Assembly (NCBI RefSeq): GCF_030812295.1
Contig: NZ_JAUSSK010000003.1
Coordinates: 1 to 64,000 of the forward strand
Length of the DNA: 64,000 nt
Direction: 5' to 3'
Source of the DNA: Luteibacter jiangsuensis
GTDB taxonomy: Bacteria; Pseudomonadota; Gammaproteobacteria; Xanthomonadales; Rhodanobacteraceae
Shown here: positions 1-64,000 of the stretch, piece by piece
How positions within the stretch are numbered: the first letter of the stretch is position 1
Layout of the letters: every line of letters begins with the position of its first letter
Program-made: the position numbers and the translations under genes
Notes under the pieces: generated by a model
Seen by the model: only the letters and a program-made list of their open reading frames with translations
Database searches by the model: none
Told to the model about the DNA's origin: nothing

Positions 1-125
1 AGGACGGGTCCTGCCGGGCGGGGCCGCGGGTTTGGTTTTTTCCGCTCCCCAAAATCGGTCGGGGGGCGGGGGCTATATATCGTCCCGGGGGCGCGCCCCC
101 CCCCCCGGGGGGGGGGGGGGGGGCC
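1..125. other. Probable low-quality contig edge
   Basis: The first bases carry long C and G homopolymers (a C run at about 93-105, then a long G run to about 123) and no coding pattern. This is unlike anything else in the window and most resembles consensus noise at an assembly end. I see no gene here. Confidence 0.6.
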
Positions 126-182
126 CCCCGACCCTGTCGACGATGCTTCGCGCCTTGTGGGAGCCGACCTGTCGGCGATGCT
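126..182 (+). repeat. REP-like units, two in direct orientation
   Basis: 157-180 reads GTGGGAGCCGAC followed by CTGTCGGCGATG, a short stem-loop with GCCGAC pairing to GTCGGC. A degraded second unit (CCGACCCTGTCGACGATG) lies just before it at about 127-145. The same repeat recurs in six other intergenic places in this window. Confidence 0.75.
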
Positions 183-204
183 CTCCCCTCCCGCCACACG
201 TCCG

Positions 205-2697
205 TCAGAACCGGAACCCCACCTTGGCGTAGTAATACCGCCCGTTGAATCCGAAGGGCGACAGCGCCGAATACTGCAGCCCGCTGAAATAGTCCTCGCC
301 GCTATTGGTCGGTTTCACCCGCTGTGGATACTGGTTGGTGACATTGTCCACGCCGAGGGTGAAATTCCACTGGTCGATCGTGTAGCCGCCGGAGAGGTTC
401 AACAGCCAACGTGCGGGAAAGACCTGGTCGGTGCTCGGATCGGTATTCACCCGGGTGACGGAGCCATAGCGGGTCAGGTCCGCGTGCGCGTTGAACCCGT
501 CGAGCGTCCAGTCCGCCCCGAACAGGAATTTCGTGCGCGGCGTGGCCTTGGTCAGGATGCCCTGGCTCGAACGGCCGAACAGTTCGATCGGTCCGGATGA
601 ATTGGCCTGGAGCACGGCCGGCGTCTCGCCCACCGAGAGCACCTTCACTTTGTTGTAGTTGCCACTGGCCAACAGGTTGAACTGGCCGAACGCCGTCGTC
701 GGGATGCGGTAGTTCAGCACGAGGTCCGCGCCGCGCGTGCGCGTGGTGGCGGAGTTGGCGAAGTACTGCACCGCGGTCACCTGCTGGCCCGGCACCACGC
801 TGTTGAAGTACGCCGCGAGTAGCGGATCGGTGAGGCTGATGGTGTCGGAGTAGAGGATCTGGTTCCAGATGCGGATCTGGTAGATGTCGAGCGTGGCGCT
901 GAAGTCGGCGGTCGGCTCCCACACGGCACCGATGCCGTAGTTGGCGGATTTCTCCGGTTTCAACGGTTTGGAACCGAGTGCGATGGCCGCGGGATCGGAC
1001 GTGCGGTAGGTCCCCGTCTGTGCGAGCTGTCCTGTGCTGGGATCGATGATCGTCACCACCGACTGGTAATTCTGCTGCGCGAGCGACGGCGCGCGGAATC
1101 CGTTCGAGATCGTGCCGCGCAAGGCGAACGTGGGCGTGAACTGGTAGCGCGCCGACAGCTTGCCCGAGCGCGTCGAGCCCGCGTCGCTGTAGTGCTCGTA
1201 GCGGCCGGCGACGCCGGCGGAAAACTTGTCCGTGACGTCGGTCTCGAGGTCGACGTAGGCCGCTTCGCTGTGCCGCGTGAAGCTGCCCGCGGCGGCGGGC
1301 GAGAGTCCGGGGAAGACCTGCGCGCCACCCGCGTAAGGCGTATCGGTGCCGGGAATCAAGGTGCCCTGGTTGAAGTAGTAGGACTCCGGATCGCCGGCGT
1401 CGATCTGGTATTTCTCCTTGCGGTATTCGGCACCGAAGGCGAGGGTGAGCGGATTGGGCAGCCAGCCCACGCTGAAGTCCTTGCCGATATCGACGTTCGC
1501 CAACGCCTGCGAATTCTTGAACGTTCCGGCATTGAAGTACGTGGGCGACGCGCCGGTGGAATAGAACAGGTTGGTGTTGACGCTGTTCTGCACGTCGAAG
1601 ACGAGGTCGTTGATGCCGTAGTTGCCCGACGCATCCCAGCGCCATCCGCCATCGGTCACGCCCTTCACGCCGAGCACGGCGGTGGAGTCGTTGGTGTGGT
1701 TGACGATCTGCGGGAGGAATCCGTCGGGGTACAGCTCTGGCACGTTGCGCGCGTTGGTCGCGCCGCGGTAATAGCCGTTCGAGGTGACGTCGCGGCGGCT
1801 CAGGCTGAGGTAGCCGTAGAGGTCGACATTGCGCGCCAGCTCGTACTGGAAGTTGGTCAGCGCCTGATAGGTCTTCACCGCCGGATCGCCGTAGCGCTGG
1901 TGGGCGACGTTGCCGTCGGCGGCTTCTTCCGGCGTGAACAGGCTCACCGGCGAGGCGCGGTTCGTATTCATCGAGTTCTGGTAGCTCCAGGCCAGGCGCA
2001 GCCAGCCTTTCGCGTCGGCGCCCTTGCCGCCAAGGTCGATACCGACCGAGCCATCGATGCCGTTGGTCTCGCCATCGCCCTTGTCCATGATGCCGTAGTT
2101 GGCGTTGATGGAATTCTTGCCCGGCCCCGCGCCGTGCTTCAGCACGATGTTGATGACACCGGCGATGGCATCGGAGCCGTATTGCGCCGCGGCACCGTCA
2201 CGGAGAACCTCGATGTGGTCGATCGCGGAAATCGGGATCGAGTTGAGATCGGCTGGTGCCGCGCCGCGACCTACGGAGTTGTTGTAGTTGACCAGGGCGG
2301 ACGTGTGGTAACGCTTGCCGTCCACGAGCACGAGCGTCGCATCGGGTGAGAGTCCGCGCAGGCTGGCCGGCCGCACGGCGTCGTTACCGTCGTTGATCGC
2401 CGGGCGCGGGAAATCGAGCGAGGGCAGCAGGCGGCCCAGGGCCGTTGCGAGATCGGTGCTTCCCGTCGATGTGAGATCCTTCGGCGACAGCACGTCGATG
2501 GGCGAGAGCGAGTTCGCCTCGGTGCGCGTGGTGCTGCGCGTGCCGGTCACCACCACCTGATCGAGTTGTCGGGCCTCCTTGGTATCCGGTGGCGGCGCCG
2601 CATCCTGGGCGTGGCCGGGCGTCACGATCATGAGGCCGAGGGCGGGTAGCCAGAGGCTGGCCGACGGCTTGCGTCGTAGGGTCTTACCTGTCGTCAT
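205..2697 (-). CDS. TonB-dependent outer-membrane receptor
   Basis: An 830-residue outer-membrane active transporter, expected to import a ligand such as an iron chelate using energy from TonB-ExbBD. Seen: a basic N-terminus and signal peptide ending HAQ around residue 31, a TonB-box-like DQVVVTGTR, a plug domain with the typical LVDGKR and EVLRDGAAAQYGSDAIAGVINI motifs, then a long beta-strand-rich barrel ending in the outer-membrane signature GFRF. I chose the ATG at 2697 because a GGGGA Shine-Dalgarno precedes it and the signal peptide starts there; an upstream in-frame start at 2784 would add 29 residues that do not fit a signal peptide. The substrate cannot be told: no siderophore, vitamin or sugar genes flank it and no regulator is adjacent. 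Confidence 0.93.
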   Translation of the reverse strand: MTTGKTLRRKPSASLWLPALGLMIVTPGHAQDAAPPPDTKEARQLDQVVVTGTRSTTRTEANSLSPIDVLSPKDLTSTGSTDLATALGRLLPSLDFPRPAINDGNDAVRPASLRGLSPDATLVLVDGKRYHTSALVNYNNSVGRGAAPADLNSIPISAIDHIEVLRDGAAAQYGSDAIAGVINIVLKHGAGPGKNSINANYGIMDKGDGETNGIDGSVGIDLGGKGADAKGWLRLAWSYQNSMNTNRASPVSLFTPEEAADGNVAHQRYGDPAVKTYQALTNFQYELARNVDLYGYLSLSRRDVTSNGYYRGATNARNVPELYPDGFLPQIVNHTNDSTAVLGVKGVTDGGWRWDASGNYGINDLVFDVQNSVNTNLFYSTGASPTYFNAGTFKNSQALANVDIGKDFSVGWLPNPLTLAFGAEYRKEKYQIDAGDPESYYFNQGTLIPGTDTPYAGGAQVFPGLSPAAAGSFTRHSEAAYVDLETDVTDKFSAGVAGRYEHYSDAGSTRSGKLSARYQFTPTFALRGTISNGFRAPSLAQQNYQSVVTIIDPSTGQLAQTGTYRTSDPAAIALGSKPLKPEKSANYGIGAVWEPTADFSATLDIYQIRIWNQILYSDTISLTDPLLAAYFNSVVPGQQVTAVQYFANSATTRTRGADLVLNYRIPTTAFGQFNLLASGNYNKVKVLSVGETPAVLQANSSGPIELFGRSSQGILTKATPRTKFLFGADWTLDGFNAHADLTRYGSVTRVNTDPSTDQVFPARWLLNLSGGYTIDQWNFTLGVDNVTNQYPQRVKPTNSGEDYFSGLQYSALSPFGFNGRYYYAKVGFRF

Positions 2698-2940
2698 CGA
2701 TGGTCCCCAAGGCGAGCTACGGCACGCGGAGCGGGAGTGCCCCGCGGACGCGGTTGGAAGCCGCGTTGGGATGACGCTAGGCATGCTTGCTGCGACGCGT
2801 CAACACATTCGTCATGAATGCGCCATCGTGGGGAAATGACGGTGTGCTAGGCCGTGTTTTTACGGACTTGGCATGGAACTGGCTTTTCCAGCCATTTTGG
2901 TGCAATGCAAAATGTCTCAGGTGCTTCCGCGGGTTGAAAC

Positions 2941-3021
2941 GCCGACAGAGTCGGCTCCCATCAGGCATGGGAATGAGGCCGGGCGAGCTTCTGGTGGGAG
3001 CCGAATTTGTCGGCGATAAGC
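2941..3021. repeat. REP-like inverted pair
   Basis: 2941-2965 carries the reverse-complement unit (GCCGACAGAGTCGGCTCCCA) and 2993-3021 the forward unit (GTGGGAGCCGAATTTGTCGGCGAT). The GTGGGAG ends face each other, the opposite arrangement to the other pairs in the window. The pair sits in the 391-base gap between the TonB receptor and the FmdB gene; nothing else is recognisable in that gap. Confidence 0.8.
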
Positions 3022-3088
3022 GTCACCAGGAATTGAAAAACCGGCCTCCACCCCGATAATGCCGGCCTGATACCGAGAGACCCGCCCC

Positions 3089-3397
3089 ATGCCCATCTAC
3101 GAATTCCAGTGCCAGGCCTGTGGCCACCGCTTCGAACGTCTGCAGAAGATCGTCGATGCCGACCCTTCCGCCTGCCCCAGCTGCGGCGAACCCCGGGTCG
3201 GCCGACTGTTGAGTGCCCCGCAGTTCCGCCTTGCCGGCGGCGGCTGGTACGAAACCGACTTCAAGAAGGACGGCGATAAAAAGCGGAACCTGGTCGAAGG
3301 TTCTTCCGGGGCCCCTGCCGGGGCGGCGTCTGCGCCTGCACCCGCTCCGGCTCCCGCCGCCACCCCGTCGGCAGACGCGAAACCGTCGGGCGGCTGA
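3089..3397 (+). CDS. FmdB-family zinc-ribbon protein
   Basis: A 102-residue protein starting MPIYEFQC, the hallmark of the FmdB/CxxC-CxxC-SSSS family of putative regulatory zinc ribbons. Cys8-x2-Cys11 and Cys29-x2-Cys32 form the predicted zinc site, and SAPQFRLAGGGWYETDFK follows as in the family. The C-terminal third is a low-complexity Ala/Pro/Ser tail. Two genes downstream lies aspS, the usual neighbourhood in this order of bacteria. The molecular role of the family is not established; a nucleic-acid or protein-interaction role is inferred from the ribbon fold. Confidence 0.9.
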   Translation: MPIYEFQCQACGHRFERLQKIVDADPSACPSCGEPRVGRLLSAPQFRLAGGGWYETDFKKDGDKKRNLVEGSSGAPAGAASAPAPAPAPAATPSADAKPSGG

Positions 3398-3440
3398 GGC
3401 AAGGGCGCTGCCGGTCGGCCAGTCGCCCGGGCGCATCTTT

Positions 3441-3460
3441 ACGCCGTGGCGCGGCGTTTT
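3441..3460 (+). terminator. Intrinsic terminator after the FmdB gene
   Basis: Stem ACGCCG (3441-3446) pairs with CGGCGT (3452-3457), followed by a T-rich run. It lies 44 bases past the FmdB stop and before the separately promoted DUF3011 gene. Confidence 0.6.
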
Positions 3461-3529
3461 CTTACGACCCGTTCAAACATCGTTGCGGATCCCTCCGATA
3501 ATTTTGCGTCACACACATCGGAGGTAGGT

Positions 3530-4072
3530 ATGAAACGCATCCTTGGACTGGTCGCCATGCTCGCGCTCGGCGCGGGGTTCTCGTTGACCCCGCACGTGGC
3601 GCACGCCCAGCGCGGTGGCGACACGGTCAATTGCTACAGCGACAACGGTCGCCGTTCCTACTGCCGGGTGCCGTGGCGCGATGCGCGCCTGGTTCGCCAG
3701 GACTCCCAGACCGCCTGCATCCGTGGCCGCACCTGGGACATGGATCGTGGTGGCCTGTGGGTCGACGATGGATGCCGGGGAATTTTCCAGGAAGCCGGTG
3801 GCTGGGGCGGCGGACGCCCGGGCTGGCACGACGACGACCGTCCGGGCTGGGGTGGCGGTGGACGCCCGGGTTACGGCGGGGGTGGCCAGATCGTTTCCTG
3901 TGACAGTGAAGACAACAAGCGCGTCTTCTGCCACTGGCCGATCGGACGGGGCGCCCGCCTGGTCGAACAGACCTCCAAGAGCGACTGCCGCGAGGGCTAC
4001 AGCTATGGCTTCACCCGTGACGGCATCTGGGCCGATCGCGGCTGCCGCGGCAAGTTCGACATCGGCCGCTAA
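3530..4072 (+). CDS. Secreted DUF3011 protein, two repeats
   Basis: A 180-residue exported protein of unknown function. The ATG at 3530 follows a GAGGTAGGT ribosome site and opens a signal peptide ending in AHAQ. The mature part contains two copies of the DUF3011 pattern: a first at about residues 35-85 ([16 protein letters not shown] ... VDDGCRG) and a second at about 125-178 ([16 protein letters not shown] ... ADRGCRGKF). Each has four Cys, probably forming two disulfides. The repeats are joined by a Gly/Trp/Pro-rich linker with GGGRPG units. A periplasmic or cell-surface location is inferred. It has its own terminator immediately downstream. Confidence 0.88.
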
Positions 4073-4093
4073 GGCCTTCGCCCGCGCTTGAGG

Positions 4094-4126
4094 GACCCCG
4101 GCTCGTGTTACGATCCGGGGTCTTTT
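4094..4126 (+). terminator. Intrinsic terminator after the DUF3011 gene
   Basis: GACCCCGG (4094-4101) pairs with CCGGGGTC (4115-4122), an 8-bp perfect stem followed by TTTT. It separates the DUF3011 gene from aspS. Confidence 0.8.
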
Positions 4127-4170
4127 CCCACGCTATTGACCGCCTTCGCGGTAGCCGGAGCTTCAAGCGC

Positions 4171-5943
<1,773 letters not shown>

Positions 5944-5957
5944 TCCTGAACGCGCCG

Positions 5958-6584
5958 ATGACTCTCCCGCCTCCCGAGGTCCTGCTGTTGCACGGCCTGT
6001 GGATGCGTGGGTTCGCCATGGCGATGCTGCATCGGCGGTTGCGCGAGGAAGGCTTCCGGGTTCACCAGTTCGAATACATGAGCGTCGCCGCGCCGCCGGA
6101 GCAGGCGATCGCGCGGCTGCGCAAGCGCATCCGCGCCCTCGGCCCAGGCCCGGTACATGTCGTGGGGCACAGCCTCGGCGGCATCCTGGCCCTGCTGGCC
6201 TGCCGCGACGACGACCTGCCGGACGGCCGCATCGTCTGCCTGGGTTCCCCCCTCAACGGCAGCGGTGCCGCGCGGGGGCTCACCCACCGCTGGGGCGGCG
6301 ACATGCTGCTGGGCCGCTCCAGGGAACTGCTCGAGCATGGCCTCGACCGCTGGGATGGGCGCCGCGAGGTCGGCATGATCGCCGGAAGGATGCCGGTCGG
6401 CCTGGGCGCTTTCGTAGGCGAGCTGGGTGCCGAGCACGACGGTTCGGTGGGCGTGGAGGAAACCCGGCTCCCCGGCCTCACCGACCATTGCGTATTGGAA
6501 ACCAGCCATACCGGCATGCTCGTATCGGCCGATGTCGCCCGCCAGGTGGTGGCCTTCCTGCGCGATGGCCGGTTCGACGATTGA
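5958..6584 (+). CDS. Alpha/beta hydrolase (lipase-like)
   Basis: A 208-residue cytoplasmic serine hydrolase without a signal peptide. The oxyanion strand LLLHGLW is at residues 9-15, the nucleophile elbow GHSLGG puts Ser at about 72, and SHTGML near residue 186 offers the catalytic His. It begins 14 bases after aspS and may be co-transcribed with it. The fold resembles lipase/PGAP1-like acyl hydrolases that take a short-chain or membrane lipid substrate; the substrate itself is not deducible. Confidence 0.82.
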   Translation: MTLPPPEVLLLHGLWMRGFAMAMLHRRLREEGFRVHQFEYMSVAAPPEQAIARLRKRIRALGPGPVHVVGHSLGGILALLACRDDDLPDGRIVCLGSPLNGSGAARGLTHRWGGDMLLGRSRELLEHGLDRWDGRREVGMIAGRMPVGLGAFVGELGAEHDGSVGVEETRLPGLTDHCVLETSHTGMLVSADVARQVVAFLRDGRFDD

Positions 6585-6649
6585 CCCGTCCGGAGCGCAC
6601 TTCCGTTAGAATCGCGCCCTCGTCCGTCCGGTAAGTCCAGGAATCGAAC

Positions 6650-7399
6650 ATGGGTAGAGGCCCGTCCATCGAAGGTCGCAAGAACGCCGAAGACGCCAAG
6701 CGCGCCAAGGTGTTCACCAAGCTGATCCGCGAAATCACCATCGCCACGCGTGGCGGCGTGCCCGATCCCAACGGGAATCCGCGCCTGCGCGCCGCCGTCG
6801 ACAAGGCGCTCGCGGCGAACATGACCAAGGACACCATCGAGCGCGCCATCAAGCGCGGCTCGGGTGCCGAGGGCGGCGCCGACATGCACGAGATCCGCTA
6901 CGAAGGCTACGGCCCGGCGGGTACCGCGCTGATCGTCGATTGCGTGACGGACAACCAGGTCCGCACGGTGGCCGACGTGCGCGCGGCGCTCAACAAACTC
7001 GGCGGCAACATGGGCACCACCAATTCGGTGGCCTTCCAGTTCACCCGCGTGGGCCAGGTCGTCGTGCATACCGGCGGTGATGCCGATGTCGAGTCGAAGC
7101 TGGAAGAAGCGGCGATCGAGAACAACGCCGAAGACATCGTCATCGAGAACGGCGTCGGCACGGTGCTGCTGGCGTCCGATCCCATCGCTGTCGAGGCCAT
7201 GCGCAAGGCGCTGGTCGCGGCCGGCTTCGAGGTCGAGGGTTCCGACGTGGTGATGCGGCCGAACGGTCCACTGGTCACGCCCACCGGCGAGGCCCTGGAA
7301 CAGTTCGAAAAGCTGCTCGAGCGCCTGAACGCGCTCGACGACGTGGACGAGGTCTACCACAACGCCGTCCTCCCGGCCCACGACGCGGACGAGGCTTGA
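6650..7399 (+). CDS. yebC: YebC/PmpR-family protein
   Basis: A 249-residue member of the YebC/PmpR/TACO1 family, described as DNA-binding transcriptional regulators and, in more recent work, as ribosome-associated factors that relieve stalling. The N-terminus [20 protein letters not shown] is the variant seen in Xanthomonas-type proteins in place of the common AGHSKW form. The three-domain body follows, including [15 protein letters not shown] and the Gly-rich [17 protein letters not shown]. It lies directly upstream of ruvC, a conserved arrangement. Confidence 0.95.
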
Positions 7400-7442
7400 G
7401 GCCTTACCGGCCCGTTCCCGTCTTGCGCGTAGCATCGCTGCC

Positions 7443-7964
7443 ATGATCCGCATCCTCGGCATCGATCCGGGTAGCCAGCGTACCGGCGTCGGCGTCATCG
7501 ACGTGTCGGACACCGGCGCGCTCACCCATGTCTGGCATGGCGCCCTGGTGATAGGCGGGGAGGCGAGCTTCCCGCTCCGCCTGAAACGCATATTTGACGA
7601 GCTCTGCGGCATCATCGGCACGCACGGTCCGGCGGAAGCCGCGATCGAGCGTGTGTTCATGGCGCGCAACGCGGACTCGGCCCTCAAGCTCGGCCAGGCA
7701 CGCGGCGCCGCCGTATGTGCCGTGGTCAGCCAGGGAATCGCCGTGCACGAGTACGCCGCGACCGAAGTGAAACAGGCGGTGGTCGGTACCGGCCGCGCCG
7801 ACAAGACCCAGGTCCAGCACATGATCGGGATCATCCTCGGCATCAAGGGTCCGCTGCAGGCGGACGCCGCCGACGCGCTGGCGATCGCCATCGCCCACGC
7901 ACATACACGTTCCAGTATCGAGCGCGTGGGCATCCCCCGCACGGCATGGAGACGTCGCCGATGA
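7443..7964 (+). CDS. ruvC: Holliday-junction resolvase RuvC
   Basis: A 173-residue RNase H-fold endonuclease that cleaves Holliday junctions symmetrically as part of RuvABC. The four acidic catalytic positions are visible: Asp in [10 protein letters not shown], Glu in AIERVF, and two Asp in [13 protein letters not shown]. Its stop codon overlaps the ruvA start (ATGA at 7961-7964), so the two are translationally coupled. Confidence 0.98.
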
Positions 7965-8557
7965 TCGGTCGCCTGCGCGGCACCCTGGTGAGCAAGCAGC
8001 CTCCGTCGCTCCTCATCGAAGTGGGAGGCGTCGGCTACGAGGTCGATGCACCCATGTCGACCATCTACGACCTGCCCGGCACGGGCAAGGAAGTGATCCT
8101 GCTCACCCATTACGCGGTGAAGGAAGACGGCGTGGCCCTCTACGGCTTCCTGCGCGAAGCCGAGCGGGCCATGTTCCGCAATCTGCTCAAGGTAAGCGGT
8201 ATCGGCGCGAAGATCGCGCTGGCCGTGCTTTCCGGCGTGGCCACCGACGAGCTGTCGCGGCTGGTCCATGCGGGTGATGTAGTGGCCCTCACCAAGATCC
8301 CGGGCATCGGCAAGAAGACCGCCGAGCGCATGGTCGTGGAGCTGCGCGATCGCGTGGACGCGGTGGGCGTGCGCCTGCCCGTCAGTACGCTGGGCGAGGC
8401 TGTGCCGGCCGATCCGGTCGGCGAAGCCACCGTCGCCCTGCAACAACTCGGCTACAAGCCGGTGGAAGCGTCCCGGCTCGTTCAAAAAGCCGCCGCCGAA
8501 GGCGATTCCGCCGAGGCCATCATCCGCAAGGCGCTGCGAGCGGCGCTCGGAGGTTGA
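7961..8557 (+). CDS. ruvA: Holliday-junction DNA-binding protein RuvA
   Basis: The 198-residue tetrameric junction-binding subunit that loads the RuvB motor. It shows the N-terminal OB-fold (MIGRLRGTL), two helix-hairpin-helix motifs ([15 protein letters not shown] and [13 protein letters not shown]) and the C-terminal RuvB-binding domain ([11 protein letters not shown]). ruvB is not next to it: kup and the accessory patch separate the two by more than 5 kb. Confidence 0.98.
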
Positions 8558-8559
8558 GA

Positions 8560-10461
8560 GTGAAAACGGAAAACCCCGCCGAAGATATCCAGCACGCCCA
8601 CGGCCGCCGCATCGGCGCCCTGGCGCTGGGCGCCATCGGCATCGTCTTCGGCGACATCGGCACCAGTCCGCTGTACGCCATGAAGGAGACCCTGGGAACG
8701 CACGGCATGACGCCGCATCCAACGGCGGTGCTCGGCGTCCTCTCGCTGATCTTCTGGTCGCTGATCATGGTGGTGTCGTTGAAATACGTGACCTTCGTGA
8801 TGCGTGCGGACAACAAGGGCGAGGGCGGCATCATGGCGCTGATGGCCCTGGCCCAGCGCAGCGTCAGCGGCTCGCCGAGGGCCCGCTGGGTGCTTGCGGC
8901 GATCGGCATCTTCGGTGCCTCGCTGTTCTATGGCGATGGCGTCATCACGCCCGCGATCTCGGTGCTGTCGGCCGTCGAAGGCCTGGAAGTCGCCGCGCCG
9001 CAGCTCGACACCTACGTGCTGCCCATCTGCCTGGTCATCATCATCATCCTCTTCGCGGTGCAGCGGCACGGCACCAATTTCGTCGGCAAGGCCTTCGCGC
9101 CGGTGATGGTGGTCTGGTTCCTGGTGCTCGCCGGCCTGGGCCTGCGCCAGCTCGTGGCCCATCCCCAGGTGCTGGTCGCACTGAACCCGTGGTACGCGGT
9201 GACGTTCTTCCTCGAGCATGGCAAGCAGGCCTTCATCGCCCTGGGCGGCGTGGTGCTGGCGCTGACCGGCGCCGAAGCCCTGTATGCGGACATGGGGCAC
9301 TTCGGCAAGAAGCCGATCCGCCTGGCCTGGTTCACCTTCGTGCTGCCGGCGCTGTTGATCAACTATTTCGGACAGGGCGCGCTGCTGCTGCACGACCAGG
9401 CCGCGATCGAGAACCCCTTCTACAAGATGGTGCCGGAGGACTGGCTCTATCCCATGGTCGCGCTGGCGACGATGTCCGCCATCATCGCCTCGCAGGCGGT
9501 GATCTCCGGCGCGTTCTCGATGACCCGCGAGGCGATGTCGCTGGGTTACTCGCCGCGCATGGCGGTGGTGCATACCTCGCACGAGATGTCCGGGCAGATC
9601 TTCGTGCCCTGGGTGAATCGCATGTTGCTGGTGCTGGTCTTCCTCGCGGTGATCGGCTTCCGTTCGTCGAACAACCTCGGTGCGGCATACGGCATCGCCG
9701 TGACCGGCACGATGACGATGACGACCCTGCTGGCGCTGGTCGTCGCCCGCCGCCGTTGGCATTGGCACTGGTCCGCCGTCATCACCGTGGGCGTGATCTT
9801 CCTGATCGTCGACGTGGCATTCTTCGGCGCGAACGCGCTGAAGATCGCCCATGGCGGCTGGTTCCCCCTGGTGCTGGGCGTGGTGATCTTCACCATGATG
9901 ACGACGTGGCGGCGGGGCAGGGAGCTCGTGGTCCGAGAGATCAAGCAATCCGGCCTGGCCCTCGAACCCTTCGTCGCCAACATCGCCGATCATCCACCGC
10001 TCATCGTTCCCGGCACCGCCGTGTTCCTCACGGCGAACCAGAACTCCGTGCCGCACGCCATGCTGCACAACCTGAAGCACAACAAGGTGCTGCACGAGCG
10101 CAATGTCCTGCTGACGGTGGAAATGCTCGAGACGCCCGTGGCGGACTACGAAGAACGCATGGAAGTGATCGAGTACGGCAACGGCTTCTACGGCCTCCAG
10201 CTGCGCTATGGCTTCGCCGAGGATCCGAACATCCCCTTGTCGCTATCCCGCGCGAGTTCGCTGGGCCTCGACTTCGACATGATGGACACCACGTTCTTCC
10301 TGTCCCGCGAAACCATCGTGGCCGACGCCCGCCGCCCCGGCATGGCGCTTTGGCGCGACAAGTTGTTCGCCTTCCTCGCGCGCAACGCGATGCCGGCGAC
10401 GGCGTTCTTCCAGATCCCGGGCAACCGGTTGATCGAGTTGGGCGCGCAGGTGGAAATCTAG
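8560..10461 (+). CDS. kup: Low-affinity K+ uptake protein Kup (TrkD)
   Basis: A proton-coupled potassium importer of the KUP/HAK/KT family in the inner membrane. The 633-residue protein has about twelve membrane segments, the signature GIVFGDIGTSPLYA near residue 25, and the C-terminal cytosolic domain typical of Kup. The GTG at 8560 is chosen because AGG ends 6 bases upstream; a TTG at 8554 overlapping the ruvA stop is the alternative. Its last codons (ATAFFQIPGNRLIELGAQVEI) are repeated in decayed form twice downstream, which marks this 3' end as a rearrangement junction. Confidence 0.96.
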   Translation: MKTENPAEDIQHAHGRRIGALALGAIGIVFGDIGTSPLYAMKETLGTHGMTPHPTAVLGVLSLIFWSLIMVVSLKYVTFVMRADNKGEGGIMALMALAQRSVSGSPRARWVLAAIGIFGASLFYGDGVITPAISVLSAVEGLEVAAPQLDTYVLPICLVIIIILFAVQRHGTNFVGKAFAPVMVVWFLVLAGLGLRQLVAHPQVLVALNPWYAVTFFLEHGKQAFIALGGVVLALTGAEALYADMGHFGKKPIRLAWFTFVLPALLINYFGQGALLLHDQAAIENPFYKMVPEDWLYPMVALATMSAIIASQAVISGAFSMTREAMSLGYSPRMAVVHTSHEMSGQIFVPWVNRMLLVLVFLAVIGFRSSNNLGAAYGIAVTGTMTMTTLLALVVARRRWHWHWSAVITVGVIFLIVDVAFFGANALKIAHGGWFPLVLGVVIFTMMTTWRRGRELVVREIKQSGLALEPFVANIADHPPLIVPGTAVFLTANQNSVPHAMLHNLKHNKVLHERNVLLTVEMLETPVADYEERMEVIEYGNGFYGLQLRYGFAEDPNIPLSLSRASSLGLDFDMMDTTFFLSRETIVADARRPGMALWRDKLFAFLARNAMPATAFFQIPGNRLIELGAQVEI

Positions 10462-10484
10462 CTCTGGCGGAAGTGCTGTCGGCG

Positions 10485-10517
10485 CGCGAAGGGTGCTCGC
10501 AAAAAGCACCCTTCGCG
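10485..10517. terminator. Stem-loop between convergent kup and secreted-protein gene
   Basis: CGCGAAGGGTGCT (10485-10497) pairs perfectly over 13 bp with AGCACCCTTCGCG (10505-10517) around a 7-base loop. It stands 24 bases past kup and 18 bases past the stop of the opposing gene, as a shared terminator would. There is no clear U tract, so termination strength is uncertain. Confidence 0.6.
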
Positions 10518-10534
10518 GCGATGCACCGCGGTGG

Positions 10535-11326
10535 TCAGGCCTCCACGAGCTTCCGCGCGATCTCCAGAAGGCGGGCCTGATTGGCCTCGCCTGCCTCAGG
10601 GCGAAGAGGTTGCAGCTCGAGCGAGTAGAGCTTGCGCTGATTCTCCCAGCTGACGGAGACGAGGGTGCGTCCGGACGCGCTGCGTGTGGTCCTCATGCTG
10701 CCCTGCTGCCCGTGCACGTCGGTGTTCACCCACTCCTGGACCACCGTGACGGAGTCCTTACTTGCGGCATGATCTCTCTCGTCGAGTATGACAAGGCCGA
10801 GGTCGGCGACTTCGAACGTCCTGGCGAGACCCGTCCACTTCCCCTTGAGGTGGTTCCCACCAAGGCGCACTTCCAGCAGCCTGGCCGACGACAGCGCGGA
10901 TGTTCCGAGATTGATTGGCTTGACCAGGATGTCGTCCTGGATTTCAGTCAGGGAGTGGAAGGTCCGGTCGTGGCGAGGAACGTGTCGGCGCTGGTTGGCG
11001 GCGGCTCTCATCGCTGCTCGCAGGTCGGGAATCTTGTCGTTTTCCGCCGAATAATAGCCACGACTCCGCTGTTCATCGATGTGCTTTCGTATCTCCCTCG
11101 CCTGTTCCGGAGTGCTCCACGTTTCGCTCAGTGGGACCGTGTGGAGCCCCGGCGTCGTGTCGACCTTGCGCAAGTCGACGCCGGCGTCGAGCGCCGCGTC
11201 GATTTGTACGCGCGAGAACGTCGGCGGCGTCACCGGCAGCAAATCGGTTGTGCTCTGGCCTGAAGCCGTGCTGCTGATAAGACAGGCGACGGGCAGAACG
11301 AAGCAAAGTGTTTTCCTATGGGTCAT
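10535..11326 (-). CDS. Secreted paralogue A (unknown family)
   Basis: A 263-residue exported protein I do not recognise. A signal peptide (MTHRKTLCFVLPVACLISSTASGQ) precedes a mature region with GLHTVPLSETWSTPEQA near residue 60, a basic patch (AANQRRHVPRHDRTFHSL) and a beta-rich core WTGLARTFEV - LGLVILDE - EWVNTDVHG - RTLVSVSW. It is closely related to the 264-residue protein at 11724-12518 and more distantly to the 263-residue one at 13341-14132. The start lies one base past the stop of the truncated small-protein copy upstream (TGA-T-ATG), implying translational coupling. Base composition is visibly less GC-biased than in kup or ruvB. No catalytic motif is evident. Confidence 0.8.
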   Translation of the reverse strand: MTHRKTLCFVLPVACLISSTASGQSTTDLLPVTPPTFSRVQIDAALDAGVDLRKVDTTPGLHTVPLSETWSTPEQAREIRKHIDEQRSRGYYSAENDKIPDLRAAMRAAANQRRHVPRHDRTFHSLTEIQDDILVKPINLGTSALSSARLLEVRLGGNHLKGKWTGLARTFEVADLGLVILDERDHAASKDSVTVVQEWVNTDVHGQQGSMRTTRSASGRTLVSVSWENQRKLYSLELQPLRPEAGEANQARLLEIARKLVEA

Positions 11327-11327
11327 A

Positions 11328-11600
11328 TCACCATTTTCCCAGGTTGCAGTCCGTGGCGACGGTCTGCGTATAAAGATTGCGACCCCGTCTATCTGTAAAA
11401 AGATGCGTTCCGGTTACTGTGTTTCTGGAAGAATCGAAACGGTCGCCCGCGTACGATCGCCATGTGAAGCTTTTTCTTGCGGAGACGGCGTGGCCGCCTA
11501 CAGAACCGAAGCCAACGTGCTGACTGATTGTCGTCATCCAATAGCTGTCGAAGCCGGGCCTGTCGTACGTGACAGATTCGTTGATCGCTCCGGCGATCGG
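11328..11600 (-). pseudogene. Truncated copy of the small secreted protein
   Basis: From about 11597 down to 11328 the minus strand encodes a sequence matching residues 32-119 of the intact small protein at 12520-12879 (shared AGxINESVTYDRP, MTT, HVGFG, VGGH, TWRSYAGDRFDSS, NTVTGTHLF, ATDCNL). The signal peptide and first Cys are missing: the homology stops where a copy of the kup 3' end begins, and an in-frame TAG lies immediately upstream. An internal ATG at 11537 could still give 69 residues, but these could not be exported. Read as a deletion or recombination product. Confidence 0.75.
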
Positions 11601-11633
11601 CTAATCGAGCTGGGCGTGCAGGTCGAGATTTGA
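11592..11633 (+). pseudogene. Decayed copy of the kup 3' end (copy 2)
   Basis: On the plus strand this stretch reads GDRLIELGVQVEI then TGA, against GNRLIELGAQVEI then TAG at the end of kup. About three quarters of the bases are identical and most differences are synonymous, so it derives from a coding kup tail. The copy abuts the truncated small-protein gene at about 11597. Confidence 0.8.
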
Positions 11634-11650
11634 CGTTCGGCCGCGAACGT
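11633..11650. terminator. Stem-loop after kup-tail copy 2
   Basis: ACGTTCG (11633-11639) pairs with CGAACGT (11644-11650) around a 4-base loop. It occupies the same place relative to the kup-tail copy as the 13-bp hairpin does relative to kup. No U run, so its activity as a terminator is unproven. Confidence 0.4.
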
Positions 11651-11723
11651 GTCGCCGGGGCCGACTTGATGGGCGGTGCCAGCATGGCGCCGCTATTTCA
11701 TCACCACATTGGCTTGCGAAGAA

Positions 11724-12518
11724 TCAAGTCTCGATAAGGTTGCGCGCAATCTCGAGTAGCCTGGCCTGATTTGCTTCATGGGCCTCGGGGTGCAGGGGTT
11801 GCAGGCGCATCGAATAGATCTTGCGCTCGTTGACCCATCCGACGGTCACCAGTGTGCGTCCTGATGCATCGCGTGCGGTCTTGGTTGTGCCTGATTGTCC
11901 ATTGACGTCGATGTTCATCCACTCCCGAATCAGAGTGACGGACTCGTTGCCGGCTGCGTGATCCGTTTCATTGAGCACGATGAGGCCGAGGCCGGGCACT
12001 TCAAATGTCCGGGCAAGACCGGTCCATTTCCCATTGACGTAGCTTCCGCCAAGACGGACTTCCATCAACGTCGCTGACGACAGTTCAGACGTTCCCAACT
12101 CTGCGGGATTGACCAGAAGATCCTTCCGGACATCGTTCAACGAACGAAAAGCCCTGTCGTGCCTGGGCATTTTCCCACGTTCAGTTGCCGCGGCTTTCAT
12201 TCGGCCCCGCACGTCTACAACCTCGCCGGCTTCCGCCGAATAGAACCCCCGGCTTCTCTGCTGTTCGATCTGTTTGCGCTCTATCTCGGCCTGGTCGGGT
12301 GTGCTCCATGATTCGCTGAGAGGCACGACATGAAGTCCAGGAGCGGTATTGACCTTGCTGATGTCGACTCCCTGCTCAAGGGTCTGCTGAACCTGTGCTC
12401 TCGAAAGCGCTGGTAGCCTCACGTCGCGGGACGTATCGGCAGTTCCATGCGCCATCGTCGCAAATCCGGCAACGCAAACCAGCGGCAAAGTGACGTATCG
12501 AATTTTTTTGTGAGTCAT
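11724..12518 (-). CDS. Secreted paralogue B (unknown family)
   Basis: A 264-residue exported protein, the closest relative of paralogue A and collinear with it along the whole length (GLHVVPLSESWSTPDQA, QRSRGFYSAE, PRHDRAFRSLN, LGTSELSSATLMEVRLGG, WTGLARTFEVPGLG, EWMNIDVNG, ANQARLLEIARNL). The ATG at 12518 starts a clear signal peptide (MTHKKIRYVTLPLVCVAGFA) and lies one base past the stop of the small-protein gene (TGA-A-ATG), with GGGGGAG inside that gene as ribosome site; the pair is translationally coupled. Function unknown. The lower GC suggests foreign origin or weak selection on codon use. Confidence 0.82.
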   Translation of the reverse strand: MTHKKIRYVTLPLVCVAGFATMAHGTADTSRDVRLPALSRAQVQQTLEQGVDISKVNTAPGLHVVPLSESWSTPDQAEIERKQIEQQRSRGFYSAEAGEVVDVRGRMKAAATERGKMPRHDRAFRSLNDVRKDLLVNPAELGTSELSSATLMEVRLGGSYVNGKWTGLARTFEVPGLGLIVLNETDHAAGNESVTLIREWMNIDVNGQSGTTKTARDASGRTLVTVGWVNERKIYSMRLQPLHPEAHEANQARLLEIARNLIET

Positions 12519-12519
12519 T

Positions 12520-12879
12520 TCACCACTCCCCCAGGTTACAGTCTGTCGCGATGGTCTGCTGGTAGCGTCTGAGTCCAAATTCGTCGACGAAGAGGTGTGT
12601 TCCCGTGACGGTGTTTTTGGAAGAGTCGAAACGGTCGCCTGCGTACGATCGCCAGGTGTACGCCTTCGGTGCCGAGCGCGTGTGGCCGCCTACGGCGCCG
12701 AAGCCCACATGCGTACTGAACGTCGTCATCCAATGGCTATCCAGGTTTGGCCTGTCGTATGTGACGGATTCGTTGATCACGCCGGCGACACAATTCGCCC
12801 GGCTGATCGATTTGATAAGCGCGTTCGCGTCAGTCGCTGTAACAGCGAGGACGGCGGCGGTCACTATCTGAGCCTTCAT
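12520..12879 (-). CDS. Small secreted two-cysteine protein
   Basis: A 119-residue exported protein of no family I recognise. The start at 12879 is preceded by AAGGAG. A signal peptide ends at about residue 20 (DANA). The mature part has Cys30 near its start and Cys114 near its end (ATDCNLGEW), which could close the chain by a disulfide, with a Tyr/Trp/Thr/Gly-rich beta-like middle. It is first in a coupled pair with paralogue B. A truncated duplicate with the same arrangement lies at 11328-11600. The promoter should be in the 461-base gap upstream; I cannot pick it out. Confidence 0.75.
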   Translation of the reverse strand: MKAQIVTAAVLAVTATDANALIKSISRANCVAGVINESVTYDRPNLDSHWMTTFSTHVGFGAVGGHTRSAPKAYTWRSYAGDRFDSSKNTVTGTHLFVDEFGLRRYQQTIATDCNLGEW

Positions 12880-12983
12880 GCATGCTCCTTCAAGGTGCTG
12901 CCCGAATGGGCTTCAGCAAATTAAAGGCACGACCGGCGGAGGTGCAGTCGATCCTGCCCACCACGACTTGTAGGCCCACGCTG

Positions 12984-13048
12984 CTGGCGATAGCGTTCTT
13001 CCAGATCCCCAGGAGACTGTTGTTGAGCCCGAGCGCGGGTCGAGATCT
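12984..13048 (+). pseudogene. Decayed copy of the kup 3' end (copy 3)
   Basis: 12984-13009 matches kup 10393-10418 at 23 of 26 positions and encodes AIAFFQIP against ATAFFQIP in kup. The match continues with small indels to about 13048 (GAGCCCGAGCGCG, CGAGATCTT against GAGTTGGGCGCGCAGG, GGAAATCTA), where the frame is lost. The rest of the gap 12880-13340 holds no gene I can support. Confidence 0.75.
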
Positions 13049-13340
13049 TCGGCCTGCACCTCCCGCGGAATCGCTCTGAGAATGGCACCCGACGCCGCCC
13101 CTCCGAACGACGCGGTGGGTTGTCGGGCGAGCTGGACATCGGGTAAGTCTCGGAAATGCCTGCGGCCCCTAACGTTACCTTCCGTTGGGAAACGTAAGGA
13201 GCTTATGTACTGCGAGGGCGTGCCCGCAATTCGTCAAGGAGGTTCCGCTCGTCACCTGTCGATATGCACTGGTCGTTGCAGTTGCGGCACCTCTTTAGCC
13301 TTGCCTGTGTCCGAATCACGGGCATAGGAGGAGGTAGAAC

Positions 13341-14132
13341 ATGCGAACAGCAAGATGTGCCATTGCGCTCGCCCTTTGCACGTGGCGCCTCGTTCCGGCG
13401 ACACACGCGACGGAAAACGTTCTTTCAGATTCGTTTGTCGTCAAATCCGGCATACCCGCGAGTGAGGTGGAACGAGCACGGGCCGAAGGGTTCGACATGA
13501 GTCGCATGCATGGGGCCCCTGGTCCGCACATCGTTCCTCTCGACGAGTCGCCTTTCGTCGGCCCCCTGGCACAACAAGTCAGACAAGAGCTTGCCGAGCA
13601 GAAGGTGAATGGCGTGGGGATTGCGCGACAAGGTGAGGTGCCGGACCTCCGGAAGGCGAGTCGCATGGCGCTGAAAAGCCGTAGTCGCATGGCTCCATCT
13701 GACAGGCCATATCAGTCGTTGGCATCCATTCGGCCGCATTTGCGCTACGAGCCGATTTCGGTGAAAGGAACGATTCTCCAAAACGTGCGGCTCGTGGAGG
13801 CTACAACAGGCGGCGGACTTCTCGATGGTCGGTGGACAGGCGTCTCACGATCCTGGGAAGTGGCTGGCCTGGGCTATGTTCAGTTGGAGGAATCCGAATA
13901 TCGCGAGAGTGGTGGTTCGATCACTCTCATCAAGGAATGGGTCAATGCGGATGTCAACGGCAGTCCAGGGTCCGTCCAGACAAAGCGGGAGCGCCGTGGT
14001 AAAACCCTCGTTTCGCTCGATTGGGTCACGGACAATACGGCTTTCCGTCTGGATCTTCAGCCCCTCGATCCCAATGCGGTGAAGGCGAACCAAGAGGCCT
14101 TGCTGGCTCTTGCGCGCAGCTTGGGCGGCTGA
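13341..14132 (+). CDS. Secreted paralogue C (unknown family, opposite strand)
   Basis: A 263-residue exported protein and a divergent member of the same family as A and B. It keeps the core WTGVSRSWEVAGLGYV, ITLIKEWVNADVNG, GKTLVSLDW and the C-terminal LQPLDPNAVKANQEALLALAR, plus GPHIVPLDES and QSLASIRPHL. The N-terminus (MRTARCAIALALCTWRLVPATHA) is a signal peptide. A strong GGAGGAGGT ribosome site stands 5 bases upstream of the ATG. It is inverted relative to A and B and has no small-protein partner, so it may be the older, separately evolving copy. Confidence 0.78.
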   Translation: MRTARCAIALALCTWRLVPATHATENVLSDSFVVKSGIPASEVERARAEGFDMSRMHGAPGPHIVPLDESPFVGPLAQQVRQELAEQKVNGVGIARQGEVPDLRKASRMALKSRSRMAPSDRPYQSLASIRPHLRYEPISVKGTILQNVRLVEATTGGGLLDGRWTGVSRSWEVAGLGYVQLEESEYRESGGSITLIKEWVNADVNGSPGSVQTKRERRGKTLVSLDWVTDNTAFRLDLQPLDPNAVKANQEALLALARSLGG

Positions 14133-14197
14133 CGGTGGAGTCGGGTGCGGGGTGGCCCTAGGGCTGCCCCACGCCCAAGACCTGCCATAATGCGCCC

Positions 14198-15238
14198 ATG
14201 TCAGAGCACCGCATCATTTCCGCTGCCGCCGCCATGGACGACGAGGCGCTGGAAGCCAGCATCCGTCCGAAGCGCCTGGCCGAATATCTCGGCCAGCAGA
14301 CGGTACGCGAGCAGATGTCCATCTATATCGAGGCCGCGCGGCGGCGGGGCGGGGCGCTGGATCACGTTCTGATCTTCGGCCCCCCCGGCCTGGGCAAGAC
14401 CACGCTCTCGCACGTCATCGCCAACGAATTGGGCGTCAACGTGCGCTCCACGTCGGGCCCGGTTTTGGAGCGGGCGGGCGACCTGGCCGCCCTGCTCACC
14501 AACCTGGAAGCCAACGACGTCCTCTTCGTGGACGAGATCCACCGCCTTTCACCCGTGGTGGAGGAAGTGCTCTACCCGGCGATGGAAGACTTCCAGATCG
14601 ACATCATGATCGGCGAAGGACCGGCCGCCCGGTCGATCAAGCTCGACCTGCCACCCTTCACGCTGATCGGCGCGACCACCCGGGCGGGCTTGCTCACCGG
14701 TCCGCTGCGCGACCGTTTCGGCATCATCCAGCGCCTGGAGTTCTATAGCGTCGACGAGCTGACGGCGATCGTCCGTCGCGCCGCACGGATCTTCAATATC
14801 GACTGCGAGCTGGACGGTGCCATCGAGATCGCCCGCCGCTCGCGCGGCACGCCGCGTATCGCCAACCGGCTCTTGCGCCGGGTACGCGATTTCGCCGAGG
14901 TGCGCGGCGATGGCCGGATCACCCATGAGCTGGCCCGCGCGGCCACCGATATGCTCAAGGTGGACGCCGAGGGTTTCGACGACCTCGACCGGCGGTTGCT
15001 CAGCACGATCATCGAGAGCTTCGACGGCGGTCCGGTCGGGGTGGAGTCGCTGGCGGCCGCGCTCAGCGAGGATCGCGGCACCCTCGAGGACGTGGTCGAA
15101 CCCTACCTGATCCAGCAGGGCTACCTGATCCGTACCGCCCGTGGCCGCATGGCCTCGGCCAAGGCCTGGCGGCACCTCGGGCTGACCCCGCCGCCGCGCC
15201 AGGTGGCCACGCCGGACCTGTTCCCGGGCGACGCATGA
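14198..15238 (+). CDS. ruvB: Holliday-junction helicase RuvB
   Basis: The 346-residue AAA+ motor that drives branch migration with RuvA. Walker [11 protein letters not shown] (about residue 64), Walker B VDEIHRL, sensor [18 protein letters not shown] and the C-terminal winged-helix domain ([18 protein letters not shown]) are all present. The stop overlaps the ybgC start (ATGA at 15235-15238). Confidence 0.98.
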
Positions 15239-15639
15239 ACCCGTTCCGCTGGCCCGTCCGCATCTACTGGGAAGATACCGACGCCGGTGGCGTGGTGTAT
15301 CACGCCAACTACGTCCGCTTCATGGAGCGAGCCAGGACGGAATGGCTGCGTGCCCAGGGCATCGACCAGGTCGCCCTGCGTGAGGCGACCGGGCTCGGCT
15401 TCGTGGTCCGCGACATGCACCTGGATTTCCACCGGCCGGCCCGTCTGGATGATGAACTCCTGGTGACGGTAGCGATCAAAGAACGCCGTTCAGCCAGTAT
15501 GCTGTTCGATCAGGAGATCGTGCGGGGGGATGTGCCGCTGGTGCGCGCCAAGGTGCGCGCCGCGTGCGTGAACCTCGACACGATGCGTCCGGCACAGATC
15601 CCGGCGGATCTGTTTCCCCCCGAATTCCCCTTTACCTAA
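15235..15639 (+). CDS. ybgC: Tol-Pal associated acyl-CoA thioesterase YbgC
   Basis: A 134-residue hotdog-fold thioesterase, the usual first gene of the tol-pal operon. The motif [20 protein letters not shown] contains the catalytic Asp of the 4-hydroxybenzoyl-CoA thioesterase type, and ERARTEWLR follows as in YbgC. It may act on acyl-CoA or acyl-ACP in phospholipid metabolism. Coupled to ruvB by a 4-base overlap and followed by tolQ 32 bases later. Confidence 0.95.
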
Positions 15640-15671
15640 GCCCCAGATACCCGGCGGAGAGCCTTCAAGCG

Positions 15672-16355
15672 ATGAACGGTGGACTGAACATTTTCAAGCT
15701 GGTCTCGGAAGCGAGCCTGCCCGTGCAACTGGTGATGCTCCTCTTGCTGGTGTTCTCGTTCCTGTCGTGGGTGATCATCATCCGCAAGTACAGCCAGCTG
15801 AAGACCGCCCACGACAACGCCGAGACCTTCGAGGACCGCTTCTGGTCCGGTGCCGACCTGGCGGCCCTGTTCCGTGAGGTGGGCAACCGCGACGGGCAGC
15901 ACGGCATCGAGAACGTCTTCGAGGCCGGCTTCCGCGAGTTCGCCCGCCAGCGCCAGCGCCGCGTGACCGACTCCAACCGCGTGATGGAAGGCGCCGAGCG
16001 TGCCATGCGCGTGGCCGGCACCCGCGAGATCGGCAAGCTGGAGCAGAACCTCGAGTTCCTGGCCAACGTCGGTTCGATCAGCCCCTACGTGGGCCTGTTC
16101 GGCACGGTCTGGGGCATCATGGGCGCCTTCCAGGGCCTGGGCGAGATGAAGGACGTGACCATCTCGGTCGTCGCCCCGCACATTTCCGAGGCGCTGATCG
16201 CCACCGCGATGGGCCTGTTCGCCGCGATTCCGGCCGTGTGGGCGTACAACCGCTACGCCAACAAGGTGGAGCGCATCGCGTCGCGGTACGAGGTATTCCA
16301 GGAAGAGTTCTCGTCCGTGCTGCAGCGTCAGATCCACTCCGACGAAACGGTCTGA
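15672..16355 (+). CDS. tolQ: Tol-Pal proton channel subunit TolQ
   Basis: A 227-residue inner-membrane protein of the MotA/TolQ/ExbB family. With TolR it uses the proton motive force to energise TolA. Three membrane segments: residues about 18-38 (LVMLLLLVFSFLSWVIII), and two after residue 130 in the conserved SISPYVGLFGTVWGIMGAFQGLG and EALIATAMGLFAAIPAVWAYN. The ATG at 15672 is selected because MNGGLNIFKLVSEAS fits the family start. Confidence 0.97.
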   Translation: MNGGLNIFKLVSEASLPVQLVMLLLLVFSFLSWVIIIRKYSQLKTAHDNAETFEDRFWSGADLAALFREVGNRDGQHGIENVFEAGFREFARQRQRRVTDSNRVMEGAERAMRVAGTREIGKLEQNLEFLANVGSISPYVGLFGTVWGIMGAFQGLGEMKDVTISVVAPHISEALIATAMGLFAAIPAVWAYNRYANKVERIASRYEVFQEEFSSVLQRQIHSDETV

Positions 16356-16364
16356 GCCGGAACG

Positions 16365-16814
16365 ATGGCCATGCGCAACGTCTACCGCCGGCACAAGCGG
16401 AAGCTGAAATCCGAGATCAACGTCGTGCCCTACATCGACGTGATGCTCGTGTTGCTGATCATCTTCATGGTCACCACGCCCATGATGAACCTCGGCGTGG
16501 ACATCCAGCTCCCGCAGACCAACGCCAAGTCCCTGCAGGACAAGAAAGACCCGATCGTGGTGTCGGTCGACGAGGCCGGGCAGATCTACCTGACGGCCAA
16601 CGGCGCCAAGCGCGAACCGGTGAGCGCCGACGAGTTCAGGACAAAGATCACGGCCTTCCATAACGCCAATCCGGAACTCCAGGTCCTGGTCGCGGGCGAC
16701 CAGCGCGTGGGCTATGGCAAGGTTTATTCGATCCTCCCGATCCTCCAGGAGGCCGGCGTCTCCAAGATCGGCCTGATGAGCCAGCCGCAGTCGGCGCAGA
16801 ATGGAAAACCGTAA
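16365..16814 (+). CDS. tolR: Tol-Pal proton channel subunit TolR
   Basis: A 149-residue ExbD/TolR protein with one N-terminal membrane segment carrying the proton-binding Asp (NVVPYIDVMLVLLIIFMVTTP, Asp about residue 25) and a periplasmic domain (VSVDEAGQIYLTANG; VLVAGDQRVGYGKVYSIL). tolA starts 14 bases before its stop, so the genes overlap. Confidence 0.97.
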   Translation: MAMRNVYRRHKRKLKSEINVVPYIDVMLVLLIIFMVTTPMMNLGVDIQLPQTNAKSLQDKKDPIVVSVDEAGQIYLTANGAKREPVSADEFRTKITAFHNANPELQVLVAGDQRVGYGKVYSILPILQEAGVSKIGLMSQPQSAQNGKP

Positions 16815-17745
16815 CGGCACGCCCCGCGCGGTCTTCCTCGCCGCGCTCCTGCACATCGGCATCGTGGCCTTCCTGGGCCTCGCGGTCATTCCGTGCTCGG
16901 ACTACGAGAAGTGGGCCGAGGCCCTGGGCGTGCCCGCGGAATGGAACCCGCTGAAATGCCCGGCTCCGCTGGAACTGCCCGGCCAGATCATCGAGGCCAC
17001 CCTCGTCGGCCCCACGGGCAGCCCGCCGCCCAAGGCCACCAAGGTGAAGCCGACCCCGGACACGACGCCGCCTCCCCCGGTGGTGCCGACGCCGCCTCCG
17101 CCGCAGCCTGAGAAGCCCAAGGTCGAAACCCTCCCGCCGCCGCCGAAGCAGCCCGACCTGAAGGACCAGGAAAAGGTCGTCGACGACGCGGTGCAGAAGG
17201 CCGAGGACGCCAAGCGCCTGCAGGAGGAAAAGCAGCGCCAGCGCCAAGCCGAACTCGACGCCGAGCAGGAGCAGAAGAAGAAAGAGAAGCAGAAGGAGAT
17301 CGACGACATCTTCAAGCAGCTCGACGCGGCGAAGGCGCAGACCAAGAAGGCCGACACCACGAAGAAGCAGGCCGAGCAGCAATTGAAGGATCTGCAGAAC
17401 GCCAAGGACGACGGCCTGCCGGACCTGCCGCCGGCGGACCAGAAGCAATCCGGTACCAACGGCCGCGACACCGGCAAGCTGGGCCAGTACCTGGCCGCGA
17501 TCCAGAACACGGTGACGAGTAACTGGCTGCGCCCGGACAACATGCCCAACGCGTCCTGCCAGGTGCACATCGTCCAGGTACCCGGTGGCCAGGTGCTCAG
17601 CGCCAAGGTCGATTCCAGCTGCCCCTACGATGCCGCTGGCCGGGCATCCATCGAAAATGCCGTGCTGCGCGCCCAGCCGTTGCCCTACCAGGGTTTCGAG
17701 GACGTGTTCCAGCGCAACCTAACGTTCACGTTCAGGCCGCAATGA
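16801..17745 (+). CDS. tolA: Cell-envelope protein TolA
   Basis: A 314-residue protein that spans the periplasm and links TolQR to Pal and TolB. N-terminal membrane anchor at about 9-28 (AVFLAALLHIGIVAFLGLAV), a Pro-rich stretch (about 75-110), a long Lys/Glu/Gln-rich coiled coil (about 115-205) and a C-terminal domain III with two Cys (NASCQVHIVQ and DSSCPYD) that likely form a disulfide. The segment just after the anchor (CSDYEKWAEALGVPAEWNPLKC) also has a Cys pair, which is not in the Escherichia protein. Confidence 0.95.
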   Translation: MENRNGTPRAVFLAALLHIGIVAFLGLAVIPCSDYEKWAEALGVPAEWNPLKCPAPLELPGQIIEATLVGPTGSPPPKATKVKPTPDTTPPPPVVPTPPPPQPEKPKVETLPPPPKQPDLKDQEKVVDDAVQKAEDAKRLQEEKQRQRQAELDAEQEQKKKEKQKEIDDIFKQLDAAKAQTKKADTTKKQAEQQLKDLQNAKDDGLPDLPPADQKQSGTNGRDTGKLGQYLAAIQNTVTSNWLRPDNMPNASCQVHIVQVPGGQVLSAKVDSSCPYDAAGRASIENAVLRAQPLPYQGFEDVFQRNLTFTFRPQ

Positions 17746-17757
17746 TGTAGCGCGCCC

Positions 17758-17779
17758 CGTCCCGGCGAAGGCCGGGACG
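17758..17779 (+). promoter_or_regulatory. Stem-loop between tolA and tolB
   Basis: CGTCCCGGC (17758-17766) pairs perfectly with GCCGGGACG (17771-17779) around GAAG. There is no U tract, so a processing or mRNA-stability hairpin dividing the tolQRA and tolB parts is more likely than a terminator. Confidence 0.5.
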
Positions 17780-17857
17780 AACCGGTTCAGAATCCGGTCA
17801 CGCAGCAAGTGACCTTCGCGTTAACATTTCGCCGCCGTCTCCCATTCCCAGGTCGCA

Positions 17858-19186
17858 ATGAATCCGCCCATGCGCAGAATGCTTTCCCGCCTCGCCATCC
17901 TCCTGGTCGCGCTTGCCGTCTTCGTGGCCGGTCCGGCCGCCGCCCAGTCGCTCAACGTGGACATCGTCGGCGGCCTCAAGACGGCGACGCCCATCGCGGT
18001 CGTCCCCTTCGCCCAGGCGGGGGGTGCGCCCTTGCCGACGGACGTGGCCGACGTCATTCGGGCCGATTTCAACCGGTCAGGCAAATTCCGCTCGCTGGAC
18101 AAGGCCGACATCGTCGAGACCCCATCGCAGGGTTCGGACATCAAGTTCGCGACCTGGCGCCTGCTCAAGCAGGACTTCCTGACCATCGGCCGGATCAACG
18201 ATGCCGGCGGCGGCATGCTCAAGGTCGAATACGAGCTGTGGGACGTCAACAAGCAGCAGAGCCTGCTGGCTCAGTCCTTCACCGCTCCGGCGGGTGACCT
18301 TCGCGGCGTCGCCCACCAGATCGCCGACCAGATCTACGAAAAGGTCACCGGTGTCCGTGGCGCTTTCTGGACCCGCATCGCGTACATCACCGCGGTCGGC
18401 ACCGGAAACAACACCACCTATTCGCTGATCGTGGCCGATTCCGATGGCTACAACCCGCAGGTCGTGGCCCGTTCGCGCGAGTCGCTGCTTTCCCCCGCCT
18501 GGTCGCCGGACGGCAGCAAGATCGCCTACGTCTCGTTCGAGAGCGGCAATTCGGCCGTGTATGTGCAAAACATCTCCACCGGGTCGCGTAGCCTCATCGC
18601 TTCGCACCCGCGCGGCATCAACAGCGCCCCGGCCTGGTCGCCGGACGGCAGCAAGCTGGCGGTGAGCCTGTCCTACGTAGGCAACCCGGAGATCTTCGTC
18701 ATCGATGTTGCCAGCCGTACCGAAACCCGCGTGACGAACAACTTCGCCATCGATACCGAGCCGACCTTCACCCCCGACGGCCAGAGCATCATCTTCACCT
18801 CGGACCGCTCGGGCAAACCACAGCTCTACCAGATGTCCGCTTCGGGCGGTGCCGCCCAGCGCGTCACCTTCCAGGGTGGCTTCAACGCCAGCGCCTCGGT
18901 CAGCTACGACGGCAAGCAGATTGCGATGGTGCAGGGCAACGGGAACGTGTATCGTATCGCCATCATGGACCGTAGCCTGGGTGGGCAGGTGCGTTTCGTT
19001 TCCCCGGGTAACGTGGACGATTCGCCCAGCTTCGCGCCCAACGCCAGCATGCTGCTCTATGCGGCGTCGCAAGGTACTCGCGGCGTCCTGTATGCGGTTT
19101 CGGCAGACGGTCTGGTGCGCCAGCGCCTCGTCCTTTCGGACGGTGACGTGCGCGAACCGTCCTGGGGACCCTATCGACAGCGCTGA
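17858..19186 (+). CDS. tolB: Periplasmic protein TolB
   Basis: A 442-residue periplasmic beta-propeller that binds Pal and TolA. A signal peptide ends AAAQ near residue 30, followed by an N-terminal alpha/beta domain (PIAVVPFAQAGG) and a six-bladed WD40-like propeller with repeated PAWSPDGSKIAYVS, PAWSPDGSKLAVS and PTFTPDGQSIIFTSDRSG units. The ATG at 17858 is used; an ATG at 17870 is almost as good. Confidence 0.96.
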   Translation: MNPPMRRMLSRLAILLVALAVFVAGPAAAQSLNVDIVGGLKTATPIAVVPFAQAGGAPLPTDVADVIRADFNRSGKFRSLDKADIVETPSQGSDIKFATWRLLKQDFLTIGRINDAGGGMLKVEYELWDVNKQQSLLAQSFTAPAGDLRGVAHQIADQIYEKVTGVRGAFWTRIAYITAVGTGNNTTYSLIVADSDGYNPQVVARSRESLLSPAWSPDGSKIAYVSFESGNSAVYVQNISTGSRSLIASHPRGINSAPAWSPDGSKLAVSLSYVGNPEIFVIDVASRTETRVTNNFAIDTEPTFTPDGQSIIFTSDRSGKPQLYQMSASGGAAQRVTFQGGFNASASVSYDGKQIAMVQGNGNVYRIAIMDRSLGGQVRFVSPGNVDDSPSFAPNASMLLYAASQGTRGVLYAVSADGLVRQRLVLSDGDVREPSWGPYRQR

Positions 19187-19230
19187 TGGCGCGCCCTCGC
19201 GGGCGGCGACATCGGCAACGTCCAGGGAAG

Positions 19231-19253
19231 GGTGCGGCCTTGCCGCACCTTTT
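19231..19253 (+). terminator. Intrinsic terminator after tolB
   Basis: GGTGCGGC (19231-19238) pairs with GCCGCACC (19242-19249) and is followed by TTTT. It lies in the 243-base tolB-pal gap, which suggests that pal-cpoB also has its own promoter. Nothing else is recognisable in the gap. Confidence 0.65.
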
Positions 19254-19429
19254 CTGCGGACGGAAGGTTTACCGGCGGCCGCCTCGTGCGGTCGCTGGAA
19301 CGAAGACGCCGGGTGCGGGACAGCGCCCCGTCGACGTAGATGTAAGTAGAAAAACAGCCGGACAACCGGCGGTGCCTGTCCCGAAACCGAAAACCGACTG
19401 TCGGAACTCAACTGTTGAAGGAACGTCCC

Positions 19430-19939
19430 ATGAATAAGACCGTTACCGTCACCCTGGCTGCCCTGCTGTGCGTGGGCGCGGCCGCCTGCTCCAAGAAGAA
19501 CACCAAGCCGGCTCCGATGCCGGAACAGCAGCCGGTCGCCACCAGCACGGCTCCCACCAGCGACGGCAAGTACCAGCCGTCCGATCTCGACACCGACGCT
19601 TGCCTGCGTCAGCGCGTCGTGTACTTCGACTTCGACAAGAACGACGTCAAGCCGGAGTTCCAGCAGATCATCGCTTGCCACGCCAAGTACCTGCAGGACC
19701 GTCCGCAGTCGGCCATGACCCTCGAGGGCAACACCGACGAGCGCGGTACGCGTGAGTACAACCTGGGCCTCGGCGAGCGTCGTGGCAATGCCGTCTCCAG
19801 CGCCCTCCAGGCGGCTGGCGGTTCGGCTGGCCAGGTCAACGTGACCAGCTACGGCAAGGAAAAGCCGACCTGCCGCGAGCACAACGAAGACTGCTGGGCC
19901 AAGAACCGTCGCGTCGAGATCGTCTACACCGCGAAGTAA
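19430..19939 (+). CDS. pal: Peptidoglycan-associated lipoprotein Pal
   Basis: A 169-residue outer-membrane lipoprotein that anchors the outer membrane to peptidoglycan and binds TolB/TolA. The N-terminus MNKTVTVTLAALLCVGAAAC is a lipoprotein signal with the lipid-bearing Cys at residue 20. The OmpA-like peptidoglycan-binding domain follows: YFDFDKNDVKPEF, LEGNTDERGTREYNLGLGERR and RRVEIVY. Two extra Cys (KPTCREHNEDCWAKNRR) flank the last helix. The ATG at 19430 is placed by the lipoprotein signal. Confidence 0.96.
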   Translation: MNKTVTVTLAALLCVGAAACSKKNTKPAPMPEQQPVATSTAPTSDGKYQPSDLDTDACLRQRVVYFDFDKNDVKPEFQQIIACHAKYLQDRPQSAMTLEGNTDERGTREYNLGLGERRGNAVSSALQAAGGSAGQVNVTSYGKEKPTCREHNEDCWAKNRRVEIVYTAK

Positions 19940-19942
19940 GTA

Positions 19943-20803
19943 ATGAAGAAGACTCTGGCTACCAGCACCATGGCCAGGCTTGGCGTGGCGGGCGCGATTG
20001 CGTCCGCCACGCTTTTTGCCGTTCCAGCCATCGCCCAGGACACCCGCCTCAGCCTCGCCGACCGCGTGTCGCGGCTCGAGCAGCAGTCGCAGGGGCAGGC
20101 CGGTACGGTCTCCCTGGTGAACCAGGTCAACGATCTGCAGCAGCAGCTGTCCCAGTTGCAAGGCCAGATCGAGGAACTGCAACACCAGAACCAGCAACTC
20201 CAGGAATCCCAGAAGGCACAGTACGCGGACCTCGATTCGCGGCTGGGTCGTCTTGAAAAGGGTGGGGCGCCGCAGGGCCAACCGCCTGCCGCCTCGGCCA
20301 CCACGCCCTCCGCGCCCGCTTCGGCGGCGATCGCGCCGGCGGCCGCGCAAGCCACGCAGGCGGCGGCAGCCGCTCCCGGCGCTTCCGCGGCGCCGCAGGG
20401 TCAGCCGCCCAGCAGCGACCAGCAAGCCGCTTACGACACCGCCTTCAAGTCGTTGCGCGCTGGCGACTACGTCACCGCGTCGCGCGGTTTCCGCGATTTC
20501 CTCGTGAAGTATCCGGACAGCCCGCTCGCGCCGAACGCCTACTACTGGCTGGGCGAGTCGTACTACGTGACCATGAACTACCCGGTGGCCATCGAGGCTT
20601 TCCAGCGCCTGGTCAAGCAGTATCCGCAGAGCGACAAGGTCTCCGACGGCCTGCTCAAGGTGGGCTACTGCCAGATCGAGCTGAAGCAGCAGGATGCCGC
20701 GATCGCCACGCTGAAGCAGGTGACCGCCAAGTATCCGGGCACCAAGGCCGCCGGCCTCGCACAGGAACGCCTGCGCCGCCTGCAGCGCCAGACGGCCAAC
20801 TGA
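19943..20803 (+). CDS. cpoB: Cell-division coordinator CpoB (YbgF)
   Basis: A 286-residue periplasmic protein that coordinates peptidoglycan synthesis with Tol-driven outer-membrane constriction. The signal peptide ends AIAQ near residue 32; a coiled coil (RLEQQSQ ... LQQQLSQLQGQIEELQHQ) follows to about residue 95, then an Ala/Pro linker, then TPR repeats from about 155 (AYDTAFKSLRAGDYVTASRGF, PNAYYWLGESYYV, SDGLLKVGYCQIEL). It starts 3 bases after pal. Confidence 0.94.
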   Translation: MKKTLATSTMARLGVAGAIASATLFAVPAIAQDTRLSLADRVSRLEQQSQGQAGTVSLVNQVNDLQQQLSQLQGQIEELQHQNQQLQESQKAQYADLDSRLGRLEKGGAPQGQPPAASATTPSAPASAAIAPAAAQATQAAAAAPGASAAPQGQPPSSDQQAAYDTAFKSLRAGDYVTASRGFRDFLVKYPDSPLAPNAYYWLGESYYVTMNYPVAIEAFQRLVKQYPQSDKVSDGLLKVGYCQIELKQQDAAIATLKQVTAKYPGTKAAGLAQERLRRLQRQTAN

Positions 20804-20807
20804 TCCC

Positions 20808-21500
20808 ATGAACGGTAGCACCGCAACTCCGGCGGATGTCCCGCCGGCCGCGCCCGTCGCGGAGCGTCTGCGGATCACCGAGATCTTCCACTCCGTGCAG
20901 GGCGAGGCCGATGCGATCGGCTGGCCGACGGTGTTCGTACGCCTGACCGGTTGCCCGTTGCGTTGCGTCTGGTGCGATACCGAGTATTCGTTCCATGGCG
21001 GCCAGTGGCATGACATCGATGCCATCCTGGCCGAGGTCGCCAGCCATGGCGCGCACCACGTCTGCGTGACCGGCGGCGAACCGCTGGCGCAGAAGCGCTG
21101 CCTGGTCCTGTTGCGCAAGCTCTGCGACGCCGGCTACGAGGTGTCCCTGGAGACGTCCGGCGCGCTCGACGTGTCCCGGGTCGACCCACGCGTGCGCAAG
21201 GTCATGGACCTCAAGGCGCCCGACTCGGGCGAAAGCGCGCGCAACCTCTGGTCGAACCTCGACCACCTGCTTGCCCACGACCAGGTGAAGTTCGTGATCG
21301 CCAGCCGTGCCGACTTCGAGTGGGCGCGCGACGTCGTGCGGGAACACTCGCTCGATCGCAAGGCCATGGTCCTGTTCTCCCCCGTGTGGTCGAAGGTCGA
21401 ACCGCGCGAACTCGCCGAGTGGATCCTCGCCGAACGCCTGCCGGTGCGCTTCCAGTTGCAGTTGCACAAGCTGCTCTGGAACGATGCCGCGGGCCACTGA
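20808..21500 (+). CDS. queE: 7-carboxy-7-deazaguanine synthase QueE
   Basis: A 230-residue radical-SAM enzyme converting 6-carboxy-tetrahydropterin to 7-carboxy-7-deazaguanine in queuosine synthesis. The cluster-binding motif is the CX3CX2C form ([15 protein letters not shown]). The substrate end shows [24 protein letters not shown], and the S-adenosylmethionine GGE motif is VCVTGGEPL. It begins 4 bases after cpoB and is followed by queC. Confidence 0.96.
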
Positions 21501-21516
21501 ACTCCCAGGTAATGTC

Positions 21517-22200
21517 ATGAACGCTTCGAACGCTTCCCGCAAGGCCGTCATCCTCGTTTCCGGCGGCATGGACTCGGCCGTCACCATCGCCATGGCGCGC
21601 GAGCAGGGTTTCGAGGTGTATGCGCTGAGTGTGGCCTACGGCCAGCGTCATAGCTCCGAGTTGGAAGCATCCGAGCGCGTCGCGAAGATGCTCGGCGCCG
21701 TGGTGCACAAGACGGTGCATGTCGATCTGCGCAGCATCGGTGGCTCCGCCCTCACGGCGGACATCGACGTGCCGGAGGATGGGGGCGAAGGTATTCCGGT
21801 CACCTATGTGCCGGCGCGCAACACGATCATGCTGTCGATCGCGCTCGGCTGGGCCGAGGTGCTGGGATCGAACGACATCTTCTGTGGCGTCAACGCGGTG
21901 GACTACTCGGGATATCCGGATTGCCGCCCCGCGTTCATCGAGGCGTTCCAGTCACTCGCCAATGTCGCCACCAAGGCCGGTGTGGAAGGTGCGGGAATCC
22001 GCATCCATGCGCCCCTGATGCAGATGGGCAAGGGCGACATCGTGCGTGAAGGCATGCGCCTGGGCGTGGACTTCTCCGCCACCGTGAGCTGCTACCAGGC
22101 CGATGCCGAAGGTCGAGCCTGCGGGCACTGCGATGCCTGCCGCCTGCGCGCCGAGGGTTTCGCCAAGGCCGGCGTGCCTGACCCCACGCACTACGCGTAA
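21517..22200 (+). CDS. queC: 7-cyano-7-deazaguanine synthase QueC
   Basis: A 227-residue ATP-dependent enzyme that turns the QueE product into preQ0. The PP-loop is [14 protein letters not shown], followed by [12 protein letters not shown] and the conserved [11 protein letters not shown]. The C-terminal zinc site uses CYQAD ... [10 protein letters not shown]. The ATG at 21517 is 16 bases after queE. No other queuosine genes are in view. Confidence 0.96.
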
Positions 22201-22209
22201 GCCATCCTT

Positions 22210-22503
22210 TCAGCCCGCCGCGCGTAGCAGCGGCGAGAGGTATTGCTGCACGATCCACCAGAAACCGCCCATCGTGGCGACCAGCACGGCCACGGCGCCA
22301 CCCAGCACCCAGGCCTTCGTGGCCGTGTGAGACATGCGCTCCTCGAGCACGGCGACCCGGCAGGCCAACTCGCGTACTTCCGACCTCGTGGAAAGGTGCC
22401 TCATGCGCTCGGAGAGCATGTACAGCATGTCCCGCAACGAACGGTCGGCGTTTTCCGGCGCGATGGCCGGCAGGTCGTCTGCATCGGCGCGCATGTTCAT
22501 CAT
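22210..22503 (-). CDS. Small membrane protein with coiled coil
   Basis: A 97-residue protein of unknown function. The ATG at 22503 has GAGGG upstream. A helical, charged region (SLRDMLYMLSERMRHLSTRSEVRELACRVAVLEERM, in part) precedes one membrane segment near residues 67-86 (WVLGGAVAVLVATMGGFWWI). The layout recalls small XhlA-like membrane proteins of phages, but nothing else here is phage-like. Convergent with queC. Confidence 0.6.
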   Translation of the reverse strand: MMNMRADADDLPAIAPENADRSLRDMLYMLSERMRHLSTRSEVRELACRVAVLEERMSHTATKAWVLGGAVAVLVATMGGFWWIVQQYLSPLLRAAG

Positions 22504-22623
22504 CGTATCCCTCGATCTTCGGTGATGGAGGGAGGCTACCCTAATGAGCTGCGCCAGGACTTGAGAAAAAAGCCCAATCGTCGTCAGTGAATGACGCATT
22601 GCGCGTCGACGAGCATGAGCGAA

Positions 22624-22699
22624 TGGTGGGTCGTGCCGGATTCGAACCGGCGACCTACGGATTAAAAGTCCGCTGCTCTACCAACTGAGCTAACGACCC
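22624..22699 (-). tRNA. tRNA-Lys (anticodon UUU)
   Basis: Reading the minus strand: acceptor GGGTCGT pairs with ACGACCC, the D arm has AGCTCAGTTGGTAGAGC, the anticodon loop ACTTTTAAT gives anticodon TTT, the T arm has GGTTCGAATCC, and CCA is encoded at the 3' end. 76 bases, with no irregular pairs. Confidence 0.98.
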
Positions 22700-22763
22700 A
22701 CACGCGGGAACCGGCAAGTTTACGGCGCGGGACCGAGTGGCACAACCCGAAGGGTGGGGCGAT

Positions 22764-23708
22764 TCAGGTCGTGAGCACGATGGCCTCGACGTCCCGGCCG
22801 GCCTCGCGCCAGGCGCCCAGGCCACCGGTGAGGGGGCGGACGTTCGAGAAGCCCAGCTTGCTCAGCCGCTCCGCCACCTTCGCCGCGGACACTTCATTCG
22901 GGCACGAGCAGTAGATGACCACCGCGCTGTGCCTGGGCAGCGTCGCCAGTTCCTGGTCGGCGGTGGCGAGGTCGAACAGGCGCGAACCGGGGATCACATA
23001 GGGATCGTCGCGGCGGCTCATCGCCGAGCGGACGTCGACGATCAGGGCGCCCGGTTCGTTCGCAAGCAACATCGAGAGCTCGTCGACGCTGATGCGGCTC
23101 TTGCGCAGGCGCGAGAGCAACAGCGTGCGGCGCAGGTAGCGGAAGGCGATCCACACCAGCAAGCCGATCGCGGCCACGGTTGCCAGGCCCAGGCCGAACT
23201 GGCGCAACGCCGCCAGCACGGCATCGATCTGGCGGTAGAACAACATGCCCGCCGACAGGCCGACCGACACCCACAGCGCCGCACCGAGCAGGTCGTAGAC
23301 CGTGAAGCGGACGAAGCGCGTGTCGCCGGCTCCGGCGATCGGGATGGCCACCAGTGACAGGCCGGGAATGAAACGCGAGACCAGCAGCAACTTCACGCCG
23401 CGTTTTTCGAAGAAGCCGCTGGCGCGACGGACGCAGGTATCGGGCGAGAGGGAGATGCGGCAGAGGCCATCGAGCACGCGGTAACCGAAGCGGCGGCCGG
23501 TGAGGAACCAGGCGGCATCGCCGAGGAAGGCGCCGGCCAGGGCGCCGAGGAAGGTGGCGATGATCAGCAGCGGATCGCGGGCGGCGACCAGCGTGCTGCC
23601 GACCACGATCAGGGTGGGCATCGCGGGTACCGGCAGGCCGATCGCGCCGGCGAACACGCCGAGGAACGCCACGAAGGGCGCCGTGTCCGACCAGTTGATG
23701 CTCGTCAC
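22764..23708 (-). CDS. DedA/VTT membrane protein fused to a rhodanese domain
   Basis: A 314-residue fusion. Residues about 5-200 form the DedA (SNARE-associated/VTT) membrane domain, with GLPVPAMPTLIVVG, GDAAWFLTGRRFGYRVLDGLCR and the family motif VSRFIPGLSLVAIPIAGAG; such proteins act in lipid scrambling and membrane homeostasis. After the last membrane helix and a basic stretch (RKSRISVDEL), residues 205-314 form a cytosolic rhodanese domain (LIVDVRSAMSRRDDPYVIPGS) with active-site loop YCSCPNEVSAAKVA. The GTG start at 23708 follows GAGGAA; this start is a judgement, since other in-frame codons exist upstream. Confidence 0.85.
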   Translation of the reverse strand: MTSINWSDTAPFVAFLGVFAGAIGLPVPAMPTLIVVGSTLVAARDPLLIIATFLGALAGAFLGDAAWFLTGRRFGYRVLDGLCRISLSPDTCVRRASGFFEKRGVKLLLVSRFIPGLSLVAIPIAGAGDTRFVRFTVYDLLGAALWVSVGLSAGMLFYRQIDAVLAALRQFGLGLATVAAIGLLVWIAFRYLRRTLLLSRLRKSRISVDELSMLLANEPGALIVDVRSAMSRRDDPYVIPGSRLFDLATADQELATLPRHSAVVIYCSCPNEVSAAKVAERLSKLGFSNVRPLTGGLGAWREAGRDVEAIVLTT

Positions 23709-23787
23709 GCCCGCGTTCCTCGAAAGGGTCCCAGTGCTCGCGCAACGATACGCTGGTTGCCCCTCCGGCGACAGCTCCGGCGTGCGC

Positions 23788-25176
23788 TCAGTGCGCCGCG
23801 TGGCGCCCCAGCAAGGCGAACGTCTGTGCGGCCGAGCCCGCCGCGGCGCCGTCCAGTTCCACCCAGAAGAGGGTGCCGCGGCCCGGGCTGGAACGGACTC
23901 CGATTCGCCCGCCCAGCGTGTCCACGATACGCCGTGCGACAGCCAGGGCGAGACCGTAACCGGGGTGCCCCGGCAATCGCGTGAATTCCTCGAAGACACG
24001 CGCCTGGAGTGTCGGCTCCAGGCCCATGCCGTTGTCGCGCACTTCGAGGCGGATCGTGCTGCCGCGACGGCGTATCGCGACGAGGACCCGTCCGTGCGGC
24101 GTGCTCAGCACCGCGTTGCCGACGAGCCGGTGCAACACTTCGCCGAACAAACCGGGGTCGGTGCGCAGTGGCAGCCGGCCACCGCGCCAGCGCACGTCGA
24201 CACCCAGTCGCGTCGCATCCATCTCGATGGCTGCACGCTCGCGCACGAAGAGGTCGGAGGCGATCAGGTCGGCTGCCGTGGGTTCGATGGCACCGGCGTC
24301 GAAGCGGGCCATCTCGAGCAGGCCATCCAGCAGTTCGTTGAGCCGCATGAGGCTGCTGCGCATCTGCCCGAGCACCGCCCGCTGGCGCAGGTCTTCGCCC
24401 GGCTGCATGCCCGCCACGAACAAGGCGAGTGCCTGCAATGGCTGGCGGAAGTGATCGCCGATCTGCTCCACGAAGTGGGTGTGCCGCGCGATGTCCTGCA
24501 GGCGCTGGCGCAACGCGTCCGCCATGGCTTTGTCGTGGCGGGCGCGCAAACCCACGAGTTCATCGAGCAGGCCGTCGATCGCGCGTAGCGCATCGTCGTC
24601 AGGTGTCGCGGACTGCGTGCCACGGGGATGCAGGAACTGGTCGATGCGGCCGCGCAGCCGTTCGACTGGAACCACCACATCCCGTTCCAGTGCGCGCCGC
24701 GTCACGACGAAGACGGCCGTCACGCCGACGCACAGCAACAGGGTCATGAGCATGCCGGCGAAACGCCGCTCATGCAGTACGGTGGCATCCGACACCGTCT
24801 CGAGCTCGCCCTGCGACGTACTGATCCAGACGCGCAGTGGGCGTCCCGAGCCGACGCGACGGCCGCTGTCGACGACAAGGTCGGTATCGCCCTGGCGATG
24901 GAGCACGGCTTGCTGGGTGGGGGCGCTGCGCGAGAGGGCGCGTGCAAGCGCATCGCGTGTCGCGTCCTCGCTGGCCAGTGCACTGACCGAGGCGGCGATG
25001 CGCACCGCCTGGATGCGTGCCACGGCGTAGCTCTCGACACCCGTGGCGCGGATGTGCAGCACGCCGAGGCTCACGGTCAGCGCCAGGGCGACGAGTGTCA
25101 TCGGCAGCAATCCCTTGAGGATCAGCTGCCGTCGCAGTGGCGCGGGCCTGCCATACGGTTGCGGCGACGCGGTCAT
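23788..25176 (-). CDS. Sensor histidine kinase-like protein, altered H-box
   Basis: A 462-residue two-helix membrane sensor: membrane segments near residues 20-41 and 139-160 enclose a roughly 95-residue periplasmic region. The kinase core has an N-box (LVGNAVLSTPHG), G1 (VRDNGMGL) and G2 (GYGLALA), so ATP binding looks intact. The dimerisation helix, however, reads GDHFRQPLQAL where relatives have SHDLRQPL: His and Asp are swapped, so the normal phosphoacceptor position is Asp241 and the His is one residue later. It is the last gene of a same-strand cluster with a PhnD-like binding protein, a NarL-type regulator and a canonical hybrid kinase. Confidence 0.85.
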   Translation of the reverse strand: MTASPQPYGRPAPLRRQLILKGLLPMTLVALALTVSLGVLHIRATGVESYAVARIQAVRIAASVSALASEDATRDALARALSRSAPTQQAVLHRQGDTDLVVDSGRRVGSGRPLRVWISTSQGELETVSDATVLHERRFAGMLMTLLLCVGVTAVFVVTRRALERDVVVPVERLRGRIDQFLHPRGTQSATPDDDALRAIDGLLDELVGLRARHDKAMADALRQRLQDIARHTHFVEQIGDHFRQPLQALALFVAGMQPGEDLRQRAVLGQMRSSLMRLNELLDGLLEMARFDAGAIEPTAADLIASDLFVRERAAIEMDATRLGVDVRWRGGRLPLRTDPGLFGEVLHRLVGNAVLSTPHGRVLVAIRRRGSTIRLEVRDNGMGLEPTLQARVFEEFTRLPGHPGYGLALAVARRIVDTLGGRIGVRSSPGRGTLFWVELDGAAAGSAAQTFALLGRHAAH

Positions 25177-25281
25177 GGAGCGGCCTTGTTGCGCGGGGTC
25201 TCATGACGAATCTATGAAACGCGCGTTCGTCGCGCGATAGACAAGGGGAGCTAAACCGGCCGGCCTAAGCCGTTCGGCCTA

Positions 25282-26313
25282 TCACTTGCCGCGCAGACGT
25301 GCGACGAGCAGGTCGTGGTCGGCCTGGATTTTTCGGAAGCGAGCGGCACGGGCACCCTCGCTCACCCATTGGGCGGTGGTGGCCCGGCGCTTCTCCAGCG
25401 CGTACTCGATATCGGCAAAGGGGACCAGATCCGCGTCGTCGGCGGGGGCGAAGCCGCTGATGTCGTGGATGAGCTTGAGGTTGGCTTCCTCGCGCACGCC
25501 ATCCTTGCCCTTGCCATAGCCGGTGATGAACCTCGCCACCTTTTCCCGCAGGACCAGGGGCAGGTCGTTGCGGATGACGATCACCGCGTGTGGGATCAGC
25601 GACGACTTCCAGAGAATGCGCAAGCGCGCGTACTGGTCGGGGAAGTGTTGCTGGAAACGTTCCAGGTCGGCCGTGTTGTTGGTGGCGACGTCGACCTCGC
25701 CATTGGCTACCGCCAGCGCGTTGTTCTGGTGGTTGTCGATGTGAACGCTGGCGAAGAAGGTATCGGAGTCGATACCGCGCGGGGCGAACAGCTGCGTCTC
25801 CGGCACGAGGTAGCCCGATACCGACAAGGCCTCGCCGCGCGCGAAGCGCCACTTGCCCGGACGCATGAAGAGCTCGTCCAGCGTGCGCAGGCGCGAGTCC
25901 GATGCCACCAGCAGCACGGCGTGGTACCCCTTCGATCCATCGCCCCGGGTGAGTCGCCCGATCACCTCCATGTTCTGCCGGGAGACGGCGTCCAGGGCCA
26001 GCCTGCCGGAAAGGAAGGCGATGTCGACGCGCTGTTCGGCGATCGCCTGGGCGATGCCTTCGTAGGTAGTGACGGATACCGCGCGGACGGGCCGGGCGAT
26101 CGACTTGCGCAGGTCGTCCAGCATGGGTCGCCACGCTTCCAGCGACTCGGCGGGACCCCCGATGGGAAGGATGCCGAAGGTCAGGGGGGCATCGGGGTCG
26201 ACGTCGCCCGGCGGGCTCGCGATGGCTGGCAGGACGCACAGCGCGCACGCCAGCGCCGCGGCCAGCCATCCGCGTTTCCGCCGTGTCGCAGCGATCTCCA
26301 CGCCTGCCCGCAT
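25282..26313 (-). CDS. PhnD-like periplasmic substrate-binding protein
   Basis: A 343-residue protein of the phosphate/phosphite/phosphonate-binding family. A long basic N-terminus and hydrophobic segment (about 14-33) act as signal peptide. The fold is recognisable from TFGILPIGGPAESLEAWRPMLDDL, GIAQAIAEQRVDIAFLSG, a hinge VSGYLVPETQLF, HIDNHQNNALAVANGEVDVATNN and the late ILWKSSLIPHAVIVIRNDLP. There is no permease or ATPase gene nearby; the neighbours are all two-component proteins, so it more likely presents a ligand to a sensor than feeds a transporter. The ligand is unknown. Confidence 0.88.
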   Translation of the reverse strand: MRAGVEIAATRRKRGWLAAALACALCVLPAIASPPGDVDPDAPLTFGILPIGGPAESLEAWRPMLDDLRKSIARPVRAVSVTTYEGIAQAIAEQRVDIAFLSGRLALDAVSRQNMEVIGRLTRGDGSKGYHAVLLVASDSRLRTLDELFMRPGKWRFARGEALSVSGYLVPETQLFAPRGIDSDTFFASVHIDNHQNNALAVANGEVDVATNNTADLERFQQHFPDQYARLRILWKSSLIPHAVIVIRNDLPLVLREKVARFITGYGKGKDGVREEANLKLIHDISGFAPADDADLVPFADIEYALEKRRATTAQWVSEGARAARFRKIQADHDLLVARLRGK

Positions 26314-26379
26314 CGCGCCTGCCCCGCGTTGTTCCGCCCAGCTTACGCCGGGCCGATGACGAATGGGCGTCTGTTCTGT

Positions 26380-27069
26380 TCAGTCGCCCAGGTGCTGTGC
26401 CGCGACGAGGGCCTCGAGCCGGTTACGCACGTGCAGCGCACGGAAGATCGCGGCGAGATGGATCTTGACGGTTCCCTCGCTGATGCCCAGCTCGCGCGCG
26501 ATCAGCTTGTTCGGGCGACCCTTCGCCAGCAGCTTGAGCACGTCGATCTGGCGATCGGTCAGGACCGTGGCGAGACGCTCCTTGGTCGAGAGCCCGTCGT
26601 TGTTGTTGGATAGGGAGAACGTGGGCACGCCACCCGCTGAAGCCGCCTTCATCGCTTCCGGCGGTACATAGACCCCGCCGCCGACGACGAGCCGCACGGC
26701 GTTGAGAATCACGTCGGGGGGCGACGATTTCGGGATGTACCCCTGCACGCCCAGGTCGAGCACGTGGCGGATCGAAGAGGGATCCTCGGTACCCGACAGC
26801 ACGATGACGGGACGCATGCGCGACGCGCCATCGTCGGTATCGGACTCGCGCAGGGCCGCCACCGCCTCCTTGATGTGCTCGACGCCGTCCGCGCCGGGCA
26901 TGGCCATGTCGATCAGCGCCACGTCGGGCGCGGGCTTCTGTGCAAGCTTGTCGCGAAGCTGGGCTACCGTTTCGGCCTCGATGAACTCCACGTCCGTGTC
27001 GAGTTCGCGAAGCTTGAGCTTCACGCCCTCGATGATGAGCCGATGATCGTCCGCGATCAGAACACGCAT
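26380..27069 (-). CDS. NarL/LuxR-family response regulator
   Basis: A 229-residue two-domain regulator. The receiver domain has the acidic pair ADD (residues 6-8), phosphoacceptor Asp54 (VALIDMAMPG), the switch residue in VLSGT and Lys in GYIPKSS. After an Asn/Ser-rich linker, the LuxR helix-turn-helix reads LTDRQIDVLKLLAKGRPNKLIARELGISEGTVKIHL. A strong GGAGGGAG ribosome site precedes the start. Probable partner of the hybrid kinase immediately upstream. Confidence 0.95.
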   Translation of the reverse strand: MRVLIADDHRLIIEGVKLKLRELDTDVEFIEAETVAQLRDKLAQKPAPDVALIDMAMPGADGVEHIKEAVAALRESDTDDGASRMRPVIVLSGTEDPSSIRHVLDLGVQGYIPKSSPPDVILNAVRLVVGGGVYVPPEAMKAASAGGVPTFSLSNNNDGLSTKERLATVLTDRQIDVLKLLAKGRPNKLIARELGISEGTVKIHLAAIFRALHVRNRLEALVAAQHLGD

Positions 27070-27157
27070 GCCTCTCCCTCCGCTCGCTTGGATCGCGAGC
27101 TCCCCGTTGTCCGGACCATAGCCCTACGGGCGTCCAGGGGCAAGCAGGCCATCCGGC

Positions 27158-29068
27158 TCAGACGGCTGCATGATGGACAGTCCAGGCCGAAACCATTACC
27201 TCGTGCAGGCGCTCGGGAGAAACCGGCTTGAACAGCACCTGCGTGGTCTGCTGGTCGATGTTGCGCAGGAATTCGCCGCGGGTCTCGCCGGTGATCAGCA
27301 CCCGGGCGAACGGCGGTGGATCGCCCGGCCGACGGCGGTAGTAGCGATCGAGCAGGGCGATCACGTCCAGGCCGGTGCCTTCACGCAGGCGCAGATCGGA
27401 AATCACGATGTCGGGCGGCTGCATCCATTGGTGCACGGCTTCCATCGCCTGCTGGGCATCCTCGGCGGTCATGACCTCGCAGCCCCAGCTGCCCAACAGG
27501 TAACTGATGCCAGCGAGGATGCTGGGTTCGTCGTCGATCACCAGGACGCGCATCCCGACGATGTCCCGTGGAATGCCGGGCTCCGGCGCGGCCACCGTCG
27601 TCGCCTCGATCGTGCCGGGCTGGATCTCGGGCAGGGTGATCGAGAAAACGGTGCCCTTGCCGGGCTTGGAACGCACGGAAGCCCGCGTGCCGAGCAGGCC
27701 GGCCAGCCGCTGCACGGTGGACAGCCCCAATCCGAGTCCCCGCCGGGTACCTTCCGGGCGGCCCGCCTCGGGGCCGCTCTCCACCCGGTAGAACTCGTCG
27801 AAGATGTGTTGCAGGTGATCCGGTCCGATGCCCAGGCCGGTATCCCACACGTCCACCCGCACGCCACCGTCGAGCCGGCGCCGGGCCCCGACCAACACGC
27901 CCCCGCAGCGCGTGTAGCGCAGCGCGTTGCTCACGAGGTTGTTGAGGATGCGGGCGAGCATCGTGCGGTCGGTGCGTACCCAGAGGCCGGTGGTGCGCAC
28001 CACCAGGCGCAGGTCGTGTTGCTCGGCCACCATCCGGAAGTTCACGCTCACTTCCTCGAACACCTCGTCCAGCGGCACGTCACGGATGATGGCCGGCATC
28101 GCGCCGGTTTCCAGGCGGGAGAGGTCGAGCAGTTCGCCGAACAGGTGGTCGAGCGATTCCACGCACTCCTGAATATGCGCGATACGGTTGAGGCGCACGG
28201 GGTCGTATTCATCCACGGCGAGTCCGGACGAGAACAGGGTGAGCGCGTAAAGCGGCTGGCGCAGGTCGTGCGAAGCGGCGGCCAGGAAGCGTGCCTTGGC
28301 AACGCTGGCCGCTTCCAGGGCGGCGTTCTTCCGCGCGAGTTCCTCGGTGGCGGTGGCGATCTCACGTTCCATGCCGATCTGTGCGTGCAACAACTTCGAG
28401 GCGGCACCGTTGAAACCGCGCTGCAGGTCACCGATCTCGGTGTCGTCGGTGACCGGCACGACCACGGTCCGGTCACCCAGGCCCAGTTGGCGCACCGCGA
28501 TCGCGAGGTTGCGCAAGGGCGCACTCAACCAGCGGGCCGTCGACCAGCCGATGGCGACCGCGATCACGAGGCTGAGCGCCAGCCAGACCAGGGCGTTGTG
28601 CACGCTGGCGCGTTGCGCGGCGACGGCGTCCTCCACGCTCACGTCCACGGTGACGGAACCCACCACGCGGTGGGACGCGGGATCGAGCACCTCGCGCGCC
28701 ACGGTCAGGCCGTCGTCGTCGCTGCCGATCGAGCCGTTCACCCGGTCGGCGATGATCTCGCCGTCGCGGTCGCTGATCCGTACCCGGGATACCTGCGGCA
28801 ACTGCACGATGGATTGCGCGATGCGGCCGATCTCGCGGCGCTCGCCGGTGCGCAAGGCCTCACCGGAGACGCTCGCCGCCTGCTGCGCGATGGCATCCGC
28901 CGTGGAACGGCCCATCTCGTGAAGGGTGTCCATCTGGTGGCGCGTCAGCAAGGTGACCAGGAGGATCGCACTGATCGCGGTCGGCACGAGGGCGACGCAG
29001 GTCAGGCGCTGCACCAACGAGGTGCGGCGCCAGACCTTTTCCAGCCATGGAGCGGATACATCACGCAT
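27158..29068 (-). CDS. Hybrid sensor histidine kinase with C-terminal receiver
   Basis: A 636-residue inner-membrane sensor. Two membrane helices (about 22-42 and 160-178) bound a periplasmic sensor region of about 115 residues. A HAMP domain (about 180-235), a short coiled coil and the kinase core follow, with H-box AAASHDLRQPLYAL (His267), N-box LVSNALRYT, G1 WDTGLGIG and G2 GLGLGLSTV. The C-terminal receiver (about 510-630) has VLVIDDEPS, Asp in VISDLRLREG and Lys in VLFKPVSP. This is the type whose own receiver modulates output to a separate regulator. It is first in the presumed operon. Confidence 0.94.
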   Translation of the reverse strand: MRDVSAPWLEKVWRRTSLVQRLTCVALVPTAISAILLVTLLTRHQMDTLHEMGRSTADAIAQQAASVSGEALRTGERREIGRIAQSIVQLPQVSRVRISDRDGEIIADRVNGSIGSDDDGLTVAREVLDPASHRVVGSVTVDVSVEDAVAAQRASVHNALVWLALSLVIAVAIGWSTARWLSAPLRNLAIAVRQLGLGDRTVVVPVTDDTEIGDLQRGFNGAASKLLHAQIGMEREIATATEELARKNAALEAASVAKARFLAAASHDLRQPLYALTLFSSGLAVDEYDPVRLNRIAHIQECVESLDHLFGELLDLSRLETGAMPAIIRDVPLDEVFEEVSVNFRMVAEQHDLRLVVRTTGLWVRTDRTMLARILNNLVSNALRYTRCGGVLVGARRRLDGGVRVDVWDTGLGIGPDHLQHIFDEFYRVESGPEAGRPEGTRRGLGLGLSTVQRLAGLLGTRASVRSKPGKGTVFSITLPEIQPGTIEATTVAAPEPGIPRDIVGMRVLVIDDEPSILAGISYLLGSWGCEVMTAEDAQQAMEAVHQWMQPPDIVISDLRLREGTGLDVIALLDRYYRRRPGDPPPFARVLITGETRGEFLRNIDQQTTQVLFKPVSPERLHEVMVSAWTVHHAAV

Positions 29069-29139
29069 GCGATTCCCCAGGCGCCGCCCGTCCTCGGCGG
29101 CGCGAGACTACAGCCTAGCGCAGATCGCGCGGTGCGGCG

Positions 29140-29844
29140 TCAGCCCTTCCGGCCTAGCCGGGCGCGTACCGTCTTCACGAGCAGGGGGAGGATCGTGAGC
29201 AGCGTGAAGGCGGCCAGGGGTAGCAGGATCCTGGTATTCAGGAAACTGGCGGCGGTCACCGGCGCGCCGCTGCCGAAAGTCTCGCCCAGACCGGCCCCGA
29301 CCGAGCTTTCCACGAACAGCGATACCGTCCCGCCCAGCCAGGTCGCGCCCACGAACAGCCACAGCGGGCAACGAAGCCAGGCCAGTGCCACGGTCATGGC
29401 GCCGAGCGGGACGACGGGAATGAAGCGCAGGGCGAGCGTGTAGGTGACAGGGTGGGCGGCGAAGCCGTCGCGCAGGCGTCTTGCCAACGGCGGCGGCTCG
29501 CGCCGGCCGGTGCCGAACGCATAACGGCTGGCGAGATAGAGCACCAGCGAGCCGAGGACCAGCGCCACCGAGGACAAGGCGGTGCCCTCCACGGCGCCGA
29601 ACAGCAAGCCTCCCGCCAGTACGATCACGATCGTGCCGGGCACGCCGGTGGCGATGGCGAGGGTCAGTATGCCGGCGTAGGCAAGACGGGACGTGAGCGG
29701 ATGCGCCGCGATCGTCGCGCGCAGCAGTCCTTCTTCCGCGAGCAGGTGGTGGGGATCGAAGCGGTCCAGCACGCCGCTGGCGAGCAGGGCCGCTCCCGCG
29801 ATCAGCAGCAGGCACAGCGGTAGCGCGGCGCGCCAACGCTTCAC
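29140..29844 (-). CDS. VTT-domain (TVP38/TMEM64-type) membrane protein
   Basis: A 234-residue inner-membrane protein with an N-terminal helix (residues 8-24) and a VTT core: ATGVPGTIVIVLAGGLLFGAVEGTALSS, then TYTLALRFIPVVPLGAMTVALAW and a C-terminal helix ending in a basic tail. The GTG at 29844 is taken as start because MKRW... gives a normal anchor; the ribosome site is weak. It follows the nucleoside deaminase by 16 bases. Confidence 0.8.
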   Translation of the reverse strand: MKRWRAALPLCLLLIAGAALLASGVLDRFDPHHLLAEEGLLRATIAAHPLTSRLAYAGILTLAIATGVPGTIVIVLAGGLLFGAVEGTALSSVALVLGSLVLYLASRYAFGTGRREPPPLARRLRDGFAAHPVTYTLALRFIPVVPLGAMTVALAWLRCPLWLFVGATWLGGTVSLFVESSVGAGLGETFGSGAPVTAASFLNTRILLPLAAFTLLTILPLLVKTVRARLGRKG

Positions 29845-29860
29845 CGGATGCGGCTCGGGA

Positions 29861-30418
29861 TCAATATGCGGCGCCCGATTCGCCGTAACGGCGCAGCACC
29901 TCGCGTGCGTCGTCGCGGCGGATATCGCGGCGTACGGCGATGCCGCGCCGCTCGAGTTCGCCGATCCAGTCGGACGGCAGCGGGCCCTCGTCGAAGGGCG
30001 TGAGCTCCTCGACGTCCTCGGCACGGGCGCCGATCAGCAATGCGTCGACGCCAGCCCATACGGTGGCCCCGTAGCACTGACAGCACGGCTGCGAACTGCT
30101 CGCGAGCACGAAGCGTCCACCGTCCTCGTTGAGCCGGAAACGTTGCAGGCGTTGCTGCGCGGTCATGTACGCCATCATCTCGGCATGGGCGACCGAACAG
30201 GCGTGGGGTACCACCCGGTTCACGCCCACGGCGACGATGCGGTCGCTACCGTCGAACACGGCGGCGCCGAACGGCCCGCCGGTGGCCAGATCGACGTTGC
30301 GCGCGGATAGTTCGATGGCGAGGCCGACCTTGGCCTCGTCGCCTGGATAGGCAAGCGATGTATCCACCGCCTCGTGCACCCAGGCAGGCAGGGTGAGGTG
30401 AACCTGCGCGTACAACAT
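29861..30418 (-). CDS. Nucleoside deaminase (CDA fold)
   Basis: A 185-residue zinc-dependent deaminase of the cytidine/guanine/tRNA-adenosine deaminase superfamily. The zinc ligands appear as HAEMM (about residue 78) and PCCQC (about residue 110), and GGPFGAAVFD marks the substrate strand. It could act on guanine, a modified base or a pterin-like compound; the extended C-terminus (SDWIGELERRGIAV) is closer to the guanine-deaminase-like group than to TadA. Its ATG shares one base with the glnS stop (TGATG). Confidence 0.82.
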   Translation of the reverse strand: MLYAQVHLTLPAWVHEAVDTSLAYPGDEAKVGLAIELSARNVDLATGGPFGAAVFDGSDRIVAVGVNRVVPHACSVAHAEMMAYMTAQQRLQRFRLNEDGGRFVLASSSQPCCQCYGATVWAGVDALLIGARAEDVEELTPFDEGPLPSDWIGELERRGIAVRRDIRRDDAREVLRRYGESGAAY

Positions 30419-32145
30419 CAGCCTTGCTTCGCCCAGGAATCGCGCAGGGTCACCACCCGGTTGAAGACCGGGGAGGCATGGGTATGGTCGTGCATGTCGG
30501 CGACGAAGTAGCCCAGGCGCTCGAACTGCACGCGGTCCTCTCGGTCGGCACCCGCCGCCGCGGGCTCGACGTAGCCGTGGACGATACGGCGCGAGTTCGG
30601 GTTGAGGTGATCCTTGTACGTCTTGCCGTCGCTGTCGTCGTCCGGATCGGTGACGTCGAACAGGCGGTCGTAGAGGCGCACCACGGCCGGCACGGCGTCA
30701 CGTGCGCTCACCCAGTGGATGGTGCCCTTCACCTTGCGGTCGGCGCCGGGCATGCCGCTGCGCGTGTCCAGGTCGAGCGCGCAGCGCAATTCGACGATGT
30801 CGCCCGCGGCGTCCTTGATCACCTCGTCGCAGCGCACGATGCCGACGCCGCGCAGGCGCACTTCGCCATCCGGCTTCAGGCGGTGGAATCCCTTCGGCGG
30901 CACTTCGGCGAAGTCCTCGCGCTCGATCCAGAGTTCGCGCGAGAAGGGCACGCTGCGCGTGCCGAACGACTCGTCCTTCGGATGGTTGGGGAAGGTGAGC
31001 GATTCGGCGTGTGCTTCGTCGAGGTTGGTGATGACGAGTCTCACCGGATCGATCACGGCGAGCCGGCGCGGCGCCGTGCCGTCGAGATCGTCGCGCACGG
31101 CGCCTTCGAGCACGCTCATGTCGATGGTGCTGTTCTGCTTGCTGACGCCGATGCGTTCCCAGAACAGGCGGATGCCGGCGGCGGTGAAGCCGCGACGGCG
31201 CACGCCCGCAATGGTAGGCATGCGCGGATCGTCCCAGCCGTCGACCAGGTTCTCCGACACCAGGGTGATCAGCTTGCGCTTGCTCATCACCGTGTAGTTG
31301 AGGTTGCCGCGCGAGAACTCGATCTGGCGTGGCTTGCTCGGCGCCGTGGGCAGGCCCGCCTCGACCAGCGGTTCCCAGAGCTCCGGATCGTTGGCGAGGT
31401 CCACCTTGTCGACGCACCAGTCGTACAGCGGCCGGTGATCCTCGAACTCCAGGGTGCACAGCGAATGCGTGATGCCTTCCAGCGCATCGGACAACGAATG
31501 CGCGAAATCGTACATGGGGTAGATCGGCCATGCGTCGCCGGTGTTCTGGTGGCGCACCTTGCGGACGCGATACAGCGCCGGGTCGCGCAGGTTGATGTTG
31601 CCCGAGGCCATGTCGATCTTCGCGCGCAGGGTCTTGCTGCCGTCGGCGAACTCGCCCGCGCGCATGCGCTGGAAGAGGTCGAGATTCTCCTCGATCGACC
31701 GGTCACGGTAAGGCGAGTTCCGCCCCGGCTCCGTGAGCGTGCCGCGGTACTCGCGCACTTCCTCGGCGCTCAGGTCGTCCACGTAGGCGACGCCGAGGCG
31801 GATCAGCTTCAGTGCGGAGCGATAGAACACCTCGAAGTAATCCGAGGCATGACGCAGTTCGGCCCATTCGAAGCCAAGCCATTTCACATCGCGCTGGATC
31901 GCTTCGACGTACTCGACGTCTTCCTTCGACGGATTGGTGTCGTCGAAGCGCAGGTTACAGGTACCCGTGAATTCGCCGGCCAACCCGAAGTTCAGGCAGA
32001 TCGACTTGGCATGGCCCAGATGCAGGTAGCCGTTCGGTTCGGGCGGGAACCGTGTATGGATAACCGCGTGCTTGCCTGAGGCCAGGTCGTCGCGGACGAT
32101 CTGGCGGATGAAGTGCTGCTGCAGGACGGGTGTTTCGGTCGACAT
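30418..32145 (-). CDS. glnS: Glutaminyl-tRNA synthetase
   Basis: A 575-residue class I synthetase charging tRNA-Gln. HIGH motif in [15 protein letters not shown], the MSKRKL form of KMSKS at about residue 290, and the two beta-barrel anticodon-binding domains at the C-terminus ([25 protein letters not shown]). RLYDRLF and the final [11 protein letters not shown] are family hallmarks. The length is normal. Confidence 0.98.
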
Positions 32146-32246
32146 CGCGAGGGACTCGGAGGCTGGGGCGCGGCAAACGTCCGAGTTTACCTTTCTTGCG
32201 TGCCGGGCGCTTGCCGTGGACTCGGTCGGCGGGGTAGCTTGGAACC

Positions 32247-32516
32247 ATGCGCATCGCCTACCACGCCGAATCCCTCATCGACGCCCATCTGGTGAAGGAC
32301 GCGCTCGAACGGGCGGAGATTCCGGCATTCATCGCGGGCGAGTTCCTCACTGGCGCCGTGGGCCAGCTTCCGGCCCGCGATTTCCTCGCGGTCATGGTTC
32401 CCGAAGCCGCCGCCGAGGCGGCCGAAGGCATCGTCCGGGCGATCGACGCCCAGTTGGCGGAGGCGCGTGCCGCGGCTGCCGACGACGACTTCGGTGCGGT
32501 TACCCTTCCCGCCTGA
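32247..32516 (+). CDS. DUF2007 putative signal-transducing protein
   Basis: An 89-residue cytoplasmic protein matching the DUF2007 pattern: [21 protein letters not shown], a central [20 protein letters not shown] and [14 protein letters not shown]. The fold is a small ferredoxin-like domain. Function is not established. It starts 101 bases from the divergent glnS and precedes apt. Confidence 0.85.
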
Positions 32517-32544
32517 GCCCTTCGCGCCACCCTCCAGGATTCCC

Positions 32545-33063
32545 ATGCAGGCCATTTTCGATCTCGTCCGCGACGTGCCGGACTTCCCGCGTCCGGGCAT
32601 CATGTTCAAGGACATCACGCCCCTCCTTGCCGACGCCGCCGCATTCGGCGCCTGCATCGACGCCTTGTGCGAACCATGGCGCGGGCAGGGCATCGGCGCC
32701 GTTTGCGGTATCGAGTCCCGTGGTTTCATCTTCGGCGCGGCCATGGCCCGGGCGCTTGGCGCGGGTTTCGTTCCGCTGCGCAAGTCCGGCAAGCTGCCAC
32801 CGCCGGTCGTGGGCGTGGATTATGGCCTCGAGTATGGGATGGACCGGCTGGAGATCGGCTCGCAGGCGCTTGCGCCGGGCGAGCGGGTGGTCGTGGTGGA
32901 CGACGTCCTCGCCACCGGCGGCACCTTGGAGGCGGGACGCCGTCTCGTGGAACGGCTGGGTGCCGAGGTGATCGGTGCCAGCGTGGTGATCGAACTCGGC
33001 GGCCTGAACGGCCGGTCCAGGTGGCCCCTGCCGTTGCCGTTGCAGGCGTTGATCACGTACTGA
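32545..33063 (+). CDS. apt: Adenine phosphoribosyltransferase
   Basis: A 172-residue type I PRTase that salvages adenine to AMP using PRPP. The N-terminal adenine-binding strand VRDVPDFPRPGIMFKDITPLL and the PRPP loop VVVVDDVLATGGTLEAG are intact. The ATG at 32545 is 28 bases past the DUF2007 gene; an upstream extension is not conserved. Confidence 0.97.
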   Translation: MQAIFDLVRDVPDFPRPGIMFKDITPLLADAAAFGACIDALCEPWRGQGIGAVCGIESRGFIFGAAMARALGAGFVPLRKSGKLPPPVVGVDYGLEYGMDRLEIGSQALAPGERVVVVDDVLATGGTLEAGRRLVERLGAEVIGASVVIELGGLNGRSRWPLPLPLQALITY

Positions 33064-33075
33064 TCGGCAGCCCCG

Positions 33076-33669
33076 TCAGCGTGCTTCGTGGATGTCTTCC
33101 ACCAGCACGATCTCGCAGCCACCCGCGCCGGTGTCCTCGCGGGTGAGCGAGGTGTTCCAGTGCCAGCCGTCGTCGCGCTTCACGTCGACGAGGAAGCCCT
33201 CGAACTGGATCAACTCGCCGGGACGCACATCGCGTAATTCGCGCGCGATGGTGTCGTTGGCGGGGATCATGTGCATGTTCGCGCTGGAATCCTCGATTTC
33301 GTGGCGCGGGATCGGATAGTTGTCCGTGTACCAGTAGTAGAAGCGGTTCGACTGCGAGATGCGGATACGGTCCAGCACCGAGCTGTCGGACATACGTCCC
33401 CAGCCCATGGCCAGGTCGGTGGGCGCGATCGGCGAGAGGTCGTCGAGCTGGTAGTCCTCGCGCGAAAGCACACGGCCGGTCATGGCGAAGGTCGCCCGGG
33501 GCTTCAGCGTGAAGTGCCCGCGCGTCAACGTGACGCCGGCTCCGAGGTCTTCCTGGCTGGGTACGCCGTCGACCAGCACCCCGGGCGCGTTATGTACCGG
33601 ACGATGTTGCCACCAGGAATACGCACCCCAGCCGCAAAGCAGGAGCAGGACGACAAGCCATACGCGCAT
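33076..33669 (-). CDS. Hypothetical exported or membrane-anchored protein
   Basis: A 197-residue protein with one N-terminal hydrophobic segment (VWLVVLLLLCGWGAYSWW) that may be an uncleaved anchor. The rest is periplasmic: GVTLTRGHFTLKPRATFAMTGRVLSREDY, LAMGWGRMSDSSVL, YYWYTDNYPIPRHEI and LVDVKRDDGWHWNTSLTREDTGAGGCEIVLVEDI (in part). No family is recognised. It lies between apt (convergent) and oxyR (same strand). Confidence 0.75.
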   Translation of the reverse strand: MRVWLVVLLLLCGWGAYSWWQHRPVHNAPGVLVDGVPSQEDLGAGVTLTRGHFTLKPRATFAMTGRVLSREDYQLDDLSPIAPTDLAMGWGRMSDSSVLDRIRISQSNRFYYWYTDNYPIPRHEIEDSSANMHMIPANDTIARELRDVRPGELIQFEGFLVDVKRDDGWHWNTSLTREDTGAGGCEIVLVEDIHEAR

Positions 33670-33681
33670 GCAACGGGACCG

Positions 33682-34641
33682 TCAGGGGGATGGTGTGGCA
33701 ACGGCTGGCGCGCCGTCCGGTTGACCCGTTGCGAAGCCATGGGTGTTGAACAGTTCGGCCGGCACGTCGCGGATGATTGCCGCCAGCGCCTCGAAGAAGG
33801 GGGTCATGGCCGAACTTTTCCGCCACAGCATCGCGATGCGGCGGCTCGGTGCGGGGGCTTCGAATTCGATCAGGCTCACGTTCGGCGACTGCGCGACCGG
33901 TGGCTTCACCGCCAGGGCGGGGAGCAGGGTGATGCCGACGTTGGCCGAGACCATCTGGCGCAACGTCTCCAGGCTGGTGGCGCGAAAACCCGATTTCTCG
34001 CCCGCGCCGGCCAGGTGGCAGACCTCCAGCGCCTGGTCGCGGAGGCAATGCCCGTCCTCCAGCAACAGGAGGTTCTGCTCGGCGAGATCGTCCATGCGCA
34101 GCGAGGCGCATGACGCCAGTTCGTGGCCGCTGGGGACCGCGAGCACGAACGGCTCCTCGAAAAGGAATTCCACGTGCAGCGAATCGTCGTGGACGGGCAG
34201 GGCGAGGATGCCGGCGTCGAGGGTGCCTTCGCGCAACATGTGCAGCACTTGTTCCGTTTTCTCCTCGCGCAGCAACAACTCCAGGCGCGGGAAACGCGTC
34301 CGCAGGTGGGGGACGACGTGAGGCAGCAGGTAGGGCCCGAGGGTGGGGAAGATGCCCAGGCGAATGGTTCCGGATTCCGGGTCGCGGGTGCGCTGGGCGA
34401 TCGACTTGATCTCATCGATCTGTGAGAGCACGCCCCGCGCCCTGCGCGCGATTTCACGTCCCGTTTCCGTCAGCAGGACTTTACGCGGGGTACGTTCCAC
34501 CAGCGCAACGCCCAGTTCGTCCTCGAGCTTGCGGATCTGGGTCGACAACGTGGGCTGGCTGACGAAGCTGGCTTCAGCCGCGCGACCAAAATGACGGTAT
34601 TCCGCCAGGGCGACGAGGTAAGACAAGTCACGCAGGTTCAT
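33682..34641 (-). CDS. oxyR: Peroxide-sensing LysR regulator OxyR
   Basis: A 319-residue LysR-type activator that senses hydrogen peroxide by a disulfide. The winged helix-turn-helix is MNLRDLSYLVALAEYRHFGR ... VSQPTLSTQIRKLE, and the redox pair Cys199 (GHCLRDQ) and Cys208 (EVCHL) falls at exactly the numbering of the Escherichia protein. It is divergent from ahpC with a candidate OxyR site between them. Confidence 0.97.
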   Translation of the reverse strand: MNLRDLSYLVALAEYRHFGRAAEASFVSQPTLSTQIRKLEDELGVALVERTPRKVLLTETGREIARRARGVLSQIDEIKSIAQRTRDPESGTIRLGIFPTLGPYLLPHVVPHLRTRFPRLELLLREEKTEQVLHMLREGTLDAGILALPVHDDSLHVEFLFEEPFVLAVPSGHELASCASLRMDDLAEQNLLLLEDGHCLRDQALEVCHLAGAGEKSGFRATSLETLRQMVSANVGITLLPALAVKPPVAQSPNVSLIEFEAPAPSRRIAMLWRKSSAMTPFFEALAAIIRDVPAELFNTHGFATGQPDGAPAVATPSP

Positions 34642-34665
34642 GGCGACGGACCCAGGGTGTTCGCA

Positions 34666-34702
34666 ATAGTCTTAGCCTATCACATTGATGCCTACAATCG
34701 AT
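34666..34702. promoter_or_regulatory. Candidate OxyR operator between oxyR and ahpC
   Basis: ATAG (34666-34669), seven bases, CTAT (34677-34680), seven bases, ATGC (34688-34691), seven bases, CGAT (34699-34702). This matches the four quarter-sites of the OxyR consensus at the right spacing; the first two are perfect and the last two partly degenerate. It lies 25 bases from the oxyR start, where autoregulation and ahpC activation would both be served. Confidence 0.75.
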
Positions 34703-34795
34703 TTGGAATATGTGTGGCAGGCCGCTAAGCTTGCCTTTCAGTCGCGTCACCAAGCGCGCGAAGAGTTCACCCAACCCTCAATGGAGAGTCGAAAG

Positions 34796-35344
34796 ATGCT
34801 GAGCATTGGCGATAAGTTCCCCCAGTTCAACCTCAAGGCCGTGGCCGGCGGCCCGCTCGCCAACAAGATCGAGGACGCGTTCGTCGACGTGACGGACAAG
34901 TCTTACGAGGGCAAGTGGAAGCTGGTCTTCTCTTACCCGAAGGACTTCACCTTCGTCTGCCCGACCGAGATCAAGGGTTTCAGCGACCTGAACGAGAAGT
35001 TCGCCGACCGTGACTGCCAGATCCTGGCCGTGTCGACCGACTCCGAGTTCGTCCACCGCGCCTGGCGCATGGATCACGCCGACCTGAAGGACCTCTCGTT
35101 CCCGATGCTGGCGGACATCAAGAAGGAGCTGTGCGCGGCCCTGGGTATCCTGACCGACGAAGGCGTCGCCCAGCGTGCGACCTTCCTGGTCGACCCGAAC
35201 AACGAGATCCAGTTCGTCTACGTGACGGCTGGCTCGGTTGGCCGCAATCCGGACGAAGTGCTGCGCGTCCTCGACGCCCTGCAGACGGATGAGCTGTGCG
35301 CCTGCAACTGGAAGGCTGGCGACGAGACCCTGAAGGTCGCCTAA
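34796..35344 (+). CDS. ahpC: Peroxiredoxin AhpC
   Basis: A 182-residue typical 2-Cys peroxiredoxin that reduces hydrogen peroxide and organic peroxides. The peroxidatic Cys55 lies in DFTFVCPTEI, and the resolving Cys is at 168 or 170 in DELCACNW, an unusual doubled Cys-Ala-Cys. The ATG at 34796 has GGAGA upstream. The expected reductase gene ahpF is absent here; an AhpD-like protein follows instead. Confidence 0.97.
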   Translation: MLSIGDKFPQFNLKAVAGGPLANKIEDAFVDVTDKSYEGKWKLVFSYPKDFTFVCPTEIKGFSDLNEKFADRDCQILAVSTDSEFVHRAWRMDHADLKDLSFPMLADIKKELCAALGILTDEGVAQRATFLVDPNNEIQFVYVTAGSVGRNPDEVLRVLDALQTDELCACNWKAGDETLKVA

Positions 35345-35408
35345 GCCCTGGCGGTCGTAAGTCCCGCGCCGCTATGTCCCCCTCCCCCCGCGGCGCGGGC
35401 AGCCCCCG

Positions 35409-35441
35409 GAGGCGGTGAAGTCATCTTCACCGCCTCTTTTT
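35409..35441 (+). terminator. Intrinsic terminator after ahpC
   Basis: GAGGCGGTGAAG (35409-35420) pairs perfectly over 12 bp with CTTCACCGCCTC (35425-35436) around TCAT, then TTTTT. It separates ahpC from the AhpD-like gene and may be partly read through. Confidence 0.92.
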
Positions 35442-35535
35442 CCAGACACGCCTTCTCGCGTGTTCCGCGTGAACCGGTGCCTTGGGCGCCGAGCCATTCC
35501 GCGCCCCTTTCCCTCATCAAGACACAGGTGCATCC

Positions 35536-36078
35536 ATGAGCGTCGCCGATCTGCGCAGCAAGCTTCCCGAATACGCCAAGGACCTCAAGCTCAACCTCGA
35601 CTCCGTGTTGAGCGAAGCGGGCGCCCCCGGCCTCAACCTGGCCCAGATCTCGATGGTCGCCCTGGGTTCGGCCTACGCCGCCCGTTACAAGCCGCTGACC
35701 GAGGCGATCGCCGCCTTCGCCGCCGAGCATGCGTCGGCCGAACAGCTGACCGCCGCCAAGGGTTCGGTCGCGATCATGGGCATGAACAACATCTATTACC
35801 GCTTCCAGCACCTGGTCAGCCACCCGGAATACGCCACGATCCCGGCGAAGCTCCGCATGAACGTGATCGGTGCCTACAAGGGCGACGCGAAGAACGACTT
35901 CGAGCTCGTCTCGTTGGCCGTCTCCGCCGTCAATGGCTGCGGCATGTGCATCGACTCCCACGACAAGGTACTGCGCGATGGCGGCATCAGCGTGCAGGCG
36001 ATCCAGAGTGCCGTGCGTATCGCTTCGGTGATCCATGCCGTGGCCGTGGTGCTCGAGCAGGCTGACGCGGCGGGCTGA
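35536..36078 (+). CDS. ahpD: AhpD-like alkylhydroperoxidase (CMD family)
   Basis: A 180-residue carboxymuconolactone decarboxylase-fold protein of the AhpD type. The catalytic set Cys135-x2-Cys138-x3-His142 (NGCGMCIDSHDK) is intact, and KLRMNVIGAYKGD resembles the mycobacterial enzyme. In mycobacteria AhpD passes electrons to AhpC; directly downstream of ahpC, the same role as a replacement for AhpF is likely. The ATG at 35536 fits the family start. Confidence 0.9.
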   Translation: MSVADLRSKLPEYAKDLKLNLDSVLSEAGAPGLNLAQISMVALGSAYAARYKPLTEAIAAFAAEHASAEQLTAAKGSVAIMGMNNIYYRFQHLVSHPEYATIPAKLRMNVIGAYKGDAKNDFELVSLAVSAVNGCGMCIDSHDKVLRDGGISVQAIQSAVRIASVIHAVAVVLEQADAAG

Positions 36079-36137
36079 TTACCCGCCGTTCCACAACTCG
36101 CCCGAGATGAGGGCGGCCCCGGACAGGACCGCGTCCG

Positions 36138-36160
36138 GTGGGGGCCGACCCTGTCGGTGA
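36138..36160 (+). repeat. Degenerate single REP-like unit
   Basis: GTGGGGGCCGACCCTGTCGG followed by TGA matches the GTGGGAGCCGAC...GTCGGCGAT unit with two changes. It lies in the gap between the AhpD-like gene and the DUF1428 gene, with no inverted partner. Confidence 0.6.
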
Positions 36161-36236
36161 AGGGCCGCGTCTTAACGCGGCCTTTCTCCATTCTGGAGGA
36201 CTCTCCCCGCACATCCACACGCGGGGAGGGGTTCCA

Positions 36237-36596
36237 ATGAGCTACGTCGATGGTTTCGTGCTGCCGGTTCCGATGGACCGGTTGGCCGAGTACAAGAAGA
36301 TGGCCCGCAAGGCGGGCAAGATCTGGATGGAGTACGGCGCGCTGGCGTATAGCGAGTGCGTCGCGGACGACGTGAAGCCGGGGAAATCCACGTCCTTCCC
36401 TCAATCGGTCAAGCTGAAGCCCGGGGAGACCGTGGTGTTCTCGTGGGTCGTCTACAACAACCGTCGCGACCGCGACCGTATCATGAAAAAAGTCATGGAA
36501 GATCCGAGGCTTGCGGAGTTCATGGACCCCAAGACCCTGCCCTTCGACGGCAAGCGGATGTTCTGGGGCGGGTTCAAGCCCATCGTCGAGTTCTGA
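36237..36596 (+). CDS. DUF1428 family protein
   Basis: A 119-residue cytoplasmic protein matching DUF1428 (MSYVDGFVLPVPMDRLAEYKKMA ... FWGGFKPIVEF), a dimeric alpha/beta-barrel fold related to YbaA of Escherichia. No biochemical function is established. The ATG at 36237 has GGGGAGGGG upstream. Confidence 0.9.
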   Translation: MSYVDGFVLPVPMDRLAEYKKMARKAGKIWMEYGALAYSECVADDVKPGKSTSFPQSVKLKPGETVVFSWVVYNNRRDRDRIMKKVMEDPRLAEFMDPKTLPFDGKRMFWGGFKPIVEF

Positions 36597-36693
36597 CGCG
36601 GCGCAGCGAAACAGGGGGTGCCTTCTGGCACTGTGTCGGAGGTCACCCTCTTCGCAGGATGGATGGATTACCCACAGGGGAGTCCCACCCGCC

Positions 36694-39375
36694 ATGCGTC
36701 GTTTCGTCCGCCCTCTCGTTCTTACCGCGCTCGCCGCCTGCTGTGGTGCCGCGTTCGCCGCCACCACGGACGCGCCGCCCCTCGGCCACCTACCTACCTG
36801 GGCCCAGCCGGAATCCTACAAGCTGACGTTCAAGGTCGATCCCAAGCAGGAAACCTACGCGGGTTCCTCGACCATCAAGATCAAGCTGAGCCAGCCGTCC
36901 GATTTCGTCTGGCTGCACGGCAAGGAACTGAAGGTCTCCAAGGTCACCGTGACCGATGCCGCGGGCAAGAAGCACGTTGGCAAATACACCGTGGCCGCCG
37001 AGAAGGAAGGCGTCGTCCGCGTCGACCTCGGGGCCAAGCTCGAGGGTGAGATCACCCTCGCGATCGAATTCACCGCGCCGCTGAACAAGCAGTTGCAGGG
37101 CTTGTACAAGGTCTCGCATGAAGGCGTGCCGTACGCGATGACGCAGATGGAACCGGTATCCGCGCGTTACGCCTTCCCGGGCTTCGACGAGCCGTCGTTC
37201 AAAGTGCCGTTCGACATCAGCCTGACCATCCCCGCCGACGACCAGGGCGTGGCCAATACCGCCCAGGTCAAGGAAGAGAAGGCAGGCGCTGGCTGGAAGA
37301 CGCTGACCTTCTCGACCACCAAGCCGCTGCCGACCTACCTCGTCGCATTCGCCGTCGGTCCGTGGGACGTGGTGAAGGGGCCGGACATCAACCCGACCGA
37401 GTTCCGTTCCACGGCGACGCCGCTGCGCGGTATCGCCGCCAAGGGTGAAGGTCACCGCATGCAACATGTGCTGGGCGAGACCAACTCGATCATCCACACG
37501 CTCGAGGACTACTACGGTTTCGGCTATCCGTACGACAAGCTCGACCTGCTCGCGGCACCTGACTTCAGCGCGGGCGCGATGGAAAACGCGGGCCTGGTCA
37601 CCTTCCGCGACTGGCTGCTGCTGATCGATCCGGATTCGGCCGCGCAGTACGTGCGTGGTTCGTTCAACGTCAACGCACACGAACTGGCCCACCAGTGGAC
37701 CGGCGATACCGTGACGATGGCCTGGTGGGACGACCTCTGGCTCAACGAGGCCTTCGCCACCTGGATGCAACAGAAGGTCACCACCAAGGTGCACCCGGAA
37801 TACCGCGCCGATCTCGATCGCGTGCGCGGCGCCCAGGGCGCGATGAACAACGACAGCCTGGTCAGCGCGCGCAAGATCCGCCAGCCGATCACCGGCAATG
37901 GCGACATCGAGACCGCGTTCGACGGCATCACCTATCAGAAGGGCGCCGCCGTCCTCGGCATGTTCGAGGGGTATGTCACCGACCCGGTGTTCCAGAAGGG
38001 CATGCGCGCCTATATCCAGAAGCACAAGTTCGCCAACGCCACCGCCGACGACCTGATCGATTCGATCGCCGAGGCCGCCGGTCAGGGCGATGCGTTCAAG
38101 AAGGCTTTCCGCAGCTTCCTCGACCAGTCCGGCGTGCCCTACGTCAGCACCGAAGTGAAGACCGAGGGCGGCAAGACCGTGCTGCACCTGGCGCAGAGCC
38201 GCTACCTGCCGCTGGGCAGCACCGGCGACGCAAGCCGCGTCTGGGGCGTGCCGATGTGCGTGCGCTACGGCACCACCGGCGGCGCGAACAAGGTGAAGTG
38301 CGAACTGCTCGACAAGGCCACCGGCACCATGGTGCTGGACGATGCGGCGAAGAACACGTGGGTGCTGCCGAACGCCGATGGCCGCGGCTACTACCGCTTC
38401 GCGCAGAGCAAGGCCGACCTGGCCGCGCTGTCGAAGGTGGTCGGTACGCTCAGCGACGCGGAGCAGCTGGCTTATGCCGACGCCGTGCGCGCGGGCTTCC
38501 AGCACGGTGACCTGGACGCGGGCGACGTGCTGGCCGCGTTCAAGCCGCTGACGTCGTCGAAGACCCGCGAGGTGTTCACGGCGCCGCTCATGACCTTCAA
38601 CTGGATCCTCAACAACGAAGCCACCACGGATGCGCAGCGCACGCGCCTGCGCAAGTGGGCGACCGACGCATACCTGCCGAAGCTCAAGGAGCTGGGCTAC
38701 AAGAAGAAGGCGGGCGAGCCGGATAACGACACCATCACCCGCACGGCACTCGCCGGCTTCCTGGCCGACGACGATATCGCCCAGCCGGAAGTTCGTGCGG
38801 AAATGCTGAAGCAGGGCGACGCCGCGCTGAAGATGAAGGATGGACACCTCGACCTGGAAGCGGCCGATTCGGATCTGCTCGCCGACGCCCTGGGCGTGGC
38901 GGTGCAGGAGCGTGGCGCGTCCGCGGTCGACGCGCTCATCGCCGAGATCCCGAAGACCTCCGACCCGGCGAAGCGGAATGCGATGTTGTCGGCGCTGGCA
39001 TCCACCAAGGATCCGGCACTGGCCAACAAGGTCCGTGACTTCGCGCTCGGCAAGGACGTGAAGGTCGGCGAGATGGCCATGGTGCTGCGTGGCGGACGCG
39101 ACTCCGAAGCGACGCGTGCCGACCTGTGGAAGTGGTTCGTGGCCAACTACGACAAGATCGTGGCGCGTACGGGCAGCTTCGCGGGCGGTCAGCTGCCGGG
39201 TCTTGCCGGCGGCGGCGGTTGCTCGAAGGCCGAAGCCGATCGCCTGGGCGAGTTCTTCAAGCCGCGCCTGGGCCAGGTCAGCGGTGCCGAGCGCGGGCTG
39301 GCGCAGACCAGCGAGCAGATCCTGCTCTGCTCGGCGCAGAAGGCCAAGCAGGATCCGAAGGCGATCCTGCGCTGA
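36694..39375 (+). CDS. M1-family zinc aminopeptidase (exported)
   Basis: An 893-residue metalloaminopeptidase. A signal peptide (MRRFVRPLVLTALAACCGAAFA) directs export. The N-terminal beta domain is followed by the exopeptidase motif GAMENAG and the zinc site HELAHQW (His329, His333) with the third ligand Glu352 in NEAFATW, then an ERAP1-like helical C-terminal domain from about 560. It is probably periplasmic, trimming peptides for nutrition. It does not look like cytosolic PepN. Its terminator follows closely. Confidence 0.94.
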   Translation: MRRFVRPLVLTALAACCGAAFAATTDAPPLGHLPTWAQPESYKLTFKVDPKQETYAGSSTIKIKLSQPSDFVWLHGKELKVSKVTVTDAAGKKHVGKYTVAAEKEGVVRVDLGAKLEGEITLAIEFTAPLNKQLQGLYKVSHEGVPYAMTQMEPVSARYAFPGFDEPSFKVPFDISLTIPADDQGVANTAQVKEEKAGAGWKTLTFSTTKPLPTYLVAFAVGPWDVVKGPDINPTEFRSTATPLRGIAAKGEGHRMQHVLGETNSIIHTLEDYYGFGYPYDKLDLLAAPDFSAGAMENAGLVTFRDWLLLIDPDSAAQYVRGSFNVNAHELAHQWTGDTVTMAWWDDLWLNEAFATWMQQKVTTKVHPEYRADLDRVRGAQGAMNNDSLVSARKIRQPITGNGDIETAFDGITYQKGAAVLGMFEGYVTDPVFQKGMRAYIQKHKFANATADDLIDSIAEAAGQGDAFKKAFRSFLDQSGVPYVSTEVKTEGGKTVLHLAQSRYLPLGSTGDASRVWGVPMCVRYGTTGGANKVKCELLDKATGTMVLDDAAKNTWVLPNADGRGYYRFAQSKADLAALSKVVGTLSDAEQLAYADAVRAGFQHGDLDAGDVLAAFKPLTSSKTREVFTAPLMTFNWILNNEATTDAQRTRLRKWATDAYLPKLKELGYKKKAGEPDNDTITRTALAGFLADDDIAQPEVRAEMLKQGDAALKMKDGHLDLEAADSDLLADALGVAVQERGASAVDALIAEIPKTSDPAKRNAMLSALASTKDPALANKVRDFALGKDVKVGEMAMVLRGGRDSEATRADLWKWFVANYDKIVARTGSFAGGQLPGLAGGGGCSKAEADRLGEFFKPRLGQVSGAERGLAQTSEQILLCSAQKAKQDPKAILR

Positions 39376-39401
39376 TCCAGCGCATGTTTGAGTGACGACG
39401 A

Positions 39402-39431
39402 GCCGGGCGAGCGATCGCCCGGCTTTTTTTT
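39402..39431 (+). terminator. Intrinsic terminator after the M1 peptidase
   Basis: GCCGGGCGA (39402-39410) pairs with TCGCCCGGC (39415-39423) and is followed by eight T. A clear terminator. Confidence 0.93.
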
Positions 39432-39458
39432 CACCATGGCTGGACTTGCCGTCGACAT

Positions 39459-39557
39459 GGTGGGAGCCGACTCTGTCGGCGATGGGTGCTTGCCTCGACC
39501 TGGCCCGCTGGCGCCGGATCGCCGACAAGGTCGGCTCCCACCAGGGCGGCTCCCACG
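39459..39557. repeat. REP-like inverted pair (BIME type)
   Basis: Forward unit GTGGGAGCCGACTCTGTCGGCGAT at 39460-39483 and inverted unit ATCGCCGACAAGGTCGGCTCCCAC at 39518-39541, joined by a linker (GGGTGCTTGCC...CTGGCCCGCTG) that is conserved at other sites. A further partial inverted end (GGCGGCTCCCAC) follows to 39557. It fills most of the gap before the lacI-type gene. Confidence 0.88.
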
Positions 39558-39615
39558 GCTTTCCCCAGGCGGCGGCTCCATCCGCGATAGGGCTTCCACG
39601 ACGTTGCGCTACCCT

Positions 39616-40641
39616 ATGTGGATGAGCTCACGGCCACCTGTCTCGCCACGCCACCCGCCGCGCATCACTGCACGCGATGTCGCCGAAGCGGCGGGCGTAT
39701 CGATCTCCGCCGTGTCGCGCACGTTCACTGAAGGAGCGAGCGTCTCCGCGAAGACCCGCGACCGCGTGCTCGAAGCCGCCGCCGCCCTGGGTTATCGCCC
39801 CAACCACCTTGCCCGCAGCCTCATGACGGGCCGCACCGAGCTTATCGGGCTGGTGTCCAATCATTTCGGGAATCCGGCGTTCATGGAGGTCTTCGACCTC
39901 TTTACGCGCGAACTGCAGGCCCGTGGCTTGCGCCCGCTTCTGGCAAACCTTGGTGAAGATGAAGACGGCACTTCCGCCCTCGACATGTTGCGCCAGTACA
40001 ACGTCGACGCCGTGGTCATCGCCACCTCGGCGCCGCCGGCGGGTTTCGCTGCGTCGTGCCGCGCGGCGGGCTTGCCCGTGATGCATGTGTTCGGCCGGGC
40101 AGGGCGCTCGTCGCCGGTGCCGGTGGCGACGGTGGACAACGTCGCCGGTGGGCGCCTGGTCGGGGAGGCCATGCGCCGGCGCGGGCTTCGCAGGCTGGCC
40201 TTCCTGGGCGGCTCGGCGCACGACGCATCCACTGTCGACCGGCAGAAGGGATTTGCCGAGGTGGCCGGCAAGTTACTGCGGGAAACCATACACGCTGGCG
40301 ATTACACGCACGAACATGGCCGCTTGGCGATGCACACCTTGCTCGATCGCGACGACACGCTGGACGGCGTGTTCTGTGGCGACGACGTGCTGGCACTGGG
40401 CGCGATGGATGCCTGCCGCGAGCGTGGCGTGGCGATCCCGTCGGACGTCAGCATCGTCGGTTTCGACGACATGCCGCTGGCGGCCTGGGCCTCCTATTCG
40501 CTGACGACGGTACGCCAGCCCATTCGCGAGATGGTGCTGTACGCCATTGAACGTATCGTGGCCTGGATGGATGACCCGGCGGCGGTGCCGCGCAACAAGC
40601 TGTTTCCCTGCGAGTTGGTGAGACGGGAAAGCCTCCGGTAA
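39616..40641 (+). CDS. LacI/GalR-family transcriptional regulator
   Basis: A 341-residue repressor. The helix-turn-helix and hinge are ITARDVAEAAGVSISAVSRTF ... LGYRPNHLARSL (residues about 15-70; quoted in part). The periplasmic-binding-like effector domain follows, with IGLVSNHFGNPAFMEVFDLF, CGDDVLALGAMDACRE and VSIVGFDDMPLAAW. The start at 39616 is uncertain by two codons (ATG at 39622) and the ribosome site is weak. It lies beside an oxidoreductase/dioxygenase pair whose shared promoter region contains a perfect LacI-type palindrome. Confidence 0.93.
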   Translation: MWMSSRPPVSPRHPPRITARDVAEAAGVSISAVSRTFTEGASVSAKTRDRVLEAAAALGYRPNHLARSLMTGRTELIGLVSNHFGNPAFMEVFDLFTRELQARGLRPLLANLGEDEDGTSALDMLRQYNVDAVVIATSAPPAGFAASCRAAGLPVMHVFGRAGRSSPVPVATVDNVAGGRLVGEAMRRRGLRRLAFLGGSAHDASTVDRQKGFAEVAGKLLRETIHAGDYTHEHGRLAMHTLLDRDDTLDGVFCGDDVLALGAMDACRERGVAIPSDVSIVGFDDMPLAAWASYSLTTVRQPIREMVLYAIERIVAWMDDPAAVPRNKLFPCELVRRESLR

Positions 40642-40651
40642 GCGACCGGCG

Positions 40652-41770
40652 TCACAGCGACACCCAGCGCCTTTCGCGATTCGACACCAGCGCCGCGGCG
40701 ATCACCTTGTCCACCTCGTACCCGTCGCGGAAGGTGGGCCACACCGATTCGCCGGTGGTCACCGCCTGCAGGAAATCCCTCGCCTCGATCACGATCTGCT
40801 CGTTGTAGCCGGTGCCGTGGCCGACGCCCTGGTTGAAGGCGAGATAATCCGGATGCGCCGGTCCCATCAACAGCTTCTGGAATCCCCTTCGCGCCGGCTG
40901 GCGTGAGGCGTCGTAAAGCCACAGGGCGTTCTGGTCTTCCTGGTCGAAGGCGATGGCGCCCCGCGTGCCGGTGATCCGATAGGTGTAGCCCATCTTCCGG
41001 CCTGCGGCCACGCGGCTGAAGCTGATGCTTCCTGTCGCACCATTGGCGAAGCGGAGCAGCATCTGGCCTTGATCGTCGTTCTCCACGGCTTCGGAACCGT
41101 GGGGACCATCGCGACGTGGCTGCACGATCGCCGTGTCGGCTACCAGGCTTTCGATGGGCCCGACGAGGCGCAAACAGGCATTGACGATATGGGTGGCGAC
41201 ATCGCCTAGTGCCCCTGCCTCCGACCCCGTCGCGACACGGGTGCGCCAGGAGGCGGGCAAGGCGGGGTCGTGCAGATAGTCCTCGACATGTTCGGCCGTG
41301 ACCTGGATGACTTCGCCGATCTCGCCCGACGCGATGATCTGCCGCGCCAACTGGCTGGCGGGTGTGCGGATGTAATTGAAGCCGACCATGTTGGGCATCC
41401 GTGCGCGTTCCACGGCTTCAGCCATCGCGAGCGATTCCTCCGCGCTCATGCCCAGCGGTTTTTCGCAGAACACCGGCTTCCGCGCCGCCACGCAGGCCAT
41501 CACCATCGGGTAATGCGTGCGCGGCGGCGTCGCGATGACCACGATATCCACCTGCGGATCGTCCACCAGGTCGCGCCAATCGCCGGTGGAACGAGCCCAT
41601 CCCCAGCGCTTCGCCACGTCGGCGGCACCTTCGTCGGTCGAGGTGGCGATCATTTCGCATACGGGGCGGCGGGCCGGCTCGAACAGCGCGCCGACGCTCT
41701 GGTACGCCGCGGTATGCGCTTTCCCCATATACCCGGCGCCGATCAGGCCGACGTGTAGTTCGCTCTTCAT
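40652..41770 (-). CDS. Gfo/Idh/MocA-family oxidoreductase
   Basis: A 372-residue NAD(P)-dependent dehydrogenase for a sugar, inositol or related polyol. Rossmann motif GLIGAGYMGKAHTAAY at the N-terminus, the family's catalytic-lysine motif FCEKPLGM at about residue 98, and the substrate domain with EAGALGDVATHIVNACL. AGGACC precedes the start. Convergent with the lacI-type gene and divergent from the dioxygenase gene; the three probably form one regulated catabolic unit. Confidence 0.94.
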   Translation of the reverse strand: MKSELHVGLIGAGYMGKAHTAAYQSVGALFEPARRPVCEMIATSTDEGAADVAKRWGWARSTGDWRDLVDDPQVDIVVIATPPRTHYPMVMACVAARKPVFCEKPLGMSAEESLAMAEAVERARMPNMVGFNYIRTPASQLARQIIASGEIGEVIQVTAEHVEDYLHDPALPASWRTRVATGSEAGALGDVATHIVNACLRLVGPIESLVADTAIVQPRRDGPHGSEAVENDDQGQMLLRFANGATGSISFSRVAAGRKMGYTYRITGTRGAIAFDQEDQNALWLYDASRQPARRGFQKLLMGPAHPDYLAFNQGVGHGTGYNEQIVIEARDFLQAVTTGESVWPTFRDGYEVDKVIAAALVSNRERRWVSL

Positions 41771-41820
41771 GGGCAGGTCCTGGCCGAGGTCGGGTCGACT
41801 CTACGTATGTTGCGGCGCAA

Positions 41821-41838
41821 TTTGCAAGCGCTTGCAAA
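41821..41838. promoter_or_regulatory. LacI/GalR-type operator palindrome
   Basis: TTTGCAAGCGCTTGCAAA is a perfect 18-bp palindrome with the central CG and flanking pattern of LacI/GalR operators. It lies in the 140-base region between the two divergent starts (41770 and 41911), 51 and 73 bases away, so it could repress both. Confidence 0.88.
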
Positions 41839-41910
41839 ACGGCCTAGCGTAAGGCCATATGGCCTCGCGATCCCACCCTTGCCAGCCGCCCGCAGCGGCA
41901 GGAGCCACGC

Positions 41911-42813
41911 ATGACCGCGTTCGTACAAACCCTTCTCAGCCCTTCTTCTCCTCTTCGAGTCTTCACTGAAGACTCCCTGGACACCGGCGCCATCGTCGAC
42001 GAACTGCTCGACGGGCATGGCGCGGTCACCTTGCGGGGCCTGTTCACCCCGGGGGAGATCGCCGAGGCACGAGCGATCGTCATGCGCGAATCGAACGCGG
42101 ACGAACAGGGCGGCAAGGTCACGCATTTCCAGGGCGATGCCGAGCGGGCAGGCCGCATCAACCTGCAAAGGCGCGTATGGAACCTGCTGGCAAAGGGGGA
42201 GATTTTCTCTCGCATGGCGGCCCACCCGGCGATCATGAAAGTCATGCGCGCCTTCATCGGCAGCGAGTTCATCATGGGCTCGATCGCAGCGAACCGCATC
42301 CTTCCTGGCGGTCCGGGGCAGGAGCCGCACATCGATTATCCGTATTGGGACTTCCACTCGCCGGAAACCCATCCGGTACGGATCAACGCGAGTTTTCCAC
42401 TCAATGCGCAGGCGACGATCATGCTCGATCCTTTCACCGAGGAAACAGGCGCGACGGCCTATGTACCGGGATCGCAGCGCGAGTTGCGTTATCCGGATGA
42501 GAGTGATCGTTTCTTCGAGCGTTGCGAACGCATGCTTGGCGAACCCGGCGACACCGTGATCTTCTTCGGCGCGGTCTGGCATTGCGCGATGCCGAACCGT
42601 AGCGGCATCGATCGCTCGGCGATCATCACGCAGTACCTGCCGAAATTCGTGAAGCCCATGGAGAACATGCCGGCGGCGCTGCCGGAGGCGTTCGTGAGGA
42701 ACGCGAGCGCGGATATCCGCCAACTGCTCGGGCTCGATTATCCCTATCCCGAGGTGCTGGATGCGGCGCGCGGAGGCAATGCGGAGGGGCGCGACGTGAT
42801 GAAGGCGCGCTAG
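41911..42813 (+). CDS. Phytanoyl-CoA dioxygenase (PhyH) family protein
   Basis: A 300-residue Fe(II)/2-oxoglutarate oxygenase. The metal site is His-x-Asp in EPHIDYPYWDF and the distal His in AVWHCAMPNRSG, with the 2-oxoglutarate Arg nearby (NRSGIDRSAIITQY). AGGAG precedes the ATG. The substrate is probably a small polar compound rather than phytanoyl-CoA, given the linkage to a Gfo/Idh/MocA dehydrogenase and a LacI regulator. Confidence 0.9.
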   Translation: MTAFVQTLLSPSSPLRVFTEDSLDTGAIVDELLDGHGAVTLRGLFTPGEIAEARAIVMRESNADEQGGKVTHFQGDAERAGRINLQRRVWNLLAKGEIFSRMAAHPAIMKVMRAFIGSEFIMGSIAANRILPGGPGQEPHIDYPYWDFHSPETHPVRINASFPLNAQATIMLDPFTEETGATAYVPGSQRELRYPDESDRFFERCERMLGEPGDTVIFFGAVWHCAMPNRSGIDRSAIITQYLPKFVKPMENMPAALPEAFVRNASADIRQLLGLDYPYPEVLDAARGGNAEGRDVMKAR

Positions 42814-42840
42814 GGGCGGTTTGCGGCAGAGCCACGTCAT

Positions 42841-42907
42841 GTGGGAGCCGCTTCAGCGGCGATGGGAATGGCCTCAGCCTGGCTATCGCCGCTGAAGCGG
42901 CTCCCAC
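42841..42907. repeat. REP-like inverted pair with altered stem
   Basis: GTGGGAGCCGCTTCAGCGGC then GATGGG at 42841-42866, and TATCGCCGCTGAAGCGGCTC then CCAC at 42884-42907. The stem sequence differs from other copies (GCTTCAGC instead of GAC...GTC), yet both arms changed together, so base pairing is kept. It sits between convergent genes, where it may act as a terminator. Confidence 0.88.
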
Positions 42908-42922
42908 AGAGGATTTGATGAT

Positions 42923-43783
42923 TCAGTGGGAAACGGCTGTCGCATAGCGATGGATGAATGCCATCGTGTCGGCCAGGACCGCTGCCTTGCCCTTCAATGG
43001 CCCGAAGGCCAGAAGCAGTTGTTCGTGTCCCACGTTCGGATAGAGCTTCAACTCCACCGGCTCGCCCTGCGAGCGATACCTTCCCTCGAACGACACGGCT
43101 TCCGCCGGCGATACGATGGTGTCGTTCTCACCCTGAAGCAGCAGGGCGGGAGGCTCATCGCCGTCGACGAAATTGACCGGCTGCGACAAGGCCTGTTCCT
43201 CGGGGTCATGACCGAAGATCTCGTAGAACTCGGGCTCGTCGAAAGGAATGAAGTCGTACGTGCCCGCGACGCCGATGAAGCCGGCGAGGTCGCGCGGTTT
43301 CATGCCCACGGCAGCCAGCCATCGCTTGTCGGTCGACAGCATGGCCGCGATCTGTCCTCCGGACGAATGTCCCATCACGAAGAGGTGCGCCGGATCCCCA
43401 CCGAAGCCGGCCGCATGGTCGCGCGCCCAGCGCACGGCCTCGGCGCCGTCCTGCAGGAAGCCTTCCATGCGCACCTTCGGCCACGGACGGACATCGGCAA
43501 CGATCGCAATGACGCCCTGGGCGGCGAGGGCCTCGCCCATCCAGCGAAACCATTGGCGCTTGCCGGTCATCCAGCTGCCGCCGTAGAAGTAGACGACCAC
43601 CGGTGCGTGCGATGCATCGGCGGGGCCATAGACGTCGAGGGCGAGCCCGTGTGCCGTGTCGAACACGATATCGCGATGCGCCGCGATGCCCGTCGACGGC
43701 TGCCGCGCGTTGACGGCACCGAAGAACGTGGCGTGGCATCCGGCAAGGAGCAGGGCCGCGAAGAGCAGGGGAAGCAAGCGCAT
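42923..43783 (-). CDS. Lipoprotein carboxylesterase (alpha/beta hydrolase)
   Basis: A 286-residue esterase of the hormone-sensitive-lipase/BD-FAE style. It carries a lipoprotein signal (MRLLPLLFAALLLAGC, lipid Cys at residue 16). The oxyanion motif is YFYGGSW, the nucleophile GHSSGGQ, and the acid/base pair is in LLLQGENDTIVSP and NVGHEQLL. It is probably attached to the periplasmic face of a membrane. The start is placed by the lipobox. Confidence 0.88.
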   Translation of the reverse strand: MRLLPLLFAALLLAGCHATFFGAVNARQPSTGIAAHRDIVFDTAHGLALDVYGPADASHAPVVVYFYGGSWMTGKRQWFRWMGEALAAQGVIAIVADVRPWPKVRMEGFLQDGAEAVRWARDHAAGFGGDPAHLFVMGHSSGGQIAAMLSTDKRWLAAVGMKPRDLAGFIGVAGTYDFIPFDEPEFYEIFGHDPEEQALSQPVNFVDGDEPPALLLQGENDTIVSPAEAVSFEGRYRSQGEPVELKLYPNVGHEQLLLAFGPLKGKAAVLADTMAFIHRYATAVSH

Positions 43784-43821
43784 GGCGGCATTGTAGGCGG
43801 GCGGACCGCTAGAATCGCGAC

Positions 43822-44667
43822 ATGACCGATATCCGCACGATCCTGCGCCAGGCCTCCGATGTCCTGGGCGACCGTCTCGAAGCCGAACTATTGCTGGCGC
43901 ACGCGCTGGGCGTGAATCGCGCATGGTTTTTCGCGCATGCGGAGGATGTGCCGGATGCCGGTGGCGTGCAGCGTTTCGACGCCCTGGTGCGGCGGCGGGT
44001 CACCGGTGAGCCTATCGCCTACATCACGGGGACGCGTGACTTCTGGTCGCTCACGCTCGAGGTCACCCCGGCGACGCTGATTCCCCGTCCGGAAACGGAA
44101 TTGCTGGTGGAACTGGCGCTCGACAGGTTGCCCGCGGGCGGCAGCGTCGTCGACCTCGGTACGGGCAGCGGCGCCGTCGCGCTGGCCATCGCCAAGGAGC
44201 GGCCGGATGCCGCCGTGGTCGCGGTGGACGTCAGCGCTGCCGCGCTGGACGTGGCGCGTCGTAACGCGCAACGGCTCGGACTGGAGCGCGTGGAGTTCGT
44301 GCAGGGCGACTGGTTCGCGCCGCTGAAAGGCCGATGTTTCGACCTGATCGTCAGCAACCCACCGTATATCGAGGCGGATGATCGTCACCTCGGCGAGGGC
44401 GACCTGCGTTTCGAACCGCCATCGGCGCTGGCTTCCGGTGCGGACGGCCTGGACGACATCCGGCGCATCGCCTCGGGTGCCGGTCCGCACCTCCTGCATG
44501 CCGGGGCCGTCCTGGTCGAGCACGGCTGGAACCAGGGCGATGCGGTCAGGCGGATTCTGCGGGAGGCGGGCCTCGTCGACGATTTCACGGCAAAGGATCT
44601 GGAGAGCCGTGACCGAGTTTCCGGCGCCTTTCATGGATCTTGTGAGGTCGCCCGGGCAGCGTCGTAG
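43822..44667 (+). CDS. prmC: Release-factor glutamine methyltransferase PrmC
   Basis: A 281-residue SAM-dependent enzyme that methylates the GGQ glutamine of RF1 and RF2. The SAM site is [16 protein letters not shown], the catalytic motif SNPPYIE, and the N-terminal helical domain reads [15 protein letters not shown]. The final residues ([16 protein letters not shown]) run past the usual end of the family, which may mark the junction with the accessory patch downstream. Confidence 0.95.
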
Positions 44668-44810
44668 GCCACTTCCCCGCTACCTGTCCTTGTCCGGCAC
44701 GGCTGCCGTCACGCGACAATTTCCGCGATCTATGCAAGACACCGACGCACGCGGGACGCCAGGACGGTTCGGCCTATGCGCCCGGTCGCGAATTTTTTTG
44801 CGATTTCCAC

Positions 44811-44930
44811 ATGGCCGCGGGCGAGGTGATACGGAGCAGTATTCCTTACGAGGAATTTTCCCTGCCTCCATCGGTCGAGGCACTGGATAAGAAATTGGTC
44901 ATGCGGCTCTGGAGTAACTCGTGTCATTAG
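44811..44930 (+). pseudogene. Possible C-terminal gene remnant
   Basis: An open frame from the end of prmC to a TAG at 44928-44930 reads, from the first ATG at 44811, MAAGEVIRSSIPYEEFSLP and on to a C-terminal VMRLWSNSCH. It has coding-like composition but no upstream start, and its end overlaps the next gene's start. It may be the tail of a lost larger protein. The 253-base gap after prmC otherwise shows nothing. Confidence 0.35.
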
Positions 44931-45271
44931 ATCCTGTGTCCCGTCGAAATGATCCGCCGGATCGTACGATGCGACTGAAGGAACTCTTGTCTGGAGCAGG
45001 AATTGGAGCGATCGATCGGTTCGGCACGCTGCTGCTCGACTACGAGTCGCTGCTGCGGGCGTTGGACGTCTTGCTGGAACGCAATGCGTTGGGTGTCGAG
45101 GGATTCCACATGCGTGACACGGATCTGGTTCCCGATATCGACATGATCGTGGACACCTCCGCGGCGAACAGCGCACTTCAATCGATCGAGATGATCCGCG
45201 ACATTGTCATTCAGCATCACGATGGCAAGCGAATATACGAACTCGTGTGCGAAACGACGACTTCACCATGA
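44921..45271 (+). CDS. Small hypothetical protein, first of the immunity-like cluster
   Basis: A 116-residue cytoplasmic protein with no recognised domain (FGTLLLDYESLLRALDVLLE, DLVPDIDMIVDTSAANSALQ, HHDGKRIYELVCETTTSP). It starts at a GTG with GGAG 6 bases upstream and ends in an ATGA overlap with the next reading frame. Base composition is clearly lower in GC than prmC or dxs. Possibly an immunity-type or antidote protein by context only. Confidence 0.55.
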   Translation: MSLDPVSRRNDPPDRTMRLKELLSGAGIGAIDRFGTLLLDYESLLRALDVLLERNALGVEGFHMRDTDLVPDIDMIVDTSAANSALQSIEMIRDIVIQHHDGKRIYELVCETTTSP

Positions 45272-45369
45272 GGGAACTCACTCCAGCCGAGTGTTCGCTC
45301 TTGCGTTACCTGAAGCTGCTGAGATGGTTCGAGGTGGTCGCAACGGAGTTAACAGTTGAACGCTTATAA
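45268..45369 (+). pseudogene. Truncated DUF6984-like remnant
   Basis: A 33-residue frame (MRELTPAECSLLRYLKLL...) whose first part matches the start of the 106-residue protein at 45759 (MRVLTPEERSLLVYLMRK). The rest of the homologue is gone, and the reading ends in unrelated residues at TAA. It begins in a 4-base overlap with the preceding gene, the same arrangement as the intact copy, so an ancestral two-gene module was duplicated and one copy decayed. Confidence 0.65.
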
Positions 45370-45550
45370 GTACCTTGCACTGAGATTTTCGCTCGTGGCA
45401 CTCATACCGGCGATTATCTACGCCTGGACGATGGACATCGCAACGGGTTGCAAGGTTTACGTCGCCGTTAGTCTCGTTGGCCACACTGCATTTGCGTGGG
45501 TCTTCAGGCAAGAAATCGTCAAAGCATGGAAATCGAGGCGTGGCCGGTAG
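45356..45550 (+). CDS. Small two-helix membrane protein
   Basis: A 64-residue protein beginning at TTG with GGAG 7 bases upstream. Two membrane segments (LALRFSLVALIPAIIYAW and VYVAVSLVGHTAFAWVF) and a basic C-terminus (KAWKSRRGR). It overlaps the end of the remnant before it and the start of the gene after it. Function unknown. Confidence 0.5.
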   Translation: MNAYKYLALRFSLVALIPAIIYAWTMDIATGCKVYVAVSLVGHTAFAWVFRQEIVKAWKSRRGR

Positions 45551-45762
45551 CGCTGGGCAGTGGGCGCCGGCTGCAATTCGAGCCAGTGCAGGAAGGCATC
45601 GCCTGGTTCCAGAGCTTTGGCTTTACCCCGCTGGCGGCGGAACCGTATGTCTCGCTGAGCGGTGCAGGGGTAAAGGGAGTGGAAGTTACCTACACTGCGT
45701 ATCGACTACCAGACGGCTCAATTAACATCGGGCACATGACGACCTCGGGAACAACGCCATGA
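45526..45762 (+). CDS. Small hypothetical protein
   Basis: A 78-residue protein (MEIEAWPVALGSGRRLQF, GIAWFQSFGFTPLAAEPYV, VEVTYTAYRLPDGSINIGHM) without a recognised family; an in-frame start at 45496 is also possible. It overlaps the next gene by ATGA, as a toxin/immunity or two-immunity pair would. Not enough is visible to assign a function. Confidence 0.5.
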   Translation: MEIEAWPVALGSGRRLQFEPVQEGIAWFQSFGFTPLAAEPYVSLSGAGVKGVEVTYTAYRLPDGSINIGHMTTSGTTP

Positions 45763-46079
45763 GAGTTCTTACGCCAGAAGAACGGTCCCTATTGGTGTAT
45801 CTCATGCGAAAGGGAGGCTTAACTCATCCGAGTGAGTCCTGGCTGGACGAAGTGCGCGTCGAGAATCTCGATAGTGAAGGCTCCAGGGGAGGGTTTGTCC
45901 TTCTGCGGCAGGCAGATCGAGATTTTGACCAATTGATTTCTGATGTCGATTTCACCGACCTGGACGGTGTGCACGTGCTCGCATCATTGTTTGTGGATAG
46001 AAACAAGATTCCTTACGAAGTCGATATCTGGGAGACCGACGACACGCCGCTGCTTAGATTGCCGATGTTCCCAAACTGA
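45759..46079 (+). CDS. DUF6984-like protein (possible immunity protein)
   Basis: A 106-residue acidic cytoplasmic protein: LTPEERSLLVYLMRKGG, LVSD-like core (FDQLISDVDFTDLDGVHVL) and FVDRNKIPYEVDIWETDDTP. It resembles the DUF6984 group, which I recall as frequent in polymorphic-toxin immunity loci; this recognition is from memory and moderate only. A truncated paralogue lies at 45268. No toxin gene is in view. Confidence 0.6.
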   Translation: MRVLTPEERSLLVYLMRKGGLTHPSESWLDEVRVENLDSEGSRGGFVLLRQADRDFDQLISDVDFTDLDGVHVLASLFVDRNKIPYEVDIWETDDTPLLRLPMFPN

Positions 46080-46185
46080 CGCGTCGAATACCTGCCGGCA
46101 GAGGCAGAGCCTTCGCTCTAGCCGACCGTCACTTGCGACCATCTACGGTTCTTACTCGGCGATGCCGTAGAAGGAAAGGCGCGGG

Positions 46186-48081
46186 TCACCCCGCGCTAGC
46201 CACCGGCGCATCCACGAACTGCGGAAACCGCGCGCGGATCGCATGACGGATCTGCGGCAGGTCCAGGCCGGCCATGGTCAGCACTTCCTCGCGGCTGCCG
46301 TGTTCCAGGTAGACATCCGGAAGACCAAGGTGCTGGATCGGCAACGTGACGCCGTGCGCCGCCAGGCATTCGGCCACGGCCGCGCCGGCGCCGCCGGCGA
46401 TGGCGTTGTCCTCGATGGTGACGAAGGCCTTGTGCGAGCGCGCGAGTTCGAGGATCAATTCCTCGTCCAGCGGCTTCACGAAGCGCATGTTCACCAGCGT
46501 GGCGTCGACTTCCGCGGCGATGACGGCGGCGGGGGCGAGCATGGTGCCGAACGACAGGATCGCCAGGCCGTGGTGGCCACGGCGGCGCACCTCGGCCTTG
46601 CCGATCGGATAGGTTTCCAGTGTCTCGGCCAGCTTCGTTCCGGGGCCGGTACCACGCGGATAGCGCACGGCGGCGGGGCCGTTGTAGTGGAAGCCGGTGC
46701 TGAGCATGGTGCGGCACTCGTTCTCGTCGGCCGGCGCCATGATCACCATGTTCGGCAGGCAGCGCATGAACGAGAGATCGAAGCTGCCTGAATGCGTGGC
46801 GCCATCCGGGCCGACCACGCCCGCGCGGTCGATGGCGAAGGTGACGTCGAGGTTCTGCAGGGCGACATCGTGGATGGCCTGGTCGTAGGCGCGCTGAAGG
46901 AAGGTGGAATAGATCGCCACCACCGGTTTCGCTCCCTCGACCGCCATGCCCGCCGCGAGCGTCACCGCATGCTGCTCGGCGATCGCCACGTCGAAATAGC
47001 GCTGTGGGTATTCCCTGGAAAAACGGACCAGGCCCGAGCCCTCGCGCATCGCCGGGGTGATGCCGAGCAGGCGCTCGTCGGCCGCGGCCATGTCGCAGAG
47101 CCAGTCGCTGAAGATGTCTGTGTAGGTCGGCTTGGCCGGTGCGCCCTTCTTGACCAGGCCGGCGACCGGGTCGAACGGTCCCACCGCGTGGTATTCGATC
47201 TGCGCCTTCTCGGCTGGCTCGTAGCCTTTGCCCTTGGTGGTCATCACGTGGATCAGCTGCGGGCCGGGAAGGGCCTTCACCGTCTCCAGCGCGTTCACCA
47301 GCTGGGCCATGTTGTGGCCGTCGATCGGACCGGTGTAGTGGAAACCCAGTTCCTCGAACAGCGTGGACGGCACGAACATGCCCTTGGCGTGTTCTTCCCA
47401 GCGCTTGAAGAAGCGGCCGAAGAAGGACTCGCGCGGCATCGCTTTCTTGGCCCGTTCGCGCCATGCGTTGAGCGTGCGGCTGGACATCGCACTGGCCATC
47501 ATCTTGGTCATCGCGCCGACGTTCTCGCTGATCGACATGCCGTTGTCGTTCAGGATCACCAGCAGGTTCGGCTCGACGTCACCGCCGTGGTTGAGCGCCT
47601 CGAAGGCCATGCCGGCGGTCATCGCGCCGTCGCCGATCACGGCCACGACCTTGCGCGGGTCGCCACGGCGCTGAAGCGCCAGGGCCATGCCCAGTGCGGC
47701 GGAGATCGAGGTGGACGAGTGGCCCACGCCAAAGGTGTCGTATTCGCTCTCCTCGCGGCGAGGGAAGGGCGCGAGCCCGTCCTTCTTCTTGATCGTGGTG
47801 ATCCGGTCGCGCCGGCCGGTGAGGATCTTGTGCGGATAGCATTGGTGGCCCACGTCCCAGACCAGGCGGTCATGCGGGGTCTCGAACACGTGGTGCAGGG
47901 CGACGGTGAGCTCGACCACGCCCAGGCCCGCGCCGAAATGCCCGCCTGACGAGGCCACGGCCTCGATCAGGTAACGGCGCAGTTCGTCGGCGATCGCCGG
48001 CAATTCGTCCACCGGGAAGCGCCGGAGGTCCTCCGGCGAGTCGATCTGCGCCAGATAGGGGTAACGGGAGAGGTCGTTCAT
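46186..48081 (-). CDS. dxs: 1-deoxy-D-xylulose-5-phosphate synthase
   Basis: A 631-residue thiamine-diphosphate enzyme making DXP from pyruvate and glyceraldehyde 3-phosphate, the first step of the MEP isoprenoid pathway. The ThDP motif is [18 protein letters not shown] ... NDN, the pyrimidine-binding region is [15 protein letters not shown], and [26 protein letters not shown] is typical of DXS. The length is normal. Confidence 0.98.
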
Positions 48082-48156
48082 CCGCCTATTGTTCGCCTCC
48101 AGCCGGGCCGGGGCAAGGGATGGGACGTGAATCCTTGCGGACGGTTTGGGCCCGGC

Positions 48157-48765
48157 TCAGGCCGGACGCCGGTCCCGCGGCAGGTGACTGACCAGGAATT
48201 CCATCTGGTCGGCCAGGATATTGCGGTTGGACAGGATCAGGTGTTCGACCCAGCTCGGCCTGTACGGCACGGCCAGCAGCGGCATGTTCGCCTGTTGTGG
48301 CGTCCGGTTGCTCTTGCGCAGGTTACAGGCCAGGCAGGCGCTGACCACGTTCTCCCACTCGTCGGCGCCCTTCTTGGACAACGGCACCACATGGTCGCGG
48401 GTGAGTTCGTGACGGGTGTACTGGTGACCGCAGTAGAGGCAGATATGCCGGTCGCGGGCGAACAGGGCGGTGTTGGTGAGGGCGGGCGCCGGATCGATCG
48501 CGTGTTCGCGGCAGTGGCCTGTGCTGGCCACGATCGGGTGGAGTTCGAGGCTGCTGCGCAGGCCACTGGCCCGGTTGACGCCGCCATGGACGGTGACGCA
48601 GGGGTCGCCCAGGGTCCAGGCCACCACGCCGCGCACATAGAGGCAGACCGCATCCTGCCAACTGATCCAGTCCAGGATGCGACCCGCCGCATCGAGGGAA
48701 AGTACCCGCGTCGCATGGAGCGCGGACACCCTCGGCAGGTCCTCTTGGAGCACTTCCATCGTCAT
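48157..48765 (-). CDS. HNH endonuclease
   Basis: A 202-residue protein with a C-terminal HNH nuclease domain of the zinc-ribbon type: CLYCGHQYTRHELTRDHVVP ... ACLACNLRKSNRTP, where two CxxC pairs bind zinc and His-Asp-His with the later Asn form the active site. The N-terminal half (LHATRVLSLDAAGRILDWISW) is the extension seen in the stand-alone HNH proteins common in this order. It may be a DNA repair or restriction-like nuclease; no methylase is present. The ATG at 48765 has AAGGA upstream. Confidence 0.88.
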   Translation of the reverse strand: MTMEVLQEDLPRVSALHATRVLSLDAAGRILDWISWQDAVCLYVRGVVAWTLGDPCVTVHGGVNRASGLRSSLELHPIVASTGHCREHAIDPAPALTNTALFARDRHICLYCGHQYTRHELTRDHVVPLSKKGADEWENVVSACLACNLRKSNRTPQQANMPLLAVPYRPSWVEHLILSNRNILADQMEFLVSHLPRDRRPA

Positions 48766-49032
48766 CGTGTCTCGTCCTTCACATAAGCGAAAGAGCGTTC
48801 CAGCAAGCCGAACTCCGTGCGGATCGACCATCCGATCCTCGGCCTCGCAAGGCCTTCGACCCGAGCATAGCCGATAATTGCGACAGAAAAGCACCCCCCG
48901 GTACGCTTCTTGCGGGGGCTTTTCCTGTCATTGACCGCTGTTATAGTGGGCGTTCGCATTCGAGCGCCCGGCGAGTTTGGAAGGGGGGCCGGGGTGGCTT
49001 CCCAGGTTCGGCGGGTCCATGAGGGTTACACA

Positions 49033-49791
49033 GTGGCAGAAGTGCTTTTCTACGAGCGTCCGGTTCCCCTGAACCGTACCGCCCACCGCGACCTGCGTCT
49101 GAAGGCCGTGAACAACATCCGTTTCGCCGCCACCGCGCACTCCGTGCCGCTGACGGGCGTGGAATTCGCGCCTGCCGCGCGCGATTTCCCGATCCTGTTC
49201 GCCGGCAACACGATGGAAGAGGCGGGCCCCATGGCCCTGCTCGGCCTGCGTCAGGGCGAGAACCTGCTGGTCGGCGACAATGGCTTCTGGGAGCAGGGCA
49301 TCTATGTCCCCGCTTTCGTCCGCCGTTATCCGTTCGTGCTGGCCGAGAAGCCGGCCGGTACCGAGGGCGACGACTTCACCGTGTTCCTCGACGAGGCCTA
49401 TGAAGGCTTCAACGACACTGAAGGCGAGCGTCTCTTCAATGAAGACGGCACCGACGCACCGGCCCTGACCAACGCCGTGAACTTCCTGGGCGAGTTCCAG
49501 GACCACGTCGCGCGCACGCAGTGGTTCATGGGCAAGCTGCGCGAGCACGACCTGCTCGAGCCGCGCACCATCACGCTGCAGAAGGAAGGCAAGGGCATCA
49601 ACCTCAATGGTCTCTTCGTGATCAACGAGGAAAAGCTGCGCAACCTCGACGAGAAGACCGCCCACGAGTTCCTGCGTGAAGGCGCCCTGGGCTGGATCTA
49701 CGCGCACCTCGTGTCGTTGGCCAACATCGATCGCATGGCGGCTCGCCTGGATGCGCGCGAGCGCCTGGAAGAGACGACCGCGAAGGCCTGA
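49033..49791 (+). CDS. SapC-family protein
   Basis: A 252-residue protein of the SapC family, named after a Campylobacter S-layer-associated gene. Motifs: APAARDFPILFAG, LGLRQGENLLV, WEQGIYVPAFVRRYPFVLA and FMGKLREHDLLEP. There is no signal peptide. The GTG at 49033 follows GAGGG. In many proteobacteria SapC sits with TonB-receptor and tryptophan-halogenase genes, none of which is adjacent here. Function unproven. Confidence 0.9.
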   Translation: MAEVLFYERPVPLNRTAHRDLRLKAVNNIRFAATAHSVPLTGVEFAPAARDFPILFAGNTMEEAGPMALLGLRQGENLLVGDNGFWEQGIYVPAFVRRYPFVLAEKPAGTEGDDFTVFLDEAYEGFNDTEGERLFNEDGTDAPALTNAVNFLGEFQDHVARTQWFMGKLREHDLLEPRTITLQKEGKGINLNGLFVINEEKLRNLDEKTAHEFLREGALGWIYAHLVSLANIDRMAARLDARERLEETTAKA

Positions 49792-49818
49792 CCGGCTCTC
49801 GTTCGGATCGATCGGAGA

Positions 49819-49845
49819 GGGCTGCCTTGGGGCGGCCCTTTTTTT
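49819..49845 (+). terminator. Intrinsic terminator after the SapC gene
   Basis: GGGCTGCC (49819-49826) pairs with GGCGGCCC (49831-49838), with one T-G pair, around TTGG and followed by seven T. Confidence 0.88.
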
Positions 49846-49877
49846 GGGCAGGAAACCTGCCCGGCGGGAAATCCTGG

Positions 49878-50031
49878 GTGGGAGCCACCCTGATGGGCAC
49901 CGACCCTGCCGGCGATGGGTGCTTGCCCCGACCTGGCCCGCTGCCGCGGGATCGCCGACAAGGTCGGCTCCCACCATGGTGCGTCAACCTGGCTTGCCGC
50001 CGCGGGATCGTCGACAGGGTCGGCTCCCACC
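49878..50031. repeat. REP-like cluster of three to four units
   Basis: A degraded forward unit (GTGGGAGCCACCC... then CACCGACCCTGCCGGCGATGGG) at 49878-49919, an inverted unit ATCGCCGACAAGGTCGGCTC at 49951-49974, and a second inverted unit GATCGTCGACAGGGTCGGCTCCCAC at 50006-50030 (quoted in part). The linker GTGCTTGCC...CTGGCCCGCTG equals that at 39459-39557, showing tandem growth of a two-arm element. Confidence 0.87.
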
Positions 50032-50047
50032 AGGGTTGGGCGTTTCG

Positions 50048-50524
50048 TCAGCGAACCGGCTTCGCCATGCGCATGAGGTCGGTGTCGAAGCCGTGCTTCA
50101 TGTACATGTCGCGGGCGCGCTCGTTGCCGGGAAAGACCGCCAGTGTCACGAACTGGCAGCGATGTTCCTTGGCCCAGCCATAGGCATGGTCCAGCAGGAA
50201 CTTGCCAACTCCGGCACCCTCGTATGCCTCGGCGACCGCGATATCGGAGATATGGCAGTTGTCGCGGTGGGTGAAGAAGTCCTTCGTCTTCTGAAGGTGG
50301 ACGAAGCCCACGGGTTCGCCTTCGTCGTTCTCGGCGACGAAGATGTAGCTGTTCGAGGGTTGCTCGTCGAGGTGCTTCACCAGGTCCGCCTCGATGCCCT
50401 TCAGGCAATCGCTGCGGCTGCGCCCGTTAGGCAGGGGGAAATCGACGAAACGTGGGACCAGGCCAAGGATGAACTCGTCGTCATCGCTCTCGGCGAGACG
50501 TATCAGGAACGTGGAGTCGCTCAT
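50048..50524 (-). CDS. GNAT-family N-acetyltransferase
   Basis: A 158-residue acetyl-CoA-dependent acetyltransferase. The GNAT core is visible in IFVAENDEGEPVGFVHLQ, ISDIAVAEAYEGAGVGKFLLDHAYGWA (acetyl-CoA loop, in part) and NERARDMYMKHGFDTDL. The acceptor is not deducible. ATG at 50524 is used; a GTG four codons upstream is possible. REP clusters flank it on both sides. Confidence 0.9.
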   Translation of the reverse strand: MSDSTFLIRLAESDDDEFILGLVPRFVDFPLPNGRSRSDCLKGIEADLVKHLDEQPSNSYIFVAENDEGEPVGFVHLQKTKDFFTHRDNCHISDIAVAEAYEGAGVGKFLLDHAYGWAKEHRCQFVTLAVFPGNERARDMYMKHGFDTDLMRMAKPVR

Positions 50525-50622
50525 CGTATCTGGCACCGTCGTGGCGAAGGGTCCGGGCGGAAGCCTTTTTCTACACCTTCACGGATGCCGGGGAAAGTCC
50601 CGCGAGGGTGTAGGCGTGCCTT

Positions 50623-50703
50623 TGCGGGAGCCGATTCATCGGCGATGGGTGCCCGCTTCAGCCTGGCCCGCTGTCGCGGGATCGCCGATGAATCGGCTCC
50701 CAC
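50623..50703. repeat. REP-like inverted pair with altered stem
   Basis: GCGGGAGCCGATTCATCGGC then GATGGG at 50625-50647, and ATCGCCGATGAATCGGCTCC then CAC at 50681-50703. The stem core is GATTCATC here, again changed on both sides to keep pairing. The linker resembles those at 39459 and 49878. Confidence 0.88.
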
Positions 50704-50756
50704 CCGTCAGCTCTCGCCCTTCCCTGGGCTTTTGCAATCGTTCCGTGGCCGTGCGG

Positions 50757-52532
<1,776 letters not shown>

Positions 52533-52575
52533 GCGGATGATCCTGGGCGGCCGCGCGCGGCGCGGCGTGGATGGG

Positions 52576-53076
52576 TCAGGGCGAGCGGTAGGTATCGGGG
52601 ATGCCCGGCACGGGCGAAAGCCAGTTCTTGCCGTGGACGGGGAAGGACCGCGACGCGTCTTCCTTCTCCGGAGTGGCGCTGACCCGGCCATCGATGCTGT
52701 AGGGGAGGGCGCCGGAGCTGCCCTTGGCGGCCAGTTCGGCGAGAGCCTTCGACATCTCGGCTGTCGGCAACAGGTCGATCGTCGCGACGTCGGCGGCGAA
52801 CGAGGGAATGTCCTGGTCGATCTTCGCATCGAGCAGCACGCCGCCGAGTTCACCGACGCGCAGCGTGCCCTGGAAGGTCTCGAACGACATCCCGGCGTAG
52901 CTGTTGTTGCGAATGCGCAAGGTCATGTGCCACACCCCGCCGGGTTTGGCCGTGACCTCCTGCAGGGTGACGGAGGGCGGAAACACGCTCTTCCTGGCGG
53001 GCCCGCAGGCGGCCAGCAGGGCCACGCCGGCGAGCAGGGCGGAACGGATGAGAGGACGGCGGACGATCGAGGTCAT
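52576..53076 (-). CDS. LEA14/WHy-like lipoprotein
   Basis: A 166-residue lipoprotein: signal and lipobox MTSIVRRPLIRSALLAGVALLAAC (in part; lipid Cys at residue 24). The mature domain (VTLQEVTAKPGGVWHMTLRI and RNNSYAGMSFETFQGTL) resembles the LEA type 2/WHy beta-sandwich. It is probably an envelope protein. It lies 43 bases upstream of the acyl-CoA dehydrogenase gene, on the same strand. Confidence 0.78.
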   Translation of the reverse strand: MTSIVRRPLIRSALLAGVALLAACGPARKSVFPPSVTLQEVTAKPGGVWHMTLRIRNNSYAGMSFETFQGTLRVGELGGVLLDAKIDQDIPSFAADVATIDLLPTAEMSKALAELAAKGSSGALPYSIDGRVSATPEKEDASRSFPVHGKNWLSPVPGIPDTYRSP

Positions 53077-53225
53077 TCCCTGGGCTTCCGGCAAGGGGAG
53101 TCGAACAGCTGTTCGATGGTAGCGCCGCCCGGGCCGTGCGCGCGAGACGTGCGTTTCAAACGCGGTTCCCAAGCGGGTGGCGAGCAGGCATCATCAGCGA
53201 TTATCTCCGAGACTTCGATTTCCCC

Positions 53226-53705
53226 ATGACCCGACGCATTGCCGCACGACGTTCGCCCATCCATGGAAACGGCGTCTTCGCCACGGCCCCGATCAAGGCC
53301 GGCGAAGAGATCATCGAATACAAGGGCGACCGCATCACCCACGCGCAGGCCGACAAACGCTACGGCGACGGCGGTGAAACCGGGCATACTTTCCTGTTCA
53401 CCCTCAACGAGCGCTTCATCGTCGACGGCAACAGCCATGGCAACACCGCGCGCTGGATCAACCACAGCTGCGATCCGAACTGCCAGGCGCTGATCGAGGA
53501 AGCGGTGGAAGGCAAACCATCGAAGAACGACCGTGTCCTGATCGAGGCCATTCGCGATATCGCGCCGGGTGAGGAACTCACCTACGACTACGGCATCACG
53601 CTCGACATGCCGCATACGGCACGGTTGAAGAAGGTATGGGGCTGCCGCTGCGGCTCGTCCAAGTGCATCGGCACCATGCTCAAGCCGAAGCGCAAGACGG
53701 CCTGA
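53226..53705 (+). CDS. SET-domain protein
   Basis: A 159-residue stand-alone SET lysine methyltransferase fold. RRSPIHGNGVFATAPIKAGE at the start, the SAM-binding NHSCDPNC at residues 79-86, the ELTYDYG motif at about 117-123, and a post-SET zinc motif with Cys140, Cys142 and Cys147 (GCRCGSSKCIG). All parts of the eukaryotic-type catalytic site are present. A bacterial substrate is not known; a ribosomal, nucleoid-associated or secreted target are all possible. The ATG at 53226 has only a weak ribosome site. Confidence 0.9.
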   Translation: MTRRIAARRSPIHGNGVFATAPIKAGEEIIEYKGDRITHAQADKRYGDGGETGHTFLFTLNERFIVDGNSHGNTARWINHSCDPNCQALIEEAVEGKPSKNDRVLIEAIRDIAPGEELTYDYGITLDMPHTARLKKVWGCRCGSSKCIGTMLKPKRKTA

Positions 53706-53739
53706 ATGGCCCGAGGGCTGACGGGCCCCGACATCGGCC

Positions 53740-55779
53740 TCAGTCTTCCTCCACCTTCGGCTTCCACGCCTCGGCCAGCTTCTTCTGCACCCCCGGCGGA
53801 ACGGTGTCGTAGTGACTGAAGGCCATCGCGTAGCGCCCCTGGCCTCCGGTCATGGCCTTGAGTTGGGTCGGGTAGTCGATGAGTTCCGCCAGCGGCACGC
53901 GGGCCTTGATGAGTGTCTCGCTGCCGCGTAGCGAATCGGTGCCCATGATCTGCGCCCGTCGCGAGGCGAGGCCGCCGGTCACATCGCCCACGTAGTGGTC
54001 GGGAATCGACACCTCCAGGTCCACCAGCGGCTCCAGTACCAGTGGCCGTGCGCGCGAGACGGCATCGAGGAAGGCCTTGCGGCCCGCGCTGATGAAAGCG
54101 ACTTCCTTGGAATCCACCGGGTGGTGCTTGCCGTCGTAGACGATCACGCGCACGTCCTGGATGGGATATCCCGCGATCGCGCCATGGTCCAATGCCTGGC
54201 GGACGCCTTTCTCGATCGCGGGCATGAATTGTCCCGGTATGACGCCGCCCTTGGTCTGGTCGTCGAAGACGAAGCCCGCGCCACGATCCAGCGGTTCCAC
54301 GCGCAGGAATACCTCGCCGAACTGGCCTGCACCACCGGTCTGCTTTTTGTGACGGTGGTGGCCCTCCGCCGCCGTACCGATGGTTTCGCGATACGCGATG
54401 CGCGGTGGATGCGTCATGACGTCGACGTCGTAGCGCGCCTTCATCCGTTCCAGCATGAGTTTCAGGTGCAGGTCGGATAGGCCGCGCACCACGGTCTCGT
54501 TGAGCTCCTTGTGATGTTCCACGCGGAAGCAGGGATCTTCCTCCGCCAGCTTGCCCAGGGCCTGCGACAGTTTCTGTTCCTGGCCTTTGTGCGCGGGTTC
54601 CACGGCGAGACCGTACATCGGCACGGGAAAGGCGGCCGGCTCGAGATGGATGCGTCCTTCGTCGGATGCATCGTGCAGCACGGCGTCGAAGTGGATGTCG
54701 TCGATCTTGGCCACGGCCGCGATATCGCCCGGCAACGCTTCGTCGATCTCGACGTGTTCGCGGCCCTTCAAGCGGAACAGGTGGGCCACCTTGAACGGCT
54801 TGCGCCCGTCGTCGACGAACAGCGGCGAATCCTTGCGCACGCAGCCTTGCCAGACACGGAAGACGCCGAGCTTGCCGACGAAGGGATCGTTGACGATCTT
54901 GAACACGTCGGCGATGACATGCCGTGCCGGATCGGCGGTCACCTCGAAGGGTTTGTCGTTCGCGTCCAGGAACGGGGGCGGGTTCGTCTCGCTGGGGCAT
55001 GGCAGGATCCTTTCGACCAGATCCAGTAACTCGACGACGCCCACGCCGTCGCGCGCGCTGGTGAACACGATGGGCACGAGGTGCCCGTCGCGTAGGCAGT
55101 GTTCGAGCGCGGCGCGGATCTCCGCCGCCGACAAGGCGGATTCACCCGCTTCCAGATAGTGTTCCATCACCTCGTCGTCGATCTCGACGACCTGGTCGAT
55201 GATCCGCTGGTGGGCTTCGCCGGGTGAGGAGAAATCGGTGTCGCCCGCGGTCTGGAAGAAGGCGTCGCGGACGGAATGGCCCTTCGACGCGGGAAGGTTG
55301 AGGGGAAGGCATTCGTTGCCGAATTCCTCGCGCAGGTCGTCCACCAGCGCTGCGAGGTCCACGCCTTCCGCATCGATGCGGTTCACGACGATGAGGCGGG
55401 CGATGCCGCGTTGCTTCGCATGGGCCATCATCGAGCGCGTGCCGTGCTCGATGCCATTCGCGGCGTTGACGACGATCGCGACGGTATCGGCGGCAGCGAG
55501 CGCGGCCAGGGCGGGACCGCGGAAGTCGGCATAACCGGGTGTATCGAGCAGGTGGATGCGATAGCCGTTGCGCTCGATGGAGGCGATGGACGCGTCGATC
55601 GAATGACCGCGGGCCTTCTCCATCGGATCGGTGTCGGAAACGGTACTGCCACGTTCGACGCTGCCCATGCCGGTCAGCGCGCCGCCGGCGTGGAGCATCG
55701 CTTCGAACAGGGTGGTCTTGCCGGCTCCGGCGTGGCCGGCAAGGGCGAGGCTGCGGATGTGTTCCGTGGATGGCGACAC
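53740..55779 (-). CDS. Elongation factor G-like GTPase (second EF-G type)
   Basis: A 679-residue translation-type GTPase with the five-domain EF-G plan. P-loop GHAGAGKTT, G3 DTPGYADF, and domain IV/V features VKKT-free but with AGRKAFLDAVSRARPLVLEP. The G4 element reads VNRIDAEG where the canonical form is NKxD. It is shorter than main EF-G, matching the EF-G II-like paralogues found in many bacteria. The GTG at 55779 is preceded by a strong AAGGAGGG. Whether it catalyses translocation, ribosome recycling or neither cannot be told. Confidence 0.88.
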   Translation of the reverse strand: MSPSTEHIRSLALAGHAGAGKTTLFEAMLHAGGALTGMGSVERGSTVSDTDPMEKARGHSIDASIASIERNGYRIHLLDTPGYADFRGPALAALAAADTVAIVVNAANGIEHGTRSMMAHAKQRGIARLIVVNRIDAEGVDLAALVDDLREEFGNECLPLNLPASKGHSVRDAFFQTAGDTDFSSPGEAHQRIIDQVVEIDDEVMEHYLEAGESALSAAEIRAALEHCLRDGHLVPIVFTSARDGVGVVELLDLVERILPCPSETNPPPFLDANDKPFEVTADPARHVIADVFKIVNDPFVGKLGVFRVWQGCVRKDSPLFVDDGRKPFKVAHLFRLKGREHVEIDEALPGDIAAVAKIDDIHFDAVLHDASDEGRIHLEPAAFPVPMYGLAVEPAHKGQEQKLSQALGKLAEEDPCFRVEHHKELNETVVRGLSDLHLKLMLERMKARYDVDVMTHPPRIAYRETIGTAAEGHHRHKKQTGGAGQFGEVFLRVEPLDRGAGFVFDDQTKGGVIPGQFMPAIEKGVRQALDHGAIAGYPIQDVRVIVYDGKHHPVDSKEVAFISAGRKAFLDAVSRARPLVLEPLVDLEVSIPDHYVGDVTGGLASRRAQIMGTDSLRGSETLIKARVPLAELIDYPTQLKAMTGGQGRYAMAFSHYDTVPPGVQKKLAEAWKPKVEED

Positions 55780-55998
55780 GATGCGTCCCTCCTTCGGTGT
55801 GTCCGGATTCCGGACGGCATGGCGATGATTCGGGCGGGGCCCGGACCCAAGCCTTCTCCTTCCCCGCCCCGGAATCAAGGGGCGCCGGGAATCTTCCGGG
55901 ACGCTCACGGTCTGAGGGGCCAGGCCTTACGCTGCGTTTAGCGGATCGCCGCTAAGCTGTCCGACTTTCTCCACGAGGCCAAAGGGACCCTCGCACGC

Positions 55999-57015
55999 GT
56001 GCAATACCCCGGCAAGGCGCCACCGCCCTTCATCGAACCCCACCGGCTGGAGACGGAGGACGCTGCGCGCCCGCGTGGGCTGCAGCCTATCGATGCCGCG
56101 ACGCTGTCGGCGCTGCACGCCATCGGCAGGCGGCCGCCGCCGCGCGACCGCCTGCGGCGTGTATTGGCGATGGCCGTGGCGCTCGTCCTGCATGTCTTCA
56201 TCGTGATGGTGGTGCGCTACGAGATGCAGCCGAGACTGCCCACCGGCTTCGTGCCGCCGGTCGATCGCGACGACGTGCTCGAGGTCCGCTTCATCGAGCC
56301 GGCCCGGCCCGCGCCACCGGTGGCCGACGTGCCGCCACCCCCGCCGGTCGCCGAACCTCCGCCGAAGGTTCGGTCGCCCGAGGCGACGCGGCCCGAACCA
56401 CCCCGGCGCAAGGAGCCCGTGCCCGACCAACCGCCCGTGGAAAACGCACCCGCGCCGCCGGCCGCCCAGGCGCCCGCACCAGCCCTTTTCGGTGCCGACG
56501 GTTCCATCGTCATGCCGAAGCAGCAGGGCCCGGGCACCACGACACAGGCGGATTTCGTGGCGCGCAAGCCGACCGACGACAGCGCGATCATGTCGCACAA
56601 GACCACGGTGACCTACAAGGAAACCCGCTTCGAGAAAGACTGGGCACCACGCGACGAGAACGTGCTCAACAAGGGCCTGCGCCGCGCCATCGAATCCACC
56701 ACGGTGAAGAAGACGATCGACCTCGGCCACGGTACCCGGATCAAGTGCGCCACCGTGTTCTTCGTGCTTCCCGTAGGCTGCGGCGGCGAAGATCCGTCGA
56801 AGGCATCCAAGAAGGACGGCGACGTGCGTCTCAACATGGCACCGGCCAATCCCGCCGTGAAAGACCTCCCCGACCAGCCCGTGCCGCCGACGGAAGCCGA
56901 ATGCATCGCCGCGTTCCGCGCCGACAAGCCGCTGCCGCAGGGCTGCGCCACGGACATCCCGATCAAGGCGATGGACCAGGAGAACGCCGAGCGCGAGCGC
57001 CGCTTCGGCAAGTGA
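55999..57015 (+). CDS. TonB/TolA-like envelope protein 1 with four-Cys module
   Basis: A 338-residue bitopic protein. The basic cytoplasmic head (PPPRDRLRR) precedes one membrane helix (about 55-73, VLAMAVALVLHVFIVMVV), then a Pro-rich periplasmic linker (about 95-160) as in TonB. The C-terminal region is not the TonB fold: it has TYKETRFEKDWAPRDENVLN, then four Cys (RIKCATVF, PVGCGGED, EAECIAAF, PQGCATDI). The next gene encodes the same architecture. GTG start at 55999, with AAAGGG about 11 bases upstream. No ExbB/ExbD genes are beside it. Function unknown. Confidence 0.72.
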   Translation: MQYPGKAPPPFIEPHRLETEDAARPRGLQPIDAATLSALHAIGRRPPPRDRLRRVLAMAVALVLHVFIVMVVRYEMQPRLPTGFVPPVDRDDVLEVRFIEPARPAPPVADVPPPPPVAEPPPKVRSPEATRPEPPRRKEPVPDQPPVENAPAPPAAQAPAPALFGADGSIVMPKQQGPGTTTQADFVARKPTDDSAIMSHKTTVTYKETRFEKDWAPRDENVLNKGLRRAIESTTVKKTIDLGHGTRIKCATVFFVLPVGCGGEDPSKASKKDGDVRLNMAPANPAVKDLPDQPVPPTEAECIAAFRADKPLPQGCATDIPIKAMDQENAERERRFGK

Positions 57016-57070
57016 GCCGCGCGAAGATGGCGATTGTGCCTTTGTAACGCAGCATGGACACTAGCGTTCC

Positions 57071-59059
57071 ATGCCGAAGCATTTCCTGCCGGACAGCGAT
57101 CGCCAGATCGCCGCGAACTCCTTGCCCGTCTCGCCCCGCGAGGCGGCCATGAACGCGCTCGTCTACCGGCGCCGCTTGCGTCAAAAGCCGCGTGACCGGC
57201 TTCTTCGCGTCGCTGGCTGGGTCGGTACGATCCTCGTCCACCTGCTGTTCCTGTTCGGCATGATCCTCGGTCCGGCCTACGAGCTCTTGCCACCGCCACC
57301 GGAACAAGAGGACACCAACGCGTTGCAGGTGCGGTTGATCGACAAGCCGCCTCCGCCGCTGCCGCCCGTGCGTGGCACGCCGTCGAAGGCGCCGGTGGTG
57401 AAGACGCGCTGGTCCACCTCGCGATCCAAGGCCAGCCGGGCATCGAGCGGTTCACATGCCGCGTCGGTTGCTTCGACGAAAAAGGCGCTTCCCGCCATCG
57501 CCGTGCCGGTGGCACCTCCGCCGCAGGCAAGGCCCGAGGTGAAACCCAGTGCGCCACCGCCGAGCGTGGCGGCGACGATCGAGCGGCCGCTGACCCAGCC
57601 GAAGGCGCCGCCGAAGCAGCCGGAACTCCAGAAGGTCCCCGTACCGACACAGGCGCCGCCGGATCTCGCCGTCGATACACCCAAGCCGCAGGTCGTCCCG
57701 CCACGTTTCCAACCGGAGCCGGTACGCAAGGCACAGACCGAGGGCCTCGCCCCGATGCCGCCCCCGGCGTCGCTGGCCATTCCCGAGACGCCGGCCGCGC
57801 AGATGGCGGTTACGCCGACACCGCCCACCCTCACGTCGGAGCACACAGCCCCCGTTCCGACCACGGCGGTGACGCTCGCCACGGTACCGCGGCCGGAGGT
57901 GGAGGAGTCGTCGGCCCCGCCGACGCCCCAGGACACGCCGCTCCCCGACGTTTCCCCGGAACCGTCCGCGCCGACACCCGATCTCACGCTCGACGCCCGG
58001 CCCGTGCCGCCGAAGGTGGCGGTCGAGACGGTCCATGCGCCTGCCGTGGAGGCCACCGCCGAACTGGACGCCGTCCCCTTGCCGGACGCCACGGTGAAGC
58101 CGGCGGTTTCCGCACCGGTCGCCAGCACCGACAAGCCAGCCGTGCAGGCACCGGCGGTCACGCCGGCCGACCTGCAACGGCCGGTGGCGGGGGCGGACAT
58201 CGCGCCGGCGCCTCCGGGTCAAGCGCCCGGCGATAGCGCGGCGGGCGAGTCCACCGCGAAGACGCAGGCGGAAGAGGGCAAGGCGGCCAGCGAACGGACG
58301 GCCAAGAGTGGAGACAGCGCTCCCGCGGAACCTTTCGTTCCCGGCCAGACCACGGCGGGCGAATCCGGCTCGAATACGCCGGGCGCCTCCGCCGACAGTG
58401 GCAAGCCGGGCGCCGCGCACGGCGTGGATGAGGGCACGCGCCTCACCGGCGCCAATGGCACGTCCCAGCGCGACGACGGTGTCGCTGGCGGGCAGGGTGA
58501 CAAGACCGGCCAGGTCGGCGCCTATGTGGAGCTCAAGCCGCGCGGAAAGCTGGAGCCCCAATCCGGCAGCCGCGTGCACATCGACTACAAGGCGACGCGC
58601 TTCGAGGGAGCATGGACGCCCAAGGGCGAGTCCTCGGTCGACACGGTAATTCGCCAGGGTGTCGAGGCGGCGACGGTGCGCCCGACGATCTCGTTGCCGC
58701 GCGGCATCCGGATCAACTGCGTCGCCGGTCCCGGCAACGTGGGCGGCACGATGAAAGCACTGTCGTTGTTCACCCTCGGTTGCGGTGGCGACCCACCGCC
58801 GAAACCGGCTAACCCGGACGAACTGGCGAAGAACCAGACCATGGCACCGGCCAAGCCGCTTGCCGAGAACCTGCCGCCCGCCAACAGCGCGACCGTGGCC
58901 GCGGCTCCGGTGGCGCTGGACAACACGCCGCTTTGCACCACCGCGCGGATCACCGGGGGGCCGTTGCCGCCGGGATGCGAGGCTTCCATCAAGATCAACG
59001 TTCCCGCCCCGTCGCCCACCTCCGGTTCGTGGGTCCCCGCAGCGGACCAGTTCAAGTAG
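57071..59059 (+). CDS. TonB/TolA-like envelope protein 2 with four-Cys module
   Basis: A 662-residue paralogue of the preceding gene's product. Head KPRDRLLRV, membrane helix about 46-67 (VGTILVHLLFLFGMILG), then a very long Pro/Ala/Thr-rich region (about 75-470) and the same C-terminal module (YKATRFEGAWTPKGESSVD; RINCVAGP; TLGCGGDP; TPLCTTAR; PPGCEASI). Both modules keep four Cys in the same order with GCGG at the second. The ATG at 57071 gives a head of similar length to the paralogue. The end overlaps the convergent RDD gene by 8 bases. Confidence 0.72.
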   Translation: MPKHFLPDSDRQIAANSLPVSPREAAMNALVYRRRLRQKPRDRLLRVAGWVGTILVHLLFLFGMILGPAYELLPPPPEQEDTNALQVRLIDKPPPPLPPVRGTPSKAPVVKTRWSTSRSKASRASSGSHAASVASTKKALPAIAVPVAPPPQARPEVKPSAPPPSVAATIERPLTQPKAPPKQPELQKVPVPTQAPPDLAVDTPKPQVVPPRFQPEPVRKAQTEGLAPMPPPASLAIPETPAAQMAVTPTPPTLTSEHTAPVPTTAVTLATVPRPEVEESSAPPTPQDTPLPDVSPEPSAPTPDLTLDARPVPPKVAVETVHAPAVEATAELDAVPLPDATVKPAVSAPVASTDKPAVQAPAVTPADLQRPVAGADIAPAPPGQAPGDSAAGESTAKTQAEEGKAASERTAKSGDSAPAEPFVPGQTTAGESGSNTPGASADSGKPGAAHGVDEGTRLTGANGTSQRDDGVAGGQGDKTGQVGAYVELKPRGKLEPQSGSRVHIDYKATRFEGAWTPKGESSVDTVIRQGVEAATVRPTISLPRGIRINCVAGPGNVGGTMKALSLFTLGCGGDPPPKPANPDELAKNQTMAPAKPLAENLPPANSATVAAAPVALDNTPLCTTARITGGPLPPGCEASIKINVPAPSPTSGSWVPAADQFK

Positions 59060-59540
59060 GCAGGCTTCGGATTTCCGTGCCCGCGACCATATCGTGGATC
59101 GCGCGTCGGCGGCGATCGAAGAAGGCGGGAAGCAGCAGGACGGCCCAGCCTGCGAGCGGCGCCAGCAGGGCCGTCTTCAGCGAAACGAGTGGGTAGATCG
59201 TCAGCAGCGCCAATGGCAAGGCGGCCACCACGAGACGCACCATTCCGCGCTTCCCGCTCACGGGTTGGCCTTGATTGCCCGTCACGCGAATCCGCCACGG
59301 GCGCATGCCGAGTGTCTGCCCGCCACGCATCCACGATGCAAGGAAGTAGGCGCCCACGACGAGGCCCTGCAAGGGCTGGTACCACCATGCGAGCAGCTGG
59401 CCCGTGTCATCGACGAGATGCCCGCCCGTCGCGAACTGGGTCAGAAGGCCAACCACCATCACGATGGCGACGACGGCGAGCGCGTCGTAGACGATGGCGG
59501 TGAAACGGCGCCATGCGGGCGCGATCGATGCATCGGTCAT
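59052..59540 (-). CDS. RDD-family membrane protein
   Basis: A 162-residue protein with about three membrane segments. The RDD pattern is APAWRRFTAIVYDALAVV at the start, GQTLGMRPWRIRV in the middle and DRRRRAIHDMVAGTEI at the end. The family is linked to ion or small-molecule transport, but no specific role is assigned. The ATG at 59540 has GGGGAC upstream. Confidence 0.9.
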   Translation of the reverse strand: MTDASIAPAWRRFTAIVYDALAVVAIVMVVGLLTQFATGGHLVDDTGQLLAWWYQPLQGLVVGAYFLASWMRGGQTLGMRPWRIRVTGNQGQPVSGKRGMVRLVVAALPLALLTIYPLVSLKTALLAPLAGWAVLLLPAFFDRRRRAIHDMVAGTEIRSLPT

Positions 59541-59685
59541 GGTGTCCCCAGGCTGCCAGACGCCCATTGTCGCAATAAAGGGCAAAATCGGAAGGGTTCA
59601 CGCGAGCTTAACGGCACGGAGTCGTAACGTTGACGGAGGACAGGGGGAGTCCACCAGCGCTTGTATCGCGATAGGGAGTATTGCC

Positions 59686-60003
59686 ATGAGCCTCAAGCTT
59701 CAGTCGTCGTTTTCCGAACTCGACAGCCACCTTCGCCAGTTCGATGGCGACGGACAGGTCAGTCCCACCGAATTCCAGTGGTTACGCGATGGAGCCGACC
59801 GGCACATGGCGGATATCGTCACGGTCGACGCGGGCGTCTTCCAGGCCCAGGCCGACGGTGTGGTCGAGGCGATGCAGAAACTCGCCCTGGCCGCACGCAA
59901 GTCGAAATTGACGGACGCCGAGCGCGCGACGCTGAAAGAAGCTGTCGAGCACCAGCTCGGCTATGTGATCGCGGGATACCAGTCCAGCCTGCAGAGGCTT
60001 TAG
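59686..60003 (+). CDS. Small protein with degenerate EF-hand loop
   Basis: A 105-residue protein without signal peptide. Residues about 18-29 (QFDGDGQVSPTEF) match an EF-hand calcium loop except for Gln at position 1. The rest is helical (VVEAMQKLALAARKSKLTDAERATLKEAVEH, in part). AGGGAG precedes the ATG at 59686. The family is not recognised. It precedes xerD by 52 bases. Confidence 0.7.
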   Translation: MSLKLQSSFSELDSHLRQFDGDGQVSPTEFQWLRDGADRHMADIVTVDAGVFQAQADGVVEAMQKLALAARKSKLTDAERATLKEAVEHQLGYVIAGYQSSLQRL

Positions 60004-60055
60004 CCTGGCGAGCTGGCCGTGAGACCATGCGGGTGTCCCTTGCCGATGTGCCCGC

Positions 60056-60982
60056 ATGTCCCGCGTCGATAGCCCCACTTCCGCCGAACCCGCCGCCGAT
60101 GACGCGCGTCTGATCGAACGCTTCATCGAACGCGTGTGGGCGGAAGATGGTCTTGCCGACCGCACGCTGGAAGCTTATCGGCGCGACCTTCGACAACTGG
60201 CGCGATGGCTCGGCACGCGGGGGCGCTCACTGGCGAGCGCGGGGCGTGAGGATCTGTCCGCGTACCATGGAAGCCAGCCGGTTTCCGTGCGCAGCATGGC
60301 CCGGCGCCAGTCGGCGTTCCGGCGTTTCTACGCGCAGCTCGCACGCGACGAAGGCAAGCGCGAAGATCCGACGTTGCTGATGCAGCGTCCGCGGATGCCG
60401 CGCAGCCTGCCCAAGGCTCTCGCCGAGCGGGAGATCGAGGCGTTGATCGTCGCTCCGGACCTTGCCACGCCCCTTGGCTTGCGTGACCGAGCGATGCTCG
60501 AATTGATGTACTCCTCGGGCTTGCGCGTATCGGAACTGGTGGACTTGCCGTTGTCGGGCCTGAACCCGCGCCAGGGTGTGCTTCGTGTTACCGGCAAGGG
60601 TGGCAAGGACCGTCTCGTTCCGGTGGGCGAGGAGGCGCTGGCCCACGTGGAAATCTACCTGCGCGAGGCACGGCCGGTGCTGGCGAAGGGCCACGGGCAA
60701 CCGACGGCGTTGTTCCTTTCCCGGCGGGGCGACGCGATGAGCCGGCAGATGTTCTGGACGCTGGTAAAGCGTTACGCCATGCAGGTGGGAATACCGGCGA
60801 AGCGGGTCTCGCCGCACGTGCTGCGCCATTCGTTCGCCACGCATCTGCTGAACCATGGTGCCGACCTGCGTGCCTTGCAGATGCTGCTGGGTCACAGTGC
60901 GCTCAGCACCACGCAGATATACACCCTGGTGGCGAAGGAAGGCCTGAAGCGGCTTCACGCCCAACACCACCCGCGCGGGTGA
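60056..60982 (+). CDS. xerD: Site-specific tyrosine recombinase XerD
   Basis: A 308-residue recombinase that, with XerC, resolves chromosome dimers at dif. Catalytic residues are in place: Arg in SSGLRVSEL, Lys in VTGKGGKDR, His-x-x-Arg in SPHVLRHSFATHLLNHGADL, His in LLGHSALSTTQIY and nucleophile Tyr in the same motif. The adjacent dsbC is the conserved neighbour. No dif site is seen in this window. Confidence 0.97.
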   Translation: MSRVDSPTSAEPAADDARLIERFIERVWAEDGLADRTLEAYRRDLRQLARWLGTRGRSLASAGREDLSAYHGSQPVSVRSMARRQSAFRRFYAQLARDEGKREDPTLLMQRPRMPRSLPKALAEREIEALIVAPDLATPLGLRDRAMLELMYSSGLRVSELVDLPLSGLNPRQGVLRVTGKGGKDRLVPVGEEALAHVEIYLREARPVLAKGHGQPTALFLSRRGDAMSRQMFWTLVKRYAMQVGIPAKRVSPHVLRHSFATHLLNHGADLRALQMLLGHSALSTTQIYTLVAKEGLKRLHAQHHPRG

Positions 60983-61013
60983 GCCGTGCCACAATCGGGG
61001 GAACCGAATGCGC

Positions 61014-61025
61014 GGAACATGTTCC
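61014..61025. promoter_or_regulatory. Perfect 12-bp palindrome before dsbC
   Basis: GGAACATGTTCC lies 46 bases upstream of the dsbC start. It could be an operator for an unidentified dimeric regulator. No matching copy was noticed elsewhere in the window. Confidence 0.3.
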
Positions 61026-61070
61026 AAGGCGTTCCCGCGTTTCCCCCGGTCACCGATGGAGTCGTAACCG

Positions 61071-61826
61071 ATGTTGAAGAAAATCCTGCCGGCGCTCCTG
61101 GCCGGCGCATTCGCCATGACGGCTTGCGCGGCCGATGACGAAAAAGCCGCCCGCGACGCGGTCGAGGCCCTCGGACCGGGCATCAAGGTCGACAGCATCG
61201 TGCCCGCGCCGATGCCGGGCTTCTACCAGGTGATCGCCTCCGGCCGCATGGTCTACGTGACCTCCGACGGCCGCTACATGATCAACGGCAACCTTGTCGA
61301 CCTGAAGGCCAAGACCGATCTCAGCGCGGCCAGCTGGGCGGCACTGCGCAAGGCCGAACTGGCCAAGCTGCCGGCTTCGCAGCGGCTGGTGTACGCACCG
61401 GCGAACCCGAAGCACACGGTCACGGTGTTCACGGACGTGGATTGCGGTTTCTGCCGCCAGCTTCACGCCCATATCGACGAGTTCAACAAGCAGGGCATCG
61501 CTGTCGAGTACGTGTTCTGGCCGCGGGAAGGCGTCAAGACCACCGCCGGCAACGACACGCCCTCGTATACCAAGGCGGTGTCGGTCTGGTGCAGCGCCGA
61601 TCGCAAGAATGCCTTCAACGAGGCGATGAAAGGCGCGACGCCGAAGGCGGCCAGTTGCGCCAATCCGGTGAAGGACGAGTTCGAACTGGGTGAGCGCCTG
61701 GGCGTGAACGGCACCCCCACCATCGTCACCGAGAACGGCGACGTGGTCGGTGGCTACGTCACCCCGGCCCAGTTGCTGCAGGCGCTGAGCGCCCCGCCCG
61801 GCAGCGCCGGCCGCCGCGGAGGCTGA
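61071..61826 (+). CDS. dsbC: Periplasmic disulfide isomerase DsbC
   Basis: A 251-residue thioredoxin-fold isomerase that corrects wrong disulfides in the periplasm. N-terminal signal (MLKKILPALLAGAFAMTAC, so it may be lipidated), dimerisation domain (GIKVDSIVPAPMPGFYQVI), the active site Cys125-Gly-Phe-Cys128 in DVDCGFCRQLH, a second Cys pair (VWCSA ... ASCAN) and the cis-Pro loop NGTPTIV. It follows xerD. Confidence 0.95.
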   Translation: MLKKILPALLAGAFAMTACAADDEKAARDAVEALGPGIKVDSIVPAPMPGFYQVIASGRMVYVTSDGRYMINGNLVDLKAKTDLSAASWAALRKAELAKLPASQRLVYAPANPKHTVTVFTDVDCGFCRQLHAHIDEFNKQGIAVEYVFWPREGVKTTAGNDTPSYTKAVSVWCSADRKNAFNEAMKGATPKAASCANPVKDEFELGERLGVNGTPTIVTENGDVVGGYVTPAQLLQALSAPPGSAGRRGG

Positions 61827-61879
61827 CCCCGGGGGGCCCGGCACCCCGGGGCCCCAATGCTGCCGCGCAACATCATGTA

Positions 61880-61908
61880 GAATAGGCGTTTTCCTGCTGC
61901 GCCTATTC
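61880..61908 (+). promoter_or_regulatory. Stem-loop overlapping the purL promoter region
   Basis: GAATAGGCG (61880-61888) pairs perfectly over 9 bp with CGCCTATTC (61900-61908), ending 7 bases before the purL ATG. A TAGAAT that could be the -10 element spans 61879-61884. The structure could affect purL transcription or its ribosome site, which is otherwise a C-rich stretch with no clear Shine-Dalgarno. Confidence 0.5.
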
Positions 61909-61915
61909 CCCCCGC

Positions 61916-64000
61916 ATGATCGCACTCGACGGGCAGAGCGCCCTCTCGCCTTTTCGCCTCGAACGACTGAACGCCCACCTGGATGCCCTGCATCACGGGA
62001 CGCGGGTGCAGGCCGCCTGGTTCACCTATTTCGTCGACGCCGACGTGCCGCCGGAAGGCGATGCACGCGCTCGCCTGCTCGCGGTCCTGGAGGCGAAGAA
62101 CACCACGCCCGATGACGCCACCTTCTGGGTGGTGCCGCGACTGGGCACCATCTCTCCCTGGTCCAGCAAGGCCACCGACATCCTCCACGGCGCGGGATTC
62201 GACGTGCGCCGCGTGGAGCGCGGCACCGCCTGGCGCGTCACCGGCATGCCTGAGGCCGACACGCCTGCCCACGCCACCGTGATGGCTGCATTCTGCGACC
62301 CGATGGTGCAATCGCCGCTGGACGAACTGAGCCAGGCCGCGGGCCTGTTCCTCGCCGGTGAGCCTGGCCCGCTCGGCCGCGTGGAACTGGGCGGCGACGC
62401 ACGTGCCGCGCTGTCCGCCGCCAACAAGGCGCTGGGCCTGGCGCTTGCGGATGACGAGATCGACTACCTCGCGGAGCGCTACGCCGAGATGGGCCGTGCG
62501 CCCACCGACGCCGAGTTGATGATGTTCGCGCAGGCGAACTCCGAGCACTGCCGGCACAAGGTGTTCAACGCCACGTGGACGCTGGACGGCGCGACGCAGG
62601 AATCGTCGTTGTTCGGCATGATCAAGAACACGCACCAGAAGTCGCCGGCGCATACGTTGTCCGCGTACCACGACAACGCGGCCGTGATCGAAGGCTACGA
62701 CGGCCATCGCCTGTTCGTGAGCCCGGAAGACGGCGTGTTCCGTACCGTGGCCGAGGCGGCTCCGTACGCCATCAAGGTCGAGACGCATAACCATCCCACG
62801 GCCATCGCGCCGTGGCCAGGTGCCGCCACCGGCGCCGGTGGCGAGATCCGCGACGAGGGCGCGACCGGCCGCGGTGGCAAGCCGAAGGCCGGCCTCACGG
62901 GCTTCTCCGTATCCCACCTGCGTATCCCGGGGCTGCCGCGTCCGTGGGAAAAGGATCGTCCGCTGCCGCCACGCATGGCCTCCGCCTTCGAGATCATGCG
63001 TGACGGTCCGCTCGGCGCCGCCGCGTTCAACAACGAATTCGGCCGGCCCGCCCTCGGCGGCTACTTCCGTACCTTCGAGCAGGAAACCGGCGAGAAGGGT
63101 GTGCGCCGCGGATACGACAAGCCGATCATGATCGCCGGCGGCCTCGCCGCGATCCGTCCCGGGCACGTGCAGAAGCGCAAGGTCCGCCCAGGCGACAAGG
63201 TGATCGTGCTCGGCGGCCCCGCCATGCTCATCGGCCTCGGCGGCGGTGCCGCGTCGTCGGTGGCGTCCGGCACCTCGAGCGCCGAACTCGACTTCGCGTC
63301 CGTGCAGCGCGACAACGCCGAGATGGAGCGCCGCTGCCAGCAGGTGATCGACGCCTGTTGGGCGCGCGGCGACCGCAACCCCATCGTGAGCATCCATGAC
63401 GTGGGCGCGGGTGGTGTGTCCAACGCCATCCCGGAGATCCTCAACGATGCCGGCGTCGGCGGTGTCATCGATCTTTCGAAGCTGCCTTGCGACGACCCGA
63501 CGCTCTCGCCGATGCAGGTGTGGAGCAACGAGTCGCAGGAGCGCTACGTGCTCGCCATCGGTGTCGAGGACATCGAGTTGTTCGAGGCCTTCTGCGCCCG
63601 CGAACGCTGCCCGTTCGCCGTCGTCGGCGAAGCGACGGAAGAACCCCGCCTCATCGTGCGCGACACGCGCCGCGATATCGACGTGATCGACCTGCGCATG
63701 GATGTCCTGTTCGGCAAGCCGCCGCGCATGCATCGTGACGCGGTGCGCGTGAAGCCGCGTGTCGATCTCGTCGCCGACCTGACCGGCATCGGCATGGACG
63801 AGGCCCTGATGCGTGTCCTGCGCCTGCCGGCCGTGGGCAGCAAGAGCTTCCTGATCACCATCGGCGACCGCACCGTGGGTGGCCTGAACGCCCGCGACCC
63901 GATGGTCGGGCCGTGGCAGGTGCCGGTCGCCGACGTCGCGGTGACCATGACCGATTTCGAGGGCTATACCGGCGAAGCCATGGCCATGGCCGAGCGCGCG
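61916..64000 (+). CDS. purL: Phosphoribosylformylglycinamidine synthase (partial, 5' part)
   Basis: The first 695 codons of the large single-chain gammaproteobacterial PurL, which converts FGAR, glutamine and ATP to FGAM in purine synthesis. Present: the N-terminal PurS-like region, the linker and FGAM-synthase motif [43 protein letters not shown] (in part) and the first AIR-synthase-like domain with [20 protein letters not shown]. The C-terminal glutaminase domain lies beyond the window. The ATG at 61916 is the first in-frame start. Confidence 0.96.

What the first reader, a model, noticed from the sequence alone, without database searches (positions are those of the whole stretch)
10393..13048. 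Decayed copies of the kup 3' end punctuate a duplicated secreted-protein module
Two remnants of the last codons of kup lie downstream on the same strand: 11592-11633 (GDRLIELGVQVEI) and 12984-13048 (AIAFFQIP, then frameshifted). Each follows a module made of a large secreted-protein gene and a small secreted-protein gene on the opposite strand. The order is kup tail, large A, small A', kup tail, large B, small B, kup tail. That is the pattern of tandem duplication or repeated insertion using the kup 3' end as junction. No integrase or transposase is present, so a recombination-driven rather than element-driven origin is favoured. A locus that rebuilds the end of an essential-type transporter gene while gaining secreted-protein modules looks undescribed.
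Basis: seen in the sequence. Interest (0 to 1): 0.78.

Follow-up and report, generated by a model that had tools for sequence, protein, structure and literature searches.

The report
Transporter gene-end fossils mark gene insertions
In a Luteibacter bacterium, two decayed copies of the last codons of a potassium-transporter gene are real scars, best explained by foreign two-gene cassettes that hooked on through the transporter gene and pushed the old gene end downstream, a known kind of recombination caught here in an unusually clear form.

Summary
R1 (11598-11633, junction 11592-11597) and R2 (about 12979-13048) match the kup 3' end above shuffled controls. The genus is Luteibacter. In 23 genomes the kup-ruvB interval is empty in 15 (22-220 nt) and carries two-gene cassettes or their remains in 8. 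A profile search of these intervals leaves three remnants above shuffles: R1, R2 and a weaker one in L. anthropi, each beyond a cassette on the strand opposite kup.

Tandem duplication is not supported. Cassette A is sister to that of Luteibacter sp. UNC138MFCol5.1 (84% identical; 57% to B), with third-position identity (0.84) just above all 46 window genes compared, though the genomes are not sisters. Their homology stops at R1. Today's kup end shares that genome's rare codons, while R1 keeps the genus majority and differs more from today's kup (9 of 36) than from 22 relatives (3-8).

So R1 is the former end, left when donor kup end plus cassette recombined homologously on one side, illegitimately on the other. 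The mechanism is known, including displacement in Vibrio T6SS arrays. Unusual are the intact housekeeping anchor and a possible second case in Pseudohongiella. Cassette function is unknown.

The parts
8554..10461 (+). kup, complete K+ transporter gene, the recombination anchor (first TTG at 8554, GTG at 8560; true start not determined)
   Evidence: Pfam K_trans and K_trans_C, E 5e-191 and 4.3e-51
10426..10461 (+). last 12 codons of today's kup, inferred to have arrived with cassette A
   Evidence: At -10, -7, -2, -1 it has the state of G013; of the other 21 genomes 0, 3, 3, 2 share it. The left breakpoint is not resolved
10486..10516 (+). hairpin after kup, shared with G013
   Evidence: read in the sequence; G000-G013 identity 91% over 120 nt round the kup end
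10535..11326 (-). large A, 263 aa, N-terminal signal-peptide-like stretch (by eye)
   Evidence: 84% to G013, sister with support 100/100; third-position identity 0.837 over 264 codons
11328..11597 (-). small A', fragment of the small gene, 5' end missing
   Evidence: matches residues 31-119 of small B at 74%; G013 carries the full gene
11592..11597 (.). illegitimate junction small A' / old kup tail; GGCGAT here, GGCAAT or GGCAAC in most kup tails
   Evidence: the G000-G013 blastn match runs from 9859 (start of the query stretch) to 11597 and stops there (alignment; tails)
11598..11633 (+). R1, displaced last 12 codons of an earlier kup, stop TGA
   Evidence: 3-8 of 36 differences to the 22 relatives, 9 to own kup
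11724..12518 (-). large B, 264 aa
   Evidence: 63% to G018, 57% to A; 78% to an 86-88 aa fragment in G017
12520..12879 (-). small B, 119 aa, upstream partner of large B in an operon-like pair
   Evidence: 73-75% to G013 and G018
12880..12967 (-). upstream region of small B, right edge of conserved cassette sequence
   Evidence: 75% to G013 and 68% to G018 over about 100 nt, then similarity ends
12979..13048 (+). R2, older kup remnant, about -74 to -2 of kup, with indels
13341..14132 (+). large C, 263 aa, diverged paralogue on the kup strand; probably the older occupant of the interval
   Evidence: sister to G009's copy, support 91/91; G009 lies in the same five-genome core clade
14198..15238 (+). 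ruvB, the fixed right neighbour
   Evidence: found beyond kup in all 23 genomes

Best explanation
The kup-ruvB interval of Luteibacter is an acquisition site without an integrase. Incoming DNA from another Luteibacter carries the end of its kup gene followed by a two-gene cassette (large and small putative secreted proteins, pointing towards kup). One side recombines homologously within kup, so kup stays whole but gets the donor's end. The other side joins illegitimately, at little or no homology, to the recipient just upstream of its old kup stop. The recipient's old last codons are left beyond the cassette and decay. In this genome it happened at least twice: cassette B displaced R2, later cassette A displaced R1. 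Shown: the remnants, the transfer-like history of A, the end of shared sequence at R1, and that R1 is not a copy of today's kup end. Inferred: which crossover produced the left side, the order of events, uptake by transformation.
For: Three remnants above shuffles in 23 intervals, all in kup orientation and all beyond an opposite-strand cassette; the third, in L. anthropi (kup about -143 to -66), I first noticed by eye in the output and then scored: 16.5 bits against a shuffle maximum of 7.4 with the 240-nt profile, 14.3 against 10.0 with the 120-nt one. The 5' limits differ (about -36/-42, -74, -143/-151), against a fixed attachment site. G000-G013 homology ends at 11597 = R1. Large A third-position identity 0.84, against mean 0.65, s.d. 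0.083, maximum 0.83 for 46 window genes, and mean 0.63, maximum 0.80 for the 19 of them with 75-90% protein identity; G000 and G013 are not sisters in a nine-gene tree. Today's last codons and cassette A occur together in G000 and G013 and in 0 of 21 others. R1 has the majority base at all four sites where G000 and G013 depart together. Within kup, G013 shares 5 of 6 rare third-position states of the last 60 codons, 13 of 88 elsewhere, Fisher p 0.0008, window chosen after looking. ComEC is present, though it also rings in 10 of 14 control genomes.
Against: No remnant was found beyond the cassettes of G013 (followed by intergenic repeats and a run of 455 N) or G017. The left breakpoint is unresolved: on the excess identity of the kup end G000-G013 ranks 34th, 14th, 8th and 20th of 253 genome pairs for 40, 60, 70 and 90 codons, so it is not a unique outlier. 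The L. anthropi remnant is weak: a scan with the last 93 nt missed it, pairwise blastn did not list it, and its own kup scores 29 where the best relative scores 32. The same scan gave a reverse-strand match in G006 (17, shuffle maximum 15 of 300) that the profile did not confirm; two further G000 matches with the 120-nt profile (5.9 and 4.3 bits) lie below the shuffle maximum. For R2 and the L. anthropi remnant the donor-end test could not be made; they could descend from one event. R1 is only 36 nt. No second strain of this species was available.
Confidence: 0.7

Rival explanations
1. Tandem duplication of a unit from the kup end to the small gene made A and B, leaving R1 at the joint, followed by divergence.
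For: The topology (truncated small gene joined to a kup tail) is what one such duplication would give; A, B, G013 and G018 form one clade, support 100/100.
Against: A is sister to G013 (100/100), not to B (57%). R1 is farther from its own kup end (9 of 36) than from any of 22 relatives (3-8). One duplication leaves R2 and the L. anthropi remnant unexplained.
Confidence: 0.1
2. Single-crossover (Campbell-type) integration of a circle, such as a mobilizable plasmid, that carried a kup tail and the cassette.
For: Leaves the same final structure. A distant relative of the cassette sits on a 6,030-bp mobilizable plasmid of Acinetobacter.
Against: The large protein itself found no match in 72,556 plasmid records. 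The four interval proteins tested match no Pfam family, so no relaxase among them. The circle would have to carry a Luteibacter kup tail.
Confidence: 0.13
3. Site-specific integration at the kup 3' end by an element that rebuilds the gene end and has since lost its integrase.
For: Gene-end rebuilding is typical of such elements (established knowledge).
Against: Remnants start at different places in kup; no recombinase family among the four interval proteins tested.
Confidence: 0.05
4. Chance similarity or repeated simple sequence.
For: The remnants are short.
Against: R1 and R2 lie beyond all shuffles.
Confidence: 0.01

Closest known systems
Homology-facilitated illegitimate recombination (HFIR)
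   Same: one homologous and one illegitimate end adds foreign DNA beside an anchor; start of the abstract of PMC3240628 seen in the search listing: described in three naturally competent species and in E. coli conjugation
   Different: here it is read from decayed remnants in natural genomes, with an intact housekeeping gene as anchor
Successive displacement of T6SS effector-immunity modules in Vibrio cholerae (PMC5361080, passages read)
   Same: authors propose a mechanism akin to HFIR; each new module shifts older parts, including an effector 3' end, downstream; successive events build an array
   Different: there the anchor is the upstream part of the module itself and immunity genes are kept; here kup is rebuilt, the leftover is a non-functional gene end, and no effector-immunity function is shown
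Minimal mobile elements of Neisseria (definition read in a passage of PMC3082526; original papers not read)
   Same: two conserved genes with different whole-gene cassettes between them in different strains
   Different: incorporation there is by homologous recombination, which by itself predicts no gene-end remnants (inference)

Membership tests
Product of HFIR | one junction inside sequence homologous to the recipient | tested here: inconclusive
   kup continues without a break into the cassette and its last codons are donor-like, but the crossover point cannot be placed
Product of HFIR | other junction illegitimate, with little or no homology | tested here: met
   small A' to R1 joint: GGCGAT against GGCAAT or GGCAAC, similarity to G013 ends there
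Product of HFIR | uptake of linear DNA by transformation or transfer | not testable with these tools
   ComEC present, not diagnostic
Minimal mobile element | two conserved flanking genes, variable or absent cassettes between them | tested here: met
   15 of 23 genomes empty, 8 of 23 loaded
Minimal mobile element | exchange by homologous recombination in the flanks | tested here: inconclusive
   remnants at the far side point to an illegitimate joint in 3 cases; other cassettes show no remnant
Integrase-driven genomic island | fixed attachment core and a recombinase gene | tested here: not met
   variable remnant starts; no Pfam family in the four interval proteins tested
Tandem duplication | copies more alike to each other than to other species' copies | tested here: not met
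   A-B 57%, A-G013 84%; tree 100/100
Effector-immunity or toxin-immunity pair | toxic activity of one product neutralised by the other | not testable with these tools
   no Pfam match; no convincing fold match for the large protein; small-protein model too poor, pLDDT 53

The most novel reading that the evidence does not exclude
This small-plus-large two-gene cassette family may spread by a general integrase-free stacking mode: it attaches beyond the stop codon of an intact host gene, pointing towards it, rebuilds that gene's end and pushes the old end to its far side. It would be seen at kup in two Luteibacter species and independently at a PQQ-dehydrogenase-like gene in a Pseudohongiella MAG, where copies of about 300 nt (96% identical, holding the last 113 nt of the gene) flank the cassette, with the same convergent order and the truncated copy on the far side.
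Probability: 0.12. Interest if true: 0.75.

Novelty: new variant of a known kind. Interest (0 to 1): 0.45.

Why it matters
One-sided (homology-facilitated) recombination is hard to recognise in natural genomes. Displaced ends of a conserved anchor gene give a way to detect and order such events: the remnant keeps the old allele while the rebuilt gene carries the donor's. Searching for decayed 3' ends of conserved genes beyond accessory cassettes could measure how often genes are gained this way without mobile elements.

Tried and rejected
Tandem duplication, a site-specific element and chance: see rivals. Searches for a function led nowhere: Pfam gave nothing and NCBIfam two matches far below their cut-offs; PDB sequence profiles gave no believable match; AlphaFold models gave mean pLDDT 75.5 for the large protein and 53 for the small one; Foldseek against PDB gave 0 matches at E <= 0.001, the best being 1vr8 at 1.2e-3 with TM-score 0.25 by the query.

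Direct repeats found beside the cassette in family f2, genus g38 (3 of 8 loci: L152, L153, L156) looked at first like gene-end duplicates. Reading the sequence shows REP-like repeats (GTAG-type; my reading and recall, not a tool's), so they were not counted. Two cassettes elsewhere in Luteibacter (G003, G011) have flanking repeats that I read as intergenic and none that I recognise as a gene end.

The tree contained one row that I translated in a wrong frame (L156, 14 stops); I use the tree, without that row, the other outgroups and the G017 fragment. In one search my kup query was out of frame; one search repeats that search with the right frame. One search compared unoriented loci; replace it. 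Literature: Luteibacter with horizontal gene transfer, 38 papers, 10 listed, none on this locus by title and abstract start; duplicated gene ends, 0 papers; Luteibacter with kup, 1 paper on tick microbiomes. I make no wider claim about what is in print.
Full report
What is there. The window lies in a Luteibacter genome: named neighbours found with the small protein are Luteibacter sp. UNC138MFCol5.1 (here G013), L. anthropi CCUG 25036 (G018) and a Luteibacter MAG (G017). Between kup and ruvB lie, from left to right: large A and a truncated small A' on the - strand, remnant R1, large B and small B on the - strand, remnant R2, and large C on the + strand.

The remnants are real. R1 and R2 score 36 and 42 against the kup end, with shuffle maxima of 29 and 30 in 2000 shuffles each. 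A profile of the last 240 nt of kup from 23 genomes gives 25.7 and 24.2 bits, with a maximum of 7.4 in 50 dinucleotide shuffles of the whole interval set of 16,743 nt.

The interval across the genus. In all 23 Luteibacter genomes held, ruvB follows kup. In 15 of 23 the gap is 22-220 nt. In 8 of 23 (G000, G005, G006, G009, G010, G013, G017, G018) it holds cassettes of the same two families or their remains. Opposite-strand cassettes occur in four of these: G000 (two), G013, G018, and a fragment in G017. Same-strand C-type genes occur in G000, G005, G006, G009, G010 and G017, and as a fragment in G018. Two genomes (G003, G011) have C-type cassettes elsewhere. In the sequence of G018 printed I noticed a further kup-like stretch upstream of that cassette's small gene. 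The profile search over all 23 intervals confirms it: about -143 to -66 of kup, 16.5 bits (maximum of shuffles 7.4), or 14.3 bits (maximum 10.0) with a 120-nt profile (alignment). It is weak: the scan had missed it, and pairwise blastn does not list it. No other match exceeds the shuffles; two G000 matches of 5.9 and 4.3 bits with the 120-nt profile do not, and a reverse-strand match in G006 seen (17 against a maximum of 15 in 300 shuffles) is not confirmed by the profile. So 3 of 5 opposite-strand cassettes have a kup remnant on the far side, and no interval without such a cassette has one at this level.

Cassette A came from elsewhere. Large A is 84% identical to that of G013 and 57% to large B; the tree pairs A with G013 at 100/100. 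Identity at third codon positions between G000 and G013 is 0.837 for large A and 0.80 for small A', but 0.68 for kup. For 46 other window genes compared with G013 the mean is 0.65, s.d. 0.083, maximum 0.83; for the 19 of them with 75-90% protein identity, comparable to large A, the mean is 0.63 and the maximum 0.80. I left out the interval genes and three open frames judged by eye to be in the wrong frame, and a few of the 46 may still be such frames. G000 and G013 are not sisters in a tree of nine core genes from this locus: G000 groups with G002, G004, G009 and G022, and G013 with G012. The match between the two genomes runs through the kup end and cassette A and stops at 11597, where R1 begins.

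R1 is the old end, not a copy of the new one. In its 36 unambiguous nucleotides R1 differs from today's kup of the same genome at 9 sites, and from the 22 relatives at 3 to 8. At -10, -7, -2 and -1 today's kup shares its state with G013; of the other 21 genomes 0, 3, 3 and 2 share it, and R1 has the majority base at all four. R2 also reads GTC GAG near its end, as most genomes do; it aligns best with the kup end of G001 (39), its own kup being seventh to ninth of 23 (31, tied). The rare end and cassette A therefore go together in 2 of 2 genomes that have the cassette and in 0 of 21 without it. A duplicate of today's end would have had to change to the majority base at each of these sites.

Mechanism. 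The simplest account is homologous recombination in kup on one side and an illegitimate joint on the other. The joint shows only GGCGAT against the GGCAAT or GGCAAC of most kup ends. The starting points of the three remnants differ, against a fixed attachment site. What is not shown: where in kup the crossover lay, since the excess identity of the kup end ranks 34th, 14th, 8th and 20th of 253 genome pairs for 40, 60, 70 and 90 codons; how the DNA came in; and whether R2 and the G018 remnant are separate events. A single crossover with a circular molecule would leave the same picture. ComEC is present, which is common and not diagnostic.

Outside Luteibacter. In a Pseudohongiella MAG (locus L120) a related small-large pair lies between two copies of about 300 nt, 96% identical, that hold the end of a PQQ-dehydrogenase-like gene (named by eye) and the start of the next gene. 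The full gene is on the large-gene side and faces the cassette; the truncated copy lies on the far side and continues a transposase-like frame (named by eye). That frame makes an element-driven origin possible there, and the small gene appears broken by stops. A distant pair sits on a 6,030-bp mobilizable Acinetobacter plasmid: the small gene at 36.8% identity (tblastn E 3e-3), the next gene matching the large-family profile at hhalign E 4.6e-6 and hmmsearch E 1.8e-7; large B itself found no plasmid. In a sample of 398 genomes of the order, 8 of family f2, genus g38, and 1 of family f8 have the small gene besides Luteibacter. At the three g38 loci with repeats close to the cassette I read REP-like elements, not gene ends.

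What is known. HFIR is established; the start of the abstract of PMC3240628 was seen in the listing. Passages of PMC5361080 propose a mechanism akin to HFIR for successive displacement of effector modules in Vibrio, including a displaced effector 3' end. Neisserial minimal mobile elements were seen as a definition in a passage of PMC3082526. The present locus works like these. What differs is that the anchor is a complete transporter gene with no part in the cassette, and that its displaced ends let one order the events. I therefore call it a new variant of a known kind.

Function of the cassette. Both proteins begin with a signal-peptide-like stretch (by eye). No Pfam family matches, and no NCBIfam family above its cut-off. 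The model of the large protein (mean pLDDT 75.5) has a confident C-terminal beta-rich domain without a convincing PDB match (best 1vr8, E 1.2e-3, TM-score 0.25 by the query); the small-protein model is too poor to use. A pair of partner proteins exported to the periplasm or outside is the most I can say.

Noticed in passing
L120:4560-4859 and 7373-7672: Pseudohongiella MAG: 300-nt direct repeats (96%) holding the end of a PQQ-dehydrogenase-like gene flank a related small-large pair; a transposase-like frame lies between the pair and the truncated copy.
   Followed up: partly
L159:1451-2670: A distant small-large pair is carried by a 6,030-bp mobilizable plasmid (MOBP) of Acinetobacter sp. YH12138.
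   Followed up: partly
L106 (G006), kup-ruvB interval: Small and large gene are fused into one 285-aa open frame by an internal deletion that joins the first half of the small gene to the large one.
   Followed up: no
L114 (G017), just after kup: Only the last 86-88 codons of an opposite-strand large gene are recognisable; no kup remnant was found beyond it.
   Followed up: partly
L116:6894-7348 (same run in L117:5072-5526): A 455-N run lies beyond the small gene of UNC138MFCol5.1, where a kup remnant would be sought.
   Followed up: no
window:13341-14132: Large C stands without a small partner, as in G009, its sister in the tree; G005, G010 and G017 keep the partner and G006 has it fused.
   Followed up: partly
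L152, L153 and L156, cassette edges: In three of eight loci of family f2, genus g38, the pair is bordered closely by REP-like intergenic repeats in direct orientation.
   Followed up: partly
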